A DNA stretch of 64,000 bases from Mesoplasma lactucae ATCC 49193 (GTDB taxonomy: Bacteria > Bacillota_I > Bacilli_A > Mycoplasmatales > Mycoplasmataceae): NCBI RefSeq assembly GCF_002441935.1, contig NZ_CP023668.1:62001-126000 (forward strand). The letters run 5' to 3'. The notes beneath the pieces were generated by a model. That model did no database searches, was not told the origin of the DNA, and saw only the letters and a program-made list of their open reading frames with translations. Position numbers and translations under genes: made by a program. The number at the start of each line of letters is the position of its first letter. Positions within the stretch are counted from its first letter, which is position 1. Positions 1 to 64,000 of the stretch are shown one piece after another.

Positions 1-486
1 ACTCCACCAACTGTCAAAATTACAATTGATGTTCAAGGAGCTTTAAATGTCTTAGGTTTTGAAGGGTCAGATACTTATAAAAATCCTTCATTATTAGGAG
101 ATATCATGCAACTATCTTTACCTTTATTAAAGGTAACTGGTGATACATTTACTTTAGCTGATGAAAGTGTTTTCAAAATCGACTTAATGAATAGAGAATA
201 TAAAAACTTTATTTCCTTATTTGATATGTTTACATCACCAGCTGACTATCAAGACATGATTAGAACTTTTGTCACAGATGATAGTATTTATAACTATCAA
301 TATGACCCAAGTAGTGTGAAATACTTTGCTGATACTAATAAGAAATTAGTAAAAAGTTATGATTTCACAATTACTTTTAAAAATCCAATTGATGGGACAA
401 ACACTAAATATTGATTTAGTGTCAAAAGAAATTCGAATGCAGAAGTCTTTGAATTCTATAACGTTGTAAATAATACAATTATTTAA
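1..486 (+). CDS. C-terminal end of a paralogous surface lipoprotein (partial)
   Basis: The frame is open from base 1 to a TAA at 484-486, with one TGA (412-414) read as Trp, so only the last 161 residues are present. The final part (KSYDFTITFKNPIDGTNTKYW, then FSVKRN) has the alternating hydrophobic pattern of the C-terminal beta-rich domain that also ends the four downstream lipoproteins (for example VYHITFERLG in the second). By position and this ending it is probably a fifth member of the same tandem family. The signal peptide would lie upstream of the window, so lipidation is inferred. The next gene starts 44 bases later. Confidence 0.75.
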
Positions 487-530
487 AAATTAGAAAAATC
501 TAAATTAAAACAGAAAGGAGCAATTAAATA

Positions 531-3104
531 ATGAAAAAATTCTTATCACTTCTAGGTGCGATTACAATTACAGCTTCAAGCGTATCAACAGTTGTTGCTT
601 GTGGTTCAAAAGACAACACAACAAAAGTTGAAGATAATAAAATACCTGAAACTCAACAAGTAAAAGATATTCGTCAACAATCAGTTGAAGAAGCTAAAGG
701 CTATATTTTAGCTGATGCTTATGGATTAAACCTAAAGAAAACCGTTGAACAAGCTTTTGCAGCATCAAGTAGTGACTCACCATTAGTTAATGGAGATACT
801 TTAAGCAGTGCTAATCTAAAAGGCTTAAATATTAACGGAACTAAAGGAACTGACTCACAAGCTTTAGTTGATTTAATTAATAACTCAAATATTAATATCC
901 CAATTATTAACAAGCAATTTAAAGACATTATTATTCCTGGAGTTAATGAAACTCTTGGTGATTTAATTGCTCAAAACGGTAGTGCAGTTGCAAATATTAC
1001 TAAACTATTACAAAAAATGCCAATTACCCAATTACTTTCTGCTTTTGGAGCCGCTTCTGGTCCTCTACTTGGAGTGATTGCACCAAAAATTGCTGATGCG
1101 ATTAAAGGATTAAATCTACCTGGAGTGATTGGAGATAACTTAGATATCTTCTTAAACGGAGTTGCTAGTGGATTATTAACAACTGCAAATGGTTTTTATA
1201 GTAAATATTCAGTTGATGCTTCTTTAGAAGAAATTGATAGTTACTTAACTTTAGATCCAGCAATCATGAACCAAACAGTTAATGAACTACAAAAAAGTTT
1301 ATATGCATCAATCTTTGCTTTAGTTGGTTATGCTAAATTCCCAGATACTTACCAAACATATGGACTTAATACCTTATTATCTAATAAAACAGTTGACTTA
1401 TGATGAAATTTGACAGGCGCTGGTACATTCACTATGCCTGATATTACAATTCAAAACACATTATCATTGTTAATGAATAAACCTGAAAATGCAGCTTGAA
1501 ATAATTCAAAAGCTAAACCAGGATTAGTGAAAGAAAAAAATGGGGTTTTAAAATATGCTTTACAAACCTTAAAAATTCTTGAAGTTTTAATAGCAACTTA
1601 TGATTCTACTTTAAATGATAATTTTGTTATCAATGATGCAAATCATTTGTTTGATGCAAATCAAGATAACAATTCTTATTTAAAAAACTTTACAAACAAA
1701 AAAATTCCTTATGAAGTAAAAGCCATGGGCTCTAATGGTATTCATCTAGATTATTTACTGAATAAAATTGGATACTTCTTTTCTAATAATGAAGAAAACG
1801 GATTTCGAATTTTAAAACTTATGAATATTATTTTCTGAAGTATATCTTCAAACGGTAATACTAATCTTGAAAATATTTATGAGTTAATTAGAAGTGCTTA
1901 TTATTCATCACAAGGATTTGGAGCAGGAGCAAAATTAGGATGAGGAGGTGCTTCACTTGTTCTTGGAGGAGCTTTAACTAATGTGTTGTTACCAATTCTA
2001 AACGACACAAAAATTGAAGCTAGTTCTATTTCTGCATTACTTTCTTTAGTAGGGACTTTTATATCAGACGAAAAAGCCAAAAAAATAATTTCTAACATTG
2101 GCAACTTCATTAATAGTGATTTTGCTAAAAATGAATTCTTCCCACATCCATTCTCATATCTATACTATGGAGATATTAATAAGATAACTGTTCCTTGTGG
2201 TGATTATGATATTAGTTGATTAGCAAAAGCTTTGAATATTGATGAAGTAAACTTACACAATATGCTAAATCAAGCAAAAATTAATGACTTTATCAAAACT
2301 TTTGCTAAGAAAGACATCAACTTAGGGCTATTAAATAATATGACTATTGATGGAGCAATTACTGATATTACTAGTCAATTAAACAATGACAATCCATTAA
2401 CAAAAGAAGCACAAAGAGTAATTACAATTACTCCAATCAGAAATATGATTAAACTTTTAATCGTTGATAATACTCCTTTTGCTAATGAACCAGATGCTAC
2501 AAGTAATGGTGCTTATTCAAAATCATTATTATATCAATTAATAACTGGAGCTTTAGATGTTACTGGCTATCCAAAATTATTAGGATATCTAAATATGAAA
2601 AGTGATAGTGACAAAGCTTTGATTCCAGCTGATGCTGATAGAGGACATACCTTTGTTTTTGCTAACTCATTTATTGGGCAATTAACAACTTGATTAGTTC
2701 CTAACTTAGCAAAAGTCAATGACCCAACTGCTAATAATGGAAGAGGAAGTTTGATTGATCTTAATAGTGCAGCAAACGATCCTTCTTCATCACAAGACTT
2801 ATTTGGGGCTGTTTGACAAGTTGGTTGAGATTTATTAAAAGGAGCAAACTACCAAGCAATGGTAAATGAGTTTGTTTCTAACAATTCTATTTGAACTGTT
2901 TCAAATGTGATTTCAAATTATGATCCAAACAATAAAAATGTTTTATTAAGTCAAACATATGATTTAAATCTAAAAACAGATAGTTATTCTGATTCTACTA
3001 ATGGGATTTATGAACCAGGAGTTGACTTAAACTATCGAATTACAATCGCTAGAGTTAATGTTAATGAAACATTTAGTTTCAAGGCCTTAACTAGATTGAA
3101 ATAA
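531..3104 (+). CDS. Large surface lipoprotein, MOLPALP-like paralogue 1
   Basis: The protein has 857 residues when the in-frame TGAs are read as Trp. The first 24 residues form a lipoprotein signal peptide (MKKFLSLLGA..., lipobox VVAC, lipidated Cys24), so it should be anchored outside the membrane. A charged linker follows (KDNTTKVEDNK), then a long helical body in which segments such as LAQNGSAVANITKLLQKMP resemble the next gene. The C-terminus (VDLNYRITIARVNVNETFSF) is beta-rich as in the neighbours. The start is fixed by AGAAAGGAG 8-9 bases before ATG. The architecture matches what I recall of the mollicute paralogous lipoprotein family MOLPALP; function is unknown, with surface variation or host interaction plausible. 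It is followed by its nearest paralogue after 35 bases, with no terminator between. Confidence 0.85.
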
Positions 3105-3139
3105 ACTATAATAAATTAAAAGAAAATAGGTGAATTAAA

Positions 3140-5818
3140 ATGCGTAAAATTTTATCTTTACTAGCAGCAATTACTTTGACAGCAACATCAGCTACAACTG
3201 TTGTTGCTTGTGGAGCTTCTGCTTATAATGGTCTTGGTAAAAACGATACATATAAAGATATCGTTTTCCCATCAAGACAAGTTTCTGAAAAAGAAATTAC
3301 TGGTGCTGCTATGGCTAGATTACGCACTGTAATTCTTGATAATGAATATGGTTTAAGTGATGCTAAAAACAAAACTTTTTCAATGAAACAAAGTGCTGAT
3401 GCTTTAACAACTCTTGATAATAGTGAACCAATTAGTAATGTTTATAATCGTTATTTTAATGAAGGTTCACTTCATACTGCCACATATTCAGACAATATTA
3501 AATTACAAGGAACTTTGGGAGAAGATGGAGAAATCTTCAAACAAATCTTTGATAAGTTAACAGACTTTATTCCAGCTCCTTTGAAAACTATTATTTTCCA
3601 ATTATTTAATATTGATGTTAATAAAATTGCTGATAAATCAGTTGAATCAGCAAGAACTTTAATCTCAATCTTAACAACTATTAATGCTCAAGTTGTTGGG
3701 ACTGGAATTCCAATTGGAATTGATAAATTATACAGCTTAAACAAGGTTGGAAAATTCACTCCAGTTGATGTCTTAAATAATCTACTTAATGATTTAGTAA
3801 AAAAACTAACTCAAGAAAAGGTTAATAGTTTTTTTGATAGTTTAACTTTTGGAGTTAACTTTGATTTATCTGATTATAAAGTTGAAGACTTAAACTCCAT
3901 CTTTATGATTGAAGTTGCTAATGCAGCTAAACTGTTTGGCAGTGAAAAAGTTGATGGTCCTTTATTTGGATATGATAATGACAACAAAGTTTTAACTAGT
4001 GATTCCACTGAATTAAATAAAGCCTTAATCGCTAGTGGACAATTTTTAGGAACAACTTTTTTAACACCACCAAAACAATCATCAAATAACATTATGATGG
4101 GTGTGATGCATATCTTTAGAGCACTTTCTGCCTTATCAATTAAGATGCAAATCTTTAATGATGATAATAAGAGAATTGATAATACTGATTTTAATAATAA
4201 AGATCACATCTTTGATAAAGACAAAACTAACGTTCAATTTATTAGTGAACGTTTAACTGGTAAGAAATTAAGTGAAGTTGCTAGTGAACATTCAACTTGA
4301 GTAAATCAAGAAGATTTAAAATATTTAAACTTTGGAGAATTAATTTCTAACTTAGTTTATTTCTTAGCACCAAATGATGAAGGAATTCAACAAGGACGTT
4401 TATTTAAATTATTAAACATTATGTTTGCAGATAAAGTTGTTGATAATAAAATTAGTTCTAATGTTTCAAGTTTATTAGCTGGAGTCTTTAGTTCAACTAA
4501 TAAAGATGTTGTTACAAGTGATAATCTTTCAACCGTTGCTAAAACATTAGATGATACCTTTACTAATGCTTTTTTAACTAATACACAAATTCCTGACCCA
4601 GGAACAGGTAATAAATTTGCTTCTAATTTAAAAGATTGATTAGATACAAATGAAGAATTTAAGAAAAATCCTTTCACAGTTGCTTATCATGGAGATTTAA
4701 CTAACATGGTTACAGCTAACTCTTTAGATGGTGTAATTGGAGCTCCTTTCAAAGCTCAAGTTCAAAAAGTTTTAATGTCTATGTTTACTTTCTATGAAAC
4801 TGCTGAAAGACCATCAGCTGATAAAAGCCAAATTAACTTATTAAACTTATTTAATTTAAAACTAAGAACTATCTTTTCTGCTAGTGGAGTTAAGGACTTT
4901 TCAGTAGAAGATTTAACTAAGAATAACGCCTTATTTCCAAATGTAGCTGACTTCTTTGTTAATAAATCAATTATTAGCTTAGCTAAAGATTTAAGTGAAA
5001 TCTTTGCTTTAAGTGGAATGGAAACAAGCAAAGTTCAAGGAGTTGGTGTTGATAAAATCCCTGGTTTGAAATATCGTTATGCAATTATTCCTGAATTTAA
5101 AGAAGTAATTAATGAAATTCTTTATGGAACAGAATTAACAGCTGACAATAAAAGTATCTTATGAACAATTATTAATAATCTAAATGATCCAAGTAAGAAC
5201 TTAAGCTTTATTGGATATGATGATCAAATGAATTATAAAGTTGATTCACCAATCGGAAGATTATTAATCTTCTTTGTCCCAGAATTTGCAAACAAAGAAA
5301 AACAAACTCCTATTGATAAAGATATTAATGGAAAAGATGTAACTCCATATCAAGTAATCTCAAGAGATACTTTAAAAAATAGTGCTGGTTATACTGATAA
5401 CTTCGGATGAATATTATCTGGAATTGCTAACTTCTTAAAAGACATTATTCCAGGAACTAATTATGAATATTGATTAAAACCCGTTTTAGGTGGAAGAAGA
5501 AATATTAATGGTAATTATGGTGATAATAGTCCAGCCTTTACTATCATTGAAGGAAACGATGTTAGAAAACCAAAATTTACTTACTTTAAAGGTAAATATA
5601 GAAAATTAGATTTCTCTCAAGTGATTAAATCTGGAGATATGTATATCCAATTTGATCCAACTGGACTTGAAATCCTAAATGATAATGGTCAACCAATCCA
5701 ATTGGGTTCAGGACATAAAGCAGTTTATCATATAACATTTGAAAGACTTGGTGTAAATGGAGCAGCAGGTACACCAACTGATACTTTAAAATTCACTAAA
5801 ATAGAAAAACTTAAATAA
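3140..5818 (+). CDS. Large surface lipoprotein, MOLPALP-like paralogue 2
   Basis: This is an 892-residue lipoprotein (MRKILSLLAAITLTATS..., lipobox VVAC, Cys24). The body contains repeated helical blocks with DLSxIF, FGVNFDLSDY and similar strings. It ends in the family's beta-rich domain (HKAVYHITFERLGVNG, then TDTLKFTKIEKLK). The start ATG has AATAGGTGA just upstream. It forms a pair with the preceding gene: signal peptide, overall length and terminal domain agree, but the residues just after Cys24 are unrelated, so the exposed N-terminal linker has diverged most. A strong hairpin terminator follows, closing this transcription unit. No enzymatic motif is visible. Confidence 0.85.
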
Positions 5819-5823
5819 GATTG

Positions 5824-5858
5824 AAAAGTAATTAATTTATAAAAATTAATTACTTTTT
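5824..5858 (+). terminator. Intrinsic terminator after lipoprotein 2
   Basis: An inverted repeat of about 14 bases (AAAAGTAATTAATTT against AAAATTAATTACTTTT) is followed by a T-rich stretch, immediately after the stop codon of the second complete lipoprotein gene. Confidence 0.85.
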
Positions 5859-5905
5859 CTTTTCTTTGTTAAAAAGGCTTTAATTTGTTTTTTAAAGCAT
5901 TATAG

Positions 5906-5938
5906 TATAATAAGTATATGAAAAAGTAAACTTATAAG
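5906..5938 (+). promoter_or_regulatory. Promoter -10 box and AACTTATAAG palindrome upstream of lipoprotein 3
   Basis: TATAAT at 5906-5911 is a good -10 box. The palindrome AACTTATAAG (5929-5938) lies about 18 bases downstream of it. The same palindrome sits at a similar distance from a -10 box before lipoprotein 4, oppA and pfkA, which suggests a shared operator or 5'-end element. The -35 region is weak (TTGTTT at 5885-5890 with a 15-base spacer). Confidence 0.5.
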
Positions 5939-5972
5939 GTTTAAGATTTTAGGGAAATAAGGGAAGATTATT

Positions 5973-8768
5973 ATGAAGAAATTACTAGCATTACTAGCCT
6001 CAATTACGATTGTTGGTTCTAGTGCTTCAACTGTTGTTGCATGCGGAATTAATGCATATGCTGATCTTAACGACAATGGTGATGATAGACCAAGTGGAAA
6101 CAATAAAGACAACGGTGGAAACAATGAAAAACCAGAATCAGGTTGAAGTGGTGATCCAGGAAAACGTAATCCTGATAATAATAATCCTGATAATGGAAAT
6201 AGTGGAAACGACAATAATGGTGGAAACGATAATGGAAATAATCCTGATGACCCAAACAAAAACCCTGATAACAAACCAGAAACCCCAACAGTAATGACAA
6301 ATAGAAACAATATCTTAGCTTCATTTGAACAAATGATTCAAAAAACAATTTATCAAGACCAATATGGTTTTGATGGAAACTACTTAAACCAACAATTATT
6401 CAGTGATTCAATGAGTAATTGAATTAATGTGAATCAAAATAACAATATTAAAAGTAATTTAATGGGTGATGAAGGTGATGCTAAATTTAAGGAAGGTAGT
6501 TCATCTGACTTTATTAATCATTATTTAAATTCTCCAACAGAAAATGTTAATTTGAATGGTGATAAAGGAAATATGAATGCTAAACCATTCAATGATTTCT
6601 TGCCAGAAAAAGCTAATAAAGTAATTAATGGAATCAACACATATGACGAAAAATTTGGGGTTTATTCTCCAACTGCAATTTTAAATGCAATAGCATTTGT
6701 ATTGAATGGTTTAGGGATTCAAAAAGCGGCTGATAAAGTACTTTCTTTTAAAGAACAAGTTCTTGGAATAACTAATCCTATTTTGAATGATCCTGAAACT
6801 AGAAAAATCATAAAAGACATTGAGCCTACAACAGAATTAAATAACTTATTTGGAGAAATGACTATAGGCGATAGTCAAAAAAGCATTATAAATGGTGTGG
6901 CGTGACTTTTAGCTATTGGAGTAGGAGACACTGCTCAAATTAATCAATTCTTACATATAAATGACTTATCACTATATACTTCTAACGCCTCATTGGAATA
7001 TTTAGTTAACTTAATTGGAGATTTAAATAAAACAGATGATAAAGGAAATCCTGTTAAAAAAATTGATGCTAACAATTACAAAGAATACATTCTTCCAAAA
7101 GGGATAATCAATAAGGATAATTTAAAAAATTTAGTACAAAATTCTTATTCTATTTTTGCTTTATTCACAGGGTATCTACAAGCTTTTAGTGACTATAAAG
7201 TCGCTGCTCCAAAAGATGCAAATCACATTTTTTCAGATAATAAAACGAACTGAGATGTTTTAAGTGAAGTCCGTAATACAAAGATTAAGAACGCAACAGT
7301 TGGAACAGGAATTAATGTATATTCTCTTGTTGCTGATTTAGATTATTATTTAAGTGATTTTAAAACTGATATCGGTATGTATAGAATCCAAGCTATTTTT
7401 GCTATTTTTTGTCAAGATAAAGATTACAATGGAAGTTGAAAAAATGTTCAAGGTGGAAAAACATTACTTCTTGATTGAGATGACAAAAAGAACAATCAAT
7501 TGAACACTAGCGTAAATACTCCAATTATAAGTCTTGCTACAAAAGTCTTATCTCAATTGATAAATGTTGAAAAAGTCTTAAAAGACGCAAAAGTAGATTG
7601 ATTAGTTACCTTATTAGGTTATCCAATTACTAATGCAACATTACAACAAGTTTTCTATCAATTATTTATGAACTTTAGTACACAAACTCAAGTGCAATTA
7701 TCTAAAGGAATGTACCATCAAATTTGTGAAAAAGGTGGATTTTTCTCACTTCTTCCATATATTGATGAAAATTGAGTTAATACCCTTTTAAACAATCCAT
7801 TAAAATTCCTTTACAAGGGAGATTTAATTTCTTGGTTATCTAATTTTACAGATAATGTTAAAGGTACAGGACCCAAAAGCTGACTTGCAGCAGCGGGCGT
7901 ATCCGCGGCAGCGAAACCCGGTATCGAAAAAGTAGTTAATTCATTAAAACCAATGGCTAATTCCAATGGTCAATTTAATCTTCAAGAGCTATTAATTCGC
8001 CCATTAGGGGAATTGCTAAATATGTTTAATGCTGGACTTTTTGACAAAAATAAATATCGTTTCAATCCAGCATTTGCAAGTTTTTACACAAATAAGGACA
8101 TTTCAGAATTAGCTGATTATTTAGCTATAGAGATGTTCAATGTTAACAAAATGGCTAAACGGGCTGTATATAAAAACAAGGCTTTCGATATTGAAAAAAT
8201 TAAACCCGTTTTAGAGTGTCTATGAGACAAAAACGGAAATAATATTATTGATGAATTTTTCAATATTCTTGAAAAATATACTGGTGTTAATCGAATTAAT
8301 AAATTAAATAATTTGTTTGGATATGTTGGTATTAATAAATTTGATACAGATAAATTATTTGGTCAATTATTACTATTATTCTTGCCACAATTAAGAGATA
8401 AAATTCGTGTTGAAAAAGGCAAAAATGTTGTTGCAGGAGATGACAAACAAACTTCACCAATCATTGATACAGTTGTGAAAATTTATAAACAATTTATGGA
8501 AGAAATTAACATTCCTACAAATTACAATTCAGCATTAAAACTAGCTTATGATAATAGAAGAAATGAAATTGTTTATACAAAAAACATAGAATTAAATGAA
8601 AATAATTTAAAAGGAAGTGCTAAAGTAACTTATACTTGAACAAATCCAAATGGAACTAAATTTGCAACAATCTATACATTTGAATTTTCTAGAGAAAAAG
8701 ATACAGAAAAATTTAAAACAGCCGTTACCAAAGAACCCGTTAAATCAGATGATACTGATAAGAAATAA
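5973..8768 (+). CDS. Large surface lipoprotein, MOLPALP-like paralogue 3, with Asn/Asp/Gly-rich linker
   Basis: This 931-residue lipoprotein (signal peptide ending STVVAC, Cys24) has a striking low-complexity linker at about residues 35-105, made almost only of N, D, G, P, K and E (GNNKDNGGNNEKPESG, then NPDNNNPDNGN). The conserved body begins after it at QKTIYQDQYGFDG, identical to the next gene. Both genes share blocks such as SVGVYSP-like, FGELTxxDSQKSxxxG, DLDYYL, GMYRIQA and the C-terminal strands VTYTWTNPNGTKF. An unusual GC-rich patch encodes LAAAGVSAAAKPGI (bases 7889-7925). It has its own promoter and terminator. The role is unknown; a stalk-like linker carrying a surface domain is inferred. 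Confidence 0.85.
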
Positions 8769-8788
8769 TAATTATTTACAATTTATTT

Positions 8789-8819
8789 AAAAGAACTTAC
8801 ATATGTAAGTTCTTTTTTG
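8789..8819 (+). terminator. Intrinsic terminator after lipoprotein 3
   Basis: A 10-bp perfect stem (AAGAACTTAC / GTAAGTTCTT, loop ATAT) is followed by a T run. Confidence 0.9.
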
Positions 8820-8820
8820 T

Positions 8821-8857
8821 TACAATCATTTTAACTTAAAAACTTAACTTATAAGTT
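8821..8857 (+). promoter_or_regulatory. Probable -10 box and AACTTATAAGTT palindrome upstream of lipoprotein 4
   Basis: TACAAT (8821-8826) follows the terminator T run, with TTACAT at 8797-8802 as a possible -35. The 12-base palindrome AACTTATAAGTT lies at 8846-8857, in the presumed 5' UTR. The ribosome site AAGGGAGATG follows before the start codon. Confidence 0.45.
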
Positions 8858-8877
8858 TACAAGGGAGATGAAAAGAA

Positions 8878-11649
8878 ATGAAAAAAATGTTATCAATTTT
8901 AGCAGCTATTGGGATAGTTGGTTCTAGTGCATCAACTGTTGTTGCTTGTGGGATGAAGGCAAATTATAAAGTTGAAAGTACTAAACCAGAAACTCCAAAT
9001 TCTGATAAAGATAATAGTTCAACTAAACCATCACAACAACCAAGTGGAGTTGATTTTGGTGATAGTACAAGAGGTGAACTTCCAAAACCAACAAATCCAG
9101 ATGAACCAGATAAAACTATTCCTCCAGTTAAACCAGTAACTCCAAACAAAGAAGAATTTGATTATCAAAACCAAGATAATATCATGGTTGCTTTACAACA
9201 AGTCGTGCAAAAAACTATTTATCAAGATCAATATGGTTTTGATGGTTCTTATTTAAATAAATTAATCTATAATGATTCAACTCTTGATTGAACTAAAGAT
9301 AATACAAATGCTGATCTTGATAAAGTAAAAAGTGAACATGATGCTTTAACAACTGATAGTATTAGTGCTTTTACTAGTCATTATCTTGGCAAAGTTGAAG
9401 GAAATATTAATTTAAATGGTGATAAAGGATTAGATAATGCTAAACCTTTTAATGATGCGTTACCAAAACAAGCAAGTGATGCTTTAAATACAGCTGATGA
9501 TTATATTAATAAAGTTGGAATTTATTCACCATCAGGATTGTTTGGTTTACTATCAACAGGTTTAACTGCTGTTGGTTTAGATTCAGTTGCCACTCAATTA
9601 TTAAGTTATCGTCAAACTATTGAAGAAAAAGTTGACCCAATCTTAAATAATCTTGATGTTAAAAACGTCATTGATTCATTTTCATCACCAGATTTAATTA
9701 AAAAACGTTTTGGTGAATTAAGCGTTTTTGACTCACAAAAATCAATGATGATTGGGATTGCTTGAATCTTAGCAGTTGGTGCTGGTGATGAAAAACAAAT
9801 TGATGCTTTCTATAACATGGAAGACATTTCCATTTATCAAAAAGCTATGGATTATTTAGTTGATTTGGTTGGAAACGTTAATAAAAACGGACAAACTTCT
9901 TCAATTAAAAAAGAAAACTATACTAAATACCTTTTCAATGAAGACAAAACAATGAATAACGACCATTTACAAAAACTATTAAATAATGGTTATTCAACAG
10001 TTGATATCTTTGCTGGATATATTCAAGCTTTTAGCAATTATAAAGTAGCAGAACCAACAGATAGTGATCATATCTTTTCTGTTAAGGAAAGTAACTGAAC
10101 TGTTATTAATCGAATTAGACAAACTAAAATTAAGGATTCTAATTTAGACTTAACTTTAAATATTCATTCCTTTGTAGCAGACTTAGATTATTATTTAGGA
10201 GATTTTGATAGTGATAAAGGAATGTATCGTATTCAAGCCTTACTTGCAATCTTTTGTCAAGATCGTGACTATAAGGGCAATTGAACAAATGCTCAAAAAG
10301 GTAAAGCTTTATTATTAGATTGAAATGATAATTTAAATCATCAAATTGATATTAATGTTAATACGCCAGCAGTAACCTTTGCTACAAAAGTTATTGCCAA
10401 ACAAGTTGATGTTGAAAAGGTTTTAAAAGACGCTGGAGTTGATTGGTTAGTCTCTCTACTAGGTTATCCAATTACTAATGAAACTCTACAACAAATTACT
10501 TACCAACTATTTATGAGTTTATCAACTCAAGTTCAAGTTCAACTTTCAAATGGGATGTATAACAAGATTTGTAAAAAGGGTGGTTGATTATCAGTTCTTC
10601 CTTATATTGATGAAAGTTGATTCAATCAGTTGTTAAACAACCCTTTACAATTCTTATATAAAGGTGATTTAATTGCTTGATTAAATAACTTTACAAATGC
10701 AATTCATGGAACTAGTGTAGCCTCAAGAGCTGTTGCTAATAAAATTATTAATGAAGCTAAACCTGGAATAGATAAAGTTGTTCAAAGTTTAAAACCATTA
10801 GCAGATAAAACTGGTAGAATGAATCTTCAAATTCTATTTACACGTCCCTTAAGTGATTTACTTTCATCATTTAACCTTGGATTATTTAATGAAAATAAAT
10901 ATCGTTTTGCACCAGAATTTGCTAGTTTCTATACAGATAAGACATTATCTGAATTAGTTAACTATTTAGCAAGTGATATGTTAAAAGTTAATAAAATGGA
11001 TAATCGTGATACCTTAAAAAAATATAGTCTTGATCCTTCAAGATTAAAACCGATCTTTGATGCTTGTTATTTAATAGATGAAAATGGAAATGAACATAAC
11101 ATTGTTGATTTATTCTTTGAAGCTTTAAAAGAACCTAATGGAGTTAAAAGAGTTAATAATCTTTCTAATCTCTTAGGAATTATTGGAATTAATAAATATG
11201 ATGAAAATAAAATCTTAGGAAAATTTTTAATCTTCTTCTTACCAGAAGTTAAAACAAATAATCTTCTTCATGGTGTTGATAAAAAAACCGGAATTCATTA
11301 TGTAAAAGGTGATGATAAATTACAATCAGAATTAATTACAACTGTTTTAGGTTTTTATCAACAATTTATTAAAGAAGTAAATATTAAAACTGACTATGAT
11401 AAAGCTTTAAAAGCTGTTTATAGTGAAAGAAAAGAAGAATTTAAACAAGAAGAACCACTTAATTTAAGTGATGATTTATTAAGTGGTAGTCAAACTATTT
11501 CATATAGTTGAATAGCTCCTGATAAAACTATTTATCAAACAACCTATAGTTTTACTTTCCACAGAGATTCTTTAAAACAAAAATTTACAACTGAAGTTAA
11601 CCGTAGTGAAACTACAATCACTCCAGCTAACTCTCCAGAACAAAAATAA
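8878..11649 (+). CDS. Large surface lipoprotein, MOLPALP-like paralogue 4, with Pro/Thr/Lys-rich linker
   Basis: This 923-residue lipoprotein (MKKMLSILAAIGIVGSSAST, lipobox VVAC, Cys24) is the closest relative of the preceding gene. From residue about 110 the two align along their whole length (QKTIYQDQYGFDG, VDLVGNVNK, DLDYYLGDF, VDWLVSLLGYPITN, EASFYTDK-like, then SYSWIAPDKTIYQTTYSFTF at the end). The linker between Cys24 and the body is unrelated in sequence and composition: here it is rich in Pro, Thr, Ser and Lys (KPETPNSDKDNSSTKPSQQP). So the linker was replaced or diverged quickly while the body stayed constant. Trp is mostly TGA, with one TGG near 10443. Function unknown. Confidence 0.85.
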
Positions 11650-11652
11650 ATT

Positions 11653-11700
11653 AAAATTAAGAACCTATAGCAAGATTGCTAAAAGTTCTTAATTTTGTTT
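11653..11700 (+). terminator. Intrinsic terminator after lipoprotein 4
   Basis: The 12-bp outer stem AAAATTAAGAAC / GTTCTTAATTTT encloses a smaller hairpin (TAGCAA / TTGCTA), and a T-rich tail follows. This closes the lipoprotein array. Confidence 0.85.
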
Positions 11701-11736
11701 TATAATCTAAAACAATAAGAAAAGGGGATTTTTATT

Positions 11737-12474
11737 ATGACAACAAAAACAAATAAACCATTAGTAGCGATTACTGGTGCTAGTGCTGGAATCGGAAAAT
11801 GTTTAGCCTATACTTTTGCTGATGCAGGTTATCCAGTTTTATTAATGGCTAGAAGAAAAGAAATTTTAGATAGTTATACTGATATTGAAGAAAAGATAAC
11901 AGCAAAAGTGGATGTACGTGAAATTGAAGAAATTAAACAAGCTATTAAATTAGCCGAAAGTAAATATGGTAAGGTTGATTTATTTATTAATAATGCAGGA
12001 ATTATGCCATTAGGAAGTTATTTAACTCAACCATTAAGTGAAAAATATGACACTATTGATATTGATGTTAAAGGAGTAATTAATGGAATGGATAGTGTTC
12101 TTTCAGATATGGTTGAAAGAAAGCATGGAACTATTGTTAACATTTCTTCTATAGCTGGAAGATATACTTCTATTGATCATGCAATTTATAACGGAGCTAA
12201 AGCAGCTGTTAATTATATTACTGAAGAAGCTAGAAAAGAAAACGCTAAAAACAACGTTCGTTTTACTTTAATTGAACCTGGAATTGTGCAAACTGATTTA
12301 GCCAAACATTCAACTGATATGGATGCTTTAAAAGAATATAGTGAAAAAATTGAAGCTGTAAATGGTGGATTAGATCCTAACTTTATTGCTGAAATGATTT
12401 TAAAAATTTATGAATTACCACAAGAAGTTTCAATTAAAGAAGTGCTTTTAACAAGTACTAAACAAGTTGGATAA
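11737..12474 (+). CDS. Short-chain dehydrogenase/reductase (SDR)
   Basis: The 245-residue protein is a classical NAD(P)-dependent oxidoreductase. It shows the Rossmann nucleotide motif TGASAGIG (residues 14-21), an R-R pair after the second strand (MARRKE) that favours NADPH, NNAG (residues 85-88), the catalytic Ser in NISSIAG, and YxxxK as YNGAK. It resembles the YdfG-like group acting on 3-hydroxy acids or small carbonyls, but the substrate cannot be read from the sequence. TATAAT at 11701-11706 and AAAAGGGGA before ATG support expression alone. A terminator at 12501 follows. Confidence 0.92.
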   Translation: MTTKTNKPLVAITGASAGIGKCLAYTFADAGYPVLLMARRKEILDSYTDIEEKITAKVDVREIEEIKQAIKLAESKYGKVDLFINNAGIMPLGSYLTQPLSEKYDTIDIDVKGVINGMDSVLSDMVERKHGTIVNISSIAGRYTSIDHAIYNGAKAAVNYITEEARKENAKNNVRFTLIEPGIVQTDLAKHSTDMDALKEYSEKIEAVNGGLDPNFIAEMILKIYELPQEVSIKEVLLTSTKQVG

Positions 12475-12500
12475 GCTTTTAAAAACACTTATATAGAACT

Positions 12501-12526
12501 AATAAAGGAGAAATCCTTTATTTTTC
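12501..12526 (+). terminator. Intrinsic terminator after the SDR gene
   Basis: The stem AATAAAGGA / TCCTTTATT with loop GAAA is followed by T residues. A TATAAT box at 12529-12534 directly after it probably serves the next gene. Confidence 0.85.
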
Positions 12527-12584
12527 TTTATAATAAAATTATTAATAAACATTTATTTTAAAAGAATTGGGAAAATATTAAGTT

Positions 12585-13916
12585 TTGAGTTTTGAACTAG
12601 TTAAATTAAAAAATGAAAATCACCATAAAGACAAAATTATCTTTACTAGTGTAATTGGAATCTTTATTGTTTTAGGAATTGGTAGTTTTATTGCTACTTC
12701 TTTTTATAGTGTTGATTATAAATTTGCAGATACTATGTATAAAAGTATGAAATATAAGATTTTTAGAGGATGAGAAGCTTATACGATTATGGATGGTAAT
12801 GTTGGTGTAATTACTTGTTTAATATTGATGTTCTTAGTTTTATTTGAATCTTATGTTTTATTTATAGCAAGACATCATCCGGGTCATTGATTTGCGCAAT
12901 GAAGAAATCACAGAATTTGATTCTATGTTGTTGGATTTGTTGTCATTGTTGCTATTGAAGTTCCAGTAATGATGAAAGTTTGTTTTGCTAACTATGGATT
13001 TGGAAAAAAATTTGATTGAATTTTATTAATTGGAAGCGATTATCAAATTCCAATCTTTATTGTTTCATTAGTTTTACAATGAAGTTTTTACTGATTCATG
13101 GCTTATATGATGCTAACAAAAATTGCTAAAACAGATTTATTTTTAGACGATCATTATTGAAGAAGAGCTTTAATTTTAGTTGTCATGTTAGCTTTTAACT
13201 ATATTATTATTTTGATTTTTAAACCAGGATTTGGAAGAGTTTATTACTTTAATATCAACTGACAAACTATTTTTGACTCTGATTTCAATTTGAATGCTCC
13301 AGAAAACATTGCGAGAAAAGCTTTTTATTTAAATCAAACTCAATTCCAATACGGATATACATTTTTAGATGGAAATTCAGATTTACTAACGTCAACTCCT
13401 AATAAAGCGATTTATAATATTCCACCTGAAATCACTCAACCTTGATATAAGGCAAGAGGATTCTTTGGTTCAAGATATGTTGGAACGCGTGGAACTACTA
13501 TTGATGGTGCTTATATTCCCGGTGATTATGGAATGTTACCAAAATCAGATGCCTTCCCATCAGGTCATACTGCTGCAACCATTTTTATAGGTTCAACAAT
13601 TTGAGTTTTTGCCAAACCTAATTTAAAAATTAAAAAGAATCGTAAATATATTTATATTGCTTTTGTTATAGCAATTATCTATTTATTAGATATGATGTTT
13701 GCTTTGGTTTCTTCATCAGGGCACTGATGAAGTGATATGGCATTCCAATTATTTATGATGCCTGTTTGATTTATCTTAGCTTATTTACTATGTGATAAAG
13801 TCTTATTTAAACTATGTTCTTGATTTGGTTATAACTATGTTAAAAAAATAAGTTATAAAGATGAAAGAGATACTGTTAATAAAGAAAATAAAAAAGCTAA
13901 AAAAATTTCAAAATAA
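12585..13916 (+). CDS. PAP2-family membrane phosphatase
   Basis: The gene encodes 443 residues with about a dozen TGA-encoded Trp, which makes it appear broken in the standard code. Two hallmark motifs of the PAP2 (type 2 phosphatidic acid phosphatase) family are clear: FPSGHTAA near residue 325 and SSGHWWSDM further on (the S-x3-H-x3-D site whose His is the nucleophile). Several hydrophobic segments flank them, and a lysine-rich tail ends the protein. It probably dephosphorylates lipid phosphates or undecaprenyl-like substrates at the membrane. Upstream stops leave TTG 12585 as the best start (MSFELVKLKN); the only nearby ribosome-site-like string is GGGAA, so the start is tentative. Confidence 0.8.
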
Positions 13917-13944
13917 AAAAGAAAGATTAATTTTTAAAATCCTC

Positions 13945-14184
13945 TATAATGAGAAATGGAAATCAACTTTTAAATAAGTTAAAGGTTATTTCTTAACTGA
14001 TAAAAGAATTTAATCAACCCAAAACAAAACGTTATGTGTATCTAGCATCGTTTAAAGATTGTGTTCTTAGAAAAATTTTTCGATTCTTTTTATCATCTTG
14101 AATTACAATTCTACTCAAATCTGTAATTCAAACTTTTTTAAAAATTAATTACTTGAACTTTTAATATGAAGTTCAAGTTTTTTT
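13945..14184 (+). ncRNA. Probable small structured RNA with own promoter and terminator, unassigned
   Basis: This 360-base gene-free stretch holds a TATAAT box (13945-13950), then about 230 bases with several stems and no convincing ORF, then a strong terminator. Visible stems are AACTT/AAGTT (13965-13980), AGTTAA/TTAACT, AAACG..ATG/CAT..CGTTT (14027-14053) and TGAATTACA/TGTAATTCA (14099-14130). The terminator is ACTTGAACTT / AAGTTCAAGT plus T6 (14151-14184). I do not recognise tmRNA, RNase P RNA or SRP RNA in it. It could also be a 3' UTR of the phosphatase gene, but the -10 box and independent terminator favour a separate transcript. Confidence 0.5.
14151..14184 (+). terminator. Intrinsic terminator of the putative small RNA
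   Basis: A 10-bp perfect stem ACTTGAACTT / AAGTTCAAGT with loop TTAATATG is followed by seven T residues. Confidence 0.9.
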
Positions 14185-14279
14185 ATGTCAGAAAATGGCT
14201 CGATTTTTGATATTCACTTTAATTTGTTAGAATAATAAAGATATTAAAAAGTTAACAAATTATAAAGGAGAGAATAATT

Positions 14280-16289
14280 ATCGAAACAGACAAGAATAAA
14301 AACATCGAAAACAGTGCTGAAGATTTAAATATCTATTCAGAACACTGAGATCGCCTATTAGCTTTAGAAAGTGATATTGATGAAGACAACATCTCTATTC
14401 AAAATAACTTTAAAGCTTTAAAAGCCATCGATAGATTAAAAAAAGTTCAATTAAAAGAACTTAAAACTTTATATCATGACCAACATCTTTCAAAAGATGA
14501 ATATGATAAACAAAAAACATTAATTAACGATAAAGCTTTAGAATCTAAAAACGAAGTTTTAGATGAATTAAGCTACAATACATCTTTTATTGTCGCTAAG
14601 TATAAAGAGCTTACCGACTTACAATCTCATAAGAGAATTAAAGAAATTAATAAAAGACTTTCAACAGAACAAAAGAAAGTTAATCGCAAAGTTAAACAAG
14701 ATAAAAAACTAGCAAAACAAGAACTTAATAAGGTTGTTAAAACTTATAAAGAAAATGGTGTTTCAAAAGAAAAGATCAATGAATTAAAAGAACAATATGA
14801 AATTCGTTTCTTAAAAAAACATGAAAAAACTTTAGCAAAACAAGAACAAATTAACGACGGATTTATTAAATCTAGTCGTTCAACTTCTTATCAAGCAATT
14901 ATGATTGCTTTATTAGTAGCAGTTCCAACCTTATTATTAATTGGATTATTAGTAAATTATCTTTACTACATTCCACAAACTAATAAACAACACATAGCAG
15001 CAGGTAAAGATGCTTTATGAAATAATGGTGGCTATGGCTTTGAATTTTCAAGTGTCACAACCCCAGGATTTATTATCAGTATGATTCTAGTAGTGATGAT
15101 TCTTGTGTTTACAGCATTCTTAATTAAGCACTCTGCAAAAAGAATCGTAATCGATCGTGAAACTAATACTGCCAAAGTTGCAAGTATTGGATTTATTGCC
15201 GCTTTCTTTGACATGATGGGGGTTGGAAGTTTTGCTTCTGGTCTTGCTATGTTTAAAGCTGGAAATGTTATTAAAGATGACAAAATGACACCAGGAACTT
15301 TAAATATGTCATTTTGTGCACCAATTATGATGGAAGCATCATTCTTGGTTGGAGCAATTAGTGTTGATATTTTAACACTAGTAGTTCTAGTAGTTGCTGC
15401 TGTAATTGGTAGTTATATTGGAGCTAGTTTAGTTGATAAATTTAATGCTCAAACTATTAAATTAGTAATGGGAAGTGCTTTATTTATTGCTGGAATCGTA
15501 ATGATTTTAACAACACCACAAGTAGCTTTAATTGGAGCTGCTGGTGGAGCTAACGGAATTGTTGGTTGAAAATGAGCCGTTGCTGTTCCAGGGTTCTTAT
15601 TAATTGGAGTCTTAATGAGTTTTGGAGTTGGTAGTTATGCTCCAAGTATTCTATTATTAAGTTTATTAGGAATGGGATTAATTTATATTGCTCCAATCAT
15701 GACTTGTACTTCAGCATTCTTAATGCCAGTAACTTCATATAAATTCTATAAAGATAATAACTACTTACCAAAAACCTCATTAACAACCATGTTAGGAGCA
15801 ATTTTTGGTTCAACCATAGCCTTTTTATTCTTCTATGCAGGATTACAAGGATCTGGAGTAATGTCTGCTGATGGAGTTGCTTATAAATCAATTGTTAAAT
15901 GATTAACAATTGCTGTAATGTTCTATTCATCAATTACAATGTTTATTCAATATTTCCAAAACCGTAAAACTGCTGGTGAAAAAGCTGAAGCTATGAAAAA
16001 ACGTAATAAACGTAAATCATTAACCAAAGTTAATAAACAAGATTTAACTCCAACTATTAATCAACAATATGAAAAAACTCTAGATCGTTATAGTAATGAT
16101 TTAGATACTAAATCAATTGTTGAACAAGAAAATATTCCAATGGACGAATGAGTTAAAAACCCGAACTCAGAAGAAGATTTAGTTTCAGATTCAGTTGATA
16201 AAGTCTTAAAAGATATTGATACTTCAAAACCAAATCCTAAAAGAAAAACTAAGGTTGAAAAACCAGAAGAAAAGAAGAAAACTAACTAA
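14280..16289 (+). CDS. TauE/SafE (TSUP)-like transporter with N-terminal coiled coil, non-AUG start
   Basis: This is a 669-residue protein. Residues 1-200 are charged and heptad-like (EHWDRLLALESDIDEDN, then long K/E/Q-rich helices). A membrane segment follows at about 205-230, then a TSUP core with the typical SIGFIAAFFDMMGVGSF and PGTLN motifs, about eight membrane spans, and a basic cytoplasmic tail from about residue 560. TSUP proteins move small anions such as sulfite or sulfoacetate; the substrate here is unknown. There is no in-frame ATG before base 14908. AAAGGAGAG (14264-14272) is followed by ATA-ATT-ATC in frame, so the start is ATT (14277) or ATC (14280). Conservation with the next gene begins right there. 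No GTG or TTG is available earlier. Confidence 0.82.
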
Positions 16290-16332
16290 AAAACTTTAAT
16301 TTAAGAGTATTATTATAAATAATAAATATTTT

Positions 16333-16368
16333 AAAACACGCAATGATTTTTATCATAGTGTGTTTTTT
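16333..16368 (+). terminator. Intrinsic terminator between the first two TauE-like genes
   Basis: AACACGC pairs with GTGTGTT and ATGAT with ATCAT around a TTTT loop, followed by T6. TATAAT at 16371-16376 right after it is a probable promoter for the next gene, so the two paralogues are separately transcribed. Confidence 0.85.
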
Positions 16369-16430
16369 AGTATAATTAATTAATATTTTAAGGAAATAAA
16401 ATTAACATTTATAAAAAGGGAGAGATTTTT

Positions 16431-18401
16431 ATAGAACAACCTGAAAAGAAACGGGTGTCAGTTCAGCATGAAAAACCAATCACTAGTTTAAGTATTGAAT
16501 CTGAACACTGAAACAAACTTTTAGAGTTAGAACGCGATATTGATGAAGATAATATCAACATTCAAAATAACTTTAAAGCTTTAAATGCGATTGATCATTT
16601 ACAATCAGTCCAATTAAAAGAACTTCGTTCTTTATATCGTCAAAATGTTATTTCAAAAGATGAATTTAAAGAACAAAAAGAAGTAATCTCAAAAAACGCT
16701 GAAGATTCAAAAAACGAAATCTTAGATGAATTGAGTTACAATACCTCTTTTATTGTTGCTAAGTATCAAGAATTAACTGACTTACAACAACACGATAAAA
16801 TCAAAGAAATTAATAAAAAATTCTCAAGAGCAAATCGTAAGATTAATCACAAGATTAAACATGAAAAACGCCAAGCTAAAAGAGAAATGAATAAAGTTGT
16901 TAAGACATATGAAAAAAATAATATGCCTGAAGCAAAAATTGATGAATTGAGAAATACTTATCAAACCAAACAACTTGAAAAACAAGAAAAATTAATGCAA
17001 AAACAAGAAGTAATCAACCAAGGATTTATTAAATCTTCAAGATCTGCTTCTTATCAAGCAATTATGATTACCTTAGTAATCTCAGTACCAGTTTTATTAT
17101 TAATTGGATTATTAGTAAACTACTTTTACTATGTTCCACAAACTAATAAATTTGGTAATGATTCATTATGAACAGGAGGGTATGGGTTCCAATTTACAAG
17201 CCATACAATTCCAGGATTTATTATTTGTATGCTTTCAGTAGCATTAGTAATTGGATTTACTTGATTCTTAATCAAGAAATCAACAAAAAGAATTGTAATT
17301 GATAGAAATGCTCCAACCGGAACATTAATGTCAATTGGATTCTTAGCTTCATTCTTTGACATGATGGGGATTGGATCATTTGCTTCAAGTTTAGCAATGT
17401 TCAAAACTACAAAATCAATTAAAGATGATTCAATGATTCCAGGAACAACAAATGTTGCTTTCTGTGTGCCTAATACAATGGAAGCTGCATTCTTAACAGC
17501 AGCAGTTGATACAAATATTGTGTCATTAGTTGTTTTAGTATTATGCGCTATGGTTGGTTCTTATTTCGGAGCAACTATTGTTAAATACTTTGATGCACAA
17601 AGAGTGAAACTTGTAATGGGTTCAATCTTAATCATTGCAGCAATTGTAATGATTTTAACAACTCCTCAAGTCGCTTTAATTGGAGCTGCAAAAGAAGGAG
17701 CAAAAGGAATTATTGGATGAAGATGAGCTGTAGCTGTACCAGCATTCTTATTAATCGGAGTCTTAATGGCTTTTGGAATTGGTAGTTATGCTCCAAGTTT
17801 ACTAGTTTTATCATTATTAGGAATGAGTACAATTTACTGTACTCCAATCATGACTTGTTCATCAGCATTCGTAATGCCTGTAACTTCATACAAATTCTAT
17901 AAGGATAATAACTACTTGCCAAAAACTTCACTTGCAGTAATGCTTGGGGGAATCTTTGGTTCAACCATTTCCTTCTTATTCTTCTACTGTGGATTAATTG
18001 GATCTGGAACTATGAAATCTGATGGAGTTGCTTATACTTCAATCATGAAATGATTAACAGTTGCTGTTATGTTCTATTCATCATTCACAATGTTATTTGG
18101 ATACTTTAAAAACCGTAAAGCGGCCAACGAACAAAAAGAAAATGAGAAAAAAACAAACAAACGTCAACCGTTAGGAAAAATTAGAAACAAAGCTAATTTA
18201 ACAAACGAAATTCGTCAACAATATCTAGATACCTTAAATAAATATAAAAACTCTTTAGATACTAAAGAAATTGTTGAAAAAGAAAACTTACCAAAAGAGG
18301 AATGAGTTAAAAACCCAAACTCTGATAAAAGAGAACCGGTAGTTGAAGTTCAAAAAACTAAGAAACTACCTCGCGTTAAGAAAAAACAAGTTAAAAAATA
18401 A
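16431..18401 (+). CDS. TauE/SafE (TSUP)-like transporter with N-terminal coiled coil, ATA start
   Basis: This 656-residue close paralogue of the preceding gene has the same layout: coiled coil (about 1-205), first membrane span, TSUP core (FDMMGIGSFASSLAMFK, PGTTN, GSYAPSLLVLSLLGMS) and a basic tail. The best ribosome site AAGGGAGAG (16416-16424) is 8 bases before ATA 16431. The codons after it (GAA CAA CCT) lie where the sibling gene starts. The only canonical alternative before residue 100 is GTG 16455, which has no ribosome site. The coding match with its sibling starts at SEHWNKLLELERDIDEDN, upstream of any ATG. Like its sibling it probably exports or imports a small anion; the coiled coil could be a partner-binding or sensing part. 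Confidence 0.82.
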
Positions 18402-18459
18402 CTGGTCAACAGCATGCCTATGCTAATTGATCTCTTAATGCTAGAAAAAAGGAGAAATT

Positions 18460-19674
18460 ATGAAAGACAAAAAAAGCGCGAAGCAAGATTTAACAACCGA
18501 TGCTTCCAAAACAGCGTTACAAACTTCATCGACTGATTTAGTGACTTTAAAAGCACCAAATGATAAGATGAAACACTTAAAATCGTTTCTACTAGTAGGA
18601 ACTTTAATAGCTGCTTTAACCACAACTTTAATTGGGTTAATTGTCAGTTTACTTTACTATGTACCAGGTACATCAGAACCGAAGTGAGAAAAATATAATA
18701 TAGCAGATCACGTAGGACCATTTGTTATAGCCATGATTTTTGTAGGGGTAATTATCGCCTTTACTATAGCTTTGGTTTTAACAGCTAAAAAACATCTAAT
18801 TTTAGATACAAAAACTGGTTTAGCTTCTGCTGGATCAATTGGATTTATTGCATCATTTACTGATGTAATTTCAGTTGGTTCTTATGGAGTGACAATGGGA
18901 TTAAACAAACCATTGAAAATGAATTTAAAACCAAAACTAATGCCAGGAACTTTAACTGTTGGTTATGCAGTTCCACAAATGCTAGAATCAACTTTATTCT
19001 TAGTTGCTTTTGATGTTGAAATTGTAACTTTAATTACCATGATGGCAATTTGTATTGTTGGGGGAATTGTTGGTTCATTTATCGCTAAATATGTAAACTC
19101 ACAAGTCTTTAGATTAATTGCTGGAGTAATGTTATTTGTCTTTGCGATTTTAATGATCTTAGTTCACCCACAAGTTGGAGTTATTAAAGCTGCAGCTGAT
19201 GGAATTGGAACATCTGGATTAAGAGGATGAAGATTAGCAGTTGGATTAATTGCTTACTTCTTCTTAGGAATTTGTTCTTCATTAGGATTAGGAATTTTTG
19301 CTCCTTCTTTAGCAATCTTAGCTTTATTAGGATTATCACAAACTGCTATTTTAGCAATCATGTCAGCCAGTGCTTCAGGAATGATGCCACCAGCTGCCAT
19401 TAAATATATGAAAGATAAAAACTACAACTTAAAGGATGCCTTAATGATGACATTTGGTGGAGTCTTTGGAACTCTTGCAGCCTTCTTAATTATCTTTGTT
19501 GGAATTCAAGTTGGTGGAGATGTTGAAATGAAAACATTCTACAACGTCTTAAAATGAATTGCTGTTGCAGTTATCTTCTACTGTTCATTCATGATGCTTT
19601 TTGACTTTGGAAAAGACTTCAAAAAATATGGATGAAATGATGACACAGACGATGTCATTCCAGATATGAAATAG
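18460..19674 (+). CDS. TauE/SafE (TSUP)-like transporter, short form
   Basis: This third paralogue has 404 residues and lacks the long coiled coil: only about 45 polar residues precede the first membrane span (FLLVGTLIAALTTTLIGLIV). The TSUP core is recognisable but divergent: SIGFIASFTDVISVGSYG replaces FDMMGVGSF, and PGTLTVGYAVPQMLES matches the second conserved region. It starts with a normal ATG behind AAAAAAGGAGAAA. It lies 58 bases after the second paralogue with no terminator between, so the two are probably cotranscribed. The three genes together may form hetero-oligomers or handle different substrates; both are guesses. Confidence 0.85.
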
Positions 19675-19746
19675 GGTATAAAAACATTTAGTTTTAGCCA
19701 CTTAACAACAAATTACTGAAAATTTATAAAAAACTTTTGAAAAGTA

Positions 19747-19775
19747 TTGATTTATTAAAAACCTTTCATTAGAAT
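19747..19775 (+). promoter_or_regulatory. tRNA-Ile promoter
   Basis: TTGATT (19747-19752) and TAGAAT (19770-19775) are separated by 17 bases, and the tRNA begins 20 bases after the -10 box. Confidence 0.75.
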
Positions 19776-19794
19776 AGTAATTGTTGTTGTTAAT

Positions 19795-19871
19795 CGGAAT
19801 ATAGCTCAGCTGGTTAGAGCACTCCGCTGATAACGGAGAGGTCGTTGGTTCAAGTCCAATTATTCCGACCA
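19795..19871 (+). tRNA. tRNA-Ile (anticodon GAU)
   Basis: The cloverleaf is complete: acceptor CGGAATA / TATTCCG, D arm with AGCTCAGCTGGTTAGAGC, anticodon arm CTCCGCTGATAACGGAG with anticodon GAT, variable loop AGGTC, T arm with GGTTCAAGTCC, discriminator A and a genomically encoded CCA. It decodes AUC and AUU. It is an isolated tRNA gene with its own promoter and lies directly upstream of leuS. Confidence 0.97.
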
Positions 19872-19896
19872 TTTAAAGAAAAATATTAACAATATT

Positions 19897-19927
19897 ACAC
19901 AAGACTTTTAAGTCTTGTGTTTTTTTA
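19897..19927 (+). terminator. Terminator after tRNA-Ile
   Basis: ACACAAGACTT / AAGTCTTGTGT forms an 11-bp stem with a 2-base loop followed by T7. Confidence 0.9.
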
Positions 19928-19978
19928 TTTTTTGAGGGTTTTATAGTAAAATAAATAAATACAAAAGGGAGATAAACA

Positions 19979-22396
19979 ATGGATTTTTCACATAGAGCAA
20001 TAGAAAAAAAATGACGTAAATATTGAGAAGAAAACAATATCTACAAAACAACAGATACTCACGATAAAAAAGCATACATCTTAGATATGTTTCCATATCC
20101 ATCAGGAGCAGGACTACACGTAGGTCACGTGAAAGGATATACTGCTACAGATATTATCGCAAGATATAAAAGAATGAATGGTTTTGATGTTTTACACCCA
20201 ATTGGTTATGATGCGTTTGGATTACCAGCTGAACAATACGCTTTAAAAACTGGAAATGATCCGCGTGAATTTACTTTAAAAAATATTGATGTTTTTAGAG
20301 AACAATTAAAAAAATTAGGATTTTCATATGACTATGACAAAGAAGTTACTACTTCTGATCCTAACTTTTATAAAATTACTCAATGAATCTTTGAACAATT
20401 TTATAAACATGGATTAGCTGAAATTAGATATGCAACTGTAAACTGATGTCCTGGTTTAGGAACAGTTTTAGCAAATGAAGAAGTTGAAATTAAAAATGGA
20501 CAAATGGTTTCAGAAGTTGGTGGTTTTCCAGTTGAGAAAAAACCAATGAAACAATGAGTACTTTTAATTACTAAATATGCTGAAAAATTACTTGATGGTT
20601 TAGATAATACTCAATTCCCAGAATCAGTTAAAGAATTACAAAGAAACTGAATTGGTAAATCTGAAGGAATGGAAGTTGAATTCAAAATTGAAAAAGGTGA
20701 TGACTTAAAAGTTTTCACAACTCGTCCTGACACTATTTATGGAGTTACTTATTTAGTTTTAGCTCCAGAAAATGGTATTGTTCCAGAAATTACTACAAAA
20801 GAACATACCAAAGAAGTTTTAGATTATATTGATGCTACATCTCGTAAATCTGATTTAGAAAGAAAAGATGAATCACAACCTAAAACTGGTGCATTTACTG
20901 GAAGTTATGCAATTCACCCATTAACTGGTGAAAAATTACCAATTTGAATTTCTGACTATGTTTTAAATGACTATGGTTCAGGAGCAGTCATGGGAGTTCC
21001 AGCTCACGATCCTCGTGATTGAGACTTTGCTACAAAATTTGATTTACCAATCAAATTTGTAATGGAAACAAAAACTCAAGATAAAGTTTTCACTGGAAAA
21101 TCAAAAATGATTAACTCTGGTGAACTTGATGGTTTAACTCCAAAAGATGCTATGAAAAAAATCAAAGATATCTTAGTTAAAAAAGGTATTGGAGAACCAA
21201 AAGTAAACTATCGTTTAAGAGACTGATTATTCTCACGTCAACGTTTTTATGGAGAACCATTCCCAGTTCTATTTGATGAACAAGGAAATATTGTCCTAGT
21301 TCCAGAACAAGATTTGCCAGTTAAATTACCTCATGGTGATTATATTAAACCTTCAGGAACTGGAGAATCTCCATTAGCTAACTTTAAAGACTGAGTCAAT
21401 GTTGATTTAGATGGAGTTAAATACAGAAGAGAAACTAACACTATGCCGCAATGAGCAGCATCAAGTTGATATTTCTTAGCTTATATCTTAACTGACAAAC
21501 CAAATCAATTAATTGATATTAACTCACCAGAAGCTATGGAACGTTTTAAAAAATGAATGCCAGTTGATTTATATGTTGGGGGACAAGAACACGCTGTCAC
21601 TCACTTGTTATATTCAAGATTCTGAAACCAATTCTTATTTGATATTGGTATTGTTCCTTACAGCGAACCTTATCAAAAACTAATTAATCAAGGAATGATT
21701 TTAGGACCTGATGGAGAAAAAATGTCTAAATCAAAAGGAAACACAATTTCACCAGACGAAATTGTTGAAACCCATGGAGCAGACACTTTGAGACTTTATG
21801 AAATGTTTATGGGACCAATTGATGCTTCACTTCCATGAAGTTATGAAGGATTAGATGGTTCAATGAAGTGATTAAACCGTGTTTATCGTTTAATTGACAC
21901 ACAAACTTTCACAGATACTAATAATGGACACTTAGATTACATATATAATGAAGTAGTCAAAAAAGTTACTTCAATGATTGAAGATCTAAAATTCAATACA
22001 GCTATTTCTCAACTTATGGTCTTAGTTAACGCTATGTACAAAGAAGAAGAAAATACTATCTATAAGCCTTACGTTGAAGGATTAATTAAAATGTTAAGTT
22101 TATTTGCACCTTATATTTCAGAAGAAATGTGAGCAATGCTTGGTAATAAACCTAGTGTCACTCAACAACAATGACCAACATTTGATCCAACAAAACTTGT
22201 GTTAACTACAACTACAGTTGTTTTCCAAGTTAACGGTAAAGTTAGAGGTAAAGCTGAAGTTAATAAAGGATTGTCCAAAGAAGAACTCTTGAGCTTAGCC
22301 AAAGATGACGACAATGTAAAAGCAAACTTAGAAGGTAAAACAATTGTTAAAGAAATCGTTGTACCTGATAAAATCGTGAATATTGTTGCTAAGTAA
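19979..22396 (+). CDS. leuS: Leucyl-tRNA synthetase
   Basis: The 805-residue enzyme charges tRNA-Leu. The class I HIGH motif appears as [12 protein letters not shown] (residues 38-49) and the KMSKS loop as EKMSKSKG (about 580-586). The editing (CP1) domain between them includes [19 protein letters not shown]. The C-terminal region ends with [14 protein letters not shown], typical of LeuRS. AAAAGGGAGAT is well spaced before ATG. About 20 in-frame TGA codons fall at expected Trp positions, for example in [10 protein letters not shown] and [11 protein letters not shown] contexts. Length is normal for the bacterial enzyme. Confidence 0.98.
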
Positions 22397-22434
22397 CACA
22401 ATGTTGCGAAATAATATTGTGTTAAAATAAGAGT

Positions 22435-22518
22435 ATTAATTCTATCTATACATGTTGTTACCGATTTTTAACGGTTAAATATCTTCTCTCTATAGAAGAC
22501 ATTTTGGGATAGATTAAT
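22435..22518 (+). promoter_or_regulatory. Structured 5' leader (three-way junction) of the membrane-protein gene
   Basis: ATTAA+TCTATC (22435-22446) pairs with GATAGA+TTAAT (22508-22518) to close a junction. Inside are ACCG/CGGT (around 22460-22475) and TCTTC/GAAGA (22482-22498). The layout is like a riboswitch aptamer about 35 bases upstream of the ribosome site AAAAGGAG. I do not see the conserved cores of purine, preQ1, SAM or TPP riboswitches, so it stays unassigned. No separate terminator is present; control by ribosome access is possible. Confidence 0.45.
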
Positions 22519-22551
22519 ATATTTTATATTTCAATAGAAAAGGAGAAAAAA

Positions 22552-24252
22552 ATGAGAAAACTAACAAGACAATTAGTTTTATTAGTTGCAGTTTTCATTA
22601 TCTACTTCGGTTATTCAGCATGAATTGACAGTATGGCTTTATACAAGTTAGCTGGAGTTTATGTCGAAGGTATGGGTCTTTTAAATGCTGCTAATCCACA
22701 CGGAACTTTATTAACAGAAATTCTTAATGGGTTGTCACTAAATGCCGACGTAACCGCTGGTATGGGTGCTAATGCTAAAAACATAGCATTAGGTATGACC
22801 ATTAACAATGGTAGCGCTTGATTACTTAACCACCAAAGTGGTCTAAATATTTCAGTTGATGCCACTGGTGGACCTTATACTGTTACTGGATTCCAATTTA
22901 CTGGATTAATGGCTTCAGACTCATTACTTTACTCAATCCTAACACCATTTAAATTAGTGTTAGTTGGGGGGGTATTTGGGTTACTTGTACCGTTGACAAA
23001 ACAAGTATTCTTTGGAACTGTGATGGGAATCAAAGATTACATCAAAGCAAGAAGAAACAACGTTTTATTCAACTACCAAAAAACTATTTCTTACGTATAC
23101 AGCTTGAACTCATACTTACAATTAGGTGATTATGAACAAATCAAATCAGCATACGCAGGATATAGTGGATTAGCCTTTAAACCACAATTCTTAGATACAA
23201 TGATGGATGATATTGCGAACTCTTTAATTAGAGAACAAGATATGAGCATCTACATCAAACCTTCAGATGTTGTTTTAAATTCAATTAAACAAATGTATGA
23301 AAAAGAACGTCGTTTAGCAATTTCTATGAAACCTGATGAAATGTTCTTTGACTTTAAACGTGGTTATGAATATACTTCAAACGGTTCTAAATATGTTATT
23401 GCTTACTACAAAGCTTTAGATACAAATGCAAATAGTAAATCTAAATTAGGGTGAAAATTATTTTCACTTGAAATGTATAAATTCCCAATTGCAATGATTT
23501 TGGCTATTATTCCAATGATCATTGTAGCGGTAATTGTTTTACCAATCTTAAGTAAAGGTACAAGTTCAGCTGGTAAAGCTGCTCCTGCTGTAATCTTTGG
23601 TGTTTGAATGCTATTTGGTATTCTCTTCCACGCTTTATCTGTGTTTACAAAAGCACAGTATCGTGTAAACTGAAAATCATTAGTTGTTCCAGCTATTTGT
23701 TACTACGTAGCTTTAGCTTTAGCTGCATCTAGCTTTGTTGTTGGATTAAACGCTGTAATTAACTTAGGTTCAATCGTAGCACCAAATACATCTGCTACAA
23801 AAATGTGACCTTGATTCTCAGCTGTTGCTAATATGGTATTAACTACAGCCTTAATGTTATATGTTGTTGCTACTTTGATGGACGGAAACGTTTCACCAAT
23901 GGGAATGACAAGTAAATTAGCCGTTGATGGTATTGTATTACCAATCATCGCCTGAGCATTAGGTATCTGCTTCAACATGTATGGAAGCTTCTATGATCAT
24001 GGATCAGAAGCTAACACTTGAAACAGTGTTGCCTTTGGTATCACTGTAGGATTCTGAATTTACTTATCAATTTCTAACGTATTACTAAATAACTTAGTAT
24101 TACCTTCAAGAAAACGTAGAATTGCTTTAAAAGCAGAACTAGCTCAAGAAGGACAAGACGCAATTGCTAAGCAAGAAGCTGCTGGTCAAATGCCAACACC
24201 AACTGCAAAAACAACTGCTAAAAAATCTGATAAAGAATCAAAATCAAAATAA
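22552..24252 (+). CDS. Conserved-looking multi-pass membrane protein, function unknown
   Basis: This 566-residue protein starts with a hydrophobic segment (LVLLVAVFIIYFGYSAW). An extracellular or loop region of about 75 residues follows, a second membrane span sits near residue 130 (LVLVGGVFGLLVPLTK), and a soluble, charged cytoplasmic domain occupies about residues 140-300 (SSLNSYLQLGDYEQIKSAYAG). The C-terminal half has five or six further spans, and the last 45 residues are Ala/Gln/Lys-rich. No family motif is recognised. It has AAAAGGAG before ATG, a structured leader upstream and its own terminator, so it is probably a single-gene unit under specific control. Confidence 0.75.
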
Positions 24253-24263
24253 AAACTAATTAG

Positions 24264-24292
24264 GATGTTCAAGTGATTGAACATCTTTTTTT
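24264..24292 (+). terminator. Intrinsic terminator
   Basis: GATGTTCA / TGAACATC with loop AGTGAT, followed by T7. Confidence 0.9.
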
Positions 24293-24322
24293 GTGTAAAA
24301 ATATAAATTAACGAGAGAAGTG

Positions 24323-24988
24323 ATGAGAATGATTAAACAAAATGAAGCAACCTTTAAAACGATAAGAAAATTAAAAGAACTTATTTATGACTTAGCCCAA
24401 TTCGAAAATATTAAGACAACCTTTCCAGAAACAGAAGCAATTATTGATGGAGCTAAACTTGAAAATGTTGATGAAGTCGATGTTTATATTATTAATGGAT
24501 TGAAGAATGCTTGATTAAAACTTATTTCAGAAGAACATCAATATATTGATCCTGAATTTATTAAAGAAATAAATTCAATTGTTGGCAAGAACTTAGTTCT
24601 AAATGCTGGTGAATATAGAACAAAGAGCATTGGCGTTGGTGAGGTAGAAGAACTTATTCAGCCAATTAACCAAGAAGAATGAATAGATAATATTCAAAGC
24701 CTTAATAATATTGAATACCCTTTAGAAAGAGCAATTAATTTCTTAGTTTTTTCAATCACTTCACAACCTTTTTGAGATGGGAATAAGAGAACTGCTTTCT
24801 TAGCTGCTAATTCAGTTTTGATTTCTAATAACATTGGAGTTTTATCAATTGATAAAAATCATCTAATAGAATTTAATGTGAATTTAAACAAATACTATAA
24901 TAATTGTTCAGATGAGAACTTAAATAACTTATTACAAACATTAAAAAAATCCATTGATTATACTGAAGAGTATTTAAAAAGAAATTAG
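24323..24988 (+). CDS. Fic-domain protein with degenerate catalytic motif
   Basis: The 221-residue protein belongs to the Fic family, whose members transfer AMP or other nucleotide parts to target proteins. The order of motifs fits: NAGEYRTKSIGVG near residue 100, then FSITSQPFWDGNKRTAFLAANS. The consensus is HPFx(D/E)GN(G/K)R; here the catalytic His is Gln (QPFWDGNKR, Q148), so canonical catalysis is doubtful. No antitoxin-like partner gene is adjacent. GTG 24320, ATG 24323 and ATG 24329 are all possible starts behind GAGAGAAG; I chose the first ATG. A bidirectional terminator separates it from the convergent mutase gene. Confidence 0.85.
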
Positions 24989-24999
24989 GCATACGAAAA

Positions 25000-25023
25000 A
25001 AGTAACGCCACAAGACGTTACTT
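25000..25023. terminator. Bidirectional terminator
   Basis: AAGTAACG / CGTTACTT (8 bp) lies between convergent genes, with T residues on the plus side and A residues (T on the minus strand) on the other, so it can serve both. Confidence 0.85.
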
Positions 25024-25038
25024 TTAATTTATTAAGTT

Positions 25039-26724
25039 CTAGATGTTTAACATTTTTCTTAATTCTTTTTCAAACTTGTGACCTTTTTCAACAGCACGAG
25101 TATTTGAAGTTGAAACGATGTTAAAGTAAATTTTTAGTTTTGGTTCTGTTCCAGAAGGACGAATTGCAACTCAGCTTTTATCTTCAAAGTAGAATTTTAA
25201 TAAGTCTTGTCCTGGCATGTTGTATAAACCATGAATGTAATCTTCTGATTTAACACATCTTTCACCAGCTAATTCACCAATTCCGTTTTTTCTTAAATCT
25301 TCCATAATTGGTTTAATCTTAGAATCTTTTTCTTCTGGTGAGAAGTTTAAGTTTAAAGTGAAAGTAAAGTAATAACCATAAACATCATAAATATCATTTA
25401 AGACATCAACTAAACTTTGATCATGGTTTTTAGCATTTCAAGCCATTTCAGCAGTCATAATTGCTGCTTGAATTCCATCTTTGTCTCTGGTTGAATCATC
25501 AATTACATAACCAATTGATTCTTCATAAGCAAAAACAAAGTTTCTTCCTAATTTAGCTTCTTTATTAATTTCATTTCCCATTCATTTAAATCCAGTTAAA
25601 GTTTTAACAACTTCAACATTAAATTGTTCATGAGCAATTCTATCTCCTAAATCACTTGTGACAAATGAAGAATACATAGTAGGGTTAGTTGGGATTTTTT
25701 TCTTTAAATCTAATTGGTGTAATTTTCAATTAATTAATAAAGCTCCAACTTCGTTCCCATTTAAAATAACCATTTGACCATCGTGTAAAGTAGCAACTCC
25801 TAAACGATCAGCATCAGGATCATTTATTAAGATTAAATCAGCATTATGTTTTTTAGCATAAGCTAAAGGAATTTGTCATGCTGGTGGGAACTCTGGATTT
25901 GGGTTTCCAACATTTTTAAAAGTTTCATCTTCATTAGCATGTTCTTCAACTTCAATCACATCATAGCCTTGGTGACGTAAGATTTTCGGGGTGTATTCTG
26001 TTCCAGTTCCATTAACAGCTGAAAAAATGATTCTTAATCCATGTTTACTAATTTCATGCTTATGGAATTGTAAGTTGTTAATCATTTTTTCATATTCATG
26101 AATAATATGATGAGGAACTTCTTCCATTAATTTGTCATTAACTTCATAAGTTCAAGATAAGATATCTTTAATTTCATCCATTTCTTTAGCAATAAAATCA
26201 GTGTCTTCTGGCATTAATTGACAACCAGTTTCATCATAAATTTTATAACCATTATATTCTGCTGGATTATGAGAAGCTGTAATCACAACTCCACCAATAC
26301 AATTCATAGCTCTTGTTGAGAAAGAAACAACAGGAGTTGGTTGCATTTTATTATCAGCATATAAATAAGCTTTAATTCCTTCGCTTGAAAGAATTTCAGC
26401 TACAGTTTTTGCAAACTTAGCTGAGTTATGACGGTTATCATGACCAATCACAACTCCACGTTTTCAATCACTTTGGTTTGGATATTTTTTCTTTAATAAT
26501 TTTGCATAACTTCTAGTAACTTTTTTAATTGTATAAATGTTAAAACGGCCAGGACCAGCGCCAAGCATTCCTCTAATTCCAGCAGTCCCAAATTCTAGTT
26601 CAATTCCAAAAGCACTCTCAAGTTCTCCAGAACTATATTTAGATAAAAGGGTTTTTAACTCTTTATCTAAATCTTCTTGTTTCGATCATTGTTGATAATC
26701 TTTATTGTTTTTATCAAAACTCAT
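25039..26724 (-). CDS. Phosphoglucomutase/phosphomannomutase
   Basis: The 561-residue alpha-D-phosphohexomutase interconverts hexose 1- and 6-phosphates. Visible motifs are GTAGIRG near residue 47, the phosphoserine loop TASHNP (Ser151), the metal site DPDADR (from residue 302), the sugar loop YEESIGY and the phosphate-binding RPSGTEPKLKIY near the C-terminus. Length fits the PgcA/ManB type of mollicutes. It would feed glycolysis or glycolipid synthesis. The start is ATG with AAAAGGAG upstream. It is transcribed toward the Fic gene and divergently from deoD. Confidence 0.95.
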
Positions 26725-26814
26725 TTTATTTCTCCTTTTTATTTATTTAAAAAAATAAACAAGATAAATCAATATCTTTACACTACAGAAAATAAAACCT
26801 TCAAGTCTTATAAA

Positions 26815-26842
26815 TTGTAGTGTTGTATAATACTATTATAAT
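26815..26842 (+). promoter_or_regulatory. Promoter of the nucleoside phosphorylase gene
   Basis: TTGTAG (26815-26820) and TATAAT (26837-26842) are separated by 16 bases. A second TATAAT at 26826-26831 overlaps the spacer. Confidence 0.6.
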
Positions 26843-26884
26843 TACTTTTAAGAACAATAAAATTAAAACCAAAAGGAGAGAGAA

Positions 26885-27607
26885 ATGACACCACATATTG
26901 AAGCTAAAAAAGGTGAAATTGCTAAAGTTTGTATTTTAGCTGGAGACCCTTTAAGAGCAAAAAGAATTGCTGAAACTTATTTAGAAAATCCAAAATTAGT
27001 TAATAGTGTTAGAAACATGTTATTTTACACTGGAGAATATCAAGGAATGACTTTAACTGTTGGATCACATGGAATGGGAGTTCCAAGCATGGGAATTTAT
27101 TCATACGAACTTTATAAATTCTATGATGTTGATTACATTATTAGAGTTGGTTCTGCTGGAGCTTATAATAAAGATTTAAAACTATTTGATATCTTCCAAG
27201 TTGAAGAAACTCATGGAGAAAATGATTTCTTCAAAGAAAGTGGTGGAGCTAATACTAGAGATGTTCGCCCATCAAAAGATTTATATGAACTAATCAATCA
27301 AGTTGCAATTGATAATAAAGTTGATTTAAAGCATGGAAAAGCTCACTGTAGTGATATTTTTTACAACCCAGAAAGTTTTGATGCTTTAAAATTTGCAAAA
27401 GATAGAAACTTAGATGTTGTTGAAATGGAAACATATGCTTTATTCAGTAATGCTATTTTATTAAATAAGAAAGCTGCTTGTTTATTAACTATTTCAGATT
27501 CATTTACAAGTGATGAAATTGCAACTCCCCAACAACGTCAAAATGGTTTTGACAACATGTGTGAGTTAGCTTTAAAAACAGCTTTAAAAATTAACGAAAC
27601 TTTATAA
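26885..27607 (+). CDS. deoD: Purine nucleoside phosphorylase
   Basis: The 240-residue protein is the hexameric (DeoD-type) enzyme that splits purine nucleosides with phosphate. Family features are MTPHIEAKKGEIA at the N-terminus, AGDPLRAKRIAE (phosphate site), GSHGMGVPSMGIYSYEL, RVGSAGA, VEMETYALF (nucleoside site) and LLTISDSF near the end. Length is typical. It has AAAAGGAGAG before ATG and its own terminator. The four PnuC-like transporters downstream suggest shared nucleoside or nicotinamide riboside salvage. Confidence 0.97.
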   Translation: MTPHIEAKKGEIAKVCILAGDPLRAKRIAETYLENPKLVNSVRNMLFYTGEYQGMTLTVGSHGMGVPSMGIYSYELYKFYDVDYIIRVGSAGAYNKDLKLFDIFQVEETHGENDFFKESGGANTRDVRPSKDLYELINQVAIDNKVDLKHGKAHCSDIFYNPESFDALKFAKDRNLDVVEMETYALFSNAILLNKKAACLLTISDSFTSDEIATPQQRQNGFDNMCELALKTALKINETL

Positions 27608-27614
27608 TAATTCT

Positions 27615-27642
27615 TACAACCACATCTGGTTGTATTTTTTTT
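27615..27642 (+). terminator. Intrinsic terminator after deoD
   Basis: TACAACCA / TGGTTGTA with loop CATC, followed by a run of eight T residues. Confidence 0.92.
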
Positions 27643-27734
27643 GAGAAATTTAAAGTTGATGCTTATTTTTCTATTTTTGTTTGTTATCATTAATCCTAAA
27701 AGGGAATTAGTTATTAGTTAAGGAGTTTATAAAA

Positions 27735-28712
27735 ATGACAAAAACACAAACGAAGTCTGTCAAAAATTCTGATGATAATCAGAATGGCAATAGCCAAGTT
27801 TTTAAAACAAAAATGAAAAACTTTTTAGGAGTTAGAACAATTGGTTCTGATCTAAAAAGTTTACCAAAGGGGTTTAAATATTTCATTGCTATAGCAATTG
27901 TAGTTATCATTGTTTTTAACTTTGTATCAGTTACAAATAATGAAGGTACTGTATTTTTACCTTTACAAAAATACCGTGGGGTATTAGATGGAAATACACC
28001 ATCTTTATTTGGAGATAGTAAATCAGCTGCAACTGCTGTAGCCATACTTTATTCATTCAATGGGGTTGCTGCTTTCTCAGGAGTATTAATGGTTGCGTTA
28101 ATTAACTTCAATAAAGCTTCGCAATATTTCTGACAAATGGTTAATGCATTATTCTTCGGAATGTTTGCTTTATCAGTTGGATTTGTTGGAGACTTATTAA
28201 TGAATGCCATTCTCTTATTATTTGCACCAGTTGGGTGATATTTATTTGAAGTTGCTGGATTTGGAAACAGAAAACAAGATGCGAAAGGTTGAAAATTCAA
28301 TTTAGCATTTTATTCAATTTTAATTTTATTAGCCTTTATTGTAATCATGTTTTGATATTGAGCTTTACCTGGAGCTACAAAAGATTTATTCCCAAAAGGG
28401 GAAGGTTGATATACAAACTGACCTGATGGAAATCATAAAGGTAAAACCATCCAAATTCTTGATGGAATGACAAATGGTTTAAACACTGTTGGATTTGGAA
28501 TGCAAATGGCTAACTTAAACCAACAATTCTATGTTTGATTCTGTGTAAATATTTTAAAAATATTACAATTCTCTGGATTAGCTGGAAAATCAACATTAAA
28601 CGTTAACATGTTAATCGAATTTGGAGTTTGATTCGCTTTATCATTAACTGGTTTATGAAACCGTAACTTGAAAAAAGTTATTATGCCTTTGTTTGATAAG
28701 AAAACTAAATAA
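27735..28712 (+). CDS. PnuC-like nicotinamide riboside/nucleoside transporter, copy 1
   Basis: This 325-residue membrane protein has a polar N-terminus of about 35 residues, then MKNFLGVRTI and about seven hydrophobic segments. The block YFWQMVNALFFGMFALSVGF, VGDLLMNAILLLF, APVGWYLFE fits the PnuC family pattern (N-Y-x-F-G-x-x-N, then GD-x-x-x-N, then GW). NQQFYVWFCVNILKIL is the second family signature. PnuC proteins import nicotinamide riboside or related vitamins by facilitated diffusion. Its stop overlaps the next start (TAATG), so translation of the pair is coupled. Substrate assignment rests on family resemblance only. Confidence 0.8.
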
Positions 28713-29626
28713 TGGTTGTAAATCAAACTAAAGAAAACCAAGTTTTTAAAGCCAAAATGAAAAACTTTTTAGGAGTTAGAACTATTGGAGATGATCTTAA
28801 AAGTCTTCCTAAAGGATTTAAATATTTCATTGGTTTTTCAATCATTGTTATTATCGTATTTAACTTTGTTTCAGTGACCAAAGACTTTAATACAGTCTTT
28901 TTACCATTACAAAAATATCGTTGAGTTCTAGAAAATGGATCTGTATTTGGTGATAGTAAATCAGCAGCAACCGCTGTAGCCATACTTTATTCATTCAATG
29001 GTATAGCCGCATTTACTGGAGTTTTAATGGTTGCTATGATTAACTTCAATAAACCATCACAATATTTTTGACAAATGATAAACTCATTATTCTTTGGAAT
29101 GTTTGCTTTATCTGTTGGATATGTTGGGGACTTATTTATGAACATCATCCTTTTATTATTTGCCCCGGTTGGTTGATATCTATTTGAAGTTGCTGGTTTT
29201 GGTAAAAGAAATCAACAACCAAAAGGATGAAAATATAATTTGGCATCAGCTATCATTATTATTCTTGTAGCCTTTATTGTGATTATGTTTTGATACTGAG
29301 CGTTGCCAAATGCAGGAAGTGATTTATTTCATGAAAACACTCCTTATGCTGATAGTGATGGAAGAAATGGAAAAGCAATTCATATTCTTGATGGAATGAC
29401 AAATGGTTTAAATACAACTGGATTTAGTTTACAAATGATGAACTTAAACCAACAATTCTATGTTTGAACTTTTGTAGATACTTTAAAGATTCTTCAATTC
29501 ACAGGAGTTGCTGGTAAATCAACTTTAAATATTAATATGTTAATTCAATTTTCAGTTTGATTTACTTTATCATTAACTGGATTATGAAATAGAAGTTTAA
29601 AAAAACTTTATCAAGCCTTTATTTAA
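28712..29626 (+). CDS. PnuC-like transporter, copy 2
   Basis: This 304-residue paralogue of copy 1 begins within the stop of that gene and shares MKNFLGVRTIGDDLKSLPKG and the whole membrane core. The polar N-terminal extension is shorter. The last residues read SLKKLYQAFI and stop at 29624. Shifting by one base gives IKPLFKK followed by TAA, which matches the endings of copies 1 (PLFDKKTK) and 3 (SLFKK). A single-base insertion near 29605-29611 has therefore probably altered the last eight residues without changing length much. A terminator follows. Confidence 0.8.
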
Positions 29627-29638
29627 GAAATAAACTTT

Positions 29639-29668
29639 AAAACAATCTCTTAATAGATTGTTTTTTTT
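29639..29668 (+). terminator. Intrinsic terminator after PnuC copy 2
   Basis: AAAACAATCT / AGATTGTTTT with loop CTTAAT, followed by T residues. Confidence 0.9.
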
Positions 29669-29761
29669 GTTTTAATAGATAAGAAAAATAATTTCAAAAC
29701 AAAATTAAGATTGGTACAATTAAAACAATGTGTAAAGCAAAATAGATAAGGTGATTAAACT

Positions 29762-30742
29762 TTGAAAAAAGAACAACAAACAAAAACACCTGAACAAATT
29801 CAAAAACAAAAAGACTTTAAACTAAAAATGAAAAACTTTTTAGGAGTTAAAAATATTTGATCTGATATCAAATCAATTCCTAATGCTTTTAAATGGTTTT
29901 TAGTTGTGGCAACAGTTATTATTATTGTTTTTAACTTTGTTTCAGTTAATGCTAAACAAGGACAATCAGTCTTTTTACCAACTCAACAATATGATAATGT
30001 TTTAGCTCATGGTTCATTATTTGGGAACTCTAAAAGTGCTGCTACAGCTATTGCTGTTCTATATTCATTAAACGGAATTGCAGCCTTTACTGGTTTATTA
30101 TCAGTAGCTATGATGACTTTTAACAAAGGTTCACAATACTTCTGAGGATTAATGAATGCGATTTTCTTCGGATTATTCTCACTTTCAATTGGTTATGTTG
30201 GGGACTTCTTCATGAACATTATTCTAATTTTAGGAGCACCTTTGGGATGATACCTTTTTGAAGTTGTTGGCTATGGAAATAGAAAACAAGAAACTAAAGG
30301 TTGAAGATTTAACTTAGCCTTTTACACAATCTTAATTGTTGTAATGTTTATTGTTGTAATGTTCTGATATTGAGCTTTACCAAATGCTTCAACTGATTTA
30401 TTTGGTAAAAATAACAATCAATATTTAAACGGGCAACTAAATGCAGATGGAACCCCAATCTTAGGTGGTTTAAACAATCCAAACATCAATGGTAAAAACT
30501 TACAAATTCTTGATGGGGTTGCAAACGGAATGCAAACTGTTGGATATGGAATGCAACTTGCTAACTTAAACCAACAATTTTATGTTTGACTAGCAGTTGA
30601 TGTTGTTAAAGTTCTTAAATTTACAGGATTAGCTGGATCTGATACTTTAAATATCAACATGTTAATTCAATTCGGGGTTTGATTAATCATTGCTTTATAT
30701 GGATTATATGAACGTAACTTTAAAAGTTTATTTAAAAAATAA
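29762..30742 (+). CDS. PnuC-like transporter, copy 3 (TTG start)
   Basis: The 326-residue protein starts at TTG 29762 (KKEQQTKTPEQIQKQ), with AAGGTGATT upstream at good spacing; no ATG occurs before the conserved MKNFLGVKNIW. The core matches copies 1 and 2 (YFWGLMNAIFFGLFSLSIGY, VGDFFMNIILILG, GWYLFEVVGYGNRK). It has a longer insert before the last two spans (about residues 215-250, rich in Asn and Gly). One Trp is TGG (29893). It ends with SLFKK and is followed by a short terminator. Confidence 0.8.
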
Positions 30743-30747
30743 TAATT

Positions 30748-30780
30748 AAGAAACAAGCTTGACATGAGCTTGCTTCTTTT
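30748..30780 (+). terminator. Terminator overlapping a promoter after PnuC copy 3
   Basis: CAAGCT (30754-30759) pairs with AGCTTG (30767-30772), followed by CTTCTTTT. The stem overlaps TTGACA (30759-30764), a perfect -35 hexamer for the TATATAAT at 30783-30790. Confidence 0.6.
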
Positions 30781-30790
30781 CATATATAAT
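30759..30790 (+). promoter_or_regulatory. Promoter of PnuC copy 4
   Basis: TTGACA (30759-30764) is followed after 18 bases by TATATA(AT) (30783-30790). This is the best consensus promoter in the window and shows that copy 4 is separately expressed. Confidence 0.7.
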
Positions 30791-30827
30791 TTTTCCAAAA
30801 GAGAAAAAAGGAAATAAGATAAAAACA

Positions 30828-31730
30828 ATGAAAAACTTTCTTGGGATAAATAATGTTAAAAAAGATATTATGAATCTTTCTTCATTCTTTAAATGATTAT
30901 TAGTTCTATCAACAATCGCAATTGTTGTTTTTAATTTTGTTTCTGTCAAAAACGTTTATGAAACTGTCTTTTTACCGCTACAACAATATCATAAGGTATT
31001 AGATAAAGGTTCTCAGTTTGGTAAAACGCAAAGTGCTGCTATAACTATAGCTATACTTTATTCACTAAATGGGTTAGCCGCTTTTACTGGGGTAATTGCA
31101 ATTATTATGATTTCTCAAAATAAGGTTTCACAATACTTTTGAGGAGCAATTAACTTCTTCTTTTTTGGTTTATTTGCTTTATCTGTTGGTTATGTTGGGG
31201 ATTTTTTTATGAACTTCATTCGTTTCTTTGGAGCTCCAATTGGTTGATATTTATTTGAGAAAAAGGGTTATGGGAAACGCCAAGCCAAAAAAGAAGGGTG
31301 AAAATATAATTTAATTTTCTATTCAATTCTTTTAGTACTTTCATTTATTATCACCATGTTTTGATATTGAGCTTTGCCAAATGCTTCAACTGATTTATTT
31401 GGTAAAACTAATAACCAATATTTATTAAGAACTCCAGATGTTAATGGAAAGAATTTACAAATTCTTGATGGAGTTGCAAATGGTTTAAATACAGTTGGTT
31501 ATGTGATGCAATTAATTAACTTATCACAACAATTTTATGTTTGATTATGAATGGATATTGTAAAAGTGCTTAAATTTAGTGGATTAGCTGGAAAAGCTAC
31601 TTTAAATATTAATATGTTAATTCAGTTTTCAATTTGAGTTTTTATGTGTTTTGTTGGTATCTATAAAAGAAGTTTAGAACCAATTTATAAACCTAAAATT
31701 GATTTATGAAAAGCTAGTTTAAAAAAATAA
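30828..31730 (+). CDS. PnuC-like transporter, copy 4
   Basis: This 300-residue copy is the most diverged. It starts directly at MKNFLGINNVKKDI and lacks the polar extension of the others. Family blocks persist: YFWGAINFFFFGLFALSVGY, VGDFFMNFI, GWYLFEKKGYGKR, and SQQFYVWLWMDIVKVL. The ribosome site AAAGGAA is 15 bases before this ATG, which is long; an in-frame ATA at 30819 would be 6 bases away and add three residues, so the start is uncertain. Four neighbouring copies suggest different substrates or dosage. Confidence 0.78.
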
Positions 31731-31771
31731 ACTTATTTGTAATCTTTTCTTAAAGAAAAAGTGGTAAAGGT

Positions 31772-31802
31772 TATAATAAAAGTATGTAAAAATACTTATA
31801 AG
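31772..31802 (+). promoter_or_regulatory. Promoter -10 box and ACTTATAAG element upstream of pfkA
   Basis: TATAAT at 31772-31777 is followed after 16 bases by ACTTATAAG (31794-31802), the same palindrome core found before lipoprotein 3, lipoprotein 4 and oppA. Confidence 0.45.
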
Positions 31803-31852
31803 AGTTCTATTATTTAGAAGTTAAAAGTAATGGAAATTAAAAGGAGATAATT

Positions 31853-32827
31853 ATGATTAAAAAAATTGGAATTTTAACATCAGGTGGAGATGCTCCCGGA
31901 ATGAACGCTGCGATTGCTGCTGTTGTTCGTGAAGCAAAAATTAAAGGTATCGAAACTTATGCTGTTTATGATGGATACAAAGGATTAGTTGAAAACAACA
32001 TGGAAAAAATTGATCCTGAATTTGCAATTAGTATCATGAACTGTGGAGGAACTGCTATTGGTTCTGCTCGTTTACCAGAATTTAAAGAAGAAAAAGTAAG
32101 ACAAGTTGCTGTTGATAACCTTAAAAAAGAAGGAATCGAAGCTTTAGTTGTAATTGGTGGGGATGGAAGCTACATGGGAGCTCAAAGACTTACTGAAATG
32201 GGAATCAATTGTATTGGTTTACCAGGAACAATTGACAACGATATTGTTTCATCAGATTACACAATCGGATTTGATACAGCTTTAAATACTGTTGTTGAAT
32301 CAATTGATAAAATTCGTGACACAATGCAATCACATAACCGTGCTGCTGTTGTTGAAATCATGGGAAATGGTTGTGGAGATTTACCATTATATGCTGCTGC
32401 TGCAACAGGAGCTGACATTTTCTCAATTCCAGAATCAAAATTAACAAAAGAAGAAATTCTATCACAAGTTAAAAAATTACATGATGAAGGAAAAAGATCA
32501 GTAATTGTTTTAGTAAGTGAAAAAATGTATGACTTTACTTCAGAACAATTAGCAAAAGACATTGAAGCTGCATCAGGATATGTAACTCGTGCGACTGTTT
32601 TAGGACACGTTCAACGTGGGGGAACTCCTTCTGCAATGGATAGAGTTTTAGCAACTGCATGTGGTGTATTTGCGGTTGAACAACTAGTTGCTGGTAAAGG
32701 TGGACTATTTGTTGGATTAGAAAATGGTAAGTTAGTTGCTCGTGATATTGAAGCAACTTTAAACATGCCAAGAAAAGATAAATCACAAGAAATTAAAGTT
32801 GTTAGAGATATCAACGAAATCTTTTAA
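31853..32827 (+). CDS. pfkA: ATP-dependent 6-phosphofructokinase
   Basis: The 324-residue glycolytic enzyme makes fructose 1,6-bisphosphate. It shows [14 protein letters not shown] (residues 8-21, ATP site), [24 protein letters not shown] with the catalytic Asp, and [16 protein letters not shown] (fructose and effector site). Length equals that of the bacterial PfkA type. AAAAGGAGA precedes ATG. It forms an operon with pyk 79 bases downstream; the gap contains a 9-bp stem (TGTATATTT / AAATATACA, 32847-32872) without a T run, perhaps a processing or stability hairpin. Confidence 0.98.
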
Positions 32828-32906
32828 GAGATTAGTCTAATAAAGGTGTATATTTCTTCAAAAAAATATACAATTAACAATGTAAAAAGAAGAGGAGATC
32901 TTAAAA

Positions 32907-34340
32907 ATGATTACAAAAGCTGACTTAGCAAAAAGAGTAAAAAGAACTAAGATTGTTACAACAATTGGTCCTGCTACTCACAATACAGAAGATATTCAAA
33001 AATTATACGAAAACGGAATGAACACAATTCGTTTAAACTTCTCACACGGTTCATATGATGAACACGGAGCAAGAATTGCATCTGCAAAATCTTTACGTGA
33101 ATCAAAAAACGAACCAATCTCAATCATGTTAGATACTAAAGGACCTGAAATCCGTGTTGGTAAATTTAAAGACGGAGCACAACAAGTAAGTGCTGGTCAA
33201 AAAATTACTATTTACACTGATGCAGATTCATACGCAAACAAAGATTGTGGACAAGGTGAAATGACTGTTGCTTACGACATGTCTCAAGATTTAAAACCTG
33301 GAGATGTTGTATTAATTGACGATGGTAAATTAGAAATGACTGTTGACTCAGTTAAACCAGGAGTTGTAATGTGTACTGCATTCAACCCACACGTTGTTAA
33401 AACTAACAAACGTGTTAACTTACCAGGTGTTGACTTCTCAATGCCATTCTTAGCAGACAAAGACAAAGCTGACTTAAAATACGGATGTGAACAAAAAGTT
33501 GACTACGTAGCAGCATCATTTGTTAACACTGCTGACAACATTAAAGAAATCAGAGACATCTTCAAAGCAAACAACCAAGAAGACATTCAAATCTTTGCAA
33601 AAATTGAATCACAAGTTGGAATCAACAACATCGATGCAATTATTGCAGCTGCAGATGGAATCATGGTTGCTCGTGGAGATTTAGGATTAGAAATCCCTTA
33701 CTGAGAAGTACCTCAATGAGAAAAAATCATCATTGAAAAATGTAGAGTTGCTGGAAAACCAGTAATCGTTGCAACACAAATGTTAGACACAATGACAGAT
33801 AACCCAGCACCAACTCGTGCAGAAGTTACTGACGTTTATGAAGCTGTAATGTTTGGTGCTGATGCAACTATGTTATCAGGAGAAACTGCAGCAGGAAGCT
33901 ACCCATTTATCACTGTTAACACAATGGCAACTATTGATAAAAGAGCTGAAATTGATTTCTACGATCAAGCAAACTACAAAGCATTAGTTGAACAATCACG
34001 TAAAACTACTACAGGAGCAAACGCTGATATCGCATCAAAAGTTTCAGACTTAGCATTCGATGGAAAATACCAATTCGCAGTAGTATTAGACGAAGATGGA
34101 GCATTATTAAAAACTTTATCAAAATTCCGTCCAAACTTAGCAATCTTAGGAGTTTCAACTTCAGAAAGATTATGAACTGCATTTGGAGCATGAGCTTCAG
34201 TATACATGAACAAAGTTGCTGACTTAACTAAAGTTGACGACGCTGCAATGTCACAAATTGCTAAAACTTGAGGAGCAAAATCAGGGGACAAAGTATTAGC
34301 TATTAAAGCTGGAAATGTTACTGAATTAACTGTTGCTTAA
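32907..34340 (+). CDS. pyk: Pyruvate kinase
   Basis: The 477-residue protein converts phosphoenolpyruvate and ADP to pyruvate and ATP, a main ATP source in wall-less fermenters. Motifs include TKIVTTIGPATHN, IRLNFSHGSYDEH, LDTKGPEIR, the active site IFAKIESQVGINNID and MVARGDLGLEIPYW, and GADATMLSGETAAGSYP. Codon choice is notably rich in preferred codons (AAC, GAC, GGA), as expected for a highly expressed gene. AGAGGAGAT precedes ATG. A terminator follows. Confidence 0.98.
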
Positions 34341-34366
34341 TTTTAAGAATTAATAATAATTAAAAG

Positions 34367-34392
34367 AAAATGAGGTTTTACCTCATTTTTTT
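34367..34392 (+). terminator. Terminator after pyk
   Basis: AAATGAGGT / ACCTCATTT with a short TTT loop, followed by T residues. Confidence 0.9.
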
Positions 34393-34406
34393 GTTATTCA
34401 AAAGAA

Positions 34407-34427
34407 AGATGACACCGAAGTGTCATT
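34407..34427 (-). terminator. Terminator of the minus-strand SDR gene
   Basis: GATGACAC / GTGTCATT with loop CGAA lies just beyond the stop of the minus-strand gene; on that strand it is followed by TTCTTT. Confidence 0.7.
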
Positions 34428-34440
34428 TCTAATTTATTAA

Positions 34441-35256
34441 TTATTTACCAAAATTGATTTGTTCTGAAGTTTTAATAACTTCTTCTCAATATTTATCTTT
34501 AGCTTTTGCCATATCAATTGCTCCTTGACCTAATAATAGGTTTTTTGGCGGATTTGACATATTTGCTAGTTTGATAACAACGTCCATTGCATCATCAGGA
34601 TCAATTCCACGATTAGCAGGATCATTAACATAAGCTTTTAATCATTCATCGAATTTATCATAATCAGGAATATGTTCATCTTGTTGAATTAAACTTTGTT
34701 TTAAGAAACCAGTTTTAAATGCTCCAGGCATTAATGAAGTTACATCAATCCCAAATTGTTTAACTTCTTCTCCTAAAGCTAGGGTTCATCCATCAACTGC
34801 GAATTTAGAAGCATTATAAGTACTTCATCCAGCTTCAGTTGTAAATCCTCAAGTTGAAGAAACATTAATAATTCTTCCTTGTTTTTGTTTTCTCATAATT
34901 GGAAGAATGCGTCTTGTTACATTCATCATTCCAAAAAGATTAACATCAAATTCATCTTTGATTCTTTCTGGTGAAACTTCTTCAAAAGCTCCAGCTTGTC
35001 CATATCCTGCATTGTTCATTAAAACATCGATACGACCAAATTTATCCATTCCTTTTTCAACAGCATCTTTTACTTGCTTAGCATCAGCTAATTTAGTAAT
35101 TTCAACTCCTAAAAAATTTGGATTATTAATTTCTTTAAAGTTTTCTAACTTTCTAGAACTGGCAATAACTTTATTATTACTTGCTAGTAATTTTTGTACT
35201 AAGATAGCACCAAAACCACTTCCAGCTCCAGTAATAAATCATACTTTTTGTTCCAT
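34441..35256 (-). CDS. Short-chain dehydrogenase/reductase (SDR)
   Basis: The 271-residue oxidoreductase has the glycine motif TGAGSGFG (residues 9-16), an ASSRK pair suited to NADPH, NNAGYG (about 86-91), INVSSTWG with the catalytic Ser, and YNASK as the Tyr-Lys pair. It differs from the first SDR of the window and resembles the larger SDR-5 group (a C-terminal extension with DEHIPDYDKFDEWLKAY). Substrate unknown. GAGGTG is well spaced before ATG. It stands alone between pyk and thrS on the opposite strand. Confidence 0.9.
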
Positions 35257-35347
35257 ATTTTTTCACCTCTTGTTGGTAATTATACTCTTATGAAAATTTA
35301 TGATTTTTGTGATTTGCTAATTAAACTAATTAATTTCAAAAATCTAT

Positions 35348-35375
35348 TTCAACTATTAAAAATAGTGATTATAAT
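35348..35375 (+). promoter_or_regulatory. Probable promoter of the thrS leader
   Basis: TTCAAC (35348-35353) and TATAAT (35370-35375) with a 16-base spacer, about 25 bases before the first base of the recognisable T-box leader. Confidence 0.55.
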
Positions 35376-35399
35376 TAAATTAACTTAATAAAATATTTA

Positions 35400-35616
35400 T
35401 CTTGATGGACACGGTTTTAAGAACCTTTAATCAATGCAGAGAGCTAACGGTTGGTGTGAAGTTAGCGGATTAAAATCTTAAGATTACTACCATTTATAAA
35501 ACAAGGTAACGTTTAATAGATTATCGATAAATCTTGAGAGATATAGATGAAAATCTATAAGTAGGATGGTACCGCGTTTTATTCGCTCCTAGCTAATTGA
35601 AGCTAGGAGCTTTTTT
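35400..35616 (+). promoter_or_regulatory. T-box leader (threonine) with terminator, controlling thrS
   Basis: The leader has the T-box signature AGGATGGTACCGCG (35564-35577), whose TGGT bulge can pair with the ACCA end of tRNA-Thr. A distal stem-I arm shows GCTAACGGTTGGTGTGAAG with the GGUG element. ATTACTACCATTT (about 35483-35495) offers Thr codons ACT or ACC as specifier. The terminator GCTCCTAGCT / AGCTAGGAGC (35585-35610) plus T6 follows the antiterminator. Uncharged tRNA-Thr is expected to favour readthrough into thrS. T-boxes are known mainly from Firmicutes and only some mollicutes. Confidence 0.95.
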
Positions 35617-35632
35617 ATTGGAGGAAATAGAA

Positions 35633-37561
35633 ATGAAAATTACATTATTAGATGGAAGCGTTAAAGAATTTGATAAAGCTTTAACAGTTAAAGAAATAGC
35701 TGAAAACATCGCTGTTTCATTAAAAAAAGCTACAGTTGGAGCCGTTATTGATGGAAACCAAAAAGTAGCTAGTGATTATTTAGTTGATAAAGATTGTACT
35801 TTAGAATTAGTAACTAACAAACAAGAAGGAATGTATGATGAATTCATCTCATCAACAGCTGCTGCAATCAGTGCTTATGCAACTGATCAAGTATTTAAAG
35901 ATGCTCAAATTGCTGAAGTATTTTACAATGCTGATGAATATGAATTTGCTTTTACATTCCACAGAGACGAAAGATTGAAATTAGAACAAGTTTCAAAAAT
36001 TCAAGACGAAGTTAATAAATTATTAACAACTGATATCAAAATTGAAAACAAAAAAGTAACTGAAACTAATGACTTAGGATTAAATACTTATCAATTACAT
36101 ACTGCTGATGAAGAAATTTATAAAAAAGGGTATGCAATTGTGACAACAATTAATGATACTTATAAAATTGTTTCTTCAGAACCAATTTGTGTTGAAGATA
36201 AATTATTAAAAGAAATCCACTTACAACAATTAACTGGTTCTTATTGATTAGATGATTCAAAAAACGTAATGTTACAAAGAATTCACGGATTAGCTGCAAC
36301 TTCTAAAAAAGAATTAGATAAAAAAGAAGAAATCTTAAAAGATAGACGCTCAAGAGACCACCGTGAAATTAACAAAACTTTAGAAATCTTTGATTTTGAT
36401 CCATTAATTGGACAAGGATTACCAATCTGATTACCAAACGGAACAATCTTAAAAGATACTATTAAAGATTACTTAAAAGAAAAAGAATGAGAGTATGATT
36501 ATGTTCAAGTTCAAACTCCAGTAATTGGAACTTTAGATTTATACCGTACTTCAGGACACTTAGATCACTATCGTGATGATATGTTCCAACCATTTAAAGC
36601 TGGAAATGAAGAATTTGTTTTAAAACCAATGTCATGTCCACACCACATTGCAATTTATCGTTCAAAACCACGTTCATACCGTGATTTACCATTACGTTAT
36701 GCAGAACATGCTTTACAACACCGTTATGAATCATCTGGTTCATTAACTGGACTAGAACGTGTTCGTGCGATGGAATTAACTGATTCACACATCTTCGTTC
36801 GCCCAGATCAAGTTGAAGAAGAATTTAAATCAATTTACAAATTAATCGAAGAAGTTTTAGCAACTTTCCACATTGATATTGATTATTTAAGTTTCTCAGT
36901 TCGTGATCCTGAAGATAAAGAAAAATACTATCAAAATGATGAAATGTGAGACCGTGCTGAAGCTGAATTAGAAGGTGTATTAAAAGACTTAAACTTACCA
37001 TACAAAAAAATGGTTGGAGAAGCTGCTTTCTATGGACCTAAATTAGACATTCAAGCTAAAACTGCTCAAAACCACGAAATCACAATCTCAACAATTCAAT
37101 TAGACTTCTTATTACCAGAAAAATTTGATTTAACCTATGTTGATGAAAAAGGGCAATTAACTCGCCCAATTATGATTCACCGTGGATTAATCGGAACTTA
37201 TGAAAGATTCGTAGCTACTTTATTAGAACAAACTAAAGGTGTTTTACCAGTTTGATTAGCTCCAAACCAAATTGAAATTATTCCTGTTGGTGGAACTGAT
37301 GCTGAAAAATATGCAGAACAAATACGTCAAGAATTTAAAAAACGTCACTTACGTTCACACATCGATTTAAGAGATGAAAGATTAAGCTACAAGATTCGTG
37401 ATGCTCAAGTTCATAAAATTCCTTATCAATTAGTTTTAGGTAAAAACGAAATTGATAACAATACACTTACATACAGAAAATATGGAAGTGAAGAACAAAC
37501 AACCATTCCAGCAAACGAATTCTATGATTTAGTTTCAAAACAAGTTGCTGAAAAACAATAA
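35633..37561 (+). CDS. thrS: Threonyl-tRNA synthetase
   Basis: The 642-residue class II synthetase has the usual order: TGS domain ([19 protein letters not shown]), editing domain, then the catalytic core with [10 protein letters not shown] (zinc-binding Cys), [12 protein letters not shown] (motif 2 region), [15 protein letters not shown] and [15 protein letters not shown] (motif 3), and a C-terminal anticodon domain beginning [12 protein letters not shown]. The start is ATG 35633 behind GGAGGAA; an earlier in-frame ATG-like start lies in the terminator. The leader T-box fits the product. Confidence 0.98.
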
Positions 37562-37568
37562 TTTATTA

Positions 37569-37600
37569 AAGCATTCCTAAAAAATAGGAATGCTTTTTTA
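37569..37600. terminator. Terminator after thrS
   Basis: GCATTCCT / AGGAATGC (37571-37593) with A residues before and T residues after, so it can act for thrS and for the convergent minus-strand gene, whose stop (37598-37600) lies in the T run. Confidence 0.9.
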
Positions 37601-38536
37601 TGCTAGTCTAATAGTTCCTTGATAAGAACTATTGATATCAAATTTTTGCATTCCTTTTTTAACTCTTTTGTTTGGTGAAACTTTATAAGTTACGGTTTTA
37701 TTCTTTAAATCTCATTTAATGTCTTTATCTAAGATGAATTCAGAAGTACTTAACTTAGCTTGCTTTGCTAATTCAATTCTTAATTCTTTATAATTATTTT
37801 CTTTTAATTTAACAGTACTAATTCGTTCAAAAGGTTCTTTAATTGGGCCTTGAACATCAACAATTGATCTTGTTAAATCATAACTTCCTTCTTTAGAACT
37901 TGAACGCATTCTAATTGATGCTGTTGTTATATCAATTTTTAAATTAGGTAATTCTAAATTATAGTAATAATCATAACCACGTTTAAATAAGTGTTCATAA
38001 TATCTTTGTTTAAGTAATTCTTGTTTTTCACTTAAAGTTAAATTCATATTTTCATAACGACTTAAGGGATTTGAATCTAAAAATTCTGTTGGTGTATGCA
38101 TAGCATCTTTATCATAAGTAATATAACTTATTCCAGTATTTTCATCACTAAAAACTGGGTGGTTATTATAAGGAACGTATTCTAACATTATAGAATTGCG
38201 ATAAACACTGAGTTCTCCATTATCACCAATTCCAGGAATCCTATCATTATCCATTCATCGTAAAAATTTTCAACCACCATTTACTAGCCTTGGGTTACGA
38301 AATTCAATAAAACGAAACATTTCTTTTTGATATGAAGTGTGTTTTGCACTTTGATAATATTCATAAAAACCAATACTCTCAACATAAGGTTTTTGTCTTT
38401 GTAATAATAATTTGTTTGGGTATTTATCTGACTTTCTTTCTGGTGTGACATAAATGCTTGGTCTTCAAGCTGAAACTTGAGTAAATCCAGTCCCAAAAAT
38501 CGTAAATGTTGTTAATAAAGTCAATCATTTTCTCAT
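37598..38536 (-). CDS. Secreted protein with N-terminal signal peptide, unknown function
   Basis: This 312-residue protein begins with a typical signal sequence (MRKWLTLLTTFTIFGTGFTQVSA) without a lipobox Cys, so it should be released or anchored by the uncleaved signal. The rest is polar and rich in Tyr, Arg, Asn and Glu (RYYEHLFKRGYDYYYNLELPN), with beta-like stretches and no membrane segment or known motif. The start ATG has GGTAGG upstream. It is the only non-lipoprotein secreted candidate in the window. It is convergent to thrS and divergent from ptsI. Confidence 0.7.
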
Positions 38537-38667
38537 AGTTTTACCTACCTTTTTTCTATTTTATTTTCCAATATAGAATAAGAGAAAAATTATCAAATAA
38601 TCCCACCTAATTGTAATTTTTCAACTTTTATTTAGTATAAAATCTTCTTGAATAGGAGATGGTTTAC

Positions 38668-40395
38668 ATGGGAAAAACCTTAAAAGGAATTGGGGCTAGT
38701 GACGGAATTGCATTAGCAAAAGCCTTAATTTTGACAGAAGAAAAACTAAATATAACTAATCAAAAAACCACAGATACTACAGCTGAAATTAAGAAATATC
38801 ATGAGGCAGTTGAAAAAACAGTTAGTGATATAAAGAAATTGATTACAACTAGTGAAAAGAAATTTGGACCAGAAAAAGCAGCTATTTTTGAAGCTCATCA
38901 AGAAATAGCAACAGATCCAGAAATTAAAAATGATGTTGAAAAATTAATCAACGATGATAAAAAAACTGCAACAATGGCAGTTAATGAAGTTATGCAAAAA
39001 TACTTTGAAATCTTTAAAAATATGGATGATGATTATTTTAAAGAAAGAGCTAGTGATGTTGAAGATGTTAAGACAAGAATGTTAAAACACTTACTAGGGA
39101 TTAAGATTGTTGATTTATCAACAATTGATGAAGAAGTTATCATTGTTGCTGATGATTTAACTCCATCACAAACAGCCCAACTTGATAAGAAATATATTAA
39201 AGGTTTTGCAACTAATATTGGGGGAAGAACTTCACATGCAGCCATTATGGCAAGAAGTTTAGAAATACCGGCCGTATTAGGTTTAAAAACAATTACTACA
39301 ATGGCTAAAAATGGAGAAATGATTGGGTTAAACGGTCAAAGCGGAGAAGTTATGGTAGATTTATCAGCTGATGATATTAAAGCCTTTAAACAAGCTGAAA
39401 TTAACTTTGCAGATGAACAAGAAAAACTAAAAACTTATATTAATAAAGAATCAGTTACTTTAGATAATCATAAAGTTTTAGTTGAAGCAAACATTGGAAA
39501 ACCAAAAGATTGTGTTAATGCTAATAAATATGGTGCTGAAGGAATCGGATTATTCCGTTCAGAATTCTTATATATGGAAAATGATCATTTCCCAACAGAA
39601 GAAGAGCAATTTAAAGCTTATAAAGAAGCTGTTGAAGCTATGAAACCCCACATGGTTGTTATTAGAACTTTAGACATTGGAGGAGATAAGAAGTTATCAT
39701 ACTTCACTTTCCCAACAGAAATGAACCCATTTTTAGGATATCGTGCGATTCGTTTTTGTTTAGATAATCCTGAAATCTTTAAAACTCAACTTAGAGCTTT
39801 ATTAAGAGCCTCTGCTTTTGGAAAACTTGGAATTATGTTCCCAATGATTGCAACAATTGATGAATTTAAACAAGCAAAACAAATGGTTGAAGAATGTAAA
39901 AAAGAATTAAAAACCAAAAGCATTGCTTTTGATGAAGACATTCAAGTTGGAATGATGGTTGAAATTCCAGCAGCAGCAATTAATGCTGAAAACTTTGCTA
40001 AATATGCTGACTTTTTCTCAATTGGAACAAATGATTTAATCCAATATTCAATGGCAGCAGATCGTATGAACCAACAAGTTTCATATTTATATCAACCAAC
40101 TAATCCATCAATTCTAAACTTAATTAATATGACAATTCAAGGTGGTCACAAATATAATCGTTGAGTTGGAATGTGTGGAGAAATGGCTGGAGACAAAACT
40201 GCTATTCCCTTACTTTTAGGAATGGGATTAGATGCCTTTTCAATGAGTGCACCATCAATTCCAAAAGCAAGAATGGTTATTGATAACCTTAAATATAGTG
40301 ATGCAAAAGTTTTGGCAACTGAAGCTTTAAAACAAGAAACATCACAACAAGTTCAACAATTAGTAAATGAGTTTTTAAATAAAAATAATCTTTAA
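38668..40395 (+). CDS. ptsI: PTS enzyme I (phosphoenolpyruvate-protein phosphotransferase)
   Basis: The 575-residue cytosolic enzyme takes phosphate from PEP and passes it to HPr, driving sugar uptake. The phosphorylated His190 lies in GGRTSHAAIMARSLEIPAV. The PEP-binding region includes EGIGLFRSEFLYM, ARTLDIGGDK-like (IRTLDIGGDKKLSYF) and MVEIPAAAINAENFAKYADFFSIGTNDLIQY. Cys503 in GMCGEMAGD is the acid-base residue. AATAGGAG is too close to ATG 38659 (1 base) and well spaced to ATG 38668, so the latter is chosen. Its pathway follows on from the pfkA and pyk products. Confidence 0.97.
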
Positions 40396-40405
40396 TAAAA
40401 AAACT

Positions 40406-40556
40406 TTGTAATTGTAACGATTTGTTATACAATCTTATTGTTAAAAAGAAGCACACAGCTCACCACAAGTATTTATAAATGAAGTGGTACAAATACTTTA
40501 AGAAAAATAAATGTATTTTAAATGTGCTGACTAATTTTAACGGCACATTTTTTATT
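40406..40556 (+). promoter_or_regulatory. L20-type autoregulatory leader of infC-rpmI-rplT with pseudoknot
   Basis: A promoter-like region (TTGTAA at 40406, TATACA at 40426) precedes about 120 bases of leader. ACCAC (40462-40466) pairs with GTGGT (40484-40488) and AAGTATTT (40467-40474) with AAATACTT (40491-40498), an H-type pseudoknot. A terminator-like hairpin AAATGTGC / GCACATTT (40520-40550) plus T6 ends just before the infC ribosome site. Early GCACA (40451-40455) could compete for TGTGC. Leaders of this operon are known to bind ribosomal protein L20 in Firmicutes; that L20 binds here is inferred. Confidence 0.75.
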
Positions 40557-40568
40557 ATGGAGGTCTGG

Positions 40569-41114
40569 ATGAGTCAAGAAAATAGATTTCAACCAAGAAA
40601 ACAACAAGAAGACGCAGTTGATAAAGCAATTAGAGCTCGCGAAATCTTAATTATTACAGATGATGGGAACAAAATTGGACCTATCTCAAAAAGAGAAGCA
40701 TTACAAATGGCAGAAGATGCTGGATTGAACTTGCTTCAAGTTGGTCAACAAGGACCAGTAGCAATCGCCAAAATTGTTGATTACGGAAAATACAAATACG
40801 AACAACAAAAAAAAGCAAAAGAAAACAAAAAACACCAAACAGAAACTCAAAACAAAGAAATTCGTTTGACAGTTAAAATTGGTGAACACGATTTAGATAC
40901 CAAAGCTCGTAAAGCTAGAGAATTTATCGAAGCTGGAGATCGCGTTAAAGTCTCACTTAAATTTAAAGGAAGAGAAATCGTGTATATGGATTTAGGTCAA
41001 CAAACTTTAGATCGTTTTTATGATAAAGTTTCAGACGTTGCTACAATTGAAAAAGCTCCAAAATTAAACACACGTTTCTTAGACATGTACATTGTGCCTA
41101 AAAAGAAAAATTAG
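40569..41114 (+). CDS. infC: Translation initiation factor IF-3
   Basis: The 181-residue factor binds the 30S subunit and checks start codons. N-terminal domain features are AIRAREILIITDDGNKIGPISKREALQMAEDAGLNLLQVG (seen in parts), the linker is Lys-rich (KAKENKKHQTETQNKEI), and the C-terminal domain has RLTVKIGEHDLDTKARKAREF and VSLKFKGREIVY. The start is an ordinary ATG behind GGAGGT, unlike the AUU/AUC start of many infC genes. The in-frame extension upstream runs through the leader terminator and is not coding. Confidence 0.97.
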   Translation: MSQENRFQPRKQQEDAVDKAIRAREILIITDDGNKIGPISKREALQMAEDAGLNLLQVGQQGPVAIAKIVDYGKYKYEQQKKAKENKKHQTETQNKEIRLTVKIGEHDLDTKARKAREFIEAGDRVKVSLKFKGREIVYMDLGQQTLDRFYDKVSDVATIEKAPKLNTRFLDMYIVPKKKN

Positions 41115-41147
41115 TTTTATTTAAAATTAAGAAGGGAAATTAGAATT

Positions 41148-41342
41148 ATGCCAAAAATGAAGACAAAAAGAGCATTAAAAAAACGTGTTCACACAAATGC
41201 AAATGGTGACATGAAAAGAGCTCACGCTTACCGTTCACACCGTGCAACTGGTAAAACAACTAAAGAAAAAAGACATTTAGAAAAAGCTACTTACATTAAA
41301 AGAGTAGACAAAAAACGTCTAGAAAGTTTATTACAAGATTAA
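41148..41342 (+). CDS. rpmI: Ribosomal protein L35
   Basis: This 64-residue basic protein begins [13 protein letters not shown], as bacterial L35 does, and contains RAHAYRSH and [29 protein letters not shown] precedes the ATG, 33 bases after infC. It is a large-subunit protein of the infC operon. Confidence 0.96.
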
Positions 41343-41375
41343 TTTCTTGATTATGTAAGGAAAGAGGTATTTTAA

Positions 41376-41735
41376 ATGGCAAGAGTAAAATATGGTAAAG
41401 TAACAAGAAGAAGAAGAAAACGTTGAATTAAACGTGCTAAAGGTTACTACGGAACAAAAAAATCAAACTACAAAAAAGCACATGAACAAGTAATTCGTTC
41501 TATGGCTTATGCGTTCATTGGACGTAAACAAAAGAAACGTGATTTCAGAAAATTATGAATCGTTCGTATTAATGCAGCAGTTAGACCTTATGGTTTAAGC
41601 TACTCACAATTCATGAATGGAATCAAAAAATCTGGTTTAGATTTAAACCGTAAAATGCTTTCAGAATTAGCAATTAATCAACCAGAAGAATTTGCTAAAA
41701 TTGTTGAAACAGCTAAAACTTCATTAGCTAAATAA
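41376..41735 (+). CDS. rplT: Ribosomal protein L20
   Basis: The 119-residue protein (the normal length) reads [28 protein letters not shown] at its start and contains [32 protein letters not shown] in parts. Three of its Trp are TGA, which hides it from standard-code gene calling. AAAGAGGTA precedes ATG. It assembles 23S rRNA and is the expected repressor of its own operon through the leader upstream of infC. Confidence 0.97.
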
Positions 41736-41742
41736 GAATTCT

Positions 41743-41776
41743 AAAACTAGGCAAATGTTAATAAAAGCCTAGTTTT
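41743..41776 (+). terminator. Terminator of the infC-rpmI-rplT operon
   Basis: AAAACTAGGC / GCCTAGTTTT (10 bp) with a 14-base loop, followed by CTTATTTTTT. Confidence 0.85.
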
Positions 41777-41892
41777 CTTATTTTTTAATGATGAGAAAAA
41801 AATAGAAAAAATTTCCAAAATAACATTTCTTTTTGGAAATTAGTTAAGATTGTTTTATAATAAACATTAAAATTGAAAAAAGGAGATTTTGT

Positions 41893-42255
41893 ATGGCTTT
41901 TTTAGACGAAAAAACTAATAATATTGTTTTTAATGACAAGGACAAAATGAGCGCTTGAGATAATGCACCAGAAATCAGTGATGCTGATCCTAAGAAATAT
42001 CGTGTTTGTATGTATTGTCAATTTCCAATGGATTATAGTGACTATGTTATGAACGTAAAAACAAAACACAGTAAGGATGCTTGAACAATTGATTTAATCA
42101 ACATCAAAAAACCAAAACTAGTTCCCAAAAACTTTTTAGCAATTCACGCTAATTGTTTTGGTAATCGTCAAAACGAAAACGAAAAAAGACGCTTAAGAAA
42201 ATATCGTCGTACAAAATGAATGATGCCAAAAGAAGGATATAAAAAATCTAAATAA
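41893..42255 (+). CDS. Small protein with CxxC and HxNC, possible zinc binder, unknown
   Basis: This 120-residue protein has an acidic N-terminal half (MAFLDEKTNNIVFNDKDK), a CMYC pair near residue 47-50, an HANC pair near 95-98 and a strongly basic C-terminus (NEKRRLRKYRRTKWMMPKEGYKKSK). The two pairs could form a Cys-Cys-His-Cys zinc site, and the basic tail suggests nucleic-acid or ribosome contact. No family is recognised. AAAAGGAGATTTT lies before ATG, and it has its own terminator shared with the convergent small gene. Confidence 0.75.
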
Positions 42256-42263
42256 GGTATTAA

Positions 42264-42297
42264 AAAACCCAAGTTGAATTAGTCAACTTGGGTTTTT
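42264..42297. terminator. Bidirectional terminator
   Basis: A perfect 14-bp stem (AAAACCCAAGTTGA / TCAACTTGGGTTTT, loop ATTAG) with A and T runs on both sides serves the plus-strand small protein and the minus-strand small ORF. Confidence 0.9.
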
Positions 42298-42309
42298 CTT
42301 TTAATTATT

Positions 42310-42474
42310 TTATTCACAGTCTTTTAATGGATCATCACAAGTAGCATTAGCCATTTCTTGTCATTCTTCATCAGTAAGTTCATCTAGATATTTCCCAAAT
42401 CCAGGAACTCAAACTCTTTTTTTGTCTTTTTCTTCTGTCTTGGTAGAATCTTTTTTGTTTTCTGTTGTTGCCAT
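42310..42474 (-). CDS. 54-residue acidic protein with Cys-containing tail, paralogue A
   Basis: This 54-residue ORF reads MATTENKKDSTKTEEKDKK, then RVWVPGFGKYLDELTDEEW, QEMANATC and a short end DDPLKDCE. It has AAAGGAGC at ideal spacing before ATG. Its central block matches the neighbouring ORF (IWVKQFNKYLDELTIDEWNAMANSSC), which is strong evidence that both are real. The tail after the conserved Ala-Asn is different and holds Cys, Asp and Lys. Function unknown; a conserved front with a variable Cys tail recalls modified-peptide precursors, but no maturation gene is adjacent. A small metal-binding or regulatory protein is as likely. Confidence 0.7.
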
Positions 42475-42531
42475 GATAATTAGCTCCTTTTTATAATAAT
42501 AGTTAATTATTTCTGTTTGTTATAAGAGAGA

Positions 42532-42732
42532 TTAACATCCTGTAGGATCGTCTTTACAATCCTTTTTCTTGTCTTTTTTAGTTTCATAACCAGTACGGTT
42601 AATGTCTCCACAAGATGAATTTGCCATTGCATTTCATTCATCAATAGTAAGTTCATCTAAATACTTATTAAATTGTTTTACTCAAATACGTTCATGTTCT
42701 GAAGCGGTTTTTTGATTTTTGTTATCTGCCAT
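42532..42732 (-). CDS. 66-residue protein with Cys-containing tail, paralogue B
   Basis: This 66-residue ORF is related to the preceding one through the block R-[IV]-W-V-x2-F-x-KYLDELT-x2-EW-x2-MAN-[AS]-[ST]-C. The C-terminal part (GDINRTGYETKKDKKKDCK, DDPTGC) adds two Cys and many Lys and Asp. Its ribosome site GGAGATG is at ideal spacing, and a minus-strand TATAAT lies at 42758-42763. With paralogue A 57 bases downstream on the same strand, it forms a small tandem pair that arose by duplication. Function unknown. Confidence 0.7.
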
Positions 42733-42757
42733 TTTAAATCATCTCCTATTGACTACA

Positions 42758-42763
42758 TTATAC
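42758..42763 (-). promoter_or_regulatory. -10 box for the small tandem genes
   Basis: TATAAT on the minus strand, about 26 bases upstream of the ATG of the 66-residue ORF. No good -35 is seen because the trpS terminator occupies that region. Confidence 0.4.
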
Positions 42764-42769
42764 CTAAAA

Positions 42770-42797
42770 AAAGTACTTACTAAAAGTAAGTACGGAT
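42770..42797 (-). terminator. Terminator of trpS
   Basis: On the minus strand GTACTTAC / GTAAGTAC (with TTTTA loop side bases) is followed by T7, directly after the trpS stop codon. Confidence 0.85.
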
Positions 42798-42810
42798 TTA
42801 TTTTCTAAAA

Positions 42811-43830
42811 TTATTTACGTTTATAATTCAATCCCATACGGTTTTGAACTTTCATTAATTTTTTATAAGCGATTTTACGAGCTTTATTAGCTCCTTCATC
42901 TAATCATTCATCAACTTGTGGTGAATTTCATAGTTCTTTAAATTTAATTTGAATTGGTTCTAGTTCAGAAATTAAAGCTTCAGCAACTGCATCTTTAAAA
43001 TCTTTGTAGTTTTTGTTTTCAAATTCTTTTTGAATTTGATCATAATCTTTATTTGTGATAGCTGAATAAATGGTCATTAAGTTACTAATTCCAGGTTTTT
43101 TTTCTGCATCGAAATAAACTTTATCTTCACTGTCAGTTAAAGCTGAACCAATTTTTCTTTTGATAACTTCTGGTTCATCTAAAATACGAATAAAGGTTTT
43201 TTCATTAGTATTAGACTTAGACATTTTTTTACTTGGTTCTTGTAGGTCCATAATTTTTGGTGTTTTTTTTGGAACTAAATGTTCTGGAATAGTAAATAAA
43301 TCTTCACCATAAGTATGATTCATACGTTCAGCTAAGTTTCTTGTTAATTCTACGTGTTGAATTTGATCAACACCAACAGGAACATAATTAGCATCATATA
43401 AAAGAATGTCTGCAGCCATTAAAGTAGGGTAAGTAAATAATCCAGCAGGAATATAACTAGTTCCATTATTAGCTTTGACTTTTTGTGACTTATCTTTAAA
43501 TTGAGTCATTCTTTCTAATTCACCCATTGTTGCTTGAGTATTTAAAATTCAGCCTAATTGAGCATGTTCTAAGACATCTGATTGAACAAAGATTGTCGCT
43601 TTTTGTGGATCTAATCCACAAGCAAAGTATAAAGTTGCCATTGTTTTAATGTTTTGTTTTAATTTTGTCTTATCTTGAGGCATTGTAATTGCATGAAGAT
43701 TGGCAATAAATAAATATAAATCATATTCATTTTGGTATTGAATAACTTGTTTAATAACTCCAAAGTAGTTTCCAATTGTCATAGTTCCACTTGAAGCAAC
43801 AGCAGTTACCATTTTTTTCATATCGCTCAT
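42811..43830 (-). CDS. trpS: Tryptophanyl-tRNA synthetase
   Basis: The 339-residue class I enzyme charges tRNA-Trp, which in this organism must also serve UGA. Motifs are ASSGTMTIGNYFGVI (the HIGH region, TIGN form), IANLHAITMPQD, TATTYFACGLDP-like (ATLYFACGLDPQKATIFVQS), TYPTLMAADILLYDANYVPVGVDQIQH and the KMSKS loop KKMSKS. Two ATGs are possible; MSDMKKMVTAV (43830) or MKKMVTAV (43821), and neither has a strong ribosome site (AGAAGAA). Confidence 0.96.
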
Positions 43831-44017
43831 TTTATAAGTTCTTCTTTCTACTCTTTTTTAAATAAAAGACATAAAACTTTAATATCTATAATTTTACCTA
43901 ACTTATTTAAAAGAAACAAAGTTAATAGAAGTAATAAAACTATTTTTAAGGGCTATGACTAAAATTAATTTAATTTCCGATTATAATGTTAATAACCAAA
44001 TGGAGGTATTTAAGAAA

Positions 44018-44815
44018 ATGAAATACAGCATTATAGCAAACGATTATCCTGAGAGTTTAGAGTTAGTAAAGACTTTAAACAACGAACTTAAAAACGATAA
44101 TGACTTAACTTTAGATGATAAAAACCCTGAATTAGTTTTTGTAATTGGAGGAGATGGAACTTTTTTAAAAGCCATTAATAAATATAACAACCAATTAGAA
44201 AAGATTAGATTTTATCCAATTAAAAAAGGCGGAATTGGTTTTTATACTAACCACAATATTGTTGAAGATGATAATGATGTTAAAAAAATTCTTGCTATAG
44301 ATAAATGTAAACATACTTATGAATACCCATTATTAGAAGTTAAAATTGATGATAAAACCATCTATACAATCAATGAGGCCAAAATCTTAAATGATATTTC
44401 TCCTCAACAATTAGATATTTATATTAATGATGAAAAGCTAGAAAGCTTTAAAGGATCTGGTTTGGTTTTTTCAACTCCGAGTGGAACCACTGGTTTTATG
44501 AAATCTGTTGGTGGAGCAATTATTTATCCAAACCTTGATTTATTTGAAATGCAAGAAATATCACCAGTTTCAACTGTAATTTTTAAAACTATTAATTCAC
44601 CAATTATCTTTTCAAAAGAGCAAGTTATTAAAATTAAAAATAGTGAAAATTTAAAAGATAAAGACAATTTAAAAGTAATTAGTGATGCTAAACAAATTGC
44701 TACAGACTTCAAGGAAGCTAAGATTAGCTTAAGTAATAAAAAGGTTAGAATCATTGCTACAAAAATGGTCGATAGAACTACACTTTTAAAAGATATTTTC
44801 GTAATAAACAAGTAA
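44018..44815 (+). CDS. nadK: NAD kinase
   Basis: The 265-residue enzyme makes NADP from NAD and ATP, supplying the SDR enzymes. It has the GGDGT motif (VFVIGGDGTFLKAI, Asp46), the conserved NEAKIL segment, and the glycine-rich SGLVFSTPSGTTGF with its NE/D-type substrate site. ATG 44018 is preferred because TGGAGG lies 11 bases upstream and family members begin MKY(A/S)I; an in-frame ATG at 43955 would add 21 residues and has a weaker AAGGG. Confidence 0.93.
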   Translation: MKYSIIANDYPESLELVKTLNNELKNDNDLTLDDKNPELVFVIGGDGTFLKAINKYNNQLEKIRFYPIKKGGIGFYTNHNIVEDDNDVKKILAIDKCKHTYEYPLLEVKIDDKTIYTINEAKILNDISPQQLDIYINDEKLESFKGSGLVFSTPSGTTGFMKSVGGAIIYPNLDLFEMQEISPVSTVIFKTINSPIIFSKEQVIKIKNSENLKDKDNLKVISDAKQIATDFKEAKISLSNKKVRIIATKMVDRTTLLKDIFVINK

Positions 44816-44888
44816 AATAACTATATAGAGGATATACTCTTATAAAAGTTGTAAATTCAACTTAACCTAAAATAAGGAGAAAACAAAA

Positions 44889-45110
44889 ATGAAAAAAATC
44901 ACATTCAATGTTATCCCATTAACAACTGAAAAAGCTGCTAAAAAAATCGGATGCAAATTAAAATGAGGAACATGTTTCGCAATTAAAAACTTCAAAGTTG
45001 ACTTACCAGCTAGAAACATTTCATTCGAATACAACGAAAAACGTACCACACCAGCTAAATTAAAAGCTAAAATCGAAAAAATGAAATACACTGTTAACCA
45101 AGTTAAATAA
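44889..45110 (+). CDS. Small HMA-like protein without the CxxC metal site, next to the copper genes
   Basis: The 73-residue basic protein (MKKITFNVIPLTTEKAAKKI) has the beta-alpha-beta-beta-alpha-beta spacing of heavy-metal-associated domains. Its second half FKVDLPARNISFEYNEKRTTPAKLKAKIEKMKYTV matches the pattern VxVDLxxxxVxVxxxxxxxxxxLxxxIExxGYxV in CopZ-like proteins (stated in pieces). The usual M-x-C-x-x-C loop is replaced by GCKLKWGTC, where two Cys are separated by six residues. AATAAGGAG precedes ATG. It may be a relative of CopZ with altered binding; the fold assignment is inferred from the pattern. A hairpin terminator follows. Confidence 0.7.
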
Positions 45111-45118
45111 TTTTTTAA

Positions 45119-45150
45119 GAAATGGATTAAACCATTTTTTCTTTTCTTTT
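45119..45150 (+). terminator. Terminator before the copper operon
   Basis: AAATGG / CCATTT around ATTAAA, followed by TTTCTTTTCTTTT. Confidence 0.65.
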
Positions 45151-45153
45151 AAA

Positions 45154-45176
45154 ATATACCCCATATGGTATATAAT
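45154..45176 (+). promoter_or_regulatory. CsoR-type copper operator overlapping the -10 box
   Basis: The palindrome ATATACCCCATATGGTATAT (45154-45173) is a TACC...GGTA dyad of the sort bound by CsoR repressors, and it overlaps TATAAT at 45171-45176. It lies 29 bases before csoR, so the operon is probably autorepressed and released by Cu(I). The match is to the known operator type; binding is inferred. Confidence 0.75.
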
Positions 45177-45204
45177 AGAAGCAACATAGAAAGAAGGTTT
45201 TTAC

Positions 45205-45483
45205 ATGAGCATGAAAAAAACTCATCGTGATGAAGAGACAATTAAACTTTATACTAATCATTTAAATCGCATCAAAGGACAGATTGATGGAATTATTAAA
45301 ATGGTTAATGATGATGTATATTGTTTAGATATTGTAAATCAGATTAATGCGATTCGTGGTTCTTTACTATCTATGGATAAAAAACTAGTAAACGAACACA
45401 TTGATCATTGTGTTCGTCACTCTAGTGATTTAGATGAATCACTAGATGAAATCAAAACCTTAATTGATAAAATCGCAAAATAA
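45205..45483 (+). CDS. csoR: CsoR-type copper-sensing repressor
   Basis: The 92-residue all-helical repressor has the Cys-His-Cys copper site: Cys40 in DDVYCLDIV, His65 and Cys69 in NEHIDHCV. LNRIKGQIDGIIKM is the family's DNA-facing helix region. It binds the operator in front of it and lets go when Cu(I) binds. AAGAAGG is upstream; ATG 45205 or 45211 could start. The next gene follows after 16 bases. Confidence 0.95.
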   Translation: MSMKKTHRDEETIKLYTNHLNRIKGQIDGIIKMVNDDVYCLDIVNQINAIRGSLLSMDKKLVNEHIDHCVRHSSDLDESLDEIKTLIDKIAK

Positions 45484-45499
45484 AAGGAGACATATTATT

Positions 45500-45724
45500 A
45501 TGCAAACAATTAAATTAAATAGTAAATCTATTTCTTGTGAAGGATGTAGAAAGACAATTACTAAAACTTTAGAAAGAATGATTGGAGTTAAAGATGTTCA
45601 AGTTGATTTAAATACTAAAGACATCACAGTAACCTTCAATCCCAAATGAACCAATGAAAATAAAATCATGAAAAAATTAACAAAGATTAATTATCCAGCA
45701 ACAATTGTTAAAGGATCTAAGTAG
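45500..45724 (+). CDS. copZ: Copper chaperone (CopZ-like HMA protein)
   Basis: The 74-residue HMA-domain protein carries its metal loop as SISCEGCRKTI (Cys13, Cys16), followed by VGVKDVQVDL-type strands (GVKDVQVDLNTKDITVTF). The start MQTIKLNSK follows AAAAGGAGA. An earlier in-frame ATG inside csoR would add 12 residues without a ribosome site. It probably carries Cu(I) to the copper ATPase encoded immediately downstream. Confidence 0.92.
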
Positions 45725-45729
45725 ATTAA

Positions 45730-48132
45730 ATGGACATGATGAATATGGACATGGGTGGAAATGATAAGAAAAAAGATTCCACTAGTGACCAAGATTATAA
45801 AATTCAAGGAATGTCTTGCGCTAGTTGTGCTAAAGCAATCACAAAAAGCGTTAAGAAAGTTCCTGGTGTAAAGAAAGTAAAAGTAAATGTTTCAACAGAT
45901 TCTATGAATGTTCAAATGGATAGTAATGTTCAAGATGATGCTATTTTAAATGCTGTTAAATCTGCTGGATATAAAGCCCAAAAAATAGGAAACAATGTTA
46001 CTTTTTCTAAAAAACCTTCAAAATATTTAATTGAACAAATTGTTAAATTTTCAATTTCATTAATTTTAACTATTCCTTTATGAGTAGGAATGGGATTAAT
46101 GCTTGGAAATGTTGATACGACTGGTGCAAAAGTTATTTGTGGCCCAACATTTCAAATTGTTCTAGCTTCAATCATTTTATTTGGAGTTGGTTATAGTTTC
46201 TTTGTTGATGTTTGAGCTGGAATTAAAACTCTAACAACAAATATGTATTTCTTAATTGTATTAGGTGCTTTAGCAGCGTACGGATTAAGTATTTATAATG
46301 GAGTTCAAGATGGGTGAAAATATGTTCCGATGAATGAAGGTGGTCATGAACTATACTTTGAAACCATCGGAACAATTGTCACTTTAGCCTTATTAGGAAA
46401 CATTTTTGAAAACTTAGCTAAAGTAAATACTACAAACTCATTACAAAAAATTTCAGATTTAATTCCGTCAAAAGCTATATTAGTTTTAAATGGAAAAACT
46501 CAAGAAATTGATACAATCTCATTAAAATTAAACGACATTGTTCAAGTTAAACCAGGAGATAAAGTCCCAACCGACGGAATTATTACTTCTGGGAATGGTT
46601 ATGTAAATGAATCTCTTGTTTCTGGTGAATCAAAACCAATTAAAAAAGCAATCGGTGACAAGATTGTAGCTGGAAGTGTAGTTGACCAAGGCTCAATGCA
46701 ATTCAAAGTTACTAAAGTTGCTAGTGATAATACAGTTTCACAAATCTTAACCTTAGTTCAACAAGCTCAAGGTGGAGATTTAAAAATTGGTAAATTAGCT
46801 GATAAAATTTCAGCTTGATTTGTACCGATTGTTATTTTTGCAGCCTTAATGACTTTCATGGGTTGATCAATTCATGATCACGCCGTTAGTCAAAGAGCAA
46901 TTATTAACGCAATATCTGCATTAATTGCAGCTTGTCCCTGTGCTTTAGGTTTAGCAACGCCAACTGCAATTATGGTTGGAACTGGAAAAGCTAGTGAAAT
47001 TGGAATCGTGTTTAAAAATGGAAACCAATTAGAAAACTTAGCAAACTTAAGAGCGGTTGTGTTTGATAAAACAGGAACATTAACTCAAGGAAAAATGACT
47101 TTAGACCAAATTCAAACTCTTTCAAAAACTTATAGTGATGAAGAAATTAAAGAATATTTAAAAGCTGTTGAATCAAATTCTCAACACCCATTAGCAACTT
47201 CTTTAGTAGCTTCATTGCCAAATGTCAAAACTTTAAAAACAACAAATTTTACAAATTATACTTCAAAAGGAGTAAGCGCAGTTGTAAATAACAAAACTAT
47301 TAAAGTTGGAAACGTAAACTGACTAACAACTGATAAAGACATTGTTAATAAAGTTAATGCCTTACAACAAGAAGGAAAATCAGTTTTTATGATGACTATA
47401 AACGATGAACCTGTAGCCATTGTTTCTTTATCAGATAAAATTAAACCAGATGCAAAACAACTAATTACTGCTTTAAATGATTTAGGTATTAGAACTGTAA
47501 TGGTAACTGGAGATAACTTATTAACTGCTAATTATGTTGCAAAACAATTAGGAATTAAAGAAGTTCATGCTGATATTCCAGTTAGTCAAAAAGCAGATTT
47601 TGTAGCTAGTTTACAAAATGGAATAAATAAAAAAGGTAAACCGGTTCATAATGTTGTTGCTATGGTTGGGGACGGAATTAATGATACAGTTGCTTTAACA
47701 AAAGCTGACATTGGGATTACCATGTCAACTTCATTAGATGTAGCAATTGCTTCAAGTGATATTATTCTAGTTAATAATGATTTAATGGATATCTATAGAT
47801 CTGTTGTTGTAGCTAAAAGAACTTATAGAAAGATTATTGGAAACATTTTCTGAGCATTTATCTATAACATTATTATGATTCCACTAGCTGCAACAGGAGT
47901 ATTAAGACCTGAATTCTCAGCTATTGCTATGGCATTAAGTTCTGTTTCAGTTGTACTTAACTCATTATTATTAAGTGTTAAAAACATCAAGATGCCAAAG
48001 AAAAAACATCCTGATAAATTAGACAGTGAAACCTTAAAACCTGCTAGTTATTACATTAATCAAGACATGAAAAATATGGATATGTCTAATATGAAAATGG
48101 ATAGTAAGAAATCAAAACAAGATAATAAATAG
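45730..48132 (+). CDS. copA: Copper-exporting P1B-type ATPase
   Basis: The 800-residue membrane ATPase pumps Cu(I) out. An N-terminal HMA domain has GMSCASC (Cys30, Cys33). The transmembrane metal site CPC is Cys402-Pro-Cys404 in [12 protein letters not shown]; the phosphorylated Asp446 is in DKTGTLT; SESVxGES-type TESLVSGES and [12 protein letters not shown] follow. The last motif usually reads GDGINDAPAL, so TV is unusual. Both ends are Met-rich (MDMMNMDM at the start; [12 protein letters not shown] near the end), which could hold extra copper. It starts 5 bases after copZ with no good ribosome site, suggesting translational coupling. Confidence 0.95.
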
Positions 48133-48133
48133 T

Positions 48134-48163
48134 AAAAGAGAACCAAAAGCGGTTCTCTTTTTT
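48134..48163 (+). terminator. Terminator of the copper operon
   Basis: AAAAGAGAACC / GGTTCTCTTTT with loop AAAAGC and a T run. Confidence 0.92.
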
Positions 48164-48177
48164 TCTTGCTATAAAAA

Positions 48178-48201
48178 ACTAGAAGCTTTTAACTTCTAGT
48201 A
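48178..48201 (-). terminator. Terminator of the minus-strand membrane-protein gene
   Basis: ACTAGAAG / CTTCTAGT (with loop CTTTTAA) lies just beyond the minus-strand stop at 48208; T residues follow on that strand. Confidence 0.7.
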
Positions 48202-48207
48202 ATTTTT

Positions 48208-49356
48208 CTATCTATAAATGATGTTTTCTTTAAAGTTAATTCCTCTTAAGTTTGTTGAGTAATCGATATGTCATCCATATCCATAAACGTTCATCATTGA
48301 TTCAATACCTGGGTATTTAAAGTTAATAATGAATTCTAAGTTTCCTTCATTTCCAACAACTTGATAAGAAGGGGTAATTTTTTCTTCTTTATATTTAGTG
48401 TTATATGTGAATTTTACTTTAATTCCCATATCATCAGTACCTTCTGGTGTATATTCACCGAAAATATCATTTCAATCTAATGTTCTATGTGATCAAATGT
48501 TGTTAAAAGTAATTTGTTTTACATCTGAGAACTTAGTATCAGGTCTGATTTTGCTAAATTCTTTTTGAGTATCAATTGTCATGTCTTGTTCATTAACAAA
48601 TTCGTTTCTGATAACTGCTCCAAGTACTCCATCTTTTGGAACGGCAGTTCCAACTAATCCACCAGCAAAGATCGCTAAGAAGATTGTTACGCAAATAAGA
48701 ATTGCTTTTTTGCTCATGCGTTTTCCAAAATCAATGAAACTGTAATGTTCAATTCTTTCTGGAACTGTTGTTTGCGGGTTGTAAGTTCTTGCTGAAACTT
48801 TAATTCAGTATAGAACACCTTCTCATAGAACCGCAAAGATTCAGAAGAAGATGAACATTAAAATAGGCACTGCTCCTAAACATAGGAAGAAAATTGCGAA
48901 TGCTGATCCAACTGGATAAATCGCAAAGGCGAATGCTCCATAAACTGGTAAGAATAACATAGCAATTCCAGCGATTGCTACAATTGCTGCAGCAGCTAAG
49001 ATAACTGCGCCAATGATTCATCAAGGAATCATCACAATCGTTGCTCAAATTCCTCTAAAGAATCTTTTCGCGAACGGAACTTTTTGTCTATTTAAAGGTT
49101 CGACTTCAATGAATAACTCTGGTAGTTCGTTATTTTGTTTTTTTGTAATAATGTAATTAGTAATTTGTCTTTTAATTTTAACAACATTAAGATTTGCTAA
49201 AGCTTCATTGAAAGACATTCCCTTAGCCATTTCATCATAAATGGCTTGTTTCATATAACCCATGGCTTCAACTCGTAAAGAGTCTTCATAAATATCAGTG
49301 GTGTTATCTTCTAAATATTCCAATAAAACTTGTTCTTGTGCTTTATTTAATTGCAT
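48208..49356 (-). CDS. Membrane protein with N-terminal helical domain (HAAS-like), unknown function
   Basis: This 382-residue protein has an N-terminal helical domain of about 100 residues (MQLNKAQEQVLLEYLEDN, VEAMGYMKQAIYDEMAKGMSFNEAL). That pattern resembles HAAS/DUF1700 domains, which often precede membrane segments. Two or three long membrane spans follow (VILAAAAIVAIAGIAMLFLPVYG, FAIFFLCLGAVPILMFIFFW), another near residue 220, and a polar C-terminal region of about 140 residues that is probably outside. Its ribosome site is AAAGG before ATG. The 5' UTR carries a long hairpin (see 49391). Function unknown. Confidence 0.75.
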
Positions 49357-49390
49357 TTTTATAACCTTTCTCTTAAGGAAATAATTATGT

Positions 49391-49458
49391 GAAATAAATT
49401 AAAAAGCCTCAAAAGCTTCATAAATAAGCTATTTTCCTCTTACTTGTTAATTTATTTC
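49391..49458 (-). promoter_or_regulatory. Long hairpin in the 5' UTR of the minus-strand membrane-protein gene
   Basis: GAAATAAATTAA (49391-49402) and TTAATTTATTTC (49447-49458) are perfect 12-base complements. They enclose a smaller AGCTT/AAGCT stem. On the minus strand this lies between the promoter (TATAAT at 49478-49483) and the start codon 49356. The role is unknown; a stability or translation-control element is possible. Confidence 0.5.
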
Positions 49459-49477
49459 CCTGTCTATTTTCCTTATT

Positions 49478-49504
49478 ATTATATCAAAAACCATTTATTA
49501 GCAA
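49478..49504 (-). promoter_or_regulatory. Promoter of the minus-strand membrane-protein gene
   Basis: On the minus strand TTGCTA (49499-49504) and TATAAT (49478-49483) are separated by 15 bases. Confidence 0.55.
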
Positions 49505-49549
49505 CGATTTATAGGGTTTTTAATAATATTTAACAAAAAAGACAACCGG

Positions 49550-49578
49550 TTGCTAAAAACCTAAATAACTAGTAAAAT
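49550..49578 (+). promoter_or_regulatory. Promoter of the RNase J-like gene
   Basis: TTGCTA (49550-49555) and TAAAAT (49573-49578) are separated by 17 bases. The two divergent promoters use the same -35 sequence on opposite strands, making an 8-base inverted repeat (TTAGCAAC / GTTGCTAA). Transcription would begin about 220 bases before the start codon. Confidence 0.55.
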
Positions 49579-49579
49579 C

Positions 49580-49714
49580 AGATTAATAATTACTTCTTTT
49601 AGAAGTTTTACTTTTTAATTAAAATTAATCTTATTTTTAAAATGAATAATAAAAGAGACTTCATTTTAAAAACACAAAACCGTTTTTCTGGGTATAACTA
49701 ATTGAAAGCTACCC
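49580..49714 (+). promoter_or_regulatory. Hairpin-rich 5' UTR of the RNase J-like gene
   Basis: Successive stems are AGATTAAT/ATTAATCT (49580-49631) enclosing ACTTCT/AGAAGT, a perfect 12-bp TTTTAAAATGAA/TTCATTTTAAAA (49635-49671), and GGGTA/TACCC (49690-49714). The ribosome site AAGGAG lies at about 49788. RNases of this sort often control their own mRNA through the leader; this is an inference here. The rest of 49715-49808 is A/T-rich with nothing recognisable. Confidence 0.5.
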
Positions 49715-49808
49715 TTTAAAAACTTTAAAAAATAAATTCTAAAAGATAAATATTTTTTTAAATACTTTATTTTAATAATAAAAAAAACAAGGAGAATAAC
49801 AAAACAAA

Positions 49809-51680
49809 ATGGCAGACATTAAATTTATGGCCTTAGGTGGTCAAGATGAACGTGGAAAAAACCTGTTCATCATTGAAGTTGATGAAGACTTATTCGTTTT
49901 TGATTGTGGATTAAAATACCCAGAAAAAGGGATTTTAGGAGTTGATGTGGTAATTCCAAACTTCGAATACCTAATCAATAACGCTTCAAGAATTAAAGGA
50001 ATTTTCTTATCAAATTCATCAGCATATAACTCTGGTGCAATTTCATATCTATTAAAAGATATTGATGTGCCGGTTTATTGTAATGACATTACAGAAACTG
50101 TCTTACAAATTAAATTAGAAAGATCATTTCTAAAAAACAAATCTCAAAACTTTAAAATCATAAAAGATAAAGACGTAGTTGATTTTGGGAAAAACAAAAT
50201 CGAAGCATTTAGATTAACTGCTTCATCACCAAACTCATTAGGATTTGCATTACATACTGAAGATGGAATTATTGTTTATGCTGGAGACTTTATTATTGAT
50301 GGACAAGAAACTTCAGATTTCTCAACTGATTATTCTCACATCAATAAACTAGCAGAAGAAGGAGTTTTAGCTTTATTGGCTGACTCTGAATATGCTTCAA
50401 AAATGTCTTATGCAGTACCAAATCATAAAATTGAAAAATACATTGCAGCGCCTTTTAAAGAAAAGAAAACAAGAATCGCTGTTGGTATTTTTGAAGAAGA
50501 TATCTTTAAATTAGGAGAAATTGTTGCTCAAGCAAAAGCTAATAATCGTAAGATTGCAGTTTACGGGAGAACTATGCAAACCATCTTAAAAAACGATATG
50601 ATTCACTCAAACTTAAACTTAAATGATGATGATTTAATTTCAGTTGATGAATACATGAAATCAGATAACGGGGTTTTAATCATTTCTGGAAACGGAGATG
50701 TACTTTACTCAAAACTTGCCAAAATTGCTACAGGCAACGATGATGTGATTGAATTTGGACCTAAAGATGTTGTTATTTTAGCAACACCACCAGCACCAGG
50801 AGTTGAAAAACGTCATGCTCAAATCTTAGATGAACTAGCAAGAACTGATGCAAAATTAATTGCTTTAAGTGATAAAAACATTTGACCAATGCGTGCTTGT
50901 CATGAAGATATCAAAATGTTAACTAGCTTATTAAAACCAAAATACTTTGTGCCAATTAAAGGTCTATACAAAGAATTCTTATCAGCCGAAAAAGCTGCTA
51001 TGGATGCTGGAATTAAAGAAGGAAATGTTTGTTTGGTTGATAATGGGCAAGTTGCAAGAATCACTGATAAATTCATTTCTATTACAGATAAAACTTTACC
51101 TAATGGTGATACTTATGTTGATGGTAGCGGAGTTGGAGATATCGGAAACGTTGTTTTAAATGAACGTAAATTATTAGCAAACGATGGTGTGATTATTGTT
51201 GGTGCAACAATTGATAGTCGTACAAAAGAATCTATTTCTTTAATTGATATTCAAATGCGTGGAGTTATTTATATTTCAGAAGACCAAGCAGTTTTCAAAA
51301 TCATGCAAAAAGAAGTTAACCAAATCTTAGATAACTCAACTGAATTGTTTAAAAAAGATCCTAAAAAATATGATTTAAACGATGTTAAACGTGAAATTGT
51401 TTCCAAAGTTAAATCATTAATTAAACAAGAATCAGGAAAACAACCAATGATTCTATGTATCATTAATGAAATTGATGGCAACTTTAACTTAAAATCAGTT
51501 CTAGCTCGTAGTCAAAAATCACGTAATTATGTTCACAAAGCTACTTCAAACATTAATCAAAAAAGAAGAAGCAATAAAAATAATAACCAAAACAAAACCA
51601 ATAAACCAAATGATAAAAAACGTACTAGCAGACCAGCTACTATGAAAAAACCAAATCAAAATAATAAAAAAGAGGACTAA
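49809..51680 (+). CDS. RNase J-family protein with lost metal-binding motif (RnjB-like)
   Basis: The 623-residue protein has the RNase J architecture: metallo-beta-lactamase fold with inserted beta-CASP domain (YGRTMQTIL, ISGNGD), then the C-terminal domain. The catalytic HxHxDH is gone: KGIFLSNSSAYNSGAISYLL replaces the usual GIFxTHGHEDHIGAxPYLL, so His, His, Asp and His become Asn69, Ser71, Tyr73 and Asn74. The later HVSGHA and PVHGEY motifs are RACHED and PIKGLY. It is probably inactive as a nuclease and may be a structural partner of an active RNase J elsewhere, like J1/J2. The tail (from about 585) is Lys/Asn/Arg-rich, suited to RNA. ACAAGGAG precedes ATG. Confidence 0.9.
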
Positions 51681-51695
51681 AAATCCTCTTTTTTT
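51668..51695. terminator. Bidirectional terminator overlapping the stop of the RNase J-like gene
   Basis: AAAGAGGA / TCCTCTTT with loop CTAAAAA; A and T runs on both sides. It also lies at the stop of the convergent minus-strand gene (51694). Confidence 0.88.
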
Positions 51696-52218
51696 ATGGT
51701 TGAAATTCAATGTTTGTAACAATAGTTACAATTGTCATTAATAAAACGGCTAAGAAAATAATTTTAATTGCTAAGATTTGTTTAGCTTCAAGTGTAGTTA
51801 AAGTTCTTTGATATCTTCTTCTTTTATCTTGAAAGAATTTTTGTGAGTTTCTATTTTTAGTTCAGTTAATAAACATTGCTATGACTATTAAAAGCACAGT
51901 AAAACCTAAACTAGCTCAACCGGCTGCTTGATAGTCTGGAGCTTTATCACTGTTTCTAGCAAGATAACCAATTAAGAAACTTAATCCAGTTAAAACAAAT
52001 GCAATTGCAGATGAAGTTAAATAACTTCATCATTTCATTTTCTTAGTTTGGTTATAAACTTTAATTCGATGTTCAGCTTCATTTAAATAATAAGTATCTT
52101 CAACAATTGCATCAACTTCTTCATTGAAATATTCTCGTTTTGCATTATCTAAATCTTTTAACTGAGTTCTTCAATTTGGATCATCTGGATGTTTTCTTCT
52201 TCTTTTCTTCTTAGCCAT
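51694..52218 (-). CDS. Small two-span membrane protein with basic N-terminus, unknown
   Basis: The 174-residue protein starts MAKKKRRRKHPDDPNWRTQ and has an acidic/aromatic stretch (FNEEVDAIVEDTYYLNEAEHR). Two membrane spans follow (YLTSSAIAFVLTGLSFLIGYLA and GWASLGFTVLLIVIAMFI), then a cytoplasmic KNRNSQKFFQDKRRRYQRT loop and a last hydrophobic segment (AIKIIFLAVLLMTIVTIVT). No family is recognised. It is divergent from oppA, with a 183-base gap that holds the promoters of both. Confidence 0.75.
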
Positions 52219-52340
52219 TTTAATAACTCTTCTCTAATTCTTTTTATTATAAATTAACTTTAAAACTTCACAAACTAATTGCGTAGTATAAAAAAGTTAG
52301 TAAGATATAGTTATAGACTTAATTTTACTTGTAGGCAGAA

Positions 52341-52352
52341 AACTTATAAGTT
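52341..52352 (+). promoter_or_regulatory. AACTTATAAGTT palindrome upstream of oppA
   Basis: A perfect 12-base palindrome, the same as before lipoprotein 4 and close to those before lipoprotein 3 and pfkA. TATAGT-like boxes lie about 25 bases upstream. It could be an operator in the 5' UTR. Confidence 0.45.
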
Positions 52353-52401
52353 AAAATCTTTTAAAATAGTTACCAAAATTAATGAAAGGAGTTTTTAAAT
52401 T

Positions 52402-54726
52402 ATGTTAAAGAAATTAACAAGCATTTTCCTTGGTACAGCCATTGTTGTCTCAACAACAACAGGTGTTGTAGCCTGTGGTCCGATTACAAATCAAAAATTA
52501 ATGAATCGTCAAGTAAATCCAAATATCTTTAAAACAGTTTATTCAGCTCCTCCTCAAACTTGGAACATGCCAAGTACGATGCAAGGAAATGATATTATTT
52601 TGCTTGCTAACTTGAATGACACTTTATTACAAAATGATGCTAAGGGAAACTTGGTTTCTAACTTAGTATATGGACAAGAAAACAAAGAACATGGATGAAC
52701 TGTAAATGACGACAATACTGAATTCACATTCGAATTTAGACAAGGTGCGTCATTTTTTAATCCGGATGGAAGTGTTCATCGCCAAATTGTTGCTAAAGAT
52801 ATTTTGAATACGGCTATGTTTTCATTAAACCCAATGAACATGTCTCAACTACGTTCAACTTGAACTTCAATTATTAAAAATGCAGTTCAAGTTAATCAAA
52901 TTTATACTGATTTAAACAAAGCTCATCCAGAAAAGAGTGCTTTTGAAGTGAGCCAAGATCCACAAGCTGTAGCACTATTAAAAGAAGCAATTAAGTTTGA
53001 CGATACAGATCCAAACACAACAAAATTTACTTTAGTTTTGTCAAAACCAGCTCCATACTTTCCATCATTTTTAACAAGTGCTGGTTTTTCACCATTGCCA
53101 GAACAAGCTTTATTGCAAGGATATCATTATGGAGATACGTGAAAAAATGTCTATACAACTGGACCTTATAAAGTTAAAGAATACCAAACTTCATATATTT
53201 TAAAACTTGAAAAAAATCAAAATTATATTGATAAAGATAATGTTTATATTAATGAACTTTGATTCCAATTTAATTCATCACCAGATGTTTCAAGACCAAG
53301 ATTCTTATTTGAAACTGGCGATGATAGTGAAGTTGTACTTCAACCAAGTGATAATTATGGCTGAAAAAAATATGTTGGTTCTGATTTTGAACATCCAAAA
53401 TTTGAAGGGATTACTCAAATTCCTAACCCAAGTTTAGGAACAAGATACTTATCTTTTAGTTACTTTAATACTTCAAAAGATAAAGATGATAAGTACTATA
53501 AATCTAAAAACGATGAATACTATACAATTGCTAATCAAGCAAATGTTGCTTTAAGTTTAGATTCTGTAAGAACTTTAATTCAATATAGCTTAGATAGAAG
53601 TAAATTTGTTAAGTACTTTTCTGGACCATTTGATACTAATAAAAATCGTTCAAGCTTTTTAAGAAACACATTTTCACCACCAGATTATCCTAATGTTTAT
53701 CCTGGAGAAGGTGGAAAAGAAGAAGTTTCATATCAAAAGATGATGGAAAAAGCTTATGATGATATGTTTATGAAAAAAGATGGAAACTTCTTAGCTGATG
53801 GTCAAGATATTTATTTTCATAATCAAGATTTATTTGCACCAAAGGATGCTAAAACTGGTGAAGTAAAACCAGTTATCACTGATAGTAAAGCTAAAGAATA
53901 TTTAAATAATAATGATCCATACAAAGCAATCATGAGACAAGTTGAAGCTGATTTAAAATCATTTAATTATGATGAAGGAGTCACAATTCCATTAATGACT
54001 AGTGGAGTTTATAAAACTACTTGAAACCCCTTAATCAGAGATATGATTGATATCTTTACTAATGAGCAAAAAACTAACTACGGAAAATCATTAGTTAGAA
54101 TTACAGAACAAGAAACAATGAATGATTCTGAGTATCAATCAAAACAATTGGACGGGGCATTTTCGATGTTCTTAACTGGATGAAGTCCATCATTTATAGA
54201 CCCTTTAGCTTTCTTAAAAGCTTATACAATTAAGGGTGATATGGAAAACTACTTTGGATTATCAAGAATTATTACAAGTTCAAATTTTGATAACAAAAAC
54301 AATCTAACACCAGATTCAATCAAAGTCTCAAACGAATATAAAAAACAATTTAAATATGGAAATACAAATCAATGACAAAATATTACTGACAAGTTTTTAA
54401 ACTATACAAATCAGGTTTTTGACGCTGATAAATTAAATAAATTGAGTGAAAAAGAAACTCGCTATGAAAGTTTTGCCAAAGCAGAAGCTACAGCAATTTA
54501 TGACTATAAACTATTAATGCCTTTTTATATTCCAAATGGAACTACAAAGACATTAATCACTTATGTTGATGAACCAACAAGAACTCATGTTGGTTATGGA
54601 AACAGTGATCAACGTTTTGTTGGCGTACAGATGTTTTCTAGCTTAAAAGAACAAGAAGAAAAGAAAAATAGCATTAAGAACAAAGAAGTTGTCTTAATCA
54701 AACAAAGAAAAGACCAATTAGTTTAA
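52402..54726 (+). CDS. oppA: Oligopeptide ABC transporter solute-binding lipoprotein
   Basis: The 774-residue lipoprotein (signal peptide ending GVVAC, Cys25) is a family 5 peptide-binding protein: SAPPQTWNMPSTMQ, DTLLQNDAKGNLVSNL, WTVNDDNTEFTFEFRQGASF and PAPYFPSFLTSAGFSPLPE are the usual N-lobe patterns, and YFNTSKDKD and SLDSVRTLIQYSLDRSKF mark the hinge. It is longer than the 540-residue proteobacterial OppA, as in other mollicutes. It captures peptides outside the membrane for OppBCDF. AAAGGAG precedes ATG. One Trp is TGG (52560-52562). Confidence 0.92.
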
Positions 54727-54786
54727 AAAACTTTAAAATAATATTAGGAAAACTAATTTTTCTTTGGTATAGTAATAACTAATAAA

Positions 54787-54810
54787 AACAGATTAAGAAA
54801 AATCTGTTTT
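54787..54810 (+). terminator. Hairpin after oppA, possible weak terminator or attenuator
   Basis: AAAACAGATT / AATCTGTTTT (10 bp, loop AAGA-rich) with only the stem's own T4 at the 3' side. It could reduce transcription into oppB or protect the oppA 3' end. Confidence 0.6.
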
Positions 54811-54834
54811 ACAAACAATAGGGAGGGAATTTAC

Positions 54835-54927
54835 ATGTTTTTACAAAAGAATAATCACTTCTGCAATTTAAATAAACGAAATATGATGTGTAGCAACATG
54901 AATTCTACCTATTGTTGAAATAATTAA
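54835..54927 (+). CDS. 30-residue Cys/Asn/Met-rich small ORF between oppA and oppB
   Basis: A strong ribosome site (GGGAGGG, 54821-54827) stands 7 bases before ATG. The peptide is MFLQKNNHFC, NLNKRNMMCS, NMNSTYCWNN and contains 3 Cys, 9 Asn and 4 Met in 30 residues, ending in TAA; the single TGA is Trp. The 395-base gap between oppA and oppB holds no other ORF. Position and size fit a leader peptide or a small secreted or regulatory peptide. No known family is recognised. Evidence is the ribosome site and context; comparison across species is needed. Confidence 0.5.
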
Positions 54928-54979
54928 AACTGATAATTAATTTATTAATTTGAAACTGAAATTCAATTACTTTTTACAT

Positions 54980-55007
54980 AAACAAAAGTGTTAACAAGCT
55001 TTTGTTT
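54980..55007 (+). other. Hairpin in the oppA-oppB gap
   Basis: AAACAAAAG / CTTTTGTTT (9 bp) with a 10-base loop, 53 bases after the small ORF. It may be part of a larger alternative structure with the hairpin at 55074. Confidence 0.45.
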
Positions 55008-55073
55008 TAACTAACAATAAATAAAATTAACAATCAATATAAAACCAAATAAACTAACACAAAACTAAAAAAT

Positions 55074-55096
55074 AATAGTTTCAATTTGAAACTATT
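55074..55096 (+). promoter_or_regulatory. Hairpin just upstream of the oppB ribosome site
   Basis: AATAGTTTC / GAAACTATT (9 bp, loop AATTT) ends a few bases before AAAAGGGAAAGG. The 8-mer TTGAAACT occurs at 54950-54957 and again at 55086-55093; both are complementary to AGTTTCAA (55077-55084), so two mutually exclusive pairings are possible. Confidence 0.45.
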
Positions 55097-55121
55097 AAAA
55101 GGGAAAGGAAAACTACATATT

Positions 55122-56387
55122 ATGGCTCTCAAAGAAACTCAAAGTGAATCCAACAAACCTCTTTTTGTAGAACAAGACACAAAACCAGTCACAGTTGAAG
55201 ATCTAAATTCAATGGATTTTGATTTAAGCGATGAAATGGTTTTTGCTAAAGACGATTGACTAACAACAATGCGTCATAAATGAGAAGATTTCTCAGCAAA
55301 TGTCTATAAATTTTACATAGCACATCCATTGTTAAACTATTCAATTAGAAGAATATTTTACGGTTTAATAACTTTACTTGTAGCAATCATTGTTGTGTTC
55401 TTACTAGTTAGAGTTGTAACAAATGATGATCAATATTTACCAAGTAATATTGCCCAATTACACTTAAATGAAGAACAAACTGCTCAATTACTTGAGAATA
55501 GGATGAAAGCATTTGGAGTTTATGGAAGTTTAGGACATCAGTTAGGAAATTATCTTAAGAATATTTTCCCATTAATACCAAAAACGGTTGTAACTGATCA
55601 AGTTTGAGAGAATCAAAATGGTCAAGCTGTCTTAATGCATGAAACTACTAAAAAAGTTTGAGTTTACTTAGGAGTTGTTACTTCTGAATCAATTGCTTCA
55701 CCAGGAACTCCTGTTATGGAAATCTTTAACAAAGCAATTCCATATTCATTTGCTTTTGGAGCTGTAGCCGTTGTAATTTCTTACTTAATTGGATTACCTT
55801 TAGGAATCCATGCAGCTAAGAAAAAAGATAAAGCTTCTGATGACATTATCAACGGAACTAGTGTCTTTTTAACAGCTGTACCAGCAGCAGTTGTAGTAAT
55901 TGGAATCTATTTACTGGCTATAGCTGGATTTGGAACTTCAGGATTATTTAGTTCTGGTTCATTCTGGACTAAGTTCTGACCTGTAGTCACATTAATTATT
56001 TTAATCATGCCAGCAAACGTGATTATGACTAGACGTTATGTTGTTGATGAAATGACTAACGACTATACAAGATTTGCTTATTCACAAGGTTTGAGTACTA
56101 ATAGAGTTTTCTACATTCAAATCTTTAGAAATGCAGGAATCAGAATTTTAAAACAATTCCCAATTGATTTAGCTGCAACTTTATTTGGTTCATCAATCTT
56201 AGTTGAACAACAATGATCAATTCCAGGTATGAGTAGATATATCGTATCTGCAATTGGAGGGCAAAAAGATAGTTTTGTTATCTTAGGATTCATCTCATTT
56301 GCAGCCTTTATTCAAATCTTTGCCTCATTAATTTCAGACTTATTAGTAGTTTGATGAGACCCAAGAGTTAGCTTAGGGAAAAAATAA
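55122..56387 (+). CDS. oppB: Oligopeptide ABC transporter permease
   Basis: The 421-residue membrane protein is one of two permeases. It has an N-terminal polar stretch (about 65 residues), a first span (YGLITLLVAIIVVFLLVRVV), and the BPD-type permease core with the EAA loop NDYTRFAYSQGLSTNRVFYIQIFRNA. It ends with LLVVWWDPRVSLGKK, as OppB proteins do. One Trp is TGG (55971-55973). GGGAAAGG precedes ATG. Confidence 0.92.
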
Positions 56388-56424
56388 TATCTAACAACAT
56401 TAATTTAAAAAGGAGAAAAGTTAA

Positions 56425-57417
56425 ATGGCTAAATTAAACGAAGAGCAAATATATAAATTTGACGAAGCCAATGGCGTTAATTATGAAAAATTGAACCCTG
56501 ACCTTTTTGATGTTGTTGGGGAGAAAAAATCAGAAAACGAACATTTAGCTTCAAAACCTTATAGCTACTGAAAAGCTGTAGGAAAACTATTATTAAAATC
56601 TAAAACATTCATTATTTGTTTAGTTTTATTAATCACATTCATTGTTTTAATGTTTGTGGTCCCACATGGTAAAGTGGTTTACCCAACTTCAGACCAATTA
56701 ACAATTCATGGTCCATCAACTCCAAGTTGAGATCATGTTTTTGGAACTGGTTTATATGGACAAGATTATTGAGTAGAAATTTGAGCCGGAATGCAAACAA
56801 CATTATTATTTGCCTTCTTGATTACAATTATTCAATTAATTATCGGAATTACTCTTGGTTCAATTTGAGGATATTTCCGTAAATCAGATATCTTCTTTGT
56901 TCAGTTAACAAACTTCTTACAAATCGTTCCTTCACTGATTATGATTTTATTCATCATCTTCTTATTAGGACCTGGTTATTGACCAGTTGTCTTAGGAATT
57001 ACTTTACAATCATGAATTACAATGGCGGCAACCATTCGTATTCAAATTATGTTAGTTAAAAATACCGACTATAATACTGCATCTGAAACTTTAGGTTCAA
57101 GTTCAGGAAAAATTATTACTAAAAATATTCTTCCAAGAATCTTACCTGTAATTGTACAAACTGGAACTTTTGCAATTCCAACTGCTATCAGTTTAGATGC
57201 CACATTATCATTCTTAGGATTTGGTTATGTAAACGCTGCTGACCGTACTAAGACTTCACTTGGAACCATCATTAACAACGTTATGGCTGGTTCAGAATGA
57301 CAAGAATATCCATACTTAATTATTATTCCTGTTGTTTTAATTACTGCTGTTTCAGTAATCTTCTTCCTAGCTGGGAAAGTATTTGCTGACTCACTAGACC
57401 CTAAAAACCACCGTTAG
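56425..57417 (+). CDS. oppC: Oligopeptide ABC transporter permease
   Basis: The 330-residue second permease starts after a 37-base gap, behind AAAAAGGAGAAAA. The first span (FIICLVLLITFIVLMFVV) precedes HGPSTPSWDHVFGTGLYGQDYW, a typical OppC periplasmic stretch. The EAA loop is KNTDYNTASETLGSSSGKIITKNILPR. The end DSLDPKNHR is characteristic. Nine or more Trp are TGA. It pairs with OppB to form the membrane channel. Confidence 0.93.
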
Positions 57418-57435
57418 AAAGAGAGAAACATTTTT

Positions 57436-59163
57436 ATGGCACAACAAAGAACAATTCTTTCAATTAATGACTTAGTTGTAAAATTCCGTGTTCGTTCAAA
57501 AACTTTAACTGCTATACGTAATATCTCTTTCGATATTTATGATGGAGAAACAGTCGCAATTGTTGGAGAATCTGGATCTGGAAAATCTGTTTTAACAAAA
57601 ACTTTAACCAACATGATTGATAGCAATGGTTATATTGCTAAAGGTTCAATTGACTATTTCCCATCAGACTTAACTAAGGTTGATCCTTTTGCTGATATCA
57701 AAACTGATGTTGATTTAGTTCAATATCACCGTAACGCTTTAGAAACTAGTACAAAGGATATTGTTAGACGCTCTAATAAAAAAACAATTAGAGAACTTAA
57801 AAAACAAATCAAAACAATTGATGATAACAACCCTAAAAAACTAGAAAACAAAATTAATAGATTAGAAGAAAAGCTATCTAAAAATGATGATGACGGCAAC
57901 TTTTCTGGAAACAATCGTAAGTTAGTTAAAGAAGCTGAACTTAAACAAAAATTAGCTTCTGAAAAACATTTATATTCACTTTCTAATGATGAAAAAGCAA
58001 GAGAACACGAAATTAAAGAAATCAATCGTAAGATTAAAGACTTAAAACAAGAAAACTATAACTTTTCAAGAATTAGTGCTGCTAAAAAACGTTTTATTCA
58101 TAACGGAATTTGAAACTTAATCAGTTATAAAGAAATGACTGATGAAGATAAAAAAGATAAATATATGTATAAGGTTTTAAAACCTTATTACAAGAAGTTA
58201 GAAAAACTAACTTTATTAAAAACAATCGAATTTCATTTAAGAGATACTTATAGTCATGTTGTACATGAAAAAGATTATGAAATCACTAATGATGAAATCG
58301 AATTTTTACAAGAAACTTGAAAACTAGAAAAACGTAATTACTTTAGTAAAAAACATAATGCTGAAAGAGATTTAAGAGATTTACGTGGGGGGACAATTGC
58401 AACAATTTTCCAAGACCCAATGACTAGCTTAAACCCATTATTAACAGTTGGATACCAATTAATTGAAGCGATTAGAGAACACCAAGATATTTCTCATAAA
58501 GCGGCAAAAGATGAAGCAATTGATTTATTAAGAAAAGTTGGGATTACTAATCCAGAAAAAAGAATGAAAGATATTCCTGGAAGATATTCTGGAGGGATGA
58601 GACAACGTGTTGTTATTGCTATTGCTTTAGCATGTAAGCCAAAAATTCTTATCTGTGATGAACCAACAACCGCTTTAGACGTAACAATTCAAGCACAAAT
58701 CTTAAAACTTATTAAAGACTTGAAAAAAGAATATGGATTCACAGTTATCTTTATTACTCACGACTTAGGAGTTGTTGCTAACATTGCTGATCGTGTAGCT
58801 GTAGTTTATGCTGGACAAATTATTGAGTTTGGAACAACTGCTGAAATCTTTGAAGATCCAAAACACCCATATACTTGGGCTTTGCTTTCTTCTTTACCTC
58901 AATTAGGAAAGGAAGGAGAAAAACTATTTGCTATTGATGGGACACCACCTTCATTATTTAACAAAATTCAAGGTGATGCTTTTGCTCCTCGTAACAAATA
59001 TGCTTTAGATATTGACTATCTATATGAACCACCTTTATTTAAAGTAACTGATACTCACTTTGCTAAAACTTGATTATTAGACCCACGTGCTCCAAAGGTT
59101 GAAAAACCAGTTGAACTTTCAAGATTGAAACAAGCTATTGAAGAACAAAAGGTAGGTGATTAA
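57436..59163 (+). CDS. oppD: Oligopeptide ABC transporter ATPase with long coiled-coil insertion
   Basis: The 575-residue ATPase is far longer than the usual 330. Walker A GESGSGKS is at 44-51, then about 250 charged residues (RRSNKKTIRELKKQIKTID, KLVKEAELKQKLASEK) are inserted before the Q-loop FQDPMTSLNP (Gln326). Signature YSGGMRQR is near 384, Walker B ILICDEPTTALD near 405, and the C-terminal OppD/F extension (LSSLPQLGKEGEKLFAIDGTPPS) follows. Inserts at this place are known in mollicute Opp ATPases. One TGG Trp occurs at 58876. Start ATG has GAGAG upstream. Confidence 0.92.
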
Positions 59164-59164
59164 T

Positions 59165-61147
59165 ATGAGTAAAAAAACTAAAAAGAAAAAAACTTCTAAT
59201 GAATCAGTTGAACCTATATTAACACCTGAACAAGAAGCAAAAGAAGCTAGACACATAGCTTCAATGCTTGAACCAAAACTACATGAGAAGAGGGTTTTAA
59301 AAGAACCATTAGTAAGATTAAGAGAAGTTGATATTACTTTTGGAACTGGAAGAAAAGCCAACAAAGCTGTTAAGGATGTAACTTTTGATGTTTTCAAAGG
59401 TGAAACTTTTGGATTGGTAGGAGAATCTGGTTCTGGAAAAACTACTATTGGTCGTGCTGTAATGGGAATTCAACCAATTTCTGATGGAACTATTTATTTT
59501 AAAGATCGTGTAGCAAGAGGACATGCTCCTGATTTAGAAGATTTAACAAGTAAAATTGAAAGAAACTTCGAAATCATGATGGATAACCAAAATGCTGCTA
59601 CGGTTAAAATTAATAATTATTTAGAAGAATACAAACGTGTTTATTACAAATACTTATATTCAAAATTCTATGATTTTAAAACTAAAGAATTAAAAGATTA
59701 TCCTGATGGAAGAGATAGAAGAATTCCTGAAGGAGTTAATATTAAAGATACTAAGTTAGTAAATATTAAAAAAGAAGCTAACTTAAAATTCATTTCAATA
59801 ACTATTAAAGACAACTTAAAACGTTTAATCAAAGCCATTCGTTTATTACAAAAAACAATTCAATTTACTGATGGATTAAATGATTTTATTGATATTGATA
59901 AATCAACAGTTGATGCTGTTACCAGAGGTTTAAAAGATGCTGAAACTGATGTTTTCAACATCAAAGACTTAGAAAACCAAGTTTATAAACATCTTGAAGA
60001 CATGAATAAAATTCGTGAAGATGCTGTAAATGGTGACTATACAAGTATTTCTAAATTCTTAGATGATTTAGGAAATGAATTAAAGAAAATGATTTCAATT
60101 CATAAATCAATCTCAACTTATATTGCGATTTCACAAAAGAAATTTAAAACTGTTGTAGCTTTAACTTCAAGAAATAAACATCGTCAAAAATGAATTAAAT
60201 GAGTTGATGAAAAAATCAAAAAAGCTCAAGACAGAAATAATAAATTAACAGAACAAAACTATGAAGAAGTAAAAGCCATTTTACAAAAAGAATCAATTAC
60301 TGATGCTGTTGAAAAATCAAAAATCTTTAAAGATCCTACTAAAAAAGAAACTAAGGATTTAAAAATGAAGATGCAAATGATTTTCCAAGATCCAGCTTCA
60401 AGTTTAAATGATCACTTACCTGTTGAACAAATTATTGGAGAAGGTTTATCAAACTTCCCAGAAATTTATAAAAACAAAGAAACTGTTGATGCATATGTTA
60501 ACTGATACAACAAGGATAAAGAACCTAATCGTCAAATCGATGCATCACAAGTTAAATATCGTGATGTTAAACATTACTTAATTGCTGAAATGGTTAAAGC
60601 GGTTGGAATGTTACCAGAACACTTAAGTCGTTATCCACATGAATTTTCTGGGGGACAACGTCAAAGAATTGGGATTGCTAGAGCTTTAGTTATGAGACCA
60701 GAATTCATTGTAGCTGATGAACCAATCTCAGCTTTAGATGCATCAATTCGTGCACAAGTTATTAACTTATTAACTAAGTTTCAAAAAGAATATGACTTAA
60801 CATATATCTTTATTGCTCACGACCTAAGTATCGTGCACTTTATTGCCGATAGAATTGCTGTTCTATACCATGGAGACATTGTGGAATTAGCTGATGCTGA
60901 TGAATTATTTAATCATCCACTACACCCATATACAAAATCATTATTAAGTGCAGTGCCACTTCCAGATCCAGAACAAGAAAAGAACAAAGTTCATTTTGTT
61001 TATGAACCTGAAAAAGAACATTATGATTACTTAGTAGATTTCCCAGTTTGAAGAGAAATTTCTCCAAACCACTTTGTTTATGCAAACAATAGGGAATATG
61101 CAGAAATGCAAAAAGCTTTAAAAAAACAAAAAGAACAATCAAAATAA
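59165..61147 (+). CDS. oppF: Oligopeptide ABC transporter ATPase with long insertion
   Basis: This 660-residue ATPase overlaps the end of oppD closely (ATG one base after the TAA, behind AGGTAGGTGA). It has an N-terminal basic region, Walker A GESGSGKT (86-93), and an insert of about 270 residues containing helical Lys/Asp/Glu-rich segments ([12 protein letters not shown] is near its end). The Q-loop is [15 protein letters not shown] (Gln408), the signature FSGGQRQR near 494, Walker [13 protein letters not shown], and the C-terminal [11 protein letters not shown] extension. Two different ATPases form the energy module with OppBC. Confidence 0.93.
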
Positions 61148-61175
61148 CAACAACTTAAAAGGGAGGGAAAAAAAT

Positions 61176-63536
61176 ATGTTTAAAAAACTATTAACAAGTT
61201 TAAGTGCTATAGCAGTTGTGCCAATTGTTGGTAGCAACGTTGTTTCTTGTGGGCCTATGACTTTAAGTAAAATGGCTGACAGAACAGTTGATACAACTAC
61301 ATATCGTGGTTATTATGCAAAACCAATTTCAAGTTGATCTTCTGGAATTACAATGCAATCTGAAGACTTTAAGGTTTTAAGTAACCTTGTTGACCCTCTA
61401 TTAATTACCGATCAATATAATGTCATAAAACCAGGAACTGCAAAACCAATTGGTAATGGTTATAACGCTGATAAAACAGAATGAACATTTGGGATTAATG
61501 ATAATAATGGTAAAAAACCAGAATGATTTGATTACAATGGTAATTCTATGGGAACTGTTAAGGCAATGGATGTTGCTAATGCCTTTAGATATGTTTTTAA
61601 TCCTTCAACCACTTCTCAAACGGGCGGTTTATGATCAATGATGGTTAAAAATGGAGCCCAACTTGATGATGCGATTTCAGAATTACCTGATTTAGATGAA
61701 ATCAAAGGTAACTCACTTGAAGCAAAACAAGTTATGAAGAATTGAATGACAGATGTTTTAATAAAACATTACATTCAAGTTATTAACCCTAAAAACCCTG
61801 ATGATTTAGTTGATAAAAACACACATCAAAATGAATATTTCGATAGCTCAAAAGTTGGAACTGCTGGTTATCCAGATGGACCTTCATTAACTATTGATGA
61901 AACCGCTGATACTTTTACATTCCATCTCGAACAAACAGCTCCATATTTTGATAGTTTATTAACATATGTAGCTTTTGCTCCGCTTCCAGATATGGCAATA
62001 GATTGAAATAGTCCAACTGTTTCTGGCTATAGCTATGGAAGAGATTATAAGAGTGCTTTATATTCTGGGGCTTATTTACCAGATAAAGTTAACCCTTCTA
62101 CTTCAATTAGTTTAAAGAAAAATAATAACTACTTTAAAGCCGATGAAACTTACATTAAAAAAATAATCTTAAACTATCCAAAAAACCAGACACCTTCAAA
62201 CTTAGCTTTTTTATTTGAAACTAACGATTTATCATTAGCACCAATTTCTTCAACTGATACTCACTCTTGATACAAATACATTGGTAAAGGAAATAATACT
62301 GAAACTGCTAAATTTGGTGGAGTTCACGATTCATTCTTAGGAACTCCGTCGACTTCATTCTTACTTTACAATTATGGATATAAAACAAATCCTGATTCTA
62401 AAGACCAAAAACCAGAAGACGTATTACAAAATCAAGTTTTAGCTCAACAATCAACAAGAGCTTTAATCTCATATGGAATGGATAGAAGTAAGGCTGCTAA
62501 ATTCTTCTCACAAGAACTAGATTCTTCTAAACCATCATCCGCACCATCATCATTATTAAGAAACGTTTATACTACACCAAACTTAGTAAGTGATAATGGA
62601 AAAGATTATGTTGAATATATTCAAGATGAATATTCAAAAGAATTTGGACAAAGTAAACCTTCAACTTCAGGATTTAACCCTAAAGGAGATGGAGTAATCT
62701 TACAAGATGGTAGTGACGCTTATAAAGAAAATGACGAGTTCGCTTTAAAAACAATTACAGATCCTCAACTTAAACAACAATTCATTGATGCTAAAGAGAA
62801 CTACGAAGCTAAAATGCAAATCTTAATGAAACAAGTTAGAAAAGATTCTAAACTTGGTGAAAACCAAACTGTTTCATTCAACTTCTTAGCAAATGGTTCT
62901 GATAAAACCACTTTAAACCCAAGATTAAGAGACATGTTTGACTCATTTAGTAATCTTAAAAATAACCCGATTAAAATTAATGTTATGGAATCACAAGACA
63001 GTGGAGATTATTCTACTATTCAACGTACTCCAACTTGAAACATGATGATTGCTGGATGATCACCAGACTATGCCGATCCTTCAACATACTTAAATACAAT
63101 CGGATATGGTGGAGATTATGGAAGTTACAATAACTTAACAAAAATTATTTCAAAAGATAAAACAACTGGTAAATTAAAAGGAAACAATAAGGCTTTTGAT
63201 GCTTTAGCAACTGATTTACAAAGTTATGGCGATGCTTTAAATTTTGCAAATAAAGAATTTGATATCAACACCCGTTTAACAAGTTATTCAAAAGCTGAAA
63301 CCCTAGCTTTATATCAAAAACAATTTATTCTACCAATGTTTATTAAAACACCGGTAGAAGCGCCAGCACTTTCATACTTAGATCAATTCACAAGACCAAG
63401 TGTTGCTTATGGAACTTGCTTTACTAGAATGTCTGGAGTAAAAATGACTCCAAAACTTTGAACCAAAGAACAATATAACCAACATAAGGCCGAATGAGAA
63501 CAAGGCGTAACTGATGCCAATAAACCAAAACAATAA
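61176..63536 (+). CDS. Second peptide-binding lipoprotein of the opp operon
   Basis: The 786-residue lipoprotein (signal peptide ending NVVSC, Cys25) is related to OppA in plan: SSWSSGITMQSEDFKVLSNLVDPLL, WTFGINDNNG, AMDVANAFRYVFN, TFTFHLEQTAPYFDSLLTYVAFAPLP and TRALISYGMDRSKAAKFFSQEL match the family 5 binding-protein pattern. It differs strongly from the first oppA, so the two may bind different peptides and share one transporter. It lies 28 bases after oppF behind GGGAGGG. A long terminator follows. Confidence 0.9.
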
Positions 63537-63545
63537 TTAATAAAA

Positions 63546-63600
63546 TGGAAATTATTCCAAAAAAGTTCAAAAAAAATGGAACTTTTTATTGGAATGATTT
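63546..63600 (+). terminator. Terminator of the opp operon
   Basis: A two-part hairpin: outer AATTATTCCAA / TTGGAATGATT and inner AAAAAGTTC / GAACTTTTT, followed by TTTTATTTG. Confidence 0.8.
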
Positions 63601-63604
63601 TTAT

Positions 63605-63634
63605 TTGTAACTATTTCAAAATAAGAATATTATA
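63605..63634 (+). promoter_or_regulatory. Probable promoter of the structured RNA
   Basis: TTGTAA (63605-63610) and TATTAT (63629-63634) with an 18-base spacer, just before the RNA starts. Confidence 0.5.
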
Positions 63635-63638
63635 AAAG

Positions 63639-63849
63639 TGTGGTTGTTAATCACATGTTAATTTATTTCATAATTTTATACTTTAATGTTAGGCGATAAA
63701 AATAATAATATTTTTGTCTTTGTGATATAAAACTCATTTTATAACTTGTTAACTATTTCCCTTAAAATTAAACGATTAAATCGTTCTTATCCGATGCCTA
63801 ACATCTAGTACTTCGAAGAACAGCTCTTTCCCGGCTGTTCTTTTTTTTG
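63639..63849 (+). ncRNA. Cloverleaf-like structured RNA with terminator, unassigned
   Basis: A 5' hairpin (TGTGGTT/AATCACA, 63639-63655) precedes a four-way junction closed by ATGTTAGGC (63686-63694) and GCCTAACAT (63796-63804). Three arms lie inside: AAAAATA/TATTTTT (63698-63715), TATAAAA/TTTTATA (63726-63743) and AACGAT/ATCGTT (63771-63785). A terminator GAACAGC/GCTGTTC plus T8 follows (63818-63849). I recognise none of the well-known RNA classes. It could be a free small RNA or an attenuating leader of the gene at 63947. Confidence 0.6.
63818..63849 (+). terminator. Terminator of the structured RNA
   Basis: GAACAGC / GCTGTTC with loop TCTTTCCCG, followed by nine T residues. It is the strongest T run in the window. 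Confidence 0.92.
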
Positions 63850-63946
63850 CGTTTTTTTGAAAAATAGTTTCAGATAGAAACAATTAAGAAAATGGCGTAA
63901 AATCTAGTAAAATAGTTATTAAAGACTATGTAGGTGAAAGATAAAT

Positions 63947-64000
63947 ATGCGAAAAAAGAAAATTAAAGAAATTTCTGGGTCAAATACTGATGGGAGCATT
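63947..64000 (+). CDS. Start of a gene cut by the window end (unknown)
   Basis: ATG 63947 follows TAGGTGAAAG at good spacing and is open to the end (MRKKKIKEISGSNTDGSI). Only 18 residues are visible, so no function can be assigned. The upstream structured RNA ends about 98 bases before it. Confidence 0.5.
   Translation, partial: MRKKKIKEISGSNTDGSI

What the first reader, a model, noticed from the sequence alone, without database searches (positions are those of the whole stretch)
14264..16457. Two paralogous TauE-like genes appear to start at ATT/ATC and ATA
Both long TSUP genes have a strong ribosome site and a conserved coding N-terminus that begins upstream of any ATG. In the first, the in-frame codons after the ribosome site are ATA, ATT, ATC and no ATG occurs for about 210 codons. 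In the second, ATA 16431 sits 8 bases after GGAG, and only an unsupported GTG follows. Two independent genes with AUH starts are unlikely by chance. AUU/AUC/AUA starts are discriminated against by IF3 (classically at infC), so these transporters might be translated according to IF3 level. Here infC itself has an ATG.
Basis: partly seen in the sequence, partly recalled or inferred. Interest (0 to 1): 0.8.

Follow-up and report, generated by a model that had tools for sequence, protein, structure and literature searches.

The report
Three mollicute genes lacking standard start codons
In this small mollicute genome two sister transporter genes, and a third unrelated enzyme gene found here, seem to begin at AUA, AUU or AUC instead of AUG; such starts are known but rare, they probably keep protein output low, and ordinary gene finders would cut these proteins short.

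Summary
TSUP1 has no ATG/GTG/TTG for 215 codons after its frame opens. Its N-terminal domain is nevertheless as constrained as its membrane domain. A strong Shine-Dalgarno (SD) is followed by ATA-ATT-ATC. TSUP2 has a strong SD 8 nt before ATA 16431 and only a poorly supported GTG 24 nt on. The two genes are paralogues, so they are not independent evidence. I found independent evidence: in the same genome a Cof-type HAD hydrolase has ATT exactly where 31 of 31 checked orthologues have ATG, with an in-frame TAA directly before it and an SD 7 nt upstream. In 464 kb of this genome these are the only 3 AUH-only genes among about 290. Similar samples of three relatives gave none that hold up. Spacing and second codon favour AUC 14280 and AUA 16431. 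The relative's TSUP has an in-frame ATG at that site, so AUH is not demonstrably conserved beyond this genome. infC starts at ATG, and IF3, initiator tRNA and uS9 show no relaxed-fidelity changes; IF3-responsive control is possible but unsupported. Best reading: weak AUH starts rescued by a strong SD, as in S. aureus cvfC1/ccpN. A new member of a known kind.

The parts
14151..14178 (+). terminator-like hairpin upstream of TSUP1 (end of the preceding unit)
   Evidence: scan; fold -12.7 kcal/mol
14207..14236 (+). promoter-like site of TSUP1 (TTGATA-18-AATAAT)
   Evidence: consensus match 10 of 12, (number of such sites in the region is not above chance)
14264..14270 (+). Shine-Dalgarno AAAGGAG of TSUP1
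   Evidence: 7 bases complementary to the anti-SD CCUCCUUU
14274..14276 (+). ATA, in frame, 3 nt after GGAG; aligns with the ATG of the G001 orthologue; spacing atypical
14277..14279 (+). ATT, in frame, 6 nt after GGAG; second choice for the TSUP1 start
14280..14282 (+). ATC, in frame, 9 nt after GGAG, followed by GAA; preferred TSUP1 start
14280..16289 (+). TSUP1: TauE/SafE-like membrane protein with an N-terminal domain of about 200 residues ahead of the membrane part
14901..14903 (+). first in-frame ATG of TSUP1, no SD; start here would delete the N-terminal domain
16333..16366 (+). hairpin followed by T-run between TSUP1 and TSUP2, probable terminator
   Evidence: fold -15.0 kcal/mol; not picked up by the scan
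16416..16422 (+). Shine-Dalgarno AAGGGAG of TSUP2
16431..16433 (+). ATA, 8 nt after GGAG, followed by GAA; preferred TSUP2 start
16455..16457 (+). GTG, in frame, weak SD; alternative TSUP2 start
16431..18401 (+). TSUP2: paralogue of TSUP1 (64% identical)
18460..19671 (+). TSUP3: third TauE-like gene, ordinary ATG start with AAAGGAG
40569..41114 (+). infC (IF3), ATG start with GGAGG

Best explanation
TSUP1 and TSUP2 are intact, translated genes whose ribosomes start at AUH codons, most likely AUC 14280 and AUA 16431. Initiator tRNA (CAU) pairs with two of three bases, and a strong, well-spaced Shine-Dalgarno holds the 30S subunit in place. Yield should be low, of the order of a tenth of an AUG start by analogy with S. 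aureus. The AUG was probably lost on the branch leading to this genome, before or around the duplication, and the genes have kept working since. The genome uses the same kind of start at least once more, an AUU in a Cof-type HAD hydrolase. Shown: sequence, SD, absence of alternatives, constraint on the N-terminal domain, the ATG-to-ATT change in the hydrolase. Inferred: that initiation takes place there, its efficiency, the exact codon in TSUP1, and any advantage of low output.
For: No standard start for 215 codons in TSUP1. The domain upstream of the first ATG is as constrained as the membrane domain (63% vs 68% identity between paralogues; codon-position differences 0.29/0.17/0.36 vs 0.29/0.16/0.36) and carries a weak SHOCT-like match at residues 61-86 of TSUP2 (E 0.00024, below the Pfam cut-off). 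In the 108-odd ATG genes of this genome with a GGAG, spacing is mostly 6-10 nt; ATC 14280 lies at 9, ATA 16431 at 8, whereas ATA 14274 (3) and ATT 16425 (2) are outside. Second codon GAA occurs in 20 of 234 confident genes and ATC in none, which favours ATC over ATT in TSUP1. No ATG in any frame in the leader. Hydrolase L056 (minus strand, 16456-17328): TAA-ATT-AAA-CTA with AAAAGGGGA 7 nt before, where 31 of 31 checked orthologues have ATG. Only 3 such genes among about 290 here and none that stand up in three control samples. Consensus sequence is sound: 110 conserved genes, 40,644 aligned residues, no frameshift and no genuine internal stop. AUU/AUA starts with extended SD are experimentally shown in S. 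aureus (PMC13009471).
Against: No ribosome or protein data. G001's orthologue has an in-frame ATG at the TSUP1 ATA 14274 position. The hydrolase AUU is found in this genome only. TSUP2 could start at GTG 16455 without losing the conserved region. The three exceptions come from one consensus sequence that could not be checked against reads.
Confidence: 0.8

Rival explanations
1. TSUP1 is made only as a short protein from internal ATG 14901 and TSUP2 starts at GTG 16455; the upstream SDs are chance or relics.
For: Both are standard codons.
Against: ATG 14901 has no SD. The 195 codons upstream of it are conserved about as strongly as the rest, in both paralogues and in G001. For TSUP2 this rival is weaker but not excluded, since the conserved region begins after the GTG; the SD of the GTG is -2.1 against -7.5 kcal/mol for the ATA.
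Confidence: 0.08
2. Sequence or assembly error: the real codons are ATG.
For: Each start is one base from ATG; G001 and all hydrolase orthologues read have ATG.
Against: No frameshift and no genuine internal stop in 110 conserved genes, so the error rate looks far too low to hit three of about 290 start codons by chance. The three sites share no obvious motif.
Confidence: 0.06
3. The genes have lost their starts and are dying pseudogenes.
For: Loss of a start codon is a plausible first step of decay in small genomes (general knowledge).
Against: The reading frames are intact over 669 and 656 codons, and constraint continued after the duplication. Both paralogues and a third gene keep strong SDs in place. 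A newly dead hydrolase gene cannot be told from an AUU-started one by sequence alone.
Confidence: 0.06
4. AUH starts form an IF3-responsive regulon: transporter and hydrolase output rises when IF3 activity falls. (A refinement of the best explanation rather than an exclusive alternative.)
For: IF3 discriminates against AUH starts in E. coli and against GTC of sigR in Streptomyces (PMC5472188).
Against: infC itself has ATG in the family members that could be read. IF3 at the E. coli R131 position is K or R as in the relatives, the initiator tRNA keeps GGG/CCC in its anticodon stem, and uS9 ends in SKR. Nothing links the three genes functionally.
Confidence: 0.12

Closest known systems
S. aureus cvfC1 (AUU), ccpN (AUA), citZ (AUA) and infC (AUA) (PMC13009471)
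   Same: AUH start directed by a strong or extended SD; a low-GC Gram-positive; reported output about 10% of AUG
   Different: Proven by Ribo-Ret and reporters; the cvfC1 and ccpN starts are described as conserved. Here unproven, and conservation outside the genome is not shown.
E. coli infC and pcnB (AUU)
   Same: AUU start, low expression
   Different: infC is autoregulated through IF3; here infC has AUG
Streptomyces sigR (GTC) (PMC5472188)
   Same: Noncanonical start limits a non-infC protein
   Different: GTC, not AUH; IF3 repression shown genetically
TauE/SafE family (TSUP, PF01925)
   Same: TSUP2 and TSUP3 exceed the Pfam cut-off; TSUP1 is 64% identical to TSUP2
   Different: Long N-terminal domain upstream of the membrane part in TSUP1/2

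Membership tests
Genes with AUH (near-cognate) start codons | No usable ATG/GTG/TTG between the in-frame stop and the conserved N-terminus | tested here: met
   TSUP1 and the hydrolase: met. TSUP2: a GTG with weak SD remains possible
Genes with AUH (near-cognate) start codons | Strong SD at the spacing normal for the organism | tested here: met
Genes with AUH (near-cognate) start codons | AUH codon conserved in orthologues | tested here: inconclusive
   TSUP: both paralogues lack ATG; G001 has ATG plus a well-spaced ATC. Hydrolase: 31 of 31 orthologues have ATG
Genes with AUH (near-cognate) start codons | Ribosomes initiate there with fMet | not testable with these tools
   needs ribosome profiling or N-terminal proteomics
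IF3-autoregulated (infC-type) start control | infC itself starts at AUH | tested here: not met
   ATG at 40569, and ATG in the forward-read family members
IF3-autoregulated (infC-type) start control | Expression responds to IF3 level | not testable with these tools
   needs reporters
Relaxed mycoplasma initiation (altered initiator tRNA, IF3 R131, uS9 tail; recalled from memory, paper not found in the library) | Initiator tRNA without three G-C pairs, IF3 R131 to P/F/Y, uS9 tail TKR | tested here: not met
   GGG/CCC stem, K at the R131 position as in the relatives, SKR tail
TauE/SafE (PF01925) | Profile match above the curated cut-off | tested here: met
   TSUP2 43.4 and TSUP3 40.2 bits, cut-off 32.6; TSUP1 29.9, below but 64% identical to TSUP2

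The most novel reading that the evidence does not exclude
This lineage has a small set of genes held at AUH starts by selection, maintained through a gene duplication and about 36% protein divergence, so that a transporter pair and a phosphatase are throttled at initiation, possibly according to IF3 or initiator-tRNA supply.
Probability: 0.2. Interest if true: 0.65.

Novelty: new member of a known kind. Interest (0 to 1): 0.43.

Why it matters
If confirmed these would be, as far as I could find in the searched library, the first well-supported AUH starts in this mollicute family; the 2015 survey of mollicute start codons reports only ATG/GTG/TTG (PMC4444185). Gene finders limited to ATG/GTG/TTG would clip about 200 residues from TSUP1 and the catalytic DLDGT motif from the hydrolase. 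The pair is a natural test of whether AUH starts persist under selection after duplication, and the ATG form in G001 offers a ready comparison.

Tried and rejected
AUG start followed by a frameshift: rejected, no ATG in any frame in the TSUP1 leader. Stop-codon read-through from upstream: not favoured, because a probable promoter and a terminator lie just upstream. A genome-wide shift to AUH starts: rejected, only 3 of about 290 genes, and a homology-based start census found only the hydrolase as a clear ATG-to-AUH change. Relaxed fidelity machinery: rejected on initiator tRNA, IF3 and uS9. Known RNA element in the leaders: none. An xseA-like candidate in L044 was dropped because a TTG lies 3 codons upstream. 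IS3-type transposase hits in control G047 were dropped as probable frameshift genes.

Full report
WHAT THE SEQUENCE SHOWS. The window lies in an 837-kb mollicute genome (G000, TGA=Trp); one other genome of the genus is held (G001). TSUP1 (frame 14256-16289) and TSUP2 (16392-18401) are TauE/SafE-like membrane proteins with an N-terminal domain of about 200 residues. A third TauE-like gene follows at 18460 with an ordinary ATG. In TSUP1 the leader reads AAAGGAG-AGA-ATA-ATT-ATC-GAA and no ATG, GTG or TTG follows in frame for 215 codons from the frame opening. In TSUP2 it reads AAGGGAG-AG-ATT-TTT-ATA-GAA, with GTG 16455 eight codons after the ATA.

IS THE N-TERMINUS CODING? Between TSUP1 and TSUP2 the domain upstream of TSUP1's first ATG is 63% identical, against 68% for the membrane part, with the same pattern of differences at codon positions; the comparison with G001 gives the same picture. 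TSUP2 shows a weak SHOCT-like match at residues 61-86, below the Pfam cut-off. The leader of TSUP1 holds no ATG in any frame, so there is no AUG start with a frameshift. A probable terminator (14151-14178) and promoter (14207-14236) just upstream make TSUP1 its own transcript; promoter-like matches in this AT-rich region are not above chance, so that part is weak.

WHICH CODON? In this genome the distance from GGAG to the ATG is mostly 6-10 nt. In TSUP1 ATC 14280 is at 9, ATT 14277 at 6, ATA 14274 at 3. In TSUP2 ATA 16431 is at 8 and ATT 16425 at 2. GAA is the second commonest second codon (20 of 234) and ATC is never one. ATC 14280 and ATA 16431 are homologous positions, both followed by GAA. 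I therefore prefer AUC and AUA, with AUU 14277 as second choice for TSUP1.

INDEPENDENT EVIDENCE. The two genes are paralogues and count as one. I therefore looked for AUH-only genes with a strong SD in 464 kb of the genome. A Cof-type HAD hydrolase (L056, minus strand 16456-17328; genome 816456-817328) was the only other case. Its frame opens with TAA-ATT-AAA-CTA after AAAAGGGGATTAT, and the first ATG lies just after the catalytic DLDGT motif. In 31 of 31 orthologues read, including G001 (75% identical), the same codon is ATG. This is a clean ATG-to-ATT substitution at a conserved start. Controls of 400 kb gave no AUH case in G001 and none in G006, and in G047 only transposase frames and one poorly supported frame. 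A homology-based census of starts between G001 and G000 agrees.

SEQUENCE ERROR. In 110 conserved genes and 40,644 aligned residues there was no frameshift and no genuine internal stop; the two flagged stops are the TAA before the hydrolase ATT and the normal end of a gyrA-like gene. Three base errors confined to start codons are very unlikely. Reads were not available.

EVOLUTION. A tree groups TSUP1 with TSUP2 against the G001 gene (support 82/80), so the duplication probably came after the split. G001 reads AAGGAAAGG-ATG-AGG-ATT-ATC-AAA. Its ATG aligns with ATA 14274, and its ATC with ATC 14280. The G001 ATG is closer to its SD than usual (4 nt from AGGA), while the ATC sits at a usual 8 nt. 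An AUG is nevertheless the likely G001 start. Either AUG was lost once before the duplication and AUH has lasted through 36% protein divergence, or it was lost twice. Both suggest that low output is tolerated or favoured; neither is proven.

MECHANISM AND CONTROL. Precedents: S. aureus cvfC1 (AUU), ccpN, citZ and infC (AUA), with extended SDs reported for cvfC1, ccpN and infC and about 10% of AUG output for the reporters tested (PMC13009471); Streptomyces sigR (GTC), repressed by IF3 (PMC5472188); E. coli infC and pcnB (cited in the same papers). The IF3-level idea is not supported beyond analogy: infC has ATG in every member of the family that could be read in the forward orientation, IF3 is ordinary, the initiator tRNA has its three G-C pairs, and uS9 ends in SKR.

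VERDICT. Observation confirmed; AUH initiation likely (TSUP1 about 0.85, hydrolase about 0.8 if the gene is alive, TSUP2 about 0.7); IF3 regulation unproven. A new member of a known kind, of moderate interest.

Noticed in passing
L056:16456-17328 (minus strand; genome C1:816456-817328): Cof-type HAD hydrolase starting at ATT directly after an in-frame TAA; ATG in 31 of 31 orthologues read.
   Followed up: yes
L041:9228-10124 (+): Lipoprotein gene whose ATG (ATGAAAAAACTATTAAG) is out of frame with the conserved lipoprotein signal and body; a one-base indel near the start, pseudogene or phase-variable.
   Followed up: no
L041:6698-7141 (+): Second lipoprotein-like frame without an in-frame start; an ATG just upstream is in another frame, separated by an A6 tract.
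   Followed up: no
window 28709-31727: Three consecutive paralogous membrane proteins (PnuC-like by eye), with weak SDs and starts that may be ATG, TTG or an internal ATG.
   Followed up: partly
L094:1337-2269, L105:14479-15411, L106:17036-17968 (G047): Three identical IS3-type transposase second frames (by eye) without own start, probably expressed by programmed frameshift.
   Followed up: no
window 16333-16366: Hairpin with T-run between TSUP1 and TSUP2 suggests separate transcripts for the two paralogues.
   Followed up: partly
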